From Branchiostoma floridae (lineage: Eukaryota; Chordata; Leptocardii; Amphioxiformes; Branchiostomatidae): a stretch of DNA of 64,000 bases. A model generated the notes under the pieces. The model saw only the letters and a program-made list of their open reading frames with translations, did no database searches and had not been told where the DNA came from. Position 1 is the first letter of the stretch. Every line of letters begins with the position of its first letter. A program made the translations under genes and the position numbers. Below are positions 1 to 64,000 of the stretch, in pieces. The stretch covers positions 1,391,410 through 1,455,409 of the forward strand of contig NC_049985.1 of the NCBI RefSeq assembly GCF_000003815.2, written 5' to 3'.

Positions 1-332
1 TACTGTGTGGTTGAGTTGGTATGACCTGGAATGTCGGCAGATGATATTATGACACCCTGTATTTAGTCATCTATATAGAACATTTCCCTTATTGTGCTTT
101 GCCCTTCAACGTCTGTTAGGCCACTACTTACTATATTCTGTATCCCAGATACTGGCTCAATCACTTAACCATATTGGTAACGCGATGTCAAAACGTGTGC
201 ACTTCAACTTCATCATGAAAACTGTCAATTATTCATTTTGTTTGTTTCCTTTGTATTTTTCATTGAGACTGTGGAATTACAATCCTAAGTATTTTACCCT
301 TTTGTTCTTTCCTACGTCAGCTTAGCACCCAC

Positions 333-1141
333 CTGAGGTCCCCCACAGGCGGAGCGGCGTAAGGAATCCCCTTGAATGTGAAGACGCGGTCAAAGACGGC
401 ATTTCCGACAACAGAGGAGGTCAGGAACTCTGAACCTCTCACGTCGCCATGAGTAGTGGAGACAACAGCGGCGTCTGGAATTCAAATCGGTCAATATCAT
501 CACAACTTTTCGTCAAAAGGATATCTGGTATCACCGATCATTCGTCAACAAATTATGTTTCCCTCTTAACATTAGGTGTGATGATTCAAATTCCTCCCTT
601 TTCTTCACTGAAAAAATGGACGATTCTGAAAATTAAAAGGAAAGTCTATGAAGCTTCGTTTTCCAAGACTTCCAAGCTTTTCCAGCTGACTCTGTCTGTC
701 TTGCTTGTAGAGACAGGCAAATGTGTCTGTTGCAGAAGTAAACCTTCTTTCCAGGCAGATTTACCAGCGGTATAAGTTAGTATCAAAGCTGGCAAAGGAG
801 TGCACTGTTGGCAAAAGGAGTCATCACTTATTCAGCCACTGATGGCATATAGTAGTATCAAAGCTGGCTAGCTGTCTAAAAGGAGTCATCAGCCACTGGT
901 GGCATAAGATAGTATCAATGCTGGCTGAAGAGTACAGCTGGCCAAAGGGAGTCACCAGCCACTGGTAGCGAAACACGCTACTGGGCCGACGTCATTCCTC
1001 TGACAGCTTTTGATGCTATCTCATGCTACCGTAGGATCTGCTTGGAGATTAAAGTAAAGCCACCCCACCTGATCCGCCTGTAAGAACCAGGATCATTGCT
1101 ATACAGACGACAAGCACGCGGAGACCCCGAGAGCTAGCCAT
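333..1141 (-). CDS. Gene A: cholinesterase-like carboxylesterase, 5' exons only (runs off left edge)
   Basis: Two exons are visible: exon 1 at 1069-1141 (73 bp, phase 1) and exon 2 at 333-474 (142 bp). Exon 1 encodes a signal peptide beginning MASSRGLRVLVV and ending LTGGSG. An in-frame upstream ATG at 1165 could add eight residues. Exon 2 encodes the N-terminal hydrolase strand with [29 protein letters not shown] and the donor CAG|gtgggt, matching exon 2 of every other gene in the window. Exons 3-10 must lie left of base 1. By family the product would be a secreted or GPI-anchored carboxylesterase-type-B enzyme. Its 5' flank and intron 1 are closely similar to those of gene F on the opposite strand. 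Confidence 0.82.
751..1051 (-). repeat. MITE-like repeat in intron 1 of gene A
   Basis: The ends are inverted (AATCTCCAAGCAGATCCTAC at one side, a TCTGCCTGGA-type end at the other). The interior repeats an AGTATCAAAGCTGGC motif about three times. The same element sits just after exon 1 of gene F (30688-30852), so the insertion predates the A/F duplication. A third copy lies at 50814-51008. Confidence 0.5.
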
Positions 1142-1178
1142 CTCGACTAGAATGGTCGTTGGCATCGAATAAGCCACA

Positions 1179-1191
1179 CGACCTTTGTCCC
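1179..1191 (-). promoter_or_regulatory. DR1/HNF4-like element upstream of gene A
   Basis: On the minus strand it reads GGGACAAAGGTCG, 37 bp before the start codon. The same 13-bp element stands at the same place in genes B, E, F, G and I. It resembles the nuclear-receptor DR1/HNF4 consensus. A CRE-like TGACGTAA lies further upstream near 1223-1230. Function is inferred only from conservation. Confidence 0.4.
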
Positions 1192-2802
1192 ACCTGACCT
1201 CCACGTTCCTTTACGTTACGTCATGTACACAGTTCGTGTTCAATCTCCAAGCAGATGTTTGAACTGAATGTAGAATCGTGTTCTGAGTGCCCACTTACCT
1301 ACCATAGAATGCAGTGTTAGGTTACATGTACAAGGACACGTCTTTAGTGAGATTATGCTATGTTAAAGTGGGACAACTACCAAACCCCACACAAGAGTAG
1401 ACTAGTCTGCATGCTCTTTTCCGTAAGGTGTACGCAGCCTATTTTTATTTCCCGTAACTTGTAGGGAAAATCATCTAGTCTACGTAATTCGTAGCAAGGC
1501 GATCAAATTTAGCGTAATTGCCTTCCTTGATTTAGCGTAATATGTTGGGGGTTCTTCTAAATTCAGCGTAAATCGTTGCTCCCCCCCTCTCCAAGAAAGG
1601 GTCAGAAGAAGCACTTGGGAGAGTATCAGTTGCGTCTGGGGTTTATATATTTATTAGCGAATGTCTGGGGTTTCCTGATAAGTGAGCCGTGTGGCCACGA
1701 GGTGTGGAATGTGGAGACCGAGATCTGGTGTGGTCTACTCGTCCTTACTACATACATGACATAACGGACCCTACGAAAAAGTCAGAGTTCATGATGTAAT
1801 TATTAACATGCATTGGCATAATACCGGTCATAAGCCTTATACCGGTCGATTAAAAATAGTGGAACTTAAAGAGATCTACACATGCAACAATAGTTATTTC
1901 TGAGGTATGCACACTTCAGACATCTAGGTGTCCAATACATCATTTACAAAGCATCGATAACAATGCATTCGAAGACAACAAGGCCAAAAGTTTTCAGGTC
2001 ATTTTCGGGGCAGGCGAGCTCGTCGTGGGACAAACACACTGTCACGTTCATCGCCAGATTTGTAGATAATAATCACATGTGCTCACGGCACAAGACGAGC
2101 ATGATTCAACAGCAATCTTGAATTTCTTTTGGTGACCTACAACTCGTGTAAAAGTGTGAGGAACCGTTGCATTATCGCCCGGATCTACGGCTGAATGGGT
2201 CAAATTGAACGTACGCCGCCATTTTCCCGCCATTTTTAATGCTACGGCCAGCAGCAAAGTTTTACGTCATAGCGGTTGTGACGGACCAAAATTAAATGAA
2301 AATTCTTGTCAGTATACGCCCATTTTCTCATGACTTTTTGTATGCTCATGCAGATTTTTATTTTGTGCAACTACTAACAGGAAAGAAAGGAACAACAGAG
2401 GATGTATAAAGGTACATAGCGGCAGTTAATTGTGCCGTGTTTCGTTCGGCCGGTATAGTGCACCCCCTTCCAACCACGCGCCCGTTCTCCGTGCAATTCC
2501 GCTGTGTGTTCCAATTACGATATTATGTTTTTAGCAGGACCAGAGAGACAAAATAATTTACACAGAAGAAGTGGCAAATGTAAGCTGTAACAGCAACATG
2601 TAACTGGAGAAAATGATGCGTTGATCATTTGCCAAATTAGCATTGCTTGAGAAATTGCAGTAAACCGACCGGTATTATGCCAATGGATGTTAACCAGAAG
2701 AAACAGTCTTGACAGTTAGGATCTGGGAAAAGGGTGCTGCCCCTATTCACAATGTGCACTATATATTGAGAGGTCAAACAACGATTGAGTACAAAGATTT
2801 TC
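1192..2802. other. Intergenic region between genes A and B
   Basis: I see no convincing coding exon here. About 1575-1770 is the inverted counterpart of 29880-30110 upstream of gene F, supporting duplication of A and F with their flanks. A short stretch near 1450-1570 repeats TTAGCGTAA-type words. The rest is AT-rich and unassigned. Confidence 0.5.
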
Positions 2803-2808
2803 TTTATT
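2803..2808 (-). terminator. Polyadenylation signal AATAAA of gene B
   Basis: AATAAA on the minus strand lies 77 bp beyond the gene B stop codon. Confidence 0.5.
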
Positions 2809-2885
2809 CATCTCACCGAATAGCTTTTAAGAGGACAACAATATTGCTGCCGTTAACCTGTCATACGGGGACTGTGACCAGAACA

Positions 2886-5800
2886 TCAGGCCAACAGATA
2901 GAAAACAAGAAACGTAAACGCCAGAACAGAAAGGCTACACGAAGTCTCGCGAGTCCCATGGCTGGCACGGTTAGAGTGGACATGCTTTCCCATCAGCCTC
3001 GGCACCTCCTCGTTCCAAAACTTCATGTTGGACTCCCGCAGCTTGACGTCAGCTGATGACGTCACGTCCAGCTTCAGGTAGGACTGAGATGACGTCATGA
3101 AACGTGGCCAGTTCACCATGTCACGCATGCGCGCCGCTCCTGTCGAGTCATTGGGGTCCCTTTAGAAAAAAAAAGAAATATCTCAGGCATCCGTGAAATA
3201 TCGTCCGTCTTATAGAATTAAAGTTCATCCATTATGCAAATGATAATCAAATGCGTCCATTGACCACTGTCTTCCTTAAAACAAGCAAATGGAAAATCTA
3301 TAAGTTACAGGCAGACAAAAACAAAACCTCCCCGGGCCCCGTGAATTAGTAGCCTCTTCCATTGACCCCGTGACCTGTCAGGACTGAGGCATTCCAACAC
3401 TCACTTTTGTGGTGATCCATGTACTAACCTCCTACTCACTTTCTTCCACACTACTTATAGTATTTTTGAATACATACAAACACACAAGAACACAGACATC
3501 TAGACACGGAGGCAAAGTTGTGTCCACTTACCCGTTAGTGGCGAAGTTGACCCAGTACGCCATCATGTCCAGACTCAAGTCCCTCTCCTCCTGGGTGAAG
3601 CTGTACTTCCAATTTGAACCCTTGTCGTCACGCAGAAGCGGGAGGCCAAATAGGAAGAACAGGTCGTCACCGTGGTCAACTCCTACATACGGTGGACGGA
3701 AGGAGAAGACCGACGCTCTGTGCTGCAGCTCGTACTGGTACACTCGACTAGAGGCTGCGCAGGGAAACAATGTCAATGTAATACTAAGACTTAAGACATG
3801 TATAACTTTGTCTACTACGCCAAGAAATATTATTCATGGTACATGTAATGTACATTTGAACACCCAAAAGGCTGTATGTCACCATATGTGGATATTACAT
3901 TGTTTGTTTGTTTGTTTGTTTGTTTGTAGGTCTGTTCATCTGTTTCACTTATCCGGGAAACCGCGTAATATACGAAGACTTAGACGCGTGTCAGTACATG
4001 TACAGTAGAGGCATTCTGAGTACATAGCTTTAAAAGATCGTTTGCTGCTAGATGTGCAGGTCGTTCAGTGTAGTATAACCAGCTGCTGGCAAGCAGCATG
4101 CCTGTGAAGCTGGTGTGTTACGCTGAAGGGTGGTTATATCAGCTATAGATACAAATACAAATAGAAGAATGGATAGTGTCACATTTCTTTTACTTTACCA
4201 CCTGACAGCAAAGAACATGAGCCTCCCCTACCCTCCCACGCTACTGCCAGCATGCCTGCCTCGGTCTTCGCCATCATGACTGTTTGTGAAGTGAAAAAGG
4301 CGTCCATCAGGAGTTGCTTGAACTGGTCGCGCAGGTAGATCGGATCGTCCGCCATGTCGGGGTCCAGGTACTGGTCTATCGCAGGCTGGAGGATCATGTC
4401 AACACTACCGACCTGTGCAATAAGAATAGATAAGAATAGATGATAAGTAAGTCTAGATCTTGGTCAATGATGTCTATATAATCAAGAATGATCAAGAACT
4501 AACAACATTCTCACAAGTTAATCTAAAATCAGTCTACAATCTATTCACAATTCAAGTCTTCAGACAGCTTTCACATATTCCTGGATAATATCATATGATA
4601 TATGGTAGAACTTTCACAGTGCAATAATGCATAAACTTGCATATTCACACTATTGGCCTGAAAGCTCCTAACGCGCACAAAATGTATCGTAAATAAGCAA
4701 AAATGATCTCTGAAAGTTTAAATGTTTTTTATATAGATTCAACCAGCAAAAGGGTCTCTTACCAGGTACTGGTCGACTACCTGTTGCAGAAGGAACGGAA
4801 GGTTGCTTTCAAACTCTGCCCGGGTCATCCCGTCTGCGTCTATAAACGGAAATTCTGCCGCCAGTTCGTACCCAACCTCGTCGTTGTTGGTGCCCAGAAG
4901 GTAGTCCACTCTGTTGATGAACTTGTGGTTCATCAGGTCCTGTGATAACAACAATGTAGATTGGTATGAAAACCGTTCTTGAAAAAAACTGAACATTGTC
5001 CCAACACAAAAGAGATTCATTATCAGTGTACGTATAACCACATTCATACTTGTAATACTTGGGACACACTGTCTAATTGAACAATATTAAGATATTAGAG
5101 ATCATTAGACACTGAGCAAGATGACTTCGTCAAGGGAATTAAAAACAGAAGCTATGTACACCAGGACCCATTAGCCTTAATGAAACCGAGCAGGGGATGG
5201 ATACCAGCTTCCACCCACTGTCAATAACGCCAATGAGGCAATGCAGTCTGTTGTGTGTTGAGTGCTACACCCCCCCCCCCCAACTAGTATGTGGAATGGT
5301 AGGACCAGAGGGGGTCAGAGAGAGAAGAAAAGTAGGTCAGTCTGGATGGGGGATCGAGTGAGGCGAGTCAGGGAGAAGTTGGCCATGTGACGAGAGAAGA
5401 GGAATAAAATGCACTCATATCTAGACCGTGTGTCTTGTGAACTTGACTGTGAACCTTACAATGGCGTTGTCGGCAGGATGATCTAGAGTCTGGATGGAAA
5501 GAGCGAGAGAGGCCAGGGGCACTCATGGAGTGAGTGATGGGGAAGTTGGCCATGTGACGAGAGAAGTCTAGATCGGGTGTGTTGTGAACTTGACTGCGAA
5601 CCTTACACAGTCAAAAGCATGAATCGAATTACATCACCATGGGTTCACTGGCTGATGCGTTTAGCACCCTGTACCATTCTATAGCACCCTGTACCATTCT
5701 ATAGCACCCTGTACCATTCTATAGCACCCTGTACCATTCTATAGCACCCTGTACCATTCTATAACACCATGTGTCATTCTATTCAACATGAATCAAACTA

Positions 5801-8800
5801 GACACATTGTAGGTTTGGCAGACGCAATAAAGCATCATTCTTACCCAAGGAGCCTGTAAGAGGAACCTGCCATCGATGACCGCGAACGGAACCATCAGTG
5901 ACGGGAAGACCTCAGTCGGTAACCTGTCAGGGACAAACAATATTGCCATCAAGATCATCTGTATCTGTATCTATATAGCCGGTATAACCGCCCGTCGGCG
6001 TAACACACCAGCTTCGCAGGCACGCGGTGCGGCAGCAGCTAGTTATATTACACTGAACGACCTGTCACACCTAACTTTTGCACATCTATCTGCAAGCGTT
6101 CTTTAAAACTATGCAGAGAAGATGCCCCTACTGTGCTTGGTGATAACAAGTTCCACTCTATGATAGTTTTGGGAAAATACGAATTTATAGTTTATTGGTC
6201 ATTTTGTACATCATGCAAACTCTAGACCTTTTCCTTCTGTCTTCAAGTGATGTCCACTGCAGATCTGTTTTCATTTTGGTAACGCTAGCATCCATGTTAT
6301 ATGAGACTTATGGCGTAGTTTGATTTGTCATATACTGTAGAATTTTATGATCAAAAACAATTTTCGTATATTATTACCAAATTTAGGATCGGAGTTTATG
6401 TTTATAATGTAGAATCATTTCAAATTTTACTTCCACGTCAAGCAAGCTATAGTAGTGGCCCGGACATTGTTGAAATCAGTCTTTCTTCAATACTTTCCAT
6501 GAATTAAAAAATGGAATATTATGATGAACATACCCTCGGAGACAGCTCATCATGTCATCGTAGGAGTCCGTGCTGCAGTTCAAGCTAAGGGCGAGGTTTT
6601 GTGTTTGTGTGATGTCGCCTTTCTGTACGACTGGAACTCCCGCCACGCCGCTCTGAGAGATGGCCCGGTGGAACAGTCCCGTTGCCATGGGAGACATGAC
6701 GAGCAGAGAAACAGTATAGCCACCAGCTGACTCCCCAAATATGGTGACTCTGTCGGGATCTCCTCCGAAGTTCCGGATGTTGTCTCGTACCCACTCCATG
6801 GCCTTTATCTGTGACGGTACAGGTATGGTTTATATGTCAATGTGATGAACGACAGGTGACTGAGACAACAATTGGTCAAATTCAAGATTGACGATGTTGT
6901 ACAATACATTGTGCAAATCAGGAAGGACAGAAGTCCAGACAGACTACACTCATCGCTAACAGGAGGATCTAGAAATAATCTAACCGCATCCAAGAGACCA
7001 AAGTTGCCCGGTGCGTCGTCGTCCAGGGTCGGTAGGAAGCCCAGGTTACCCAGCCGGTAGTTGATGGTTACCATGACGACGTTATGGAGTGACGTGGGGA
7101 TCTCAGCCGGGTAGGTGTCGGCAGCGCCGTTGTACCACCCCCCGCCATGGATCCACACCATCACCTGAAAAAGATGATATATATTAGCTTGAAAGTTTTA
7201 CTTGGTGACATCCGTTACGAATAATGCTTTCTTCAAAACGTATCTCTAGTGTACATAATATTAAGTTCCCAGGTCACAAAGTTTCGTCGAATGATGTTAA
7301 CATACTTCTTTCGATCACATTAATGATCTGGCTAAGGTATTCTCAAGTTATATGTAGAGAGAGGACTCGCATTTGGTAAGTGATAATCTAATCTTAATTT
7401 GTAGAGAACTCAACAAACTTAAATCAATAAAACAAAGGCGACGATATCTCACAGGCAGGTTGGCAGTGGCGGACACGTTTGGAGTGTACACGTTCAAGAA
7501 CAGGCAGTCCTCGCTGCTGGCGTTACTGCGATACGCAAAAAGTTCGTTGTAGATCGGCTGATCCAGCGTGTATTCGACTTGTGGACATCTGGACCCAAAC
7601 GCTGTGACGTCACGAATACCTGTCCAGCTGGCGGGGTCCTGGGGAGGACGCCACCTAGCGGAGAACAGAAAAATGTTTAGGGCAAAGGTCACTATTATAC
7701 TCGTCTGTTTAAGACTTGTAGATTTGGAGATAAGATAATTATATTTATATGGATGCAAAAGTGCAGAGCATAAATTTCTTTGACGAAAGGTTTTGCTTCG
7801 CTATGACCGCTTCATACCCCTAGTATGAAGTAGTCCGTCCCTGACCTGACGTCATCAAATTCAAAATGGCGGCCGTATGGAAAATGTTTAACTTGGAGTT
7901 TTCGTACTTGACATACTGGGCTACTGTGTAGATGAGTTAGTATGGCCTGGAATGTTCACGAATGAGATGACATCCTTTATTAAGTTATCTTAATACCGAA
8001 TTCCCTTATGCTCTACTTTGCTCTTCAAGAGAAACGTCTGTGAGACCGCTCACTCTGTAACAGTTTACTGCTGTATCCACGATTCTGGATAAAACACCTA
8101 CCCATATGCTCACGAGATGTCACCTGCACATAAAATTTATTTATCATTTGTTCATTCTTCAAGTTTATTTTAGGTGACTTTGTAATAAAATGGTAAGTAT
8201 TTAACCATTACGTTTTCCTTCCTCGACCTGATACCCACCTGAGGTCCCCCACAGGCGGAGCGGCGTAAGGAATCCCCTTGAAGGTGAAGACGCGGTCAAA
8301 GACGGCATTTCCGACAACAGAGGAGGTCAGGAACTCTGAACCTCTCACGTCACCATGAGTGGTGGAGACAACAACGGCGTCTGAGACAAATGTCGATATC
8401 GTTACAACTTCTCAACAAAAAAAACTCTCAAAGTTGTAAAGTCTCCGACCATCCATCCATCCATCACAAACTTATTTTTCATTCACGTTAGATTCACAGC
8501 AAAAGTAATTAAACATTATATAGATAAATAAGTTACTTCAGCTACGTTTACTCTGCCTTGGTAGACCCTGCTCAGCTGAAAACTGTGCCAAAGGTTACTG
8601 TTCAGCGACCTCCTGCATTATAATTACGCAACCTTCACCTTTACATATGCAATACACTTCTAAATCGGACTAAAAGCTTAAGAGGATACATCCTATCTGA
8701 ACTATCATTGCTTTTCAAGTAAGTGGGCGTATAACGTTAAATCTTGGGCGTATAATGTTCTTGGGAACACGCCATGTCAAGTTAAAGGAATTAAGACTGG

Positions 8801-8978
8801 AGCCTGCTACAGTCGGGATAGATTGTGTTTGACTTGTGTAGAGAGTACTAAGTGAATTTGTACGCTAAAGAAGTAAAACTGACCACAGCTTACCTGATCC
8901 ACCTGTAAGAGACAAGATCACCACTGTACAGACAAACACACAGAGAGTACTCCGGGAGGCACAGTGTATGCCGGCCAT
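2886..8978 (-). CDS. Gene B: GPI-anchored cholinesterase-like carboxylesterase, complete
   Basis: Ten exons: 8894-8978, 8239-8380, 7453-7654, 6985-7164, 6534-6808, 5845-5923, 4763-4939, 4232-4412, 3532-3754 and 2886-3159. All have GT-AG junctions and compatible phases, giving 605 aa. Exon 1 is a signal peptide starting MAGIHCASR. Exon 3 carries the first conserved Cys pair (SRCPQ and SSEDCLFLN). Exon 4 has the oxyanion-hole HGGG, exon 5 the nucleophile elbow GESAGG, exon 7 the acid NNDEVG, and exon 9 the His in VDHGDD. Exon 10 ends in a Ser/Gly-rich linker and a hydrophobic tail SVLAFTFLVFYLLA at the very C-terminus, a classic GPI-attachment signal. By family it hydrolyses carboxylic esters at the outer cell surface; the substrate is unknown. 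There is no choline-site Trp before SSEDC. Introns 1-2 resemble those of G and E. Confidence 0.9.
3900..3927. repeat. (TTTG)n microsatellite in intron 8 of gene B
   Basis: About seven TTTG units. A similar tract occurs at the equivalent place in gene C near 11857-11881. Confidence 0.8.
4030..4163 (-). repeat. Interspersed repeat (GTATAACC family), copy 1
   Basis: This repeat has a core of ATATAGCCGGTATAACCGCC, GCGTAACACACCAGCTTCGC and GCAGCAGCTGGTTATA. Copies occur in both orientations at about 5958, 11990, 17608, 22089, 42729 and 54709, mostly in introns of this cluster. GTATAACC/GGTTATAC at the two sides looks like short inverted ends. The family is unnamed by me. Confidence 0.55.
5374..5607. 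repeat. Imperfect tandem duplication in intron 6 of gene B
   Basis: Two copies of a block containing AAGTTGGCCATGTGACGAGA and a shared GTGAACTTGACTG motif, about 165 bp apart. Confidence 0.55.
5662..5781. repeat. 20-bp minisatellite, six units
   Basis: Direct repeats of TAGCACCCTGTACCATTCTA. The first five are essentially identical and the sixth is degenerate. It lies in intron 6 of gene B (between exons 6 and 7). Confidence 0.9.
5958..6168 (+). repeat. Interspersed repeat (GTATAACC family), copy 2
   Basis: A long copy of the repeat described at 4030, including the 3' part with CACATCTATCTGCAAGCGTT and GATGCCCCTACTGTGCTTGG. It lies in intron 5 of gene B. Confidence 0.55.
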
Positions 8979-9020
8979 GTCGTCAGGAACGTTCTTTGTA
9001 TTTGCAAAATTTGAGTAACA

Positions 9021-9033
9021 CGACCTTTGCCCC
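9021..9033 (-). promoter_or_regulatory. DR1/HNF4-like element upstream of gene B
   Basis: Minus-strand GGGGCAAAGGTCG, 42 bp before the ATG at 8978. Upstream there is a CRE-like TGTACATGACGTAA near 9061-9074, also present before gene A. Confidence 0.4.
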
Positions 9034-9310
9034 ACCTCACAACTGCGGGTGTTACTTTGCATTACGTCATGTACACAAACCAATTTTGCGACTGAAGATC
9101 GTTTTCGGAGTACCAGTTAAACGTTGAATAATTGGGAGTCAGAAACACTGGACGGACTGTTTACAAACGTGGGATATTTACACACATTTAGGTATCTGCT
9201 TGGAGATTCTTCCTCACACAGAGCCAATTCTTTATAGTTACGTTGACTGACAAAACTACAGCCTCTCGCCCGGCCCTTCAAAATCCCAATGTATTATTTA
9301 CTTACCAGAA

Positions 9311-10063
9311 AGTTAGGGGTACAACCCGCCGTACGTGCAATTTGTCCGTACGTTGTTTTGGAGGCCGCGTCCGCCACGTATTTCTGAAAACGTTCAGGCT
9401 GTACAGGGCAGGCGCGTCGCCCGTACTGGCACGTACGGGGGGCGAATCCACAGCCCGATGGCACACAATAGGGGTGGGTACCGGTACAGCAAATTCAGGT
9501 CCAGGTCCGGTTCAGGTCCAGAGGATCAGGTCCAGGTCCGGACGTGAACCTGGACCTGATTCAGTATGTGATGACTTGTGAAGGGGTGATACTCAAAAGA
9601 AATCTGTTTCTTGAGTATTCGACTCCCACTGGCGTTTTGAAATCCTACAAGTCTAACTGCCTCTGTACGGTTGACTTTAAAACTTGGTAGAAATGACTAT
9701 AGACTCTACTCTACTTCGTTCGTTTATTTTCTTCGACCGGTAAGCCCCAAAACGTGTGAATGCCTGATCATATAATCTGTTCATTTTCCAATAGGTCCAT
9801 CACCCGGTCCACCAAATTTTTTCAGGTCCGTTTTTTCCGGACCGGTCCAATAAGAAAAAACGGTTTAGTATCGGTACACTGTACCGGTACCCACCCCTAT
9901 CACACAAAGTTTTGCCTGCACGTAAAGTTCTACGGCGTGTCTGCGCGCTCCAAAATCCGTGGGATTCCCGACGGAGTCTGTACGGAGGCGGTACTTACCA
10001 TTTACGGATCCCAAAAGATTGCCCACGTATTTGCACGTACGGCGGGTTGTGCCCTTAGCTTAA
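9311..10063 (-). mobile_element. TTAA-type MITE, interrupted by a nested hAT-like MITE
   Basis: The ends are inverted: CTAAGGG(C)ACAACCCGCCG at one side and CGGCGGGTTGTGCCCTTAGC followed by TTAA at the other. An uninterrupted copy in opposite orientation is at 55278-55604, flanked on both sides by TTAA, as in piggyBac-like or Kolobok-like elements. The interior is rich in GTACG words. Here the element is split by the insertion at 9469-9899. Confidence 0.7.
9469..9899. mobile_element. hAT-like MITE nested in the TTAA element
   Basis: Terminal inverted repeats TAGGGGTGGGTACCGGTACA and its complement bound 431 bp. The flanks carry a near-perfect 8-bp duplication (GCACACAA / TCACACAA), typical of hAT transposons. 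The left interior has repeated AGGTCCAGGTCC words. A related end lies at the exon 8 donor of gene I. Confidence 0.75.
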
Positions 10064-10477
10064 CCGGAATTCCAATTTGTGCCTGACCCCCATGCTCATG
10101 GAAAGTTTGTTGCCACCTAGCGTTCCTTATCCAAGCAGGTAGGGACTCCAAAGCTTGCTCTGGCTAAGGAATGTCCCACGACTTGCCTTTAGAATTTCTT
10201 GGGTTTTGATGAATATGTTAGTTGCGTTGTTAGGGAAGGAGGCAATCAAATGAAAATGAATTGGATATACTTAGTCACAGCCGCAAAATTGGAACAATAC
10301 TGATGTTTAAAAAGTGTCTTAGCGATGGATAAGTTGTGAGTGGTATATATGTGGAGAGTGCTGGAAAGGGGTCTTACTACCTAAAATGTCAAAAGTGTTA
10401 TTAGCTTTACCTTCCATATACAGTAAAAGAGGCATTTGAAACAGAAAATCGAAAACAATAAACTCATCATGTTTAAT

Positions 10478-10483
10478 TTTATT
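10478..10483 (-). terminator. Possible polyadenylation signal of gene C
   Basis: Minus-strand AATAAA about 330 bp past the gene C stop codon. Confidence 0.35.
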
Positions 10484-10813
10484 GCCTGCTCAAGAGAATA
10501 TCTCTAACCTCTATTTTCCATCAGTTGCAACATCCGTTATGAACAAAAGGACAAACAGGTTTAGAGAAAGTACTCCGTGTATTGTACACATAGTATCAAT
10601 TACATTGACATTACGGCTTAAGTCATCATCAGCAAAACATGCCAGGCACATTTTCCAATAGTGGCAACCCTTAAGTACAGATGCACGGATGCCCACGGAA
10701 ATTTGCTATTTTCATCTGACGACGATTTTGATCAGAATCTCAGGTAGTACTGTTGATAAAACGTTTCGCCAAGGGGTCTAAATTTAAGGATGACGACTGT
10801 GTCCAAGCCAACC

Positions 10814-13800
10814 TCAGGCCAACAGATAAGAAACAGCCAACGTGAGCACCAGAACAGCAAGGCTGCACGAAGTCTCGCGAGCCCCAACGCTGAAATCTGC
10901 CCTGGCGCGGTGGTTGTGGACATGCTCTCCCATCAGCCTCGGCACCTCCTCGTTCCAAAACTTCATCCGGGACTCCCGCAGCCTGACGTCAGCAGATGAC
11001 GTCACGTCCAGCTGGAGGTACTCTTGGGATGAAGAAGTGTAACGTGGCCAGTGGAACATGTCACGCATGCGCGCTGCTCCTGTCCAGTCATTAGGGTCTC
11101 TGTAAAAGAAAGGGAGAGAAAGAGAGAGAGAGAGGGAAAGAGAGAGAGAGTGTGAGTGAGTGAGTGAGTGAGCATGCATCAGAAAACTTAGTATGTCTTT
11201 GCATCGAAATTCGATTGCATCAATGCGCAGCTATCATCGATTCTCGCTGGTATTTTTCTTTAACAGTTCATCGATCTGGATTTCATTTTCAACCACATGA
11301 CTCACACTACGCCATCAAGCCCCTGTCCCACAGTCGACGGTCTTGGGCCGTATATGTTAATCGCTAGAAAGTTACCAAATCTAGAAATCGCATAATGCAA
11401 CCGGGTTTTTTTTCTCACTTGGAAAAATCTACCTCATCCCTTGGTTGGGGCTCAGAACACAGGGCGTATTACTGCCGAAATGTAAGTTTTCCATCGTTTT
11501 TCCTGCTACCAGACAATGGAAAAAGCATATATTTACGCACCCGTTAGTAGCGAAGTTGACCCAGTACGCCATCATGTCCAGACTCAGGTCCCTCTCCTCC
11601 TGGGTGAAGCTGTACTTCCAATACGAACCCTTGTCGTCACACAGAAGCGGGATGCCGAACAGGAAGAACAGGTCATCACCGTGGTCAACTCCTACATACG
11701 GCGGACGGAAGGAGAAGACTGACGCGCTGTGCTGCAGCTCGTACTGGTACACTCGGCTGGAGGCTGCGTAGAGAAAAAGTTCAACATCAATATTTCATAT
11801 ATGTACAAGACCGTATTCATATTGTGCACCTAAATCTCACCACGCTGCCACCATCTGTTTGTTTGTTTGTTTGTTTGTTTGCTTCACACCTCCGGGTAAC
11901 CGCCTAGCTAGTGCACAATAATTTTAAAAGATACCTACAATTTTCCAACCATCATTATCGTCATCTGACATGAATGAAGAATGGCAGGCTGCTGTGACAG
12001 GGTACGTGTAATATAACCAGCTGCTGCCGCGCCGCGTGCCTGAGAAGCTGTTGTGTTGCACCGAAGGGTGTTTAGCGCTATACCGGCTATACAGGAGAGA
12101 TATTCAAATTCAAGAATGATATAGTGTCATACTTTGGTTTGTTTTACCAACTGATAACTACAGCACAACAAGAACGTGAGACTCTCCTACCCTCCCACGC
12201 TACTGCTAGCATGCCTGACTCGGCCTTTGCCATCATGACTGTCGGTGCGGCGTAAAAGGCGTCCATCAGGAGTTGTTGGAACTGGTCGCGCAGGTAGATC
12301 GGATCGTCCGCCATGGCGGGGTCCAGGTACTGGTCTATCACAGGCTGGAGGATCGTGTTGACACTGCCGCCCTGTGGGATATCAAAGAGAGGAGAGGGGG
12401 ATGACCAAAGAGGCGAAATAGGTTCAATGAAGTCTCAAACGTGAATTTTCACAGAAAAAGCAACAACAGAAACTGGGTTTTGTATTCATCATTTACAGAT
12501 GCATCTTTCACAACATCGGTACCTTTACACACCAGATGTTGTAAGGTATGTTCAAAACCATTCAATATCAACATTCAACAATACCCGAAGTTGCATACTA
12601 ATACTTTGGTCAAAGAAGATCTCTGAAAGAAAAGATGCCTGAAAGTTTAATGATTTTAAAATTTCAGCCAGCAAAAGTGTCTCTTACCCAGTACTGGTCG
12701 GCAATTGTTTGAAGAGGGATCGGTAGGTTAGTTTCAAACTCTGCCCGGGTCATCCCGTCTGCGTCTATGAACGGGAAGTCTACCGACAGTAAGAGCCCGA
12801 ACTCGTCGTTGTTGGTGCCCAGAAGGTAGTCTACCCTGTTGATGAACTTGTGGTTCATCAGATCCTGTGATAACGTAGGTTAGTGAACGTGTTGGTTTAA
12901 AAAGATAAGATTTGTCCAAACAGCACAGTAGGTGCAATGTGTCATTCAAGCATCATTCTTACCCAAGGACTTTGTAAGAGGAACCTGCCGTCGATGACCA
13001 CGGGCCAAGCCATGAGTGTCAGGAAGTCCTCGCTCGGTAACCTGTCACGGGCAAACGATAATCAGCATTTTCAGACTGATTGAACAATCAAGACCAAAAT
13101 ATATAGCAAGACTAACATCGTTATGTACATATTATGGACTGTAGTTTTTTCAAACATGTTTATTTGCATTTTTATAACCTTTGCAGAATCATCTAAAGCT
13201 TCAACCCTGGTCCTGCTGAGATTTTTTTCCAATGTACCCCCCCACACACACACACACACAAGCTGGTCAATCAATGAATAAGTAAAATTTGACCTATTCT
13301 GTGATTCTGCTGCAGATTTGCTAAGGTATGCCACATTTAGGCGAGAAATGCCCCGAATCTTAGAGTCTGGTGACTTTTCAGCAATTGCAAGCTTTCTCCC
13401 CCCATCGACTCGGACTAATTATTAATCAAGATAAAACACCAACAATACCGTACCCACCCACCCCTCCCTGAACATACCCTCTCAGGCAGCTCATCATGTC
13501 ATCGTAGGAGTCCGTGCTGCAGTTCAAGCTAAGGGCGAGGTTTTGTGTTAGTGTGATGTCGCCTTTCTGTGCGACTGGAACTCCCGCCACGCCGCTCTGA
13601 GAGATGGCCCGGTGGAACAGTCCCGTTGCCATGGGAGACATGACGAGCAGGGAGACGGACCAGCCTCCAGCTGACTCCCCAAATATGGTGACTCTGTCGG
13701 GATCTCCTCCAAAGTTCTGGATGTTTGACTGCACCCACTCGAGAGCCTTTATCTGTAAAAGGAAGGAGGTCATCAGTCACTGTGACTCAGACAATTGTTC

Positions 13801-15358
13801 TGGCCAAGTTCAAGATTGAAGATGCTGTGCAAGACTGCGTAGTGTATACCAGAAATCGCAGAAACAAAGACAGGCATACTACACTCATGCCAACAGTCAG
13901 ACAAGCAACAAGCAATACCCCGCTCCTTTGTAGCGAAGTTATGAAGGGATAAAACTTAAACTTTTATGTAGAGGAAAGAATCTAACCGCGTCCAGAAGCC
14001 CAAAGTTGCCCGGTGCGTCGTCGTCCAGGGTGGGCAGGAAGCCCAGGTTACCCAGCCGGTAGTTGATGGTTACCATGACGACGTTATTGAGTGACGTGGG
14101 GATCTCAGCCGGGTAGGTTGAGCTACTGCCAAAGTACCATGCCCCGCCATGGATCCACACCATCACCTGAAACAGATAATATATATTTCGAGAAAATTCC
14201 ATCTGCTAAGACATATTATGAAGAGAGCAATGGATAAGTAGTAGGCATCCGTCCATATCGAAAGATGATGGTAGTGTTCTCTGGATTTAGGCTGCTTACA
14301 GCGTCTACTGTGGCTCTGTAAGCCAATCCTCGCATGGCAGTCGCAGCAACAATTGGGTCACACGAAACCAGAGTAATGAAGTTGCTGTCTCTCTTTACGT
14401 TTTTGTCGCAATGGATCAAGTCGAATCTTCTGATGTCTCAAGTTTCCGAAATGAGCAAATCTTATTATAGTACATTTTTTATTCTCCTGTCGATTCGACA
14501 GATGAGGAGGCAGACAGGCCTGTCTGCCTGACCTGCACATGACTTTTTAGGTACAGTACATAGATATGTAAACGGTAACTTCTTCTCAATCCTGTGATCT
14601 GGCTAAAGCATTCTCAAGGAAATGGACGTTCCAAAAATAGTTTGCCTCACAAATTTGCACGTTTGTATAGTAAAAACCTAATTTGTAGATGCCGCAATGC
14701 TCATGAACAACCTTCAATCAATACAACAAAGGCGAGGATATCTCACAGGCAGGTTGGCAGTGTCGGACACGTTTGGAGTGTACACGTTCAGGAACAGGCA
14801 GTCCTCGCTGCTGGCGATACCGCCGGATCCCAGGACCTCGCCGTAGATGGGATGAGGCAGCGGGTATTCGACCTGTGGACATCTGGCCCCGAACTCTGTG
14901 ACGTCACGGACACCTGTCCAGCCGGCGGGGTCCTGAGGAGGGCGCCACCTAGCGGAGAACAGAGGGGATGTTCAGAGTCAAGGTAACTAATTTATGCAGG
15001 AAGTCTACCAGTAGCCTATTTAATACTTACAAACTCAAGACTTGCCCTGAATATATTATGTCGTATCGTATTAGAAAGCGCACATTAGATTTCTTAAAAA
15101 AAATATATTGGCACAATTTTTTGTAAGCTGTAAATTATCCACTTGTTAATTCCTTTGTAATAAAAATGTTAAGTATTGAACCCATTTGTTCCTTCCTTGC
15201 TCCATCTAGCACCCACCTGAGGTCCCCCACAGGCGGAGCGGCGTAAGGAATCCCCTTGAAGGTGAAGACGCGGTCAAAGAGGGCATTTCCGACAACAGAG
15301 GAGGTCAGGAACTCTGACCCTCTCACGTCACCATGAGTGGTGGAGACAACAAAGTCGT
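10814..15358 (-). CDS. Gene C: cholinesterase-like carboxylesterase lacking a recognisable signal-peptide exon
   Basis: Exons 2-10: 15217-15358, 14747-14948, 13987-14166, 13478-13752, 12963-13041, 12688-12864, 12191-12371, 11541-11763 and 10814-11099. Lengths and phases match the paralogues and the frame is open for about 580 codons. It keeps HGGA at the oxyanion hole (third Gly replaced by Ala), GESAGG, NNDEFG and VDHGDD, both Cys pairs, and a hydrophobic GPI-type tail [16 protein letters not shown]. Exon 2 begins in phase 1 with ACGACTTTGTTGTC. No exon 1 is visible before the gene D stop codon, only 480 bp upstream, and the DR1-like element is absent too. It may be a 5'-truncated duplicate, a gene expressed by read-through or splicing from D, or one with a distant or diverged first exon. 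All other exons look functional. Confidence 0.82.
11105..11172. repeat. (GA)n / (GAGT)n microsatellite
   Basis: A purine-rich simple repeat immediately upstream of exon 10 of gene C. On the minus strand it forms the pyrimidine tract of the acceptor. Confidence 0.8.
11990..12103 (-). repeat. Interspersed repeat (GTATAACC family), copy 3
   Basis: A reverse-orientation copy with TATAACCAGCTGCTGCCGCG and CTATACCGGCTATACAG, in intron 8 of gene C. Confidence 0.5.
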
Positions 15359-15838
15359 CTGGAACAAATGTCGATATCGTCTCCTTATTTTCTCTTTATA
15401 TATAGTATGGAATTAAATGACATGCAAGAGGAACAGACGTCGTTCGACTCACCAACCAATGATGTAAGATGCAACGTTACAAACTTCTGTTACTCGCACA
15501 TACTCATAAACCAGTCACCATCATTAATATCATCATCATCATCATCATTCTTAACAATTGATCTAAACTATTATACAACATCCAATGTAGTGTTAGATGA
15601 GAACTAAAATCCTATTAAAGTCTTCGGTGGTATTTCCATCAGTAATTGTGCCTTTGTATCAACGGCAATGAAAGGCACATGGAGCAATATGATTCTACAA
15701 CGTTGTTCATCATTCAGAAGATGTCAGGTCGAACATGTCTTGTCCCTTGCCAGCAGTCCGCCGAAAAAAAATTGCAAGGCTAGGCAGGGTCAGTTAGGCA
15801 ACCGGAAACATGGCATTTCCCCTGCACGCAAGAACAGA
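15359..15838 (-). other. Short D-to-C spacer without promoter element or polyA signal
   Basis: 480 bp separate the gene D stop from gene C exon 2. On the minus strand I find no AATAAA or ATTAAA, no DR1-like element and no convincing signal-peptide exon. A (CAT)n-like run lies near 15529-15548. Confidence 0.6.
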
Positions 15839-18800
15839 TCACCCAAACATGCTACAACTGAAAATGCTTTGAAGAAAAAGACACAACGTAGATTTCTTAC
15901 CGCCAACGGCGATTACATCCTTTCCCATCAGCCTCGGCACCTCCTCGTTCCAAAACTTCATGTTGGACTCGCGAATCTTGACGTCAGCAGATGACGTCAC
16001 GTCCAGCTTCAGATAGGATTGAGATGACGTCATGTAACGTGGCCAGGTCACCAGGTCACGCATGCGTGCTGCTCCGGTGAAGTCACTAGGGTCACTGTAA
16101 GATAATATGAGAATGTAAGGGGAAAAATAACAAAGCGGAAAAATTATATAGCAATGTGGAGTGCTCATTCCTTGAAAAAGACTCGTTGGACCGTCAAAAT
16201 CCAATTCAAAGTCCAATCTTTGTTGGGAATTACAATTCAACTTTGCTTCAGAGCAAACTTATGTAAATTTGTGATTCAAAGAACATAAATCCCGATACCC
16301 GTTAGCGGCGAAGTTGACCCAGTACGCCATCATGTCCAGACTCAGGTCCCTCTCCTCCTGGGTGAAGCTGTACTTCCAGGAGGCGCCGGTGTCGTCACGA
16401 AGGAGCGGGATCCCGAACATGTAGAACAGGTCGTCGCCGTGGTCAGCTTTGGCGTAGGGAGGTCTTTCCGGGGAAACCGACGTCGTGTGGTGCTGGAACT
16501 CGTACTGGTAGACACGGGCAGTGTCGTGCGCTGTGAGGGAAGGACAGAAAGTGTCAATTTCAAAACTTCAAAACTACAACATTTTCGAGAAAACGAAGGA
16601 TGTTTCCCTCTAGACTACCTTATATTTGCTGTAACAGCTGATATCTTGTTCGTATTTGCCCTGGCTTACTGGCATACCTGACACGCCCCGACCGAAGTCA
16701 GGTACCCTGGGTTCAGTGAATTTAAGTGAAGAAGGTCGTGTAAAGTGCCTTTCCCAAAAGCACAGCGTCGGGGGTACCGCGGGGATAGAACTCGGGACCT
16801 ATACTAGTAGATTCCGAGTCGAACGCTCTACCAGTTACGCCACACACGACGCCACGAGGGTTGAAAGGAGATGATGATGACAGGGAATCTTTCGCGGTGC
16901 CCAACAGCCATTCCAAATACAGTACTAAAGACTGATGATGATGATGAGATGATATAGAGAGAGAGAGAGAGAACTGGTTTATTTATTTAAACACACAATG
17001 CCATGTACAAGATTATAGTCCGAGGACTAAATTGCCTCGTACATTGTACAGGAGAGGCTGGCGCTTAGGACTAAACACAATGGAATGTCCTGCCTAAGTG
17101 CCTTAATCTAAATATACTTATCACAATTTTCACTAAACTTTACAATTTAAAATTGTGGGTCTACACACCATCAAGTAAATATATATCTATGTCAATTATA
17201 AAATCGATCTCATTCTGAATGATTAAAATGTGACACTTCAAAGACTAGTGTGAGTTTAACAGATCGATACAATAAGGCAGCGTGGTATTCCTGAAACGCG
17301 ATGTTCGGCACTTAAACTGGCTGACCTGCCACAGCCTGCGCCATGAGCACAGTCGTTGCGGTGAATCTGTAGTCGGTCATCAGCTGGATAAACCGGTCAC
17401 GTGTGTAGATCGGGTCGTCCGAGTCGGGGTTCATGTACTGGTCTATCACGGGCTGCACGATGTTGTCTACATTGCCGTCCTGGGGAAAGGGAAGAGTGAC
17501 AACATGAAAACGGAGGGCTTGGAGGAAAATTTGTTATCTGCCTACAGGGTGAGCATTCACACCCAGAGAAGTTTTGTGTACCTAAGTACAGGTTTCCCCT
17601 CAGAGTATCTATCTGTATCTGTATCTATATAGCCGGTATAACCGCCGTTCGGCGTAACACACCAACTTCACAGGTACGCGGCGCGGCAGCAGCTGGTTAT
17701 ACTACACTGACTGACCCGTCAAACCTGACTTTTGTGGATCTCTCTGCAAGCGTGCGAATTTTTTAACACATCACTAGGTTTGTAACTCTGGCACTTGAAG
17801 GCATGACAGTTTCAAGTCTGTTCAGATTATGAAGGAAGCCAGAATTTGTCGGGTCTAAACTTAACACTCACAGGAAATTGGGCGGCGATAAAGTTGAGTT
17901 GGGCAGGCAGAATCTCCTCGAACACAGTCCTGTCCAGGCCGTCCGCGGTCACCTGCGGGACTGCAGCCAATAGCCCGTAGCTGAACTCGCCGTCCATGGT
18001 ACCCAGGAGGTAGTCTACCTCGTTAACCTGCTTCTTGTACATAATGTCCTGGATTAAAATGGGAATGAAACATTAAAATGTCATATACTAGTAGTGGATT
18101 TGTATGAGGTAGTATACATGGATTCAGGCGTTCTGGGTTTGAACCATCCCAGCAGGTGCCGAAGGAAAAGGCACCAACCATCGACAAAGATATAACATAC
18201 TAGCAGCCTTCTCCATTACAAGGCAGTTTTTGCAAGGCATACGATTGAAGACCTCAAGAATATTTCAGCTTGTGATCGTTCAACGTATGTAATCGTACCC
18301 TTGCTGTTTTACATTAAGTCTTATATTTGGCCTTTGTCGGTCAGTATTTGCCATGGTCTAAACATATATAATCAGTTCTACAGCCATATGACTAAGCAGT
18401 CCTATTCGATAAAGCCACTCTCTGTCACATGAGGCACATCTACAAACTGAACAACACAAGACTAGGAGATAGCACGAGACAAGACAAGACTTGATAGAAA
18501 AAACCTACCCACAGATCGTCTGCATCTGGTAAGAAGGATCCTCCGACTATCGGAACCGGAGCATCAAGTTCCAACAAGTCGTGGGCTGGTTTGCTGGGGA
18601 CGAGAAAAAATCTTGTTTGAGAAGTAACTAAAGTCGTACATCTTTGCCCAGTGAACTTTATTTATCAGTAAAGAAATTTTCAAGATATTCAACATTGATG
18701 GACTGGTGCTATCTTGGGGATTAGACATCCAGGTGATACGATACGCCTAGAAGCATTTACTCAAGCAACTGGATACGATTTTGGAAACGGGTTGTACCTT

Positions 18801-21369
18801 CGTAGGCAGCTCATCATGTCATCGAAGGAATCCATGGGGCAGTTCAAGGAGGCGGCGAGATTTTCTGTTTTTGCGGTGTCTCCCCTACGACTGGCCCCGA
18901 GCCCGGCCACGCCGCTCTGAGAGATGGCCCGGCGGTACAGCCCTCGTGTCTCCGGGGACATGACGAGCAGGGAGACCCCCCAGGCTCCGCCGGACTGGCC
19001 GAAGATGGTGACTCTGTCGGGATCTCCTCCGAAGTTCCGGATGTTCGCCTGAACCCACTGGAGAGCTTTCGCCTATAATGGAAATGTGATTTCGTGTTCA
19101 ATGATAATGATTTCTCACTTGGCAATCTGGGCAGATGGTTCAAGAAATTTTCTGTTTTTTTTTTCTCTATATCATTAATGTGGGCACTTAAAACTCACCA
19201 TGTCCATTAGCGCAACGTTGCCGTCAGTTTCGGCGTCCCGGGTCGGCAGGAAGCCCAGGTTACCCAGCCGGTAGTTGATGGTTACCATGACGACGTTATT
19301 GAGTGACGTGGGGATCTCAGCCGGGTACGTGTCTGCACTACCTATCGCCAGACCTCCTCCGTGTAACCACACCATGACCTGGGCCGGCAGAACAATGAAA
19401 ACGTCAACAACAAACAACACATTGCTACCCCTCGCCATTTCCTCCTTTGTCTCTCTCCCTGCCTCTTTCTCCGTCTCCCTGTCTGTTTCTGTCTACCTCT
19501 ATCTAGCTGTTCCCCAATAGCTCTGTCTCTCTTTCCCTCTCTTTGCCTCTCCTTATCGTTTGTCTCCTTCTATCTTTCTACGTATCTCCGCATCCCATAT
19601 CCCTCTAAGTCCTTTAACAGTTACCTCTCACTCCTTTTCTGTCTTTCACTTGTCATGCTGTCTATCTGTCTACCAGTCTCTGTCTTACCGGCAGATCCGC
19701 AGTGGAGGCCACGTTAGGCGTATAAACGTTCAGGAACAGGCAGTCCTCGCTGCTGCTGTTGCTACGGAACGGGCCGGACAGCTCGTACAGAGGCGAACCT
19801 GGCGGAAAAGGCATCTCCACAACCTGCGGGCACCGGGCTCCGAACTGGGCGGCGTCCCGGACTCCGGTCCAGCCGGCCGGGTCCTGGGGAGGGCGCCATC
19901 TGGGGAGACGGGAAAATTTTGCCATTTATTTTAGTCTTAATTGTGGATTTGGCTTCGAAGGGCATACAGCCTGGACTGGTGGTAATTATAAAGGGATGTA
20001 CCTACTGACAAGGACAATATAGCAGTTTAAGCTGAGATTTCCATTTAAGTAAAAAGTATTGGTCGTGAAGAGGACGCCATCTGGGAAGACTTTCATTTAT
20101 TATAATTCATTGCCAGATAGATCCTGCTGCTCGCTATGATGAAACCTATTCCCATCGCAGACTTGTAACAGCGGTGGCATCTTGGCAGAGGGGTGTGGGG
20201 TAGTTAGCCTTAAGAGCCTACACCTCCAAGCACTTAGGTGCTGGTGCCATGGTCAGAGAGAAACCACGTCGCAGATGGAGTAGCAGAGACCCTCCGTACA
20301 CATGGCCTGCCGGGAAGCCACTCACACCTGGCAGCAGTATGGTGACTACACCTCTACGCGACAATCCCTTAGTATTTCTCAATAGTAAAGGGGTTCTACC
20401 GGGCAGTTCACTGACTGTTTTTTTTTTTTTTTGCACTTTCGGGCGTTACCCCTACGTGACTCCGTGGAACACCCTGCGGCCCCCGTTGTATGTTTGGGCC
20501 CGGTCGGACCCCGAGTTGATATTAAGTCGGACTTAAAATGAACCCGGGGCCTGGTAACAAAAATGCCGTTATCTACCCGGTATAAACCTGACTCCCCAGA
20601 TGGCTACTCGCCTGGAAGTATGTTGACTACACCTTCCCATGACGCTTCATAAGGAAAAAGCGGACATATAAAGTATACTATAGAAGTGTTTCTTTGATGC
20701 ACCGCGTCAGACTCACCTGAGGTCCCCCACAGGCGGAGCGGCGTAGGGAATCCCCTTGAAGGTGTAGATCCGGTCAAACACAGCGCCCCCTATGAACGAG
20801 GTCGGTAACTCCACTCCGTTCACTTCTCCATAGGTGGTGGGGACCACAACTCCGCCTGGATTCATGAAAGATCATCAATAACAAGTGATCAATTGATTAA
20901 TAGATTGATCTGTATTATTTACTGTTTATTTACAGCAAGTCAATTTTTCGGCCCAGTTTAGGATTTAACGTCGACTCAATCTTACTGGTCAAACTCCCGG
21001 GTACAAAGTGCAAAAGTCGTAACCACAATCTTGTTACATACACAAAATGAGACCAAAGCATGTCCAGAACAAAAGATATAAAAACTAGCACACTTAACGT
21101 TACTATGTAAGAGTGGTTTCTGCCACAGTGTCAGTAAAAGTCGTTACCGGACATACCACTATATGGCAAGTTTTGTTTGGGTCGTGGAGACACTAAATTG
21201 AGCTGTAGAGCTGTCGTACATGAAATAGATGTAGAAGATATAATACAAGTACACCATGCACCGCTGGAAACTGCAATAAGATCATGTCCAACCCACCTGC
21301 GAGCCCCAGCAGCGCCGCCAAGACGACCACGTCCCCGACACCTGAGGTTTTACCTGCACGCCGGCCCAT
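15839..21369 (-). CDS. Gene D: divergent cholinesterase-like carboxylesterase, complete
   Basis: Ten exons: 21297-21369, 20717-20855, 19689-19899, 19199-19378, 18798-19072, 18509-18593, 17872-18048, 17326-17479, 16299-16530 and 15839-16094, giving 593 aa. Exon 1 gives a short signal peptide starting MGRRAGKTS with a Leu/Ala/Val core. The nucleophile elbow is GQSGG rather than GESAGG and still fits GxSxG. The oxyanion motif is LHGGG, the acid region GTMDGEFSYG, and the His lies in KADHGDD. Exon 8 is 27 bp shorter than usual, ending at a gtcagc donor. Exon 5 uses a gtacaa donor. The C-terminus after GKDVIAVGG is a short hydrophobic stretch ending SIFSCSMFG, a weaker GPI-type tail. A TATA box replaces the DR1-like element. 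It is probably the deepest branch of this cluster, with a distinct expression pattern (inference). Confidence 0.87.
16683..16855 (-). mobile_element. tRNA-derived SINE, copy 1
   Basis: Read on the minus strand it begins with a tRNA-like head: an A-box-like TGGCGTAACTGG, AGAGCGTTCGACTCGG and a degenerate B box GAGTTCTATCC. Then follows the core AAAGGCACTTTACACGACCT shared with copies at 27356 and 34755. It lies in intron 8 of gene D. Confidence 0.7.
17608..17766 (+). repeat. Interspersed repeat (GTATAACC family), copy 4
   Basis: Starts with TATCTATATAGCCGGTATAA and carries GCGTAACACACCAACTTCAC. It lies in intron 7 of gene D. Confidence 0.5.
20100..20640. other. Unassigned GC-rich block in intron 2 of gene D
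   Basis: A composition shift (GC-rich, with a long T run near 20420-20433) suggests inserted repeat DNA. I could not assign it to a family. Confidence 0.3.
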
Positions 21370-21414
21370 CGTGATCGTGTCTCTAACAAATGTGAACTCT
21401 ACTCGGGAAGCGCC

Positions 21415-21424
21415 CTTTTATATA
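21415..21424 (-). promoter_or_regulatory. TATA box of gene D
   Basis: Minus-strand TATATAAAAGGG lies about 45 bp upstream of the start codon, in the right place for a very short 5' UTR. It is preceded by CAGCAAAGGTA. No other gene in the cluster has such a TATA box at this position. Confidence 0.6.
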
Positions 21425-22334
21425 CCTTTGCTGAATGCAAAACAACAGATGATGTCATTTGCCAATTCAAACTAAGGCGTCATATGTTTACCATCTCTAC
21501 TAAGAACAAACACTGACAGACTGAGAAACAATAACTTTCTCTGAATCGAGACAGTATATTGCCAACTGATCTTGGGTTTTAAGAAGTTTTTGATCTCTTG
21601 CTTCCAATTATTTTCAATTTCCGCATGAAGACCTTTTTCTCCCTATGATAAACATTTAATGGAATGCCGTGGATATGAAGTGCACTAATTGTTCTGAATG
21701 GTGAACTCAATGTTGTAAAGAATCCCGCGGATGTGTAGATTGATCTAAGAGTTTCTTAAGTGAATGACCTGTAGCACGTTCAGTGCGTAAAGGTGAATGA
21801 CCATATATGGTCATCACGGTCCCAACCAGATATTACGCACAGCTCAGCTCAGGTCCCAGAGAGTTTGCCATATTCGGGCATGAAATTGCAATAAACCGGA
21901 TTTGTACACCATACATTGCGAATTAAGCAGTGAGCATTCTCATTTTGGTAAGTTGCCGTCAAATGTTAAAAGGTGTCACACTGGCATATTCTGATCTCCA
22001 AAGGGGCTAAATTGGCATTCGGAAAACTTTCAACATCTTCAATTTCAACATCTCCTTAGACATTTGGTGACTGGAATTGCAAAGTCACTGTACTGCATCT
22101 GTATCTGTATAGCCAGTATAGCTATATCCTTTGGTGTAACACATCAGCTTCGCAGGCACGCGAGGCGGCAGCAGCTGGTTATACTCAACGACTTGTCCCA
22201 TCTAACCTTTGCACGTCTATCTGCAAGTATTTTTAAAACTATCCAGTGAAATTCCTATACTGTTCATGGTGATAACAAATTCCACTCCACTGTTTACATG
22301 ACCTGACGCGACGAAACAGCCGCATTTGCCAGTT
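21425..22334. other. Divergent intergenic region between genes D and E
   Basis: About 1 kb separates the 5' ends of D (minus) and E (plus), which is the inversion point of the two blocks. It contains a GTATAACC-family repeat at 22089-22270. No coding exon is seen. Confidence 0.5.
22089..22270 (+). repeat. Interspersed repeat (GTATAACC family), copy 5
   Basis: Contains CTGTATAGCCAGTATAGC, CACATCAGCTTCGCAGGCAC and the downstream part ending with the TGGTGATAACAAATTCCAC block. It lies close to the gene E promoter. Confidence 0.5.
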
Positions 22335-22347
22335 GGGACAAAGGTCA
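22335..22347 (+). promoter_or_regulatory. DR1/HNF4-like element upstream of gene E
   Basis: GGGACAAAGGTCA, a perfect match to an HNF4/DR1-type site, ends 33 bp before the start codon. It is the best copy of the element shared by six genes here. Confidence 0.5.
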
Positions 22348-22380
22348 TGTTATTCTTGTGTAGGGAACGTTCTGGTCGAC

Positions 22381-25300
22381 ATGGTTGCCTCCCGTGCGTT
22401 TAGCGTATTTACAGCGGTGATTCTATTTCTTACAGGTGGATCAGGTGAGATTTATTTTACGTCTTTGGCGCACATGTTCACCTGTTGTTCTCTAGAGGCA
22501 GGACACAATCTGCCCCGACGATATCATGTCCAAGAATTCCATGAACTCGTCTTCGAAACTGTGTTCGAGTAGGTGCCTCGAGCACGTATCAGCCTCATTT
22601 CTCGAACTTTTGGTTCGTTTGAACAGAGAAATACGTTTACCTACCTACCTACCTACCTAGTCCCTTGACCTCCAGGTCGTTGGGGGGACAAGGTAGACAT
22701 GAAGATCGAGAGTTGCCTCCAGGTTCGTCTCTCCCAAGCCAGGGTTAACCTCTCCTGTAGGCTGAGGCCTGTCCATTCAGGGATGTTGTCTTGCCAAGCT
22801 TTTCGCTGCCGTCCACGGCGACGTTTAAGAACATCTATATGCCCACTTACATGACTTTACAAACGATGATACTTCAGAAGAGCTATTTTCTATTTAAGGT
22901 CCGACTTAAGCTTATAAGGTGAAGGTGAAAGGTTGCGTAATTCAGGTGTCACTCCACGGTAACCTTTGACACAATTTTTAGCTGTCAAGGTTGAGAAAAC
23001 CCAGCGACAGAAACTATCTATTATGTCGCCGTGTATCTTTCCTAACGTAAATAAGATGTACTGTTTTGATGGAAGGTCAGAGATTTTACAACTTTGAGAA
23101 AATGTAACGATGCCGACATTTGTTCCAGACGCCGTTTATGTCTCCACCACTCATGGCGACGTGAGAGGTTCAGAGTTCCTGACCTCCTCTGTTGTCGGAA
23201 ATGCTGTCTTTGACCGCGTCTTCACCTTCAAGGGGATTCCTTACGCCGCTCCGCCTGTGGGGGACCTCAGGTGGGTGCTAGGCTGATGAAGAAACAAATG
23301 GCTTACCAAGACGTACATGGTCGCGTTGAAGAATACTTAAGAAATAAAGTTGAAGAGATCCATTAGTCACTTATGTACACAGTTAATAGAATTTTTCATC
23401 AATCAGCGACTGCTTTTTAAAGGTAAACACACGAACCTGCAAATTTTCGATGGCTATCAGTCCACCTTGGTCACGGAGTGACCTAGTTGTCGCGAGAGTA
23501 GCGAGAACTAGGTCGAGATTTGCGTGGATCTCGACCTAGTTATAGTTCTCTCGCGAGAAATATCTTGTTCCGTGACCAAGATGGACTGATAGCCATCGGA
23601 AATTTGGAGGTACGTGTGTTTACCTCACTGATCAATGAAAAATTCTGTTAACCATTAAGAAAGAAATAAATAAATGAAGAATTGGCACAGGCGTGACATC
23701 TCGTGAGCAATTGTGATGATTTTTTTCGATGTTTCACCCAGAAGTGTGACTGCCACCATTTTGATTCTGATAATGTCTGATGACTACTATATGCAAAAAA
23801 TAATGTAGAACCCTGCTAAAAAGCGGATCCTGTGCGCATGCACTGACAGTTGCCCTGAACATTTTCTCTCTGTCCTTCGCTAGGTGGCGCCCTCCCCAGG
23901 ACCCCGCCAGCTGGTCAGGTGTCCGTGACGTCACAGAGTTCGGCTCCAGATGCCCAGAGGCTGAGTTCGCGCCGCCCGATCCACTTTACAACGAGATCAT
24001 GGCGTTACGCGGTAACTCCAGCAGCGAGGACTGCCTGTTCCTGAACGTGTACACTCCAAACGTGTCCGCCACTGCCGACCTGCCTGTGAGTTATCCTTAA
24101 GCTTGTCTTTGTTACATTAAGCCATCGTTCTCTTCCTTATTTCTTACTTACTTACTTTACTTTGGCTGAGATCCCGCCCGAACCAGGCTTGAAAGTGCTC
24201 TCCATCTCGCCCTATCCTCCATCAGGGATTTGATTTCCTTCACATCGGTAAGGTTGGTGTTATGTCTCAGGTTGTCGATGAAGGTCAGCTTTGGTCTCCG
24301 TCGGCTTCCTCCCTTTGATGGTTCCCAGAGTACAATCTTAGAGGCTATGGTGTCTGGGTGCCTGATGCAATGAGCCGCCAATTTCATTCTTCTTGACCGT
24401 ATGATGCTATACATCACTGCACTCTGAATCTATCTATCTATCTAACTTCTAACTAAAATCTATCATCTGTTTCAGGTGATGGTGTGGATCCATGGCGGGG
24501 GATGGTACTATGGGAGTGGTGAAACCTACCCGGCAGAGATCCCCACGTCACTCCATAACGTCGTCATGGTAACCATCAACTACCGGCTGGGTAACCTGGG
24601 CTTCCTGCCGACCCTGGACGACGACGCACCGGGCAACTTTGGTGTCTTGGACGCGGTGAGTTGATTTCCTGAGAAGGAAACTTCCTATTACATTTTTTCT
24701 TCGTTACCTCAAAGAAGTGAGGTATTCTTTTTGTATATTTGTGTCTTAAGTCTGTTGCAATACAGCCATGCCAAACATTCATGATCTTGAACCTGACCAG
24801 AAGAATGGACCGATCTTGAAGCCCCGCCCCGTCATATTCTATTTCGAACACCTCCGTCGAAAACAGCGCTTGTCGGACAGAACTGGCCGCCACCGTTCTT
24901 TAGCTGATAATAACGACTGACCTCTGTTTAGTTTTTTGGCCATGAAATCCTCTCAGACGGCGCCGAAAAAATGCACTGCTTTCTTTGTTGAAGGCTACAT
25001 CCACCGGGTACAGTCGTTAGAGGAGGGGCGGATATAGCTGCGGTAAGGGCGTTATAATTTCAGTCAAAGCGGCAGCAGTATGCGCTCCATATTATTACCT
25101 TGTAGGTAGGCAGGAGTGCACGGTTTCTGACATACGGTCGATGCACGTGTAAAGCAGAGTACATATGTCTGTGACAGGGTTTCTACTGCGTTTTTGCATA
25201 CATAACAGCTGCATGCATGCTCATGATAAAAACGAAATTAAGAAGAAAGCAGCTCGAGCACTCGTGGAGAGGGAGCTTGTACTACACGCCAGATAATAGG

Positions 25301-28300
25301 ACCCTTCTGCAAAGTCTGCTAGACAGTGCAGAGTCCCGTGTCGCATACATACTCTGCTCTACACGTGCATTCTGTCCACCAACAATGTAGTGCTATGCAG
25401 TGGCTCTCCCTGCCAAATTACAAAACAACTATACTCGGTGGGTGTAGTCTTCAACAAAGAATAGCATAGCATTTTTGTTGCTATTTCTGTCCCACTGGGC
25501 TGTTTTTGACGGAGGTGTTCGAAATAGAATATGGTGTTCTACCTGGTTCTATTTGTTCGATATGACGTTCGATCAGGTTCGTTCAATTGTTTCAGTCACC
25601 TGTCATTCATCACATTGACTGATGAACTGTCACAGTCACTGTCACTGTCCTGTCACAGATAAAGGCCCTCGAGTGGGTGCGAGACAACATCCGGAACTTC
25701 GGAGGAGATCCCGACAGAGTCACTATATTTGGAGAGTCAGCTGGAGGCTATACTGTCTCCCTGCTCGTCATGTCTCCCATGGCAACGGGACTGTTCCACC
25801 GGGCCATCTCGCAGAGCGGCGTGGCGGGAGTTCCAGTCACACAGAAAGGCGACATCACACAAACACAAAACCTCGCTCTCAGCTTGAACTGCAGCACGGA
25901 CTCCTACGATGACATGATGAGCTGTCTGCGAGGGTATGTTCATCGTGGCATTCTATATAAATAAACCGATATGAAAAGTCGATATGAAAAATAAGTCGAT
26001 ATGAAAAGTGTAGAAAAATACTGCTTACATCTGCAGAGTGTCCGATCCAATACAGCAATAGAACTAGTCAATCAATTCATTTGAAGATAGATGAGGAATG
26101 TTATCGATGAATGTTAGACATCCAGGTAAAGAGTAACTCAAGGAACTGGGTATGATTTTGGAAACGATCAGACCACTACCTTTCGTTGTTGACACTGAGG
26201 AGTTTTCGCAGAAACAGATTTTATGCCCTGACTATGAATTGGAAATGAAGGCAAATTCATGATAGTCCAATAGGACAAAATAAAAAGACTATGTTGATGC
26301 AAATCAACTTCTATTTCTTGAGGGCAGGAGCTAACGTCTTGTCCCGGGATGGGAGCGCAAAATCCAAAGTGCCGGAAACTTCCCTACGTAGACCCGTATT
26401 TCTATTGAGAGTGGGATGGAGGAATACCTTTTGTTCTGACAGGTTACCCAGTGATGACGTGTTCACGCTGATGCGTACGTCCGTGGTCATCGATGACAAG
26501 TTCCTCCTGCAAAGTCCCTGGGTGAGAATTATGCTTAGTTTGCTGTGCATGTTTGGCATACCTAAACTGCGTCGTATGGTACTAGATTATCATAATTGTA
26601 CAGGTTGCTAAGTGCATCACTCCCGCCATCAGCCGAATCTATGGCAATGAAGATGTTGTTTCATCCTTGTCGTTGACTGCATTGTCACGTTGCCATTGTC
26701 GACAGTGGATAGAAGTCGGTACCAATCCGCTACCGTTTAATGATGGAACCAATTGAGACGTTTCAATACGCTAAGGCAGTTCGACTTTTGGATGTGAATT
26801 AACTCAATCGTTTGTGCTATAATCTTTTTCACAATAACGTAAATGTACCCATATTTTTATACTAATCTATAATTTACATCATTCTTCCAGACTCCAGAAA
26901 GAGTAGTGACGTATCTGTCATTAATGGAGATCCAAATCAAACCAAATCAATCTATATGTCTTTTTTTACAGGACCTAAGGAACCACAAATCCATCAACAA
27001 GGTAGACTACCTCCTGGGCACCAACAACGACGAGTTCGGGTACTACATGTTCTTCGGGTACCGGGACATAGCCGCAGACGGGATGACCAGGGCTGAGTTT
27101 GAAACGTACCTGCCGAACGATCTGCAACAGATTGCCGACCAGTATCTGGTAAGAGACGTCTTGACTGCATGACTCAATAAAATATTTAACAGTCAAACGT
27201 CAAAGGAACCTTCTATGGCCAATAGATTTTATATCAAGTCTGCATGATGATAATTCGTCTCTACTTTTTTTTTCCTATTTTGCTTTTGGACAGACGAGGA
27301 CAATGTGGCACTGCACTCAAGTTTTGTAACTTATATTAACAGTGTCACATACACGGTACAGACAGAAGGTACCCAATTTTACACCTGGGTGAAGTGAGGA
27401 AGGTCGTGTAAAGTGCCTTTCCCAAGGGCACAACGTCGGGGCGGGGCACGGCGGGGATCGAACTCAGAACCTCTAGGTTTCGAGCCGAACGCTCTACCAG
27501 TTACGCCACGCCCGACGCCACTTTATAGCATGGCATATAAGGATAATATGAAACCTGAATCTGAAACTGTAAATAATGAACGGCGCATTGTGTATCAGTG
27601 ACCACCGCTACATAAGGACCACCTGGCCACCGTATGAATATGGCTTACATAATTTCTCTATTACGAACAATCCTGACCTGTGGCCACCTATCTACTGTGA
27701 CCAAGGTTGCTTTGGACAGAGCTGACAGTATTCTGAAACTCTGTCGCCTATGTTACTTACTACATAGGGCGGCAGTGTTGACATGATCCTCCAGCCTGCG
27801 ATGGACCAGTACCTGGACCCCGACATGGCGGACGATCCGATCTACCTGCGTGACCAGTACCTCCTACTACTTATGGACGCCTGGTTCGCTTCACCGACAG
27901 TCATGATGGCACAGGCCCAGTCAGGCATGCCGGCAGTGGCGTGGCAGGGTAGGGAGTCTCAAGTTCTTGTACTAAAAAAAAAGCTACGCTGTCACTTGAT
28001 AAAAAGAAGAAAATATCTTGTCACAGCGCTCAAATCACAGATCATTTGGAATCGTATTTTATCTTGCGTCAACGATAACAGACTGCTATTCATCGGCCAT
28101 GTCAAGTTTCGATTGTGATGACTGCGAAATGGCACGTGTTTTATAAAATGACGAATCCATTCGCTGTCGCGTACATTTTACAGTATAAAGTTGTCTACAA
28201 ACCTATCTGTTGTTGCAGTGGAAAACTTCACCATTTTACGTTCTGGAAATTATTAATTATCTGGAAAGTTGACTTGTATCTCTACGCAGGCTCCAGCCAA

Positions 28301-29450
28301 GTGTACCAGTACGAGCTGCAGCACAGAGCGTCGGTCTTCTCCTTTCGTCCGCCGTATGTAGGAGCTGACCACGTCGATGATCTGTTTTTCGTGTTCGGCA
28401 TCCCGCTCCTGCGTGACGACACCGGCGCCTCCTGGAAGTACAGCTTCACCCAGGCGGAGAGGGACCTGAGTCTGGACATGATGGCGTACTGGGTCAACTT
28501 CGCAACTAACGGGTGCGTGGATCTACCCTTGTCTCCGTGTACCGGGGTTTTGTTTTCTGTGTGTCCGCACTTATTTGATTAGAGTGACAAAATGTGAAGG
28601 GTGGAGCTGATTTAACCAGGAACTGGCAGGATGTGACACTGTGTGTGCGTGTGATTTCCCGCTGGCTGTCAGGATGCGGTAGCACTATTCATTTACAGAC
28701 ATTCAAGGTCATGGGGTCAATGGAAGAGCCTACTTATTCACGGGGTGGTATTGGTTTTGGTCCGTCCGTCAGTGTTTTCGCATTTATAGATTTTCCACGT
28801 ACTAGTCACATTCATAGTGAGAGGTAGTGATCAAAAGACACATGTAATATCAATGAAAACCATGTTTGATTTATAGGCGAACTGCATTTTTCCAAGACAC
28901 ACCAGAAACTCGAGAATATTTCAGGGGGGTATGAGATCTTCGAATTCTTGTTTATGTTGTTGTGAGAGAGACCATTCAATTAAAGCGAAATGTACGGGTT
29001 TACAGTAGATTTAACTGTTAGTGAACTGTAAGTAATCCAGCACCAACATTTGATGACAGCTATGTGCTCTTTGATAACGATTGAACAGAACTACAACTGA
29101 TATGACACTCGAGTCTTTTTAAAGCAAAGATGTGATAATCCCCCATCTCTATCCATTTGTCTTCTTTTTTCTCTCCCTCTCTTTACAGAGATCCCAATGA
29201 CTCGACAGGAGCAGCGCGCATGCGTGACATGGTCCACTGGCCACGTTACACCCCTTCATCTCAGTCATACCTGAAGCTGCACGTGACGTCATCTGCTGAC
29301 GTCAGGCTGCGGGAGTCCCGGATGAAATTTTGGAACGAGGAGGTGCCAAGGCTGATGGGAAAGCACGTTTTTAGCGGCGGGACTCGCGAGACTTCATGTA
29401 GCCTTTCTGTTCTGGTGTTCACATTTGTTGTGTTCTATCTGTTGGCCTGA
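22381..29450 (+). CDS. Gene E: GPI-anchored cholinesterase-like carboxylesterase, complete
   Basis: Ten exons: 22381-22444, 23129-23270, 23884-24085, 24476-24655, 25659-25933, 26443-26521, 26972-27148, 27768-27948, 28290-28512 and 29189-29450, giving 594 aa. The start gives signal peptide MVASRAFSVFTAVILFLTGG. An in-frame upstream ATG exists within the preceding 48 bases, but the chosen one gives the conserved peptide. The catalytic motifs are HGGG (exon 4), GESAGG (exon 5), NNDEFG (exon 7) and ADHVDD (exon 9). The Cys pairs are RCPE/SEDCLF and LNCS/MSCLRG. The C-terminal tail SVLVFTFVVFYLLA follows a Gly/Ser/Thr linker, a GPI signal. Its introns hold two non-LTR retrotransposon ends, a palindromic MITE, a 700-bp TIR element and a SINE, but the coding sequence is undamaged. 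Confidence 0.9.
22637..22823 (-). mobile_element. Non-LTR retrotransposon 3' end, fragment in intron 1 of gene E
   Basis: Minus-strand translation gives RRRGRQRKAWQDNIPEWTGL then SLQERLTLAWERRTWRQL before a stop. This is the usual C-terminal segment after the reverse transcriptase of LINE-type elements. It is followed on that strand by a (TAGG)n tail at 22637-22655. It is a 5'-truncated, non-functional fragment. Confidence 0.7.
23381..23655. mobile_element. Palindromic MITE in intron 2 of gene E
   Basis: Nearly the whole element is an inverted repeat. AGAATTTTTCATCAATCAG, GGTAAACACACG and ATGGCTATCAGTCCACCTTG on the left are matched by complements on the right. The centre carries ACTAGGTCGAGAT words. 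A related partial copy is in intron 4 of gene F (32785-32895). Confidence 0.75.
24143..24417 (-). mobile_element. Non-LTR retrotransposon 3' end, fragment in intron 3 of gene E
   Basis: Minus-strand translation includes RRMKLAAHCIRHPD, GGSRRRPKLTFIDNL and EDRARWRALSSLV, the C-terminal region following the reverse transcriptase of LINE elements. It ends in a stop and a (AAGT)n microsatellite tail at 24143-24157. It is heavily 5'-truncated. Confidence 0.72.
24833..25533. mobile_element. Non-autonomous DNA transposon with 35-bp TIRs in intron 4 of gene E
   Basis: CATATTCTATTTCGAACACC and TCCGTCGAAAACAGC at the left end are the inverse of GCTGTTTTTGACGGAGGTGT and TCGAAATAGAATATG at the right. 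The 700-bp interior has no transposase ORF. I could not define a clear target-site duplication. Confidence 0.7.
27356..27521 (-). mobile_element. tRNA-derived SINE, copy 2
   Basis: Minus strand: TGGCGTAACTGGTAGAGCGT (A box), GAGTTCGATCC (B box), then the AAAGGCACTTTACACGACCT core. It lies in intron 7 of gene E. Confidence 0.75.
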
Positions 29451-29741
29451 GGTCCTGCTCACAATTGTCCTAGGGCAGGTTAATGGCAGGAACATTGTTA
29501 ATCTGCAAGCAGCGACACCTATAGGCTGTAGCGCAATGTGAATCAGTCCGAATTGCCTTGAGGAAGGTGTCAAACAGTCACCAAATCGTCGGTGAAAATG
29601 AAAACAATTGCCGTTTTGTAAATAGTCTCTTTATCCCGTGATTTACCAACCACTGTTCACGGTCCTCTGGCGAAACGTTGTATCAACAGTAACGTTACAT
29701 GTGCTACCTTTGAGGATTTGTGAATCATTTCGATAGATTTC

Positions 29742-29747
29742 AATAAA
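29742..29747 (+). terminator. Polyadenylation signal AATAAA of gene E
   Basis: TTTCAATAAAAGC lies about 290 bp after the stop codon. The same context (ATTTCAATAAAA) follows gene G at 44363. Confidence 0.6.
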
Positions 29748-30545
29748 AGCTTTTTCTATGTTCACAATGGCGTTTTAGTGTTAAACCCCTTATTACATAG
29801 CGCACATTGCGAATAGGGACAGCACCCTTATCCTAGAGGCTGTTTCTTCCGGTTACATCATAAACTCTGACTTTGTCGTAGGGTCCGTTATATCTATAGG
29901 TATGAATAAGTCAACATATTGGGTCTAGAGTTATGTAGAAAGGATGGGTCGACCACACCAGATCTCTGTCTCCACATTCCACACCTCGTGGCCACACGTA
30001 CAGCTCACTTATCAGGAAACCCCAGACATTCGCTAATAAATATATAAATAAATAAACCCAGACGCACCTGATACTCTCCCCATGTCCTTCTCCTGACCCT
30101 TTGCCGGCCCTACCATTAGTCCTCTCCTGTGGGGAGTTGGGGGTTGTCCCACTTCAACATAACACATCACTAATGACACGCCCTTGTACATGTAACCTAA
30201 CACTGCATTCTATGGTACTACGGTAAATGGGCACCGTCATTTAACGATTCTACATTCAGTTTGATTTTTGAACCTTTGTTTATTCATCATATACCTTGTT
30301 TTTTTTCATCATTATTTTGATAAGGAAGAAGCTGCTGTAGCCCCACCGGACGAATTTACAATTTAGTCTTTCGGAAGGGACGTAAAACGGGGGTCTGGTG
30401 TTCGCCTCAGCCTCATTACGCAAAAATTGGTACCTACTGGCTGCAAATAACACACCAGATGTATTATCATTATTTATCAAACATCTGCTTGGAGATTGAA
30501 CACACTGTGTACATGACACAACGTGAAGGAACGTGGAGGTCAGGT
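29748..30545. other. Intergenic region between genes E and F
   Basis: Sequence about 29880-30110 is homologous, in inverse orientation, to 1575-1790 upstream of gene A. A T-rich block with CGGAAGGGACGTAAAACGGG near 30370 looks like dispersed repeat. No coding exon is seen. Confidence 0.45.
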
Positions 30546-30558
30546 GGGACAAAGGTCG
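30546..30558 (+). promoter_or_regulatory. DR1/HNF4-like element upstream of gene F
   Basis: GGGACAAAGGTCG lies 37 bp before the ATG at 30596, identical to the gene A element. Confidence 0.4.
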
Positions 30559-30595
30559 TGTTGTTTTTGCGATGCCAACGACCATTCTAGTCGAG

Positions 30596-33500
30596 ATGGC
30601 CGGCGCTCGGGGTCCCCGTGTGTTTGTCGTCTGTACAGCGGTGATCCTGGTTCTTACAGGTAGATCAGGTGAGGGTGGGTTTTACGTTAATCTCCAAGCA
30701 GATCCTACGGTAGCATGAGATAGTATCAAAAGCTGCAGAGGAGTGAAGTCGGCCCAGGAGTGTGTTTGGCTATCAGTGGCTGATGACTCCCTTTGGCCAG
30801 CTGTATTCTTTAGCCAGCTTTGATACTAACTTATAAATCTGCCTGGAGATTAGGTTTACTTCTTCAACACACAAATTCACCTTCAGCTGGCAAGGCTAGC
30901 AAAACGATGCTTCAGAAACTTTTGTTTAATTTTCCTAATCGTCTATCTGTGCAGTGAAGAAAAGGGAAGAACTCGAATCGTCACTTCTGACATTTAGAGG
31001 GAAGTATAATTTCATGACGAATGATTCCAGATTTTAGCGTCTTATTTAACGAGAACTTGTAATGATATTGACCGATTTGAATTCCAGACGCCGCTGTCGT
31101 CTCCACCACTCATGGCGACGTGAGAGGTTCAGAGTTCCTGACCTCCTCTGTTGTTGGAAATGCCGTCTTTGACCGCGTCTTCACCTTCAAGGGGATTCCT
31201 TACGCCGCTCCGCCTGTGGGGCACCTCAGGTGGGTGTTTGGTGAAGGAAGTAAAGAACAAATGGGTTGTTGAATACTTACAATAGGTGGGCTGACTACTC
31301 TCTTTTGGCAGCCAGGGGCTGAATTGCGAGGAGCTTACAATAGGTGGGGCTATATCGCAAGTGATTTGCGAGTTGCCATTTGGCGCCACTCAGGTGACCT
31401 CAACACGACAGTAATTTCTATCACAAAGTCACGTTGATGAATAAAAAAATCAACAAATGAATGATACATAGTCCACAGGTGTGACAAGTGTGGGCAAATG
31501 GCTAGCAGTGTGCGAAACAAATGTCCAACCCCTTTTTAAAGAAAATCGTAAAATACACATTCTGTCCTGCATCATCCTTATATAAGATTCCATCTGAATT
31601 TCCAAAGAAACGGGCAACTGTAAAACAGCCTGGAACCCTGCCAAAAGTGGACCCTGTGCGCCTACGCAGAATAATGACCTTTGCCAAGAGCATCTCCTCT
31701 GTTCTCCGCTAGGTGGCGCCATCCCCAGGACCCCGCCAGCTGGACAGGTGTCCGTGACGTCACAGAGTTTGGGTCCAGATGTCCCGGTTTTGAGTTCCCG
31801 CGGCCTGATCCGATCTACGCCGAGGTTCTTACATCCAGCAGTCTCGCCAGTAGCGAGGACTGCCTGTTCCTGAACGTGTACACTCCAAACGTGTCCACCA
31901 CTGCCAACCTGCCTGTGAGATATGTTACTAGTAAATAAAAGGCTACATGATGAGCATGGAGACATTATATTACTGTACAGATGTGCATAAAAGCCCTTTC
32001 ACAGAGATCAGAACGCATGTGCGCCGACAAGAATTCTGGGTAATATGTTAAAGGTAAAGGTACCGGAAAAAGAAAACAAAAACCGTCTGGTCGTGGTTAT
32101 ACAAATCGAAACACTGGTCGAGGCATGGACTTATAAAACATTCCACTCAAAGGAATTTGCCACTGATTCGCTGGGTCTTCTTCAACTGTCTGACCCAATC
32201 ACTGTGAACACGTGTCACTCTGTACATGTGACCTCAGCAATGGGTCTAAAATTTCGTTAGAAGCTGATATCACCCCCCGTCTCGGTTGAGAGAAGGTTGT
32301 TATGCCCTGATGTAGATGACCTGCTTTTTCCTCTCAATGTAGTCCAGCAAAACTGTGACCCGGGGACTACATTTAACTCAGATTGATCTCTTTAAATTGT
32401 ATCTTTCCAACATGCATGCTTCATATAGACCACCTTCTGTTTCAGGTGATGGTATGGATCCATGGCGGGGGTTGGGTACGTGGTAGTGCCGACACCTACC
32501 CGGCAGAAATCCCCACGTCACTCCATAACGTCGTCATGGTAACTATCAACTACCGGCTGGGTAACCTGGGCTTCCTGCCGACCCTGGACGACGACGCACC
32601 GGGCAACTTTGGTCTCTTGGATATGGTTTGTTTATTTACTGCCAATAAAAGTTTCCCTTTATCACTTCATCCCAGGGGAATGGTTGTCCGTCTTTATGTA
32701 TCTTTACACCGCTGTCTTTTGATATTGCCTCAATCGTGAATTTGTTCAGAAGATTTAAATTTTCTTCAAGGGATGACTGTTTTTAAACGTAAGGTACATA
32801 CCTCCAAATTTTTGACGGCTGACAGTCCATCTTGTTCACGGAGAGTGGCCTAGTCTCGATCTCGTGAGAGAGCACGAGACTAGGTCCGGCTTGCGTAGAT
32901 CAGTGTAACTGTATTCATGCGTGACTGATGAACCTCTTCAACGTTGTCCAGAAGAGTTTTCTCAGTACCCTGTGACTTTTCACATTGCCCTAACATGACC
33001 CCTACACTGCATTGTCACAGATAAAGTCTCTCCAATGGGTTCAATCCAACATCCGGAACTTCGGAGGAGATCCCGACAGAGTTACCATATTTGGGGAGTC
33101 AGCTGGAGGCATAGCCGTCTCCCTGCTCGTCATGTCTCCCATGGCAACGGGACTGTTCCACCGGGCCATCTCTCAGAGCGGCGTGGCGGGAGTTCCAGTC
33201 GCACAGAAAGGCGACATCACACAAACACAAAACCTCGCTCTTAGCTTGAACTGCAGCACGGACTCCTACGATGATATGATGAGCTGTCTGCGAGGGTATG
33301 TTGTCTGTGGTATTCCTTCTTCAATCAGGTACAGGCCGATTTAGATAGGGGTTGAAGAAAGACAGATGTAGCTACAGCAAGGAGGCTGAATAACCTCCTT
33401 GGCTGCAGAATGTCCTTACCACTGCAGTGACAGAACACAATAACAAGTCGATATGCGTTCTTGACTTATAAGTCAAAGTTTCAGATTAAGGCTTAGGTTA

Positions 33501-36500
33501 TGACATATAATTTTTTTTGAATTTCGAAGCCAACAGTACATAATACCGAATACCGACAGTACATTACGTAGCTAGTTTGACAGATGTTGCCATTTTGATA
33601 TTAGTTGTTCATTGAATTTGAAGATGATGAGTATCGTTTGTTTCTGGCAGGTTACGGAGTGGTGACGTCATGAAGATTGCGCTTCCGTGCATAGTCATCG
33701 ATGGCAGGTTCCTTTTACAAAGTCCTTGGGTAAGAATGATGTTTGATTTTTTTAATTCAACTTAGGACAGACTAGGACGATGTGTCCCTGCTTTCAAGTT
33801 CCTAACTTATTTTAACAGTGCCACTTACAAAGTGCAGTCATAAGGTAAATGTAATATTTTACCCATTCCCAATTACTCAAGCAACTGGATAAAATTTTGG
33901 AAACGGTCAGGCGCATCAGACAGCATCCACTGTCTTTCGTCAGTGACACTGAAAAGATCTGTTACTCTTACAATGAATTGATACTCAATGTCTTTTATTC
34001 CATTACAATTAACGTTATGGACATTCTTGAACTAGTCGAACTTTGATATCCAACATAAAAAATTGGACTCACCGAAATTTTCGACTGAACAGCTCCAGTC
34101 TTTAAGGATGAACAATCCACTGATGCCGTGACGTCACGTTATGCAGATAGAACACGTGACTCGGTGAGCAGTGGATCATAAGTTACAGTACGTCTATGGC
34201 GTCCACCGTTCAGGGATGGTTGTAAAGCCCTGATGTAGATGAAAATGTGCCTGAGTCTTTGATTTCTGTTGGATATTACAATTCCACTAGTTCAGGAATA
34301 TCTTCTACCAACATCGATGCACTTTCAAGTTATAACGTTATGGACACTTTCGTACTAATCTAAATTGTTGTTATATATCACAGGATCTGATGAACCACAA
34401 GTTCATCAACAGGGTGGACTACTTGCTGGGGAACAACAACGACGAGTTCGGGTTCTGGTTCTGGGTCACGTGGACGTCAGGGGCCCCGTACATTGACGCA
34501 GACGGGATGACCTGGGCAGAGTTCGAAAGGTACCTGTCGTACGATCTGCAGGAGATCACCGGATGGTACGAGGTAAGAGGCTCTTGCACTGCCTGGGTCT
34601 AGCATAATTTAGTAATAGTAACGTCTGCAGAATACAGACTAGTTCGTTGGACAGCTTCTGACACTGTGGAAACAAACGAAGCTCTTCAGAGTCCCCGTGA
34701 GTCCCTAACTCACGGTACACATCTACCCAGAAGGGACTCTCATTCGTCCCTTAGCCTGATTAATCAGCCGTAGGGGCAGCACAACATGTTATGCTGTATC
34801 AATAAGCATTTTGGTCCCCTGGCGGCGCCCATCTCCTCTCCGGGGCATGGTGAATAATGTAAATCACCATATGGCTGATACGACACGAAGGTTCGCCAGG
34901 CCTCCGTCCGAGTGATTTGTAGTGAATCAGAAAGAATGGTTTGCTCCATCGTACACCGCACCATCGCACGTGTGGGGGTTCTTTAACGTGAATGGGGTGT
35001 GTCTCTCTCCATACACGGGACCTCCATTTAACTTCCTATCCGAGGGACGGCCCTAGCCGAAGCTAGGTACTCATTTTAACTTGAGTAAAGTGAGGAAAGT
35101 CGTGTAAAGTGCCTTTCCCAAGGGCACAAGATCTGTAACACGGCAGCCGGATTCGAACCCACAACCTCTCGGTGCAGATCCGAACATGCTGCCACTGCGC
35201 CACGCGGTCCCACAGAAGGGACTAGGGGAGCTAAACAGAGCCAGGAGTAGATAGGAGCAGAGACAATCTACTAAAATGGGGACGGTTGAACTCAGCCGAG
35301 TGTCGTTGTGGCCACCTAACCCAAACCATGGGACACATTACACAGGACTGTGTATTAGGCCCCAACATCTCCAACCGGGACCTGCTAGAGGCGAACGAGA
35401 AGGCCGTGGTCTGGCTGCAGTACTGGCACGGAACGATATGATGACGATGACAGGATCACTCGTTTGAAACTCCTTCTCCTCCCTTATCCCACAGGGCGGC
35501 AATATCGACGCGATCCTCCAGCCTGCGATAGACCAGTACCTGGACCCCGACATGGCGGACGATCCGATCTACCTGCGTGACCAGTACCTCAGGCTCCTGA
35601 CGGATGTCTACTATACCGCACCGACATTCATGATGGCGCAGGCACAATCAGTCATGCCGGCAGTGGCGTGGGAGGGTAGGAGAGTCTCATGTTCTTGTGG
35701 TAAAACAGAAGCTAGTAAAAGGAAGAATTGTATGACTTCATATCATTCTCATATTCGAATTAGTGGGTATATTACGAATGCTGAGAAAGCATACTTGATA
35801 AAATATCACAGTGTTTCAGTGACAGACCCTTCTAAATTTGTTGTTCTGTCTTGACAGCAACGACAATGGGCTGTCATTCTTCGGTCATGTCAAATTACGA
35901 CATACATACGACTGGCAAATGGCACGTGTTGAAATCATTGTGCAAGCTCAACCTATGATTGCATACAGTCTGTAGACAGATCATCTGTGCTCTTTGTCGC
36001 TTCCCATGCAAAGAAAAATCTAACATCAATTGTTAGTTGCATTAGAAAAGTTTCGAGTACTTTCGGTAAATCCTGATGCTGAATTGTTTCTCTCCGCAGC
36101 CTCCAGTCGAGTGTATCAGTACGAGCTGCAGCACAGCGCGTCGGTCTTCTCCTTCCGTCCGCCGTATGTAGGAGCTGACCACCTTGAAGACTTATTCTTC
36201 ATGTGGGGCATCCCCCTACTGCGTGACGACAAGGGTTCGTATTGGAAGTACAGCTTCACCCAGGAGGAGAGGGACCTGAGTCTGGACATGATGGCGTACT
36301 GGGTCAACTTCGCCACCAACGGGTGCGTGGATATTTTGAAATCCAAAATCATATCCATTTGCTTGAGTAACTGCTTCTTGGAGTAAAGATGTGTTCACTT
36401 TCTCTTTGTTTCTGTCTTTCCTCTTTTTGTTTACAGAGACCCCAATGACTCGTCAGGAGCAGTGCGCATGCGTGACATGGTCCACTGGCCACGTTACACT

Positions 36501-36692
36501 TCTTCATCCCAAGAGTACCTGAAGCTGGACGTGACGTCATCTGCTGACGTCAGACTGCAGTCCCGGATGAAGTTTTGGAACGAGGAGGTGCCGAGGCTGA
36601 TGGGAAAGGATGTAACCACCGGCAGCGGCGGGACTTCGTGTAGCCTTTCTGTTCTGGTGTTTACGTTTGTTGTTTCCTGTCTGTTGTCCTGA
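30596..36692 (+). CDS. Gene F: GPI-anchored cholinesterase-like carboxylesterase, complete
   Basis: Ten exons: 30596-30668, 31088-31229, 31713-31914, 32446-32625, 33021-33295, 33651-33729, 34384-34572, 35495-35675, 36100-36322 and 36437-36692, giving 599 aa. The signal peptide is MAGARGPRVFVV to LTGRSG. An in-frame ATG at 30572 could add eight residues and is shared with gene A. Catalytic motifs are HGGG, GESAGG, GNNNDEFG and ADHLED. Exon 7 is 12 bp longer than usual, with an insertion rich in Trp (WFWVTWTSG). Exon 10 lacks 6 bp in the RLRESRM motif (reads RLQSRM) and ends in SVLVFTFVVSCLLS, a GPI-type tail. A damaged duplicate of the last exon's 3' part follows the stop directly. The Asp of VGDLR in exon 2 is His, also seen in gene I. 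Confidence 0.9.
30688..30852 (+). repeat. MITE-like repeat in intron 1 of gene F
   Basis: Begins TAATCTCCAAGCAGATCCTA and ends ATCTGCCTGGAGATTA, an inverted pair. It is orthologous in position to the copy in intron 1 of gene A. Confidence 0.55.
32785..32895. mobile_element. Partial copy of the palindromic MITE (23381 family)
   Basis: CATACCTCCAAATTTTTGAC, CAGTCCATCTTGTTCACGGA and ACTAGGTC match one arm and the centre of the element in intron 2 of gene E. It lies in intron 4 of gene F. Confidence 0.55.
34026..34296. mobile_element. Long-TIR MITE in intron 6 of gene F
   Basis: The left end CTTGAACTAGTCGAACTTTG then ATATCCAACA, and AATTGGACTCACCGAAATTT inside, are mirrored at the right end by TGTTGGATATTACAATTCCA and CTAGTTCAGG. 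The interior word TGACGTCACGTTATGCA is shared with copies near 56140 and 56850. Confidence 0.65.
34755..35214 (-). mobile_element. tRNA-derived SINE, near full-length copy 3
   Basis: On the minus strand the head reads GTGGCGCAGTGGCAGCATG (A box) and GGTTGTGGGTTCGAATCC (near-perfect B box). The core AAAGGCACTTTACACGACTT follows, then a conserved downstream domain with the complement of AACTTCCTATCCGAGGGACG and of GTTCTTTAACGTGAATGGGG. It is about 460 bp, the best copy in the window, in intron 7 of gene F. Confidence 0.78.
35295..35460 (+). mobile_element. Non-LTR retrotransposon C-terminal zinc-knuckle fragment in intron 7 of gene F
   Basis: Plus-strand translation AECRCGHLTQTMGHITQDC then RDLLEANEKAVVWLQYW and a stop at 35440-35442. 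The CxC...H...C pattern with a following RDL...AN..A..WL..W is the C-terminal domain of many LINE reverse-transcriptase proteins. A GATGACGATGAC-type tail follows. It is 5'-truncated. Confidence 0.72.
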
Positions 36693-36831
36693 CATGTTTT
36701 GAAACGAGGAGGTGGCGAGGCTGCTTCGAAAACATATCCACTCTGAACGTGCCAGCCATGGGACTCGCGAGACTTTGCGTAGCCTTTCTGTTCTGGTGTT
36801 CACGATTGTTGTTTCGTATCTTTTGGCCTGA
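36693..36831 (+). pseudogene. Damaged duplicate of a last-exon 3' part, directly after gene F
   Basis: Starting right after the gene F stop, the sequence re-reads the end of exon 10: F(stop)NEEVARLL, then HIHSERASHGTRET, then SVLVFTIVVSYLLA and TGA. The Trp codon of FWNEE is TGA here. Its SERASHGTRET segment is closer to gene B than to gene F's own tail, so it derives from another paralogue by duplication or conversion. It would form part of the F 3' UTR. Confidence 0.75.
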
Positions 36832-37189
36832 GGTTCTGATCACAGTCGTCGTAAGGCAGGTGAACGCAGCAAATCGACGGCATTCTTGGGGCAGTAGTTG
36901 ATCTGTATTTAAGGCTTGCCAGTATTAGAAAAAATGTGTATCAACTCCATTGATGTTATTTGCGAAATACACATAATGAGTTCATTCTATTCGATTTTCT
37001 GTTTCAGATGTTTCTTTTACTGTGAGGAGGGTAAAACTGAAATATTTTGGTCCTTTATCGAAACCATACACATATATTCCACTTACAACTTACCCATCGC
37101 CAAGACACTTTTTAAACACCAGCATTGTTCCAATTTTGCGGCTAAGCTGACGAAGGACAACCATTTGATTTGTGTTATACACCTGCCTC

Positions 37190-37195
37190 AATAAA
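37190..37195 (+). terminator. Possible polyadenylation signal of gene F
   Basis: AATAAA about 500 bp after the stop codon, with a second at about 37236. Confidence 0.4.
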
Positions 37196-37624
37196 CCCAA
37201 TTATCCATCTACATGTAATCATCTTCACTATATTGCAATAAAGCCTATAGCTGAACATCGGTTCATACCATTATCGGGTCATCATAAGATTGAACAAATT
37301 CTAAAGTCCATACTCAGAGCATGCTTTGGAGTCCCCAACAACTTGGATAAGGTCCACTTGGTCGTCAAAGGCAACGATGTTTCAAGAAGCATGGCAGCTC
37401 TTCCTTCATGCAAATTTGACGTTTAAGGACGGTATGCTGCTGTCTTGTCAGTCAACATATGAAGCCTTGGTTTTGGATGGTAAAGAATCTTCAAGCAGAT
37501 GTTGTGTTGGAATATAGTTTGTTGACAGTCCCGTATTTCTGACTTCAACCATTCAACCGTTACTTCGTTGGCAATCAGTAAACAATCTTGACGCAATGCA
37601 AAGAAACAGACACCGTTGTGAGGT

Positions 37625-37637
37625 GGAATAAAGGTCG
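37625..37637 (+). promoter_or_regulatory. DR1/HNF4-like element upstream of gene G
   Basis: GGAATAAAGGTCG, 40 bp before the start codon. It is degenerate in the first half-site compared with E. Confidence 0.3.
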
Positions 37638-37677
37638 TGTTAGTGTTGGTCCTGTCCCAAAGAACATTCCTGACGAC

Positions 37678-43898
<6,221 letters not shown>

Positions 43899-44362
43899 GG
43901 TCCTGATAACAATCGTCTTGCGCCATGCTAATGGTAGTAACGTTAGTACCATTAGTACCATTAGTAACATTAATGAGTGAAGACCTTTATTGTACAGTTT
44001 TGCCTAACCGAGCTAAGTACAGGTCACAACAAGTCAAAACATATATACATATATAAATGTATCACAAATCTAGAACCTTCTACTTCAAATATAGAAGTTC
44101 GGCTTCTTCTCGCTTCTTGGTAATGGTGAAAATATAGGACTGTATGGGTTTAGCTATGGTTGGTTTGTCAAAACGCATGAGGAATATAAACTTGTCAGAG
44201 CTACCCATGTGTCTAAAATGAGGGAATCTACTTTCTATGTAATCAAATAGAATATTTCTATCATTGGCATACATATCACAATCAAATAATGTTGTTCTCA
44301 TCCTTTGGGTTGAAATGTTGTAGCAACAGTGCTACCTCTCAGGAGTCCTCTCCATCGATTTC

Positions 44363-44368
44363 AATAAA
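44363..44368 (+). terminator. Polyadenylation signal AATAAA of gene G
   Basis: AATAAA about 465 bp after the stop, in the same ATTTCAATAAAA context as the signal of gene E. Confidence 0.5.
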
Positions 44369-44809
44369 ATTGTCTTCCTCGTTTGTTTACAAAGGCGTTT
44401 TAATCTTGAACCTCTCATTATGTCCTTGGGATCCTTGTCGCTATTCCCAATGGGATGACTCCGATACTATTTGACAGTGTATTATTATTCTTTATTTCAG
44501 AGACTACAGGCCCACATCAATGCATACAATTAAAATCCGGGAGACAAATATATACATATAAATACAGAGTGGGTACAACTGATGAACTGAATGGAACAAC
44601 CGATGGGATACAATATGGTGATGCTAAAGATATGTACAATGGGGTGGTTTGGGCCGCAGGGGTCAAACCATTTAATTAGCTGATCTCCGACCCCCACCAA
44701 TAGGAGAGCAGTCGCCCCCAGATTTTCTAGAGAGAAGACACGTTTCTTCTAGCTCTCGTTTGTTCAAGATCGCAACCGAGAAAGCCCAGGTCGAAAAAGT
44801 GCCCAGGTT

Positions 44810-45085
44810 GTGGTGAACCGTCACTGCGAGGGCCTGGGCAACGTTTCGGAATCGGAGGTCAGCGATCAGGACGATCAGAAAAAAGACGCGCGGTTATCTA
44901 CGAAGACGACACCTCCCCCGCCTGACCCGCAGATGGCGGCGCTACTAAGGCGGCGGGAGGAGTTACACCGGGCCCTGGATTTGAAGAAACTGCAAGACGA
45001 GGTAAAAGCGCTGGAGCTAGAGTTAGCAGGAGCCCATGCCAGCCTGCGAAACAAACCGTCGTCGAGGAAGCATTACCGCTTGTAG
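44810..45085 (+). CDS. Short ORF with charged coiled-coil, possibly a retroelement remnant
   Basis: A 91-codon open frame with an acidic Ser-rich start ([14 protein letters not shown]), a proline run, then a Leu/Glu/Lys/Arg heptad-like segment ([27 protein letters not shown]) predicted to form a coiled coil. In the frame just upstream, KCPGCGEPS hints at a lost zinc-binding segment. This composition recalls N-terminal gag-like proteins of retroelements, but I do not recognise a specific family. No splice context or promoter is visible, and a pseudogene or chance ORF is possible. Confidence 0.3.
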
Positions 45086-45448
45086 ACAAGATCAACATAG
45101 AGTTGCCAGTAGTTACAGATAGTGAACATGTGTACTTCTGTATTCTTAGAAGACAACTATGCTGACTTCCACATGAACACCCAGACCTTGGTCATGTAAA
45201 CTTGAAACTTTGAAACTTTATTCTCAATCAGCCTTGCAGTCCCTGTATAAGCTGAACTACATTGATTTTACACCACTCATAAAACTCGTCATAACACTTT
45301 AATCAACATCGTTATACTACCTTCTATGATTTAAGATAAAAACAGCATAAAATAATATCAAATATAAGATCTTTAAATTTATTAATATCAGCAGTTGAAC
45401 AGTGAGCTTTGTAGGATAGAGTTCGTGGAATGAAGGTTCCATCTTTAG

Positions 45449-45643
45449 TTAGGCTTAGGTCACATTTCCCAACCGGAACCCTGCCGGGTTGTTTTGACAA
45501 ACGAAACATTACAATGTATACCTAGAAATATACACATGAATCTTATTTTGACATTTTGTGTATTTTGATGCATTTTATATCATTCTTTTCGCTCCCGAAA
45601 GATGCCCGGCCGGGTCCCGGTTCAGAAATGTGACCTAAGCGTT
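45449..45643. mobile_element. MITE family TTAGGCTTAGGTCACA, copy 1
   Basis: The left end TTAGGCTTAGGTCACATTTC and right end AAATGTGACCTAAGCGTTAG are inverted repeats, with CCGGGTT/GGCCGGGTCCCGG inside. Related copies are at 60026-60231 and 61235-61441. Confidence 0.7.
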
Positions 45644-46174
45644 AGTGGCGCACACGGGATGGTTGACATGGCAAAGGTCAGTAATATAAGCATACACCGA
45701 GAGTACATTTTTTATGTTACACAATGATCTAGCCTATCTAAGACTAATAGAAGGCCTTTTCTTCGGAAATATAAGAGATATCTTTGATTAATGAGACAGT
45801 GTAGTGTTCATTAAAATACATATGTGCCAAGTTCTAACTTTAAGTGATTAGGCTCTAACTTGACGTCATCAGACAACAAACTGGCGACATTGTTTGAAAC
45901 TCGAGGTGTCGTCATGTTCTTTGTTTGAATTGGACTTTTTGTACACTTTTTGGACATAGCTAGCGGGGTACTTTTGGATGTTGTAACCTGTAATGTTCAT
46001 GGATGAGGTCATGACATTTGCCTATCTGTTAATTGTTTTGAATATGATTTTGACTTATGTCCACTGGCCTAGATGTGAACGAAGTCGAGTGCGTAAAAAA
46101 ATTATTTCACATGCATGGTTGTCCAAAGACTGTCGTCAATTTAACGTCCTATATTTCCGTGTATGCCCGAGAAC

Positions 46175-49100
46175 TTAGGCAAAGACATAGAACACAACTA
46201 ACATGAACGCGACTACAAAAGGGCTACGCGATGGCCCTCCATTGCTACCTGACCTGACCCCGAGGTTATGGACATGCTTTCCCATCAGCCTCGGCGTGTA
46301 CGTAGCCGTATTGACTTCTTACGGTAGATCTCAAAGAAAACGGTATAGTAAAGCCGCGATGCGTTATATCAGCCTAAAAATGGTTCCCCGTTCTTGGAAG
46401 GGGTTGATAAGTCACGAGGAACTATTTTTGAAAGCTAGACCGCAGTTAGAAGTCATGTAATTACGCCTGAAAGTTGACCAATTTTCAGGGTTTCAGTGGT
46501 GCGTTTCGCTATTGTTTTCGGGACGAGTTACGCACTGCATGGGGTTTTCCGATATACCGGGTTATAGGATAAGGATCAACTGCTTCCGGGTCAACAATAC
46601 TTATAGTGTAGTGTTGTTGCACTATCACCTGGCAGTAACTTTAACACATTTAATGGATTACTGTACTCTTGAGGTTGTTTTTACATACCATACTACAATG
46701 TAGAGGCTTTTCGTTATGGGGGAGGTTTATACGGAATACGGATAGACCGGTGCCATACTACAGGTTTGTAAAAAAAGTGACAGCCTGTACCAATGTCGAA
46801 GCTTTCCCGGCTATCAAGGCAAGTTTATACGGATGGAACAGAGACTTTCTACAATAAAGATTAGCACAGTTCTTGTCCTGTCGAGATTTTACGTTACTAA
46901 GGGAGTTGTATTCAGATACAAATGTGCCATACTACAGGTGTGTCCAAAAAAATTGACACAGTTGTGTCAATGCCCAAGATTTGCGTTCTTAAGAGAGGTT
47001 TGTATGGATCAAACAGAGACTTTTTACATGTGTATCATATAGAATGACACTGTTCTTGTCCTGTTAAGATTTTACGTTATAAAGGGAGCTTTTATTCGGA
47101 TAGAACAGTGCCATACTACAGGTGTGTCAAAACAAATTGACACAGTTGCGCCAATGCCGAAGATTTCCGTTCTTAAGAGAGAAAGTTTGTACGAATGAAA
47201 CAGAGACTTTCTACATGTGTATCATATAGAATGACACTGTTCTTGTCCTGTTGAGATTTTACGTTGTTGAGGGAGGTTTATTCGGATATAATGTCATACT
47301 ACAGGTGTGTCAAAACAAATTGACACAGTTGCGCCAATGCTGAAGATTTGCGTTCTTAAAGGAGGTTGTTACGGATGAAACAGAGACTATTCACATGTGT
47401 ATCATATAGAATGACACTGTTCTTGTCCTGTTGAGATTTTACGTTATTAAGGGAGGTTTATGCGGATGGAACAGTGCCATACTAGAGGTGTGTCAAAAAA
47501 TTGACACAGTTGTGCCAATGCCAAAGATTTCCGTTCTTAGGGAAGGTTGTTACGGATGAAACAGAGACTATCTACATGTGTATCATATAGAATGACACTG
47601 TTTTTGTCCTGTTGAGATTTTACGTTATTGAGGGCGGTTTATTCGGATATAAATTCCATACTACAGGTGTGTCAAAATAAATTGACACAGTTGCGCCAAT
47701 ACTGAATATTTGCGTTCTTAAACTTTAAGAACGCAAATCTTCAGCATTGGCGCAACTCCGGAAGGTTGTTACGGATCAAACAGAAATTTTCTTCATGTGT
47801 ATCATATACAATGACACTGTTCTTGTCCTGTTGAGATTTTACGTTATTAAGGGAGGTTTATGCGGATAGAACAGTGCCATACTAGAGATGTGTCAAAAAA
47901 TTGACACAGTTGTGCCAATGCCAAAGATTTCCGTTCTTAGAGAAGGTTGTTACGGATGAAACAGACACTTTCTACATGTGTATCATATAGACTTACACTG
48001 TTCTTGTCCTGTTGAGATTTTACGTTATTAAGGGAGGTTAATGTGGATAGAACGGTGCCAAACTACTTTTGTGTCAAAAAATTTACAATTTTCATTCTAT
48101 ATGATACAACATGTAGAATGTTCCATCCGTATAAACCTCCCATAAGAACGGAAATCTCTGGCATTGGCACAACTGTGTCAATTTTTTTGACACATATGTA
48201 GTTTGGCATTGTTTTATCCGCATATACTTCCCTTACTAACGTGAAATCTCAACAGGACAACAACAGTGTCATTCTACACTGTACACATGTAGAAAGTGTC
48301 TGTTTCAGCCGTAACAACCTCCTTTAATAACGCAAATCTTCAGCAATGGCGCAACTGTGTCAATTTTTTTGACACACCTGTAGTATGGCATTTATATCCG
48401 AATAAACCTCCCTCAATAACGTAAAATATCAACAGGACAAAAACAGTGTCATTCTATATGATAGACATGTAGAAAGTCTCTGTTTAATCAGTACAAAGCT
48501 CTCTTAAGAACGGAAATCTACGGCATTGGCGCAACTGTGTCAATTTTTTTGACACACCTGTTGTATGGTACTGTTCTATCCAAATAAAACTCCCGTAATA
48601 ACGTAAAACCTCAACAGGACAAGAACAGTGTCATTCTATATGATACACATGTAGAAGGTCTCTGTTTCATCCCTACAAAGCTGTCTTAAGATTGGAAATC
48701 GTCGGTATTGGCGCAACTGTGTCAATTTGCTTTGACACACCTGTAGTATGGCACTGTTCTATCCGAATAAACCTCCCTTTACAACGGTAAAATCCTAATA
48801 GAACAAGAAGTGTCATTCTGTAAGATACACATGTAGAAGTTCTCTGTTTCATCCGTACAAAGCTCTCTTAAGTTAGGAAATCGTCGGCATTGGCGCAACT
48901 GTGTCAATTTGTTTTGACACACCTGTAGTATGGCACCGTTCTATCCGAATAAAACTCCCGTAATAACGTAAAATCTCAACAGGACAAGAACAGTGTCATT
49001 CTATATGATACACATGTAGAAAGTCTCTGTTTCATCCGTACAATGCTCTCTTTAGATTGCAAATCGTCGGCATTGGCGCAACTGTGTCAATTTGATTTGA

Positions 49101-50659
49101 CACACTTGAGTATGACACTGTTTTGTCCGAATAAAACTCCCTTTATAACGTAAAATCTTAATAGGGCAAGAACAGTGTCATTCTTTATGATACACATGTA
49201 GAAAGTTTCATCCGTATAAACCTCCTTTCAGAACGCAAATGTTTTGCATTCGCACAACTGTGTCAATTATTTGATACACCTATATATGGCACTGTGCTAT
49301 CCGCATAAACCTCCATTAATAACGTAAAATCTCAACAGGACAAAAACAGTGTCATTCTATTTAATAAACATGTAGAAGGTCTCTGTTTTATCCGTACAAA
49401 CCTGTCTTAAGAGCGGAAATCTTCGGCATTGGCGCAACTGTGTCAAATTGTTTTGACACACCTGTAGTATGGCACTGTTCTATCCAAATAAAATTCCTGT
49501 AATAACGTAAAACCTCAACATTACAAGAACAGTGTCATTCTATATGATACACATGTAGAAAGTCTCTGTTTCATCCGTACAAAGCTCTCTTAAGATTGGA
49601 AATCGTCGGCATTGGCGCAACTGTGTCAATTTGTTTTGACACACTTGAGTATGGCACTGTTCATCCGAAAGAAAACTCTCTTTATAACGTAAAATCTTAA
49701 TAGGACAAGGACAGTGTCATTCTGTAAGATACACATGTAGAAAGTCTCTGTTTCATCCGTACAAAGCTCTCTTAAGATTGGAAATCGTCGGCATTGGCAC
49801 AACTGTGTCAATTTTTTTGGACACAACTCACGGTAGTATGGCACATTTGTATCTGAATACACCTCCCTTAGTAACGTAAAATCTCGACAGGACAAGAACT
49901 GTATGTACTAATCTTTATTGTAGAAAGTCTCTGTTCCATCCGTATAAACTTGCCTTGATAGCCGGGAAAGCTTCGACATTGGCACAGGCTGTCACTTTTT
50001 TTTACCGACACCTGTAGTAATTGGCACTCAGGTCTATCCGTATTCCGTATAAACCTCCCTCGTAACGAAAAGCCTCTACATTGTAGTCTGGTATGTAAAA
50101 ACAACCTCAAGAGTACAGTAATCCATTAAATGTGTTAAATTTACTGCCATATCACCGACTTAGGTGATCATATGTGCAACAACAATACACTATTAGTATG
50201 GTTGACCCGGAAGCAGTTGATCCTTGTCCTATAACCCGGTATATCGGAAAACCCCATGCAGTGCGTAACTCGTCCCGAAAACAATAGCGAAACGCACCAC
50301 TGAAACCCTGAAAATTGGTCAACTTTCAGGCGTAATTACATGACTTCTAACTGCGGTCTAGCTTTCAAAAATAGTTCCTCGTGATTTATCAACCCCTTCC
50401 AAGAACGGGGAACCATTTTTTAGGCTGATATAACGCATCGCGGCTTTACTATACCGTTTTCTTTGAGATCTACCGTAAGAAGTCAATACGGCTACGTACA
50501 GGCACCTCCTCGTTCCAAAACTGCATCCGGGACTCCCGCAGTCTGACGTCAGCAGATGACGTCACGTCCAGCCGGAGGTACTCTTGGGATGAAGAAGTGT
50601 AACGTGGCCAGTGGTCCAAGTCACGCATGCGCGCTGCTCCTGTTGAGTCATTGGGGTCT
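46175..50659 (-). pseudogene. H: orphan cholinesterase-like last exon, split by a 4.2-kb transposon
   Basis: The upstream part (50501-50659) has a good acceptor and encodes [14 protein letters not shown] to FWNEEVP. The downstream part (46175-46296) continues with RLMGKHVHN, a Gly/Ser linker, then PFVVAFMLVVFYVFA and TAA, an intact GPI-type signal. Allowing for the short target duplication, the two pieces match an ordinary exon 10 of 277 bp in one frame. With the insertion, translation would leave the exon and stop after ten residues read from the transposon end. No exon 9 or other exon lies between this exon and gene I's own last exon (52274-52481). It is either a second last exon of gene I or the remnant of a separate gene. 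Confidence 0.8.
46297..50500. mobile_element. 4.2-kb fold-back transposon (long inverted repeats with internal satellite arrays)
   Basis: The ends TGTACGTAGCCGTATTGACT and its complement are perfect. Inverted similarity continues inward for roughly 440 bp of unique sequence (46297-46740 against 50060-50500), then through arrays of about 181-186-bp units. Units lie in one orientation from about 46745 to 48085 and in the opposite orientation from there to about 50060. Landmarks such as GTGTCATTCTATATGATACA recur about six times on the left and nine on the right. Flanks show a 3-4-bp duplication (GGC, possibly GGCA/GGCG). No transposase ORF is seen, so it is non-autonomous. The superfamily is uncertain. 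Confidence 0.85.
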
Positions 50660-52273
50660 CTGTAAAAGAGGGAGGGGGGTGAGAGAACCAAAAGATTAGA
50701 ACCTCTTCGCACCTCTGCGGATGTCTGAACATGAGGCTGTACATCACTCGACACTGGTGAAAATGAGTACCTAGCTTCGATTAGGGATGTCCTGTCGGAT
50801 AGGACGTTAAAAGTAATCTCCAAACAGGTCCTACGGTAGCATACGATAGTATCAAAAGCCGGCTTAGGAGTGTGTTTTGCTAGCGGGGATCTGCCTCCAC
50901 TGAAACAGGGAGGAGCATGCAAATGGAAAATGGACACCTCTTGGCTGACTAGACTCCTTGGCCAGTTTGGTACTATCTTATGACATTGTAGGATCTGCTT
51001 AGAGATTAGTTAAACAGACGTCCTGTAGATGTGTTGGAGGAGAGCCGCACCTGGAGCACGTCCAACCACGCTTATTGGAAAGAGCATTGGGTTTTTACCG
51101 GCGTGAGCTAATTAAGGGTTAATGACCCACCCAGAGGTGTATTTGCATCGACACTGGTGTCGATTCATTCTGGCCAATCAGAAGGAGCTATATACACCGG
51201 GCTCCATCCCAAGCTTAGGATACTATCTTATGCCACAGCAAGGGCTGATTTGTGATTATAATGCGTTGGGTTTTCGGGGAATCAATTGAAATCAATTCCC
51301 AGTCGCCTTTCTTTACAGTTATTCTCGTAGTTGTCTTAGCGATGGGTAAGTTGTAACGCAGCATTCGTGTAATGTCTGAAAAAATGTCATACTTGAAATA
51401 TGTGCAAATTGTTTTCAACCTTGCATGTAACTTTTATTAAATTTGAAACAAAAAAATTAAGATTTGAACTGACCAGGTATAATCCTGTTGCTTTTTATTT
51501 GATAAGCAGGTCTAACGTTAAATTGTCTTTATCATACGTTGTACAAGATCTAGAAGATTGATTAAAAAAGTCCAGAAGAAGTCACAATGTACCTGTGCGT
51601 ATTTCGCATGATGAATTCAATACTATTGTTATTACGACTAATGTCAGCAGCAACGAAACGTGTTGGTCATATTCTGTAGTTTCCTGGAAACTCACTGAAG
51701 CTAGCAGATCTGCTACTTCTGATAGGGTTCCGTTATTAGGTACATGCTTTCTCCGTTAGTTTTGTCTATTGAATCAAATCTAATTACTATACGTCGCCAT
51801 TGTTATGACTTCTAATAATGTATTTCGTTGCTAGTTGTTGTTTGTATGTTTTTTACTAATTCATTTCTAACTGTACCCTAAAGTTGGCCTTGTAAATTAT
51901 GCATTGATTCTGCATGCCCTACAGATTTATTCTGTAAATCTATAATAAATGATAAGTAAATAAAATGTTCTATCCCGCGGATCGCGCTCACAAGAGGGTA
52001 AATGTGGACGTGATTGAACTTCATTCGTCACATTCACTGTCGTCCCAAGACTGAATAATGTCGTAAATTGGCAATCCTAAACCTGCCCTACGATTAGTAA
52101 TGTCAATTAATCGAATTAGGCAAAGAGGCAACAAGCTTGAACCCTAGCTACAACAAAATAACTGCACAAAGGCTACCAGACCTAACACTGGGGTACACAT
52201 CTTACGCAAACTAGAATTTGTGATTATAGAGTCTTTGGAGACTATCGCTACAGTGACGAAAGTAGCCAAAGGT
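50660..52273. other. Spacer between exon H and the gene I last exon
   Basis: Contains a MITE-like copy (50814-51008) and AT-rich unassigned sequence, plus a possible minus-strand AATAAA at 51926-51931 for gene I. No esterase exon is visible. Confidence 0.5.
50814..51008. repeat. MITE-like repeat (751 / 30688 family), copy 3
   Basis: TAATCTCCAAACAGGTCCTA at one side and GTAGGATCTGCTTAGAGATT at the other are inverted ends, with AGTATCAAAAGC inside. Confidence 0.55.
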
Positions 52274-55200
52274 TCAAAGTTCATCCGACCCGGCGGTTCG
52301 AACCTCCCTTCCCATCAGCCTCGGCACCTCCTCGTTCCAAAACTTCATCCGGGACTCCCGCAGCCTGACGTCAGCAGATGACGTCACGTCCAGCCGGAGG
52401 TACTCTTGGGATGAAGAAGTGTAACGTGGCCAGTGCACCATGTCACGCATGCGCACCGCTCCCGCAGAGTCATTGGGGTCTCTGTAAAAAAGAAGGAGAG
52501 AGAAAGACAGATATACAGAAACAGAGAGTGTGAGTGACAGAGGAATAGAGAGAGAATCAGAAGATTGGTATCTCTTTGCATTGAAGAGACCAGAGTATTA
52601 TATCAGTTGTAGATCTAGAACTGTTATTTCTAAGAAATACGTTAGAATGTACTCACTGCAGCATATAAGATAGGCTCACTTACCCGTTAGTGGCGAAGTT
52701 GACCCAGTACGCCATCATGTCCAGACTCAGGTCCCTCTCCTCCTGGGTGAAGCTGTACTTCCAGGAGTTGCCGGTGACGTCACGCAGGAGCGGGATGCCG
52801 AACATGAAGAACACGTCATCACCGTGGTCAACCTTTACGTACCTACAGGTAGAAACAGTATAGGAGTAAAACTTTTTTTTTTATATCTAAGACGTCTGAA
52901 GCGATTTTTTATCTTCTTCCTGTTACTTCTACCCTGGGAAGAAGAATCCATTGTGACCCCGATGGCATCCCTGATGTTCACGTTCAAGGTTTTACCCTGG
53001 GTGACCAAAGACGGTGCGCCTAGGACATGCTAGCAATGCCCCGGTGCACGCATGCGCGCTTGAACTTAACACCCTCCTCACTAGCTGACCCTTGCTTCAC
53101 AGAGTCTGGAGAAGGCCAGCTGGATAATGGGGATAGGTTACTTCATGTCATGCAAGAGAATCTCGTAAAATGATCATGTGTATAGCCCAAGTAAGTGTGT
53201 GCCTTTTTGTTTTAGTTAATATGGATATAAAAACGCACTACGTTCTTAAAAAAGTACCCCGTAGAGAGGCCTCCAGGAAGGATACCGAAGTACATACATA
53301 TGAAATCACTTGTTAGTGGAAATATCAATATAACAATTTCCGAGCAAACGTTTACGTACGGCGGGCGGTAAGAGAAGACCGACGCGCTGTGCTGCAGCTC
53401 GTACTGGTACACTCGACTGGAGGCTGCGTAGAGAAGCAATTCAACGTTAATCCAAGAAACAAAAGGGGACCGAGTACCGAACCATGACGTACACGTGCGC
53501 CAACATAACTCCAATCTAAATATTGTCCATCGATTACAACTCTTAGCTCTCTACTAGAGAGATAACTGTAGAACCAATCTGAGATTGGACCATTACCCCG
53601 TTTCATCCGCTCATAAGTTTTCACAGATATTAAGGTCCAGGTCCGCACCTGAGCCAGAATTTTCTGTACTGGTACCCACCCCTACCTGGCATACCTGCCT
53701 GTGCCTGCGCCATCATGACTGTCGGTGCGGTGAACCACGCGTCCGTCAGGAGTTGGAGGAACTGGTCACGTCGGTAGATCGGATCGTCCGCCATGGCGGG
53801 GTCCAGGTACTGGTCTATCACAGGCTGGAGAATTCTGGCGACACTGCCGTCCTGAAGGATAATAGAGAAGAAGGACTATACAAAAGTCTCGATCATGGTC
53901 AATACTATTGTAGCCTGAAAGTCCATCGAAGAATTATTGAATTGCAAATGTATTGTATTTCTTATCATTTCTGATAATGTGTGTAGTTACTAGGTACTAC
54001 GTACATATTTCTTCGCAATTGTGCCACTGAACTGTCGGCTATGGTACATAGAATAAATGAATCGCTAAGTAGGAATTATATTCCCCTTACCGGGTACTGG
54101 CCAGCAACTTGGTGCAGTTCAAACGGCAGGACAGTTTCCAACTCCGACCTCGTCATCCCATCTTCATCAACGTATTTCAAATGGTGTCTTTCTGAAAGGG
54201 AGAACCCGAACTCGTCGTTGTTGGTGCCTAGAAGGTAGTCCACCTCTTTGACCTGCTTCTTGTGCATCAGGTCCTACATTTCATAGAAAAAAAACACACT
54301 AAACTGACATGTGTATTATGGCTCTCGAGTCCTCTGGTTTTCTTTGACCACTTGTTTTACACGAGTAGAGAACTGGCAGAAGATTAGCTGCGGACGGTCT
54401 TTGGCATTTTGAATTTCTTTCAAAATACGTCAGGCATTGTCTCGATCATGGTTAATACTACTATAGCCGAACGCGATGTCACATTGATCTCAAATTTCGC
54501 CATCAATGATCTACATTATCAGTTTCAGTATGTATGTCATGGGTGAACGGCCGTAAGGTCGTCATGCACATGCAGTCGTCATAGTTACCATCAGAGGGAT
54601 GTCATTCCGGAAACGCTATCGACAGCATGAACAGATACAACACAATCATTGCCAAAGTCACAACAGATGTTCTTATCCATTAACAGAATCATAATCGACA
54701 CGTCATGATATCTGTATCTATATATAGCAAGTATAACCGCCGTTCGGCGTAACACACCAGCTCCGCAGGCACGCGGCGCGGTAGCAGCTGGTTATATTAC
54801 ACTGAAAGACCCGTCACACCTTACACATCTATCTGCAAGCGTTCTTTGAAACTACCCAGATGCCCCTACTGTGCTTGGTGATAACAAATTCCCCTGTACG
54901 ATAGTTCTAGATGTGGTAAGTTGTGATCTTTAAAAGATCCGTGACGAACCATTCTTACCCAAGGACTTTGTAAGAGGAACCTGCCGTCGATGACCACTGA
55001 CGGAATCATCAGCGTCAAGAGGTCCTCACTCGGAAGCCTGTCAGGAGCAAACGATATTTCTAAACCATTATATCAGGTTGGAAAATTGCTACATAACAAG
55101 GTTGTTTACTGATAACCAGGAACTATCAATATACAATAAACAGACAAAGCTTAAGTTTCTGTGACTGTTTGTCACCTTACTCAGGGCAATGCTGATTGGT

Positions 55201-58200
55201 CATAATCCATACTGCAGCTAGGTGTCGCTGTCAACAATGCGGTCTCAAACGTCAAGTATTACCCTATATGCGGCCCCTTAAGCTAAGGGAACAACCCGCC
55301 GTACGTGCAAATACGTGCTGTGTACGTGCCACAACGTGGGCAATCTTTTGGGATCCGTACGTGGTAAGTACCGCCTCCGTACGAACTCGAAGGGAATTCG
55401 ACGGATTTTGGAGCACGCAGACACGCCGTAGAACTTTACGTGCATGCAAAACTTTGTGTGCGGATTCGCCCCCCGTACGTGCCAGTACGGGCGACGCGCC
55501 TGCCCTGTACAGCCTGAACGTTTTCAGAAATACGTGGCGGACGTGGCCTACCAAAATAACGTACGGACAAATTGCAGGTACGGCGGGTTGTGCCCTTAGC
55601 TTAACGTAAAGCATTGTCGCATACAAGGATACCTGTTATCGTATACACAAACTTAGATATTGTCCACTGCAATTACTAAAGAAGTTACACAATTATTAGT
55701 CACTTCTTAAGAATGTGGTCCCAGCCGTGTCTGAATCTATATTATCCCTTCAGCATTGTTCATGACTGGAATAGATTTTCATTGTACATACATGTAGATC
55801 CTGGTTGTGAATACAAAAACTTCCTTTCCCAATAATTCTTAACACCCGTGTTAACAAAATGCAAGAACAAACATAGCCCTTTTTGACACACTACAGCGCA
55901 AGCAAAAATATATCCTGTAAAGCCCATCTGTAGTCTTGACAAACTCTTCGAGTCTATTTCGTTGCAATTACTCTGATATAAAAATTTACACTGTGACAGA
56001 AAATTTAGCTTCCAAGTCAAGTATTATTCAAGATCTGGATCAACGTTCAACGTTGAAGTGTAATTTTTAACACAAAGAATTGACATCCTCAAATTTTCGA
56101 CTAATCATTGGCGGCATGGCCAAATAAGTACATGAGCAATCCTCTAATGATTTTGTGACGTCACGTTATGCACATAGAGCATGTGACTTGTCGAGCAGTG
56201 AATCATAAGTTTCAGAGAGTCTGTAGTGCCCCCCGTCTCTGTTGAGAATGACATCTAGCAGCGCAGATGAACCTTCAGTTATCATTTGTTCATGATGTAC
56301 AGAATTGTACATACCCCCTCAGACAACTCATCATGTCATCGTAGGAGTCCGTGCTGCAGTTCAAGCTGACAGCGAGGTTTTGTGTTTGTGTGATGTCGCC
56401 TTTCTGTGCGACTGGAACTCCCGCCACGCCGCTCTGAGAGATGGCCCGGTGGAACAGTCCCGTTGCCATGGAAGACATGACGAGCAGGGAGACAGAGTAG
56501 CCTCCAGCTGACTCTCCAAATATGGTGACTCTGTCGGGATCTCCTCCGAAGTTCCGGATGTTCGCCTGAACCCACTCGAGGGCCTTTATCTTCATGTATT
56601 ATAGGACATATCATTCATAATCAAAGTCAGTCGTACAATATAGTGGATGCTGTCTGGTAAAATATGAATACAATAAGTAAATAGTGAACAAAGAAATTAT
56701 TAGAGTTTAGCTTGAATGTTCATCTGTGTTGGTAGAAGTCATTATCAAACTAGTTAAACTCTGTAATATCCAACACCAAAATTGGACTCACCCAAATTTT
56801 CGACTGAACACCATAAGTCTCTGTCAAGGAATGAACAATCCACTACTGTCGTGACGTCACGTTATGCAGATAGAACACGTGACTCAGTAAGCAGTGGATC
56901 ATACGTTGCAGGAAGTCTATGGGGTTCAGTCGAAAATCCGGGTGAGTCCAATTTTTGTGTTGGAAATTACAGTTTAACTAGTTTAATAATCATTAAAGCT
57001 GGCAGACACATGAGAGGGGGAGAGAAATGGGGAGAGAGAGGTAGAGACAGAAAGACAGGCACACAAATAGATAGGAATTCAAGCAAGCCAAACAATGCTT
57101 TTATTGGGAGAAAATAATCTAACCGCATCCAGAAGCCCAAAGTTGCCGGGTGCGTCATCGTCCCGGGTCGGCAGGAAGCCCAGGTTACCCAGCCGGTAGT
57201 TGATGGTTACCATGACGACGTTATGGAGTGACGTGGGGATCTCAGCTGGGTAGGTTGTACCACTGCCACCCATCCAACCTCCACCAGGGATCCACACCAT
57301 CACCTGAAACAAACGGGACATACATACATCCATTGTAGTTCCACATAGATACGAATGGGTGGTCGCATAGCGTCATATGGTGGCATGAAATAAGCAAGGT
57401 CGAAACAATAAGAAAAGTCATGAAGCTAAAAGTACTTTGCAAAAAATCCAGTTTCCCTTGCCAATATAAACTTCAGTTGTAACAATTCTAATGGACATCA
57501 GGGCATACTTTTATCATTGTATTAAAGGTAAAGATATCTCACAGGCAGGTTTGCAGTAGCGGATACGTCTGGAGTGTACACGTTCAGGAACAGGCAGTCC
57601 TCGCTGATGGCGATACCGCCGGATCCCATGACCTCGATGTGGATCGGACCAGGCAGGGGAAACTCGTACTGTGGACATCTGGAGCCGAACTCTGTGACGT
57701 CACGGATACCTGTCCAGCGGCTCGGGTCCTGGGGAGGGCGCCACCTAGCGGTGGCAAGAGGAACGTACAACAGAAAACCCTAGGCCTTTTGTACGTCTTT
57801 TAAACACTGCGCGATGTCACTCTCACAGTAAATTCAACAGATCATTTATTTATTGCCCTCGCCAAGAAGGTTATGTTTTCGACGCCGTGACTTTTATAGT
57901 TTGGACAATAGAGAAGATGTTCAGATGGTATGATTTATGCAGTAGTATTATTGCGGACCTTTACTTTCAAAATCAATAAGAAATATTTATGTTACGACAC
58001 TCGAAAAGGTTATTGTTATCATTTGGCAACGTCATGAGGTCGTGAAGTTCATCGATTCGTGTTGGTGCTCTTCGCTGCGTATTGATATGCTTATTTATTT
58101 ATTCATTTATTTATTAGGATTCTCCATATATGGAGGGTATGTTCTTTCCTTCCTCCACCTAGCACCCACCTGAGGTGCCCCACAGGCGGAGCGGCGTAAG

Positions 58201-60334
58201 GAATCCCCTTGAAGGTGAAGACGCGGTCAAAGACGGCATTTCCGACAACAGAGGAGGTCAGGAACTCTGAACCTCTCACGTCGCCATGAGTGGTGGAGAC
58301 GACAACGGCATCTGGAAAGTTGTGTACCCATATAACGTTACATATGCATCGTTAACTTTTCTCGTCAAAAAGAATAGCCAGTGAGTAGTCAGTGAGTACC
58401 ATCCTGGCTCAATCCTTTTGCTTGCTAACCACGGCAAGTGAAAGTATTGAACCAGAGGTCACTACGGAGGATGGTACTCACTGACTACTCAGGCTATCCT
58501 TTTTGACGAGAAAAGATAACGATGTAACGTTACAAAATGGCTACTAAAAGGACGCTCAAAGCTGTAGAATGTCCAGTTTATCACCACCAGATTATGTTTC
58601 CCGCGTAACGGTAGCATGCCCGTAGCCAGGGGGGGTTCGGGGGGTTCGGAAGAACCCCCCCACACGCTCAAAGGTCCGCTTTTTCACACTCAAAGGTCCA
58701 CTTTTTCACACCCAAAGGTCCACTATTTCTTGTCCAAGATTTTTTTTCAAAGACATGACTGATTTGCATTTTTCACTGATCGACATTTCATTCAATCTTA
58801 GTGATTCTATCAGCAAAATTTGCCCTAGAAAGTGCAGGAAATGGCTTTACAGAGGGTCCAGATTTCAAAATTTACCTGGACCTCCATTGCGATATCTCGC
58901 ACCATTGGTGTCGGACTTGGTGAAAATATTTCGGGGGAGTCGGCCTCAAAGACTTATGCCAAAAGCCTTCTGTATTTTAATAGAAATCCCATTACAGTAA
59001 ACTTAGCCAGTGAATTTTGCCCGTCAAAATGCAGGAAATGGCGTGTTAGAGGGTCAAGATTTCAATTTTTTCCGGGGGAGCATGCCCCCGAACCCCCCTA
59101 GGAAGCTCACGCCTTCGGCGTGAGTCTCGCGCCTGCGGCGCTCGATGGTCCCATAAATACTATAAAGAACCCCCCCAACCAAAATCCTGGCTACGGGCAT
59201 GGGTAGGAGCTTTGAAATGCCCTTTTTTTGGCTTTACGCCATGATGCCACCTATTACACGGATGACATCTCATAGAATACCAAAATTAATTTCAATGTCA
59301 AAGAAGAAAATCTGAAACAACCAAACTACAGAGTCTATTGTTCTATATAGAACTATTACTATATAGCATCAAGGGTCATGAATATTTTTAGAAAGTCAGT
59401 TCCACAGCAATCTGCTAGGTGGGTTCGAGCATACACATACAGTATTCCCTCGTCATATCTGTCACTTATAGATCAACACGGCAGCACACACAAAGGATGC
59501 AAAACCAGGACGTCCTGTTGCAGTACCCAGGTGAACCACCAGAGGACCCCAAAACACATTAAAATTACAGGGTTCACAACACCCATGAACCAAATGTCCT
59601 CGCAATCCATCTAGGGGTTCTGAAAGACCCCGGTTTCTTATCCTGGACCCAGCAGTTGACCCCCACCCCCACCGGACTACATAAACAACCTAGTCTGTCT
59701 GGTAGCCAGAAACAATGGTGGGAACAAATGATCACAGATTAGCGTAAGATTCAAATATTTGTCTGTACTCATTTCAGACCATATAGAATGACCCAGATAA
59801 TCGGAAGAGTGTTACAAAGTCCAAAATGGTTCAGTCATACAGTTTGAGTTACCTCCTCGCATGATCAAGACAATGCTATCTGTAAATTTCAGTCTTCGTA
59901 AAATACTAATAAACCTTGTTCAAATTTCAACTTACATTACTAAATCAGCCCTGTCAAAGTTCATTAGTATCAACGTGTCTACTGGTATCTAAATTTCCAA
60001 CTTGAAAATGTCTAGTTCATAGCTGAATCGGCCTTGTTTGGCCCAGGTCCAATTCAAACCGGGGCCCGACCGGGATGTTTAAGGAAACGAAAAATTTACC
60101 AAGGAATATCATTACGCTCATGACTAATTTTGTTTACGTTCTCTTTGTTTTGTTGCCTTTTTTTATCATATTACTCGTTTCCGAAAGGTACCCGACCGGA
60201 CCCCGGATTGGGAATTGAGACCTAAGCCTTAGTTTTGTGTGTATGAAAATTGCCTCACCTGATTTACGCGGAAGAACCAGCAGAATCACCACCGTACAGA
60301 CGACAAACGGACGGAGACCCCGAGCGCCGGCCAT
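52274..60334 (-). CDS. Gene I: cholinesterase-like carboxylesterase with rebuilt 3' exons and SDEL terminus
   Basis: Eleven exons: 60259-60334, 58170-58311, 57543-57744, 57124-57303, 56315-56589, 54959-55037, 54091-54273, 53686-53851, 53360-53423, 52684-52842 and 52274-52481, about 577 aa. Signal peptide MAGARGLRPFVVCTVVILLV. The Ser elbow GESAGG, Glu NNDEFG and His VDHGDD are kept, but the oxyanion motif reads IPGGG (His replaced by Pro). Exon 9 is split by a private 517-bp intron. Exon 8 ends 15 bp early at a donor formed by a transposon end; an alternative donor at 53695 is also in frame. The exon 5 acceptor (atacatgaag) has a poor pyrimidine tract. The last exon lacks the GPI tail and ends TAGSDEL, resembling an ER-retrieval signal. 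All junctions keep the frame, so the gene may be functional, though degeneration cannot be excluded. Confidence 0.8.
52834..53359 (-). other. Insertion-derived intron in exon 9 of gene I (intron 52843-53359)
   Basis: The insert is flanked by the direct repeat GTACGTAAA (minus strand; 53351-53359 and 52834-52842). The first copy supplies donor GTACGT. The second follows the acceptor CCTGTAG. Splicing there joins 64 bp and 159 bp into exactly the 223 bp of the uninterrupted exon 9 in B, C, E and F, in frame (RPPYVKVDHGDD). No terminal inverted repeats or transposase are recognised in the 508 bp of new sequence. Confidence 0.8.
53454..53600 (-). mobile_element. Non-LTR reverse transcriptase fragment in intron 8 of gene I
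   Basis: Minus-strand translation reads WFYSYLSSRELRVVIDGQ, then VRHGSVLGPLLFL. This is the conserved RT segment usually written as G(V)PQGSVLGPLLF. It lies immediately upstream of the exon 9 acceptor. It is short and non-functional. Confidence 0.75.
53628..53684 (-). mobile_element. hAT-like MITE end at the exon 8 donor of gene I
   Basis: Minus strand TAGGGGTGGGTACCAGTACA followed by AGGTGCGGACCTGGACC matches the TIR and interior of the element at 9469-9899. The preceding G plus TAGGGG creates the GTAGGG donor used to end exon 8. Confidence 0.65.
54709..54905 (+). repeat. Interspersed repeat (GTATAACC family), copy 7
   Basis: AGTATAACCGCCGTTCGGCG, CACACCAGCTCCGCAGGCAC and GTAGCAGCTGGTTATATTAC, in intron 6 of gene I. 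Confidence 0.55.
55278..55604 (+). mobile_element. TTAA-type MITE, intact copy
   Basis: TTAA at both ends encloses GCTAAGGGAACAACCCGCCG and its complement GGCGGGTTGTGCCCTTAGC. 327 bp, GTACG-rich, no coding capacity for a transposase. It is the uninterrupted counterpart of 9311-10063, in intron 5 of gene I. Confidence 0.8.
56052..56230. mobile_element. Partial long-TIR MITE (34026 family)
   Basis: Shares CAAATTTTCGACT, TGACGTCACGTTATGCA and GAGCAGTGAATCATAAGTTT with the copies at 34026 and 56746, but the ends are degraded. Confidence 0.5.
56746..56987. mobile_element. Long-TIR MITE, well-preserved copy in intron 4 of gene I
   Basis: About 75-bp inverted ends: CTAGTTAAACT, CCAACACCAAAATTGGACTC and AAATTTTCGACTGAAC on the left, complements on the right. 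It is shared with the element in intron 6 of gene F. Confidence 0.75.
58337..58536. repeat. Local palindrome in intron 1 of gene I
   Basis: CGTTACATATGCATCGTTAA and CTTTTCTCGTCAAAAAGAAT with GTAGTCAGTGAGTACCATCC on the left are mirrored on the right, with a loop of about 60 bp. The CGTCAAAAAGGATA word is also near exon 2 in other paralogues, so part of the intron has been inversely duplicated. Confidence 0.65.
58617..59202. mobile_element. DNA transposon remnant with CCCGTAGCCAGG ends
   Basis: CATGCCCGTAGCCAGGGGGG at the left and CCTGGCTACGGGCATG at the right are inverted ends, with CATG as possible target duplication. Inside are two degenerate repeats of GCAGGAAATGGC. It lies in intron 1 of gene I. 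Confidence 0.65.
60026..60231. mobile_element. MITE family TTAGGCTTAGGTCACA, copy 2
   Basis: CAAACCGGGGCCCGACCGGG on the left, CCCGACCGGACCCCGGATTG and GACCTAAGCCTTAG on the right. It lies in intron 1 of gene I just downstream of exon 1. Confidence 0.6.
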
Positions 60335-60377
60335 GGTGACTAGAATAAATGTCTGTTGGTATTGCACAAAAACAACA

Positions 60378-60390
60378 CGACCTGTGCCCC
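60378..60390 (-). promoter_or_regulatory. DR1/HNF4-like element upstream of gene I
   Basis: Minus-strand GGGGCACAGGTCG, 43 bp before the start codon. One base in the core differs from the other copies. Confidence 0.3.
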
Positions 60391-61750
60391 AGTTGACAAC
60401 AGGAACTAACTGACTCATTTGCATCAACTGTGTATTGGCTTTGTTTCCTATGGACATCCAAGATTGTCTTCAGCTTGACTTTGCTTTGCCTTTTGTTTTC
60501 TATTGGAATCCAAATTGTCCTCAGCCTAAATTGTCTGACAATACAACCTTTTCTATTGGACATCCAAAAATCTCTTCATTTATAGTTAGGGTATAACGAA
60601 AACTGGTGGATGCCGGTTGAAACGTCTGACCAAGGACCGTTTCACAAACCCTATACAGTTGCTTGAGTAACTCACTGACTTTTGGGCGTATCTTATTACC
60701 TGGATGTCTAGCCTACATCGACGGACCACTGTGATAGCCTCTGTGACTGTTTCCATTAGTTATACGTAATATACACAGTCTTGCGACTTTGCAATGTGTG
60801 TGAAAAAAATCTCCAAGGCAGGTGTTTGAATTGGAGACCATACCGTTATCTGAGTGCCCAGTGACCTATTATAGCGCATACACAGTCTCGACTGGGGTGT
60901 TCGTTGGTATTGCAAAAGAATAAGAGGACCTTATTTTCACATGACCACCGCATTAACCCCCTCAACAAGCGCTAGGAAGTATGAAATATCAGTTCTATTA
61001 ATTTTTTACACACAGTTTCTATCAAACTCGGTTTCATGTAGCTGAGTCTTCACTCCCTCATTATACCATGAAATATACTACGATATGACACGAACTTATC
61101 CATTCCTTTACTCCATCGCTTTCTTACTCACTCATTCACTCACTCACACCTACACATTCACACACAATGTAGAGGAATAATCAACTGGGGAGTAACTGAT
61201 AAGCATTGGGAGGGTGGGACCATAAACGGTCGTGTTAGGCTTAGGTCACATTTCCAAACCGGGGCCCGACCGGGTAGCTTACAGGAGCAAAAAGAATGAT
61301 ATAAAAGACTTCAAAATACATATAATGTCAATATAAGATTCATGGGCATGATTTGTGCATATTTGTAGGTATAAATTTTAATGATTTGTTTCTTAAAACA
61401 TCCCGGCCGGGCCCCAGTTTGCAAATGTGACCTAGGCCTTATGTGGCTGAGACGTGCCCCTTATTTTGTCATGAAATATTTGAAATAGAAAATCAAAATT
61501 TGAACTCATCATATTGCCATAATAAATAGCTAGATTTATTGTCCACTATAAGGTGAGAGTCGGTAAAGGTGATTATACCTGTTCTTACAACCCATCCACC
61601 TCTGTGGTGGAATTTAAGAAACAAGTAAACAAAGTTGTTGATTATTCAAGATCTATATGATAGACAAACAAGTCTATAAGACTTCACAATGTTCTTATGT
61701 ATATTGCACACATTAAGCATCAGGACATCTGTCAGTAGCTACGAAACGTG
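60391..61750. other. Intergenic region between gene I and the ENPP-like gene
   Basis: Holds a MITE at 61235-61441 and a minus-strand AATAAA at 61535-61540 for the ENPP-like gene. No coding exon is seen. Confidence 0.45.
61235..61441. mobile_element. MITE family TTAGGCTTAGGTCACA, copy 3
   Basis: Left TTAGGCTTAGGTCACATTTC and CCGGGGCCCGACCGGG; right CCCGGCCGGGCCCCAG and AAATGTGACCTAGGCCTTA. It is the best preserved of the three. Confidence 0.75.
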
Positions 61751-62751
61751 TTAGTCATATTCTCTAGTCCCCTGGCAATCCACTGAAGCTAGCATATCTG
61801 CTACTTCTGTCAGAGAGCCGTTATTCGGCGCAGGTTCCACCCCGAGGACCGCGCACATGAGAGGGTAGATGTGGACGGAGTCGAACGGGTCGGGTCGCGC
61901 GTAGCCCCGCCGGAAGTTCGGCCCCCACGCCCGGAACAGTGCCCGCATGGCCGGGTCGCGGTTGTCGTACCCGTGCTCTCCTTGGTATTGTAAGGCTCCT
62001 GAATACCGCTGTAGTAGAAAAGGATCGTTAGAAGAGATACAAAAACCTGAAGCTCCGCTGCATTACTTTGGAAACCCGCTAGGGGTTCTCCTAGCAAACT
62101 CTATCCAATCAACAGCTTTTAGAGTTATGCACACACACAGACAAACGCACCTAAAGCATAACCTTCTTGTCGAAGGTCATGTGTAATGTGCTGTGCTGTG
62201 CGCCAATACAATTTTTCGTGGTAGCTGAAGTGCGATGTTTTTTCAAACCAAATTTACCATACTTGTCATTATCAAGATTACTTTGGGGCATATCTTATAG
62301 AATCACAGAAACACAGAATAGAAGGCAAACTCAATTGGTATGAACAATAGGTGTTTTTTTTCGACATGTAGAAACAAGGAAAAAGGAGACTAGAAATACC
62401 TACCGAGTACATGACGTATCCGGAGTCCTAATACTAATAAAACTGTGAAAGAATTCACCACAACCTTCCTCAACTTTCCAGCATTTATGGACGAACGAGG
62501 AGCTGATTACCCTTAAAATCACATAATTTGCAAATCATAGAAAATGTGTTTTTCGTTTTCCCATTCTTAAAAAAATCAAAAGAAGTCATCCAAGAGTACG
62601 TACCGAGTAGATGACGTACCCAGGGTCCGCCGTGGCCAGGATGTCCGTCATGCGGGGATGGTTGGCGTAGTGGAATCTGGTCGGGAAGTCCTCCTTGTAG
62701 TAAACCGTCATGTTGGTGTGGCTGCCGGCCAGCGCGGCGTACACCTCCTCC
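61751..62751 (-). CDS. ENPP-family ectonucleotide pyrophosphatase/phosphodiesterase-like gene, last two exons
   Basis: Exon 62604-62751 (148 bp) encodes EEVYAALAGSHTNMTVYY, KEDFPTRFHYANHPRM and ILATADPGYVIYS. Exon 61751-62008 (258 bp, acceptor ctactacag) encodes GEHGYDNRDPAMRALFRA, WGPNF, DSVHIYPLMCAVLG and APNNGSL before the stop. In ENPP enzymes RFHY, the HGYDN motif (His and Asp metal ligands) and LYPLMC...PNNGS occur in this order near the end of the catalytic domain. The protein ends about 20 residues after PNNGSL with no obvious transmembrane segment, unlike type I ENPP4/5-type members, so the C-terminus may be unusual or an exon may be missed. The upstream exons lie beyond 64000. The predicted product is an extracellular phosphodiesterase acting on nucleotides or phospholipid-like substrates (family inference). 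Confidence 0.78.
62404..62431 (-). repeat. Small duplicate of an ENPP-like exon end
   Basis: Minus strand TCCGGATACGTCATGTACTC plus G|gtaggt closely resembles the end of the exon at 62604 (GGGTACGTCATCTACTCG|gtacgt), including the splice donor. It is preceded by AG. It could be a 24-bp alternative exon or a decayed exon duplicate. Confidence 0.4.
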
Positions 62752-64000
62752 CTTCAAGTCAAATCAAATCTCCGTCAATTTAACATCAAATCTTTTCCCA
62801 GTCTTTGAAGCTTAAAAAAGGCAATCTACCATTTCTTGGCAAGTTAACGTTATAACGTTATAATTAATAGTTTCACTGTTTTAAATCTGTATCATAAGAG
62901 AAGATTATTTATGTTTCCTTTAGTCTTGTAATCTGTATGTCCGTAAGTTTATCATTTGGTGTTTGTTCGAACCATTGATGGTTAATCCAAATAGGGCTAA
63001 AGGGCATCTTGATGAATCTTACTGCTACTGTCAGTCAGTCTATGCAATGTATGACATGTGACTAATCAGCCGCCACGCCACGTCGAGAGTTCGAGGCTTT
63101 TTTATTTTCCTTCCGCGAGAGAAAGTAGTCCGTTCTATGACTACGGCAGTCAACACCCCCTACAGGAAAGCTTATCGCAGGAGTACATAGCCTTTTATCT
63201 TACTAATTTCAAGTTATTTACAATATTTAGGACTCATTTGTTATGTCTACGGATTTTTGAACCGATAGTGTATCGTTTTCCCGTCAAAAATGCGGCCCGA
63301 AATCTCGTGATTTTCGTGTAATTTCCCCTCATATTTTTTACCTGTTGTAGATTTCAAACCAACAGGAATTTGGGACCACCAGAAAGAGCAAACATTGTAG
63401 TTTCTGTCGGTATAAGACTCATCATAGATTTTGAGGGCGTAATGCAAATGCCGCCAATCCGCGCGAAGCCATGTCATAATTTTGACTCTAGAATAGAACG
63501 CCCCAGATTTGGCTTTTCCAGTAATCATCGACTCTGGACAGGTCTTCGTCCCATAGATATCAAATCTTGACCGGAACCAAGCTAACAGTGGTCCCCCGTA
63601 TATAAATTCCAACTTTCAAGTTGATATGCCAATCCGAGATGATATAAATCTAACTTCAAAAGTTATAACTGACTGCCGTAGCGAACCGCGCGCCGTTTTG
63701 GGACAGTTCTACGTTCCATGACCCCCGGGTGTTGGGACCACTTGCAAGAAAGCTTGCTGCTTGAGGTTACAACTATCTATATTCATCATTTCATCGCATA
63801 TACAACTTTAAAGCTTCTCACTTCACTCCTTTGGATTTTTAGCAGATTTGTCTAGCTGTATCCATTTGATTTTATAACCTGAAATCAGTTGATTTTAGTG
63901 CAATTTCCAACGCTTTTTTTTACCTCGTGACAGATTTGAAAACAAACGGAAAATTTAGTGCACAGAATAGTCCGAATTCTATTCTTTCAGTAGGTATATG
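62752..64000. other. Unassigned sequence, presumably intron of the ENPP-like gene
   Basis: No exon could be supported on either strand. Two loosely similar AT-rich blocks, near 63320-63400 and 63900-63990, suggest an old repeat. Confidence 0.4.

What the first reader, a model, noticed from the sequence alone, without database searches (positions are those of the whole stretch)
52834..53423. Apparent intron gain by insertion: target duplication became both splice sites
Paralogues B, C, E and F carry exon 9 as one uninterrupted 223-bp exon (D 232, G 229). In gene I it is split by 517 bp, bounded by a direct 9-bp repeat GTACGTAAA. Using the first copy as donor (GTACGT) and the position before the second copy as acceptor (CTGTAG) leaves 64 + 159 = 223 bp, in frame, with conserved flanking residues. 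This is what the target-duplication model of intron creation predicts. Well-preserved vertebrate or invertebrate-chordate examples are few. No TIRs are visible, so the inserted element is unknown.
Basis: partly seen in the sequence, partly recalled or inferred. Interest (0 to 1): 0.9.

Follow-up and report, generated by a model that had tools for sequence, protein, structure and literature searches.

The report
Young intron made by an insertion
One gene in a family of esterase genes, probably from amphioxus, has an exon split by about 500 extra bases flanked by a short duplicated piece of the exon, which looks like a new intron born from an insertion; the process is known, clean examples in our wider animal group seem few, and it is not yet shown that this one is spliced.

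Summary
In gene I (minus strand) exon 9 is cut into 64 + 159 nt by 517 bp (53359-52843). Its first nine bases, GTACGTAAA, recur exactly as the first nine bases of the resumed exon (12 of 13 with one mismatch). None of 79 other introns scored in the cluster exceeds a 4-base run or 7 of 13. A genome search with the exon gave 70 match rows; the 66 that belong to other, unsplit loci run unbroken over the site, so gain, not loss. Five of ten cluster paralogues carry a latent donor, GTATGT, exactly there. The duplicated tract supplies the donor; the insert supplies the pyrimidine tract and AG, so 'both splice sites' is half right. The insert is single copy at the sensitivity available, lacks terminal inverted repeats, and holds one later passenger, a 54-bp retroelement-like tail with its own 9-bp duplication. 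Source and splicing are unproven. The donor is weak (fourth lowest of 72), and gene I shows other damage, including the weakest acceptor of 77 at another exon. A good new example of a known kind of intron gain, not a new mechanism.

The parts
53360..53423 (-). first part of the split exon (64 nt), [21 protein letters not shown]
   Evidence: CGCAG acceptor before it, aligns to the ten cluster paralogues
53351..53359 (-). first copy of the duplicated tract GTACGTAAA = start of the intron and 5' splice site (GCC|GTACGT)
   Evidence: extends to 53347 as 12 of 13 matches
52843..53359 (-). putative new spliceosomal intron, 517 bp, GT-AG, G+C 0.427
   Evidence: absent in 66 of 66 exon-9 match rows from other loci
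52843..53350 (-). inserted 508 bp, single copy in the genome at the tool's sensitivity apart from the nested stub
52939..52992 (+). nested 54-bp 3' tail of a dispersed non-LTR-like retroelement (tail units of the GTTCAAG type, by eye), antisense to the gene
52993..53001 (-). CCCAGGGTA, first copy of the stub's own 9-bp target duplication
52930..52938 (-). CCCAGGGTA, second copy of the stub's own 9-bp target duplication
52843..52864 (-). 3' splice site supplied by the insert, ...TATACTGTTTCTACCTGTAG, pyrimidines 75% over the 20 nt before AG
   Evidence: leave-one-out score 34th from the bottom of 77 family acceptors
52834..52842 (-). second copy of GTACGTAAA, kept as coding exon (Y-V-K)
52684..52842 (-). 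second part of the split exon (159 nt), with the catalytic-His region DHGDD (role recalled)
52274..58312 (-). gene I, carboxylesterase-family gene, exons a to i as modelled; no stop or frameshift in the joined reading; the first exon or exons upstream of exon a were not modelled
   Evidence: (PF00135, E 5.6e-124)

Best explanation
A staggered cut in exon 9 of gene I, at a place where the exon already carried a latent 5' splice site, was filled with about 445-508 bp of foreign DNA; filling in the staggered ends duplicated 9 (perhaps 13) exon bases. The first copy (GTACGT) now serves as donor, the end of the insert happens to read pyrimidine tract + CTGTAG and serves as acceptor, and the second copy is the resumed exon, so exact splicing restores the old 223-nt exon without changing the protein. 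Later a 54-bp retroelement tail jumped into the new intron and made its own 9-bp duplication. Shown: insertion unique to gene I, duplicated tract, reading frame, GT-AG geometry, nesting. Inferred: the staggered cut, the order of events, and that the RNA is spliced. Source of the insert: slightly more likely captured or filler DNA from break repair than a recognisable transposon.
For: Exact in-register 9-bp repeat, 12/13 extended, against 79 other introns with at most a 4-base run. Both copies carry C where the five paralogues with GTATGT have T, as expected if one was copied from the other; T2 and C also have C there, so it need not be a new change. 66 of 66 match rows from other loci unsplit at the site (four with a late start checked by alignment). 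Latent donor GTATGT at exon position 64 in Z, A, B, E, F, 5 of 10 cluster paralogues. Insert without TIRs and its pieces single copy, as in Daphnia neointrons, where exon-intron direct repeats of 4-12 bp mark staggered breaks (PMC4202315, passages). Acceptor ordinary, 34th from the bottom of 77. No stop in 533 gap-free aligned codons and three-point dN/dS 0.39, within 0.29-0.45 of seven paralogues, also 0.39 downstream of the intron. Retention would put a stop at 53214-53212, before the catalytic His. My estimate: a random insertion with a 9-bp duplication is exactly spliceable in about 4% of cases (some ten positions, 1/256 each), so the precise fit itself favours splicing.
Against: No transcript was available. 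The donor GCC|GTACGT is weak: leave-one-out score 1.68, fourth lowest of 72 family donors, though three established donors score lower (1.07, 1.07, 1.29) and 19 of the 72, itself included, have the same 5 of 9 matches to the U1 consensus. Gene I shows other damage: its exon-d acceptor (ACATGAAG) scores lowest of 77 and its exon-f acceptor second lowest; HGGG has become PGGG; the hydrophobic C-terminal tail is lost and a 4.2-kb inverted-repeat element sits in its second copy of the last exon. It may be failing, and the insertion may simply be harmful. Its dN/dS downstream of the site, 0.39, is third highest of eight genes. No source for the insert was found. Constraint after the insertion cannot be separated from constraint before it.
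Confidence: 0.58

Rival explanations
1. Same event, but the insert is a transposable element: a degenerate or very low-copy element with 9-bp (or 13-bp) target duplications that carries its own 3' splice site and borrows the donor from the duplication, as some introners do.
For: Duplication length fits several transposon and LINE/SINE classes (recalled). The configuration equals that reported for Symbiodinium introners, 3' site carried and 5' site from the duplication (PMC9860276, passages). Amphioxus PRHOXNB gained an intron with a MITE (mentioned in PMC5802833, passage). An old family could escape the seed-based genome search.
Against: Four overlapping pieces of the insert find only themselves, three of them at E up to 10. 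No TIRs; no tail repeat or poly-A at either end (by eye). The only repeated part is the nested stub.
Confidence: 0.3
2. Insertion without splicing: gene I is a decaying gene, the insert stays in the mRNA or triggers decay, and the splice-like ends are coincidence.
For: Weak donor (fourth lowest of 72) and the two weakest acceptors of 77, at exons d and f of the same gene; PGGG in place of HGGG, lost C-terminal tail, duplicated and interrupted last exon.
Against: No stop or frameshift in 549 joined codons; dN/dS like that of its neighbours, on both sides of the insert. The nested stub differs from the commonest bases of its family at about 2 substitutions and 1 deletion (by eye), so the insert is not brand new. 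Exact GT-AG fit at the duplication edges is expected in about 4% of unselected insertions (my estimate).
Confidence: 0.33
3. Ancestral intron kept in gene I and lost in all relatives.
For: None found.
Against: Needs precise loss in each of the 66 other matched loci, distant ones included, and leaves the exact repeat unexplained.
Confidence: 0.02
4. Tandem duplication of an exon stretch containing a splice-like motif (the AGGT model).
For: Direct repeat at both edges.
Against: The whole insert should then resemble the exon; its best match to the 124-kb cluster other than itself is 18 bp at E 0.18, and the tract has no AGGT.
Confidence: 0.02

Closest known systems
Daphnia pulex neointrons formed by repair of staggered double-strand breaks (PMC4202315, passages seen)
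   Same: New intron at one locus, direct repeat of exon bases at its far end (4-12 bp there, 9 here), insert mostly without an identified source.
   Different: The Daphnia study compared intron-bearing and intron-free alleles in populations; here only paralogous empty sites. The internal repeat pair here has a retroelement cause. The insert is longer than I would expect for filler (recalled impression, not measured).
Introners / transposon-born introns with 5' site from the target duplication (PMC9860276, passages seen)
   Same: 3' splice site from the insert, 5' splice site from the duplicated target, mRNA length unchanged.
   Different: Introners are multi-copy families, some with TIRs; this insert is single copy without TIRs. 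The words Branchiostoma, lancelet and chordate do not occur in that paper's main text.
Drosophila sechellia intron from the retrotransposon Doc1053 (PMC3296678, passages seen)
   Same: Single intron gain with target duplications.
   Different: There the element is identified at 98.4% similarity, and one duplication lies 15 nt beyond the intron; here no element is identified and the copies abut the splice sites.
Amphioxus PRHOXNB intron with MITE LanceletTn-2 (mentioned in PMC5802833, passage seen; primary paper not seen)
   Same: Intron gain with inserted DNA in amphioxus.
   Different: Element identified there; no statement on a duplication-derived donor in the passage seen.

Membership tests
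Spliceosomal intron gain by insertion | intron present in one gene, absent at the homologous position in its relatives | tested here: met
   70 match rows: 2 from gene I, 2 from a C5 gene split elsewhere, the other 66 unsplit at the site
Spliceosomal intron gain by insertion | target-site or staggered-end duplication at the two edges | tested here: met
   9/9 and 12/13 in register; 79 other introns at most a 4-base run, 7/13
Spliceosomal intron gain by insertion | removed by splicing in vivo | not testable with these tools
   no transcripts at hand; only motif scores
Introner (transposon-derived multi-copy intron) | many related copies as introns across the genome | tested here: not met
   insert pieces single copy; the search is seed-based, so very diverged copies could be missed
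DNA transposon / MITE | terminal inverted repeats just inside the duplication | tested here: not met
   four inverted pairs listed, none at the insert ends
Non-LTR retrotransposon or SINE as founding insert | A-rich or short-repeat 3' tail abutting the duplication | tested here: not met
   A-tract lies about 35 bp inside one end, nothing at the other (by eye)
Neointron from staggered double-strand-break repair (Daphnia type) | exon direct repeat at the far end of an insert of arbitrary origin | tested here: met
   origin not found
Neointron from staggered double-strand-break repair (Daphnia type) | empty allele in the same population | not testable with these tools
   one assembly only; it has no relatives in this service

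The most novel reading that the evidence does not exclude
Exon 9 of this esterase family is a preferred site of ongoing intron gain in amphioxus: latent exonic donors wait at fixed places, and any staggered insertion that ends in a pyrimidine tract plus AG turns into an exact intron. Two independent splits of the same exon in one genome (gene I with a fresh duplication, and a C5 gene split by 620 bp at another codon with no repeat left) would be two ages of the same process.
Probability: 0.12. Interest if true: 0.75.

Novelty: new member of a known kind. Interest (0 to 1): 0.5.

Why it matters
How introns arise in intron-rich animals is still argued over, because most gained introns have lost their birth marks. 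Here the duplicated target, the empty paralogous sites, the pre-existing latent donor and a later nested insertion that helps to order events are all in one locus, so the birth of a single intron can be tested directly with transcripts and with other haplotypes.

Tried and rejected
Tandem exon duplication as source: rejected, the insert does not resemble the exon or the cluster. Ancestral intron lost elsewhere: rejected. The 54-bp repeated piece as the founding element: rejected, it has its own duplication and lies inside. Recurrent gain in the family by the same mechanism: exon d was searched as a second exon; the 20 best of 127 match rows (gene I and the C5 gene among them) are unsplit, and the C5 split of exon 9 has only 4 of 9 junction matches, so no general pattern is shown. 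A reverse-transcriptase-like peptide that I thought I saw in the intron before exon 9 (about 53450-53620) got no reverse-transcriptase hit in Pfam; I do not claim it.

Mended on checking: my first scoring made the donor the lowest of 72 because it alone had been left out of the training set. With every donor left out in turn it is fourth lowest, and with its whole exon position left out third lowest. The same check showed gene I's exon-d and exon-f acceptors to be the two lowest of 77. I lowered the best explanation from 0.62 to 0.58 and raised the no-splicing rival from 0.30 to 0.33 for that.

Weak points of my controls: 10 of 79 control introns have a wrongly set boundary. The donor matrix comes from a few homologous introns repeated over paralogues. 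The dN/dS comparison used 8 genes; T1, T2 and C were left out, their models lacking some exons. One of the 66 unsplit rows (C9:21784290) holds a stop codon, so not every locus need be a working gene.

Full report
What is there. The window lies at C7:1391410-1455409 of a 513-Mb assembly of 431 contigs. The locus is a cluster of carboxylesterase-family genes (PF00135, E 5.6e-124 for gene I). I joined six fetched stretches with the window into a 124-kb region and modelled eleven genes: T1, T2, T3 and Z upstream of the window, A, B, C, E, F, G and I inside it.

On the minus strand exon 9 (my exon h) of gene I is split at 53360/52842 by 517 bp; 64 + 159 nt restore the 223-nt exon in frame. The interruption begins GTACGTAAA and the resumed exon begins GTACGTAAA; with one mismatch the match extends to 12 of 13. 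Of 80 introns scored in the eleven genes, 79 are controls; none of these has more than a 4-base in-register run, 5 of 9 or 7 of 13. Ten of the 79 have a misplaced boundary in my model and should be discounted.

Gain, not loss. A protein search with the exon against the whole genome gave 70 match rows. Two are the two parts of gene I, two are the parts of a C5 gene split elsewhere, and the other 66 run without a break over the codon where gene I is split. Four with a late start were fetched and checked; they also run through the site. Four of ten cluster paralogues (A, B, E, F) read GTATGTAGG at the site and Z reads GTATGTAAA; gene I reads GTACGTAAA in both copies. In these five of ten, GTATGT is a latent donor at exactly position 64 of the exon, so the insertion fell on a ready-made 5' splice site.

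Anatomy of the insert. The first genome search with the whole segment scored 40 of 71 candidates: itself, 7 paralogous exon matches, and 32 copies of one piece of about 54 bp. Twenty of those 32 were read: the piece looks like the 3' end of a dispersed retroelement, cut at different 5' points, with tail units of the GTTCAAG type (by eye). In gene I it is flanked by CCCAGGGTA on both sides. In the 20 other copies the longest word shared between the flanks is 13 bp (L015), 10 bp (L020), 9 bp (L013, L019) and 8 bp or less in the remaining 16; the method is rough, because longer copies do not end where the script looked. So the stub is a later retro-insertion inside the insert, and it shows about two substitutions and one deletion against its family's commonest bases (by eye). 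Apart from it the insert finds only itself in the genome, and has no terminal inverted repeats. The search is seed-based and skips common words, so an old, diverged family could be missed.

How it would work. Filling a staggered break, by repair or by transposition, duplicates the exon bases between the cuts. The upstream copy offers GTACGT as donor, the insert's own end offers TATACTGTTTCTACCTGTAG as acceptor, and the downstream copy is the old exon. Splicing is then exact. Scored with every site left out in turn, the acceptor is 34th from the bottom of 77 and the donor fourth from the bottom of 72. By abstract, novel Drosophila introns also carry weaker splice sites (PMC2809761, search listing). 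If the insert were retained, a stop would follow at 53214-53212, before the catalytic histidine region.

Is the gene alive? The joined reading from exon a has 549 codons without a stop; upstream exons were not modelled. Its three-point dN/dS is 0.39, inside the 0.29-0.45 of seven paralogues; downstream of the intron it is 0.39, inside 0.15-0.47 but third highest of eight. Against a healthy gene: its exon-d and exon-f acceptors are the two weakest of 77; it has PGGG where seven of seven compared paralogues have HGGG or HGGA. Its last exon is present twice: the first copy ends ...REVRTAGSDEL without the hydrophobic tail of the seven paralogues, and the second is interrupted by a 4.2-kb inverted-repeat element. 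So function is plausible but not secure.

A second split. The C5 gene has the same exon cut by a 620-bp GT-AG interruption (C5:25072701-25072082) at a different codon, HSDE|VFYV, in frame, with only 4 of 9 junction matches. It looks like an independent gain without a surviving repeat. For exon d the 20 best of 127 match rows were unsplit, so gain is not rampant in this family.

Comparison with what is known. Introners that carry the 3' site and borrow the 5' site from the target duplication are documented (PMC9860276, passages). Daphnia neointrons show exon direct repeats of 4-12 bp, read as staggered breaks (PMC4202315, passages). A review lists Oikopleura among species with transposon-born introns and asks that background repeat rates be controlled; in Drosophila 25% of gained and 26% of conserved introns have repeats of 5 bp or more (PMC3443670, passages). 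In amphioxus an intron gain with a MITE is mentioned for PRHOXNB (PMC5802833, passages). A tunicate review describes high intron turnover in Oikopleura (PMC4122922, passages). Searches for amphioxus or Branchiostoma with intron gain (20 of 46 papers listed, 15 of 18) and for chordate novel introns with target duplications (11 of 11) listed no title or abstract opening on this locus; papers not listed were not seen, and most subscription papers are not held.

Verdict. A real and clean insertion with target duplication, probably a gained intron, in a known class. Interest is moderate: the birth marks are unusually complete for a chordate (my judgement), but neither splicing nor the source of the insert is shown.

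Noticed in passing
G000:C5:25072701-25072082 (L065): A second carboxylesterase gene has the same exon split by 620 bp at another codon (HSDE|VFYV), in frame, GT-AG, without a direct repeat (4 of 9 matches).
   Followed up: partly
window 46297-50500: A 4.2-kb long-inverted-repeat element interrupts the second copy of gene I's last exon: arms 86% identical over about 1.8 kb, built of ~182-bp tandem units, tips TGTACGTAGCCGTATTGACTTC and its complement. It looks like a foldback-type element (recalled class); the exon ends at 50501 and resumes at about 46296.
   Followed up: partly
window 52310-52480 and 50500-50658: The last exon of gene I is present twice; the first copy ends ...PRLMGREVRTAGSDEL and lacks the hydrophobic C-terminal tail found in seven of seven compared paralogues, the second is interrupted by the inverted-repeat element.
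   Followed up: partly
window, acceptors before exon d (about 56590) and exon f (about 54274) of gene I: These are the two lowest-scoring acceptors of 77 in the cluster (ACATGAAG and AATGTAG endings), a sign that gene I may be decaying.
   Followed up: no
window, exon c of gene I (57303-57124): Gene I has IPGGGW where the seven compared paralogues have IHGGGW or IHGGAW in the oxyanion-hole motif (motif role recalled).
   Followed up: no
exon g ends of A, B, E, F, G, Z, T3: Where gene I reads CAG|GTATGC, six paralogues read GCATGC and F reads TCATGC; in most of them a GTAGG about 24 nt further would keep the frame, so these genes probably use a longer exon (by eye).
   Followed up: no
3' end of exon 9 in the eleven cluster genes: The last ~50 nt (~70 in most) are almost identical across paralogues, third positions included, which suggests gene conversion in the cluster (by eye).
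   Followed up: no
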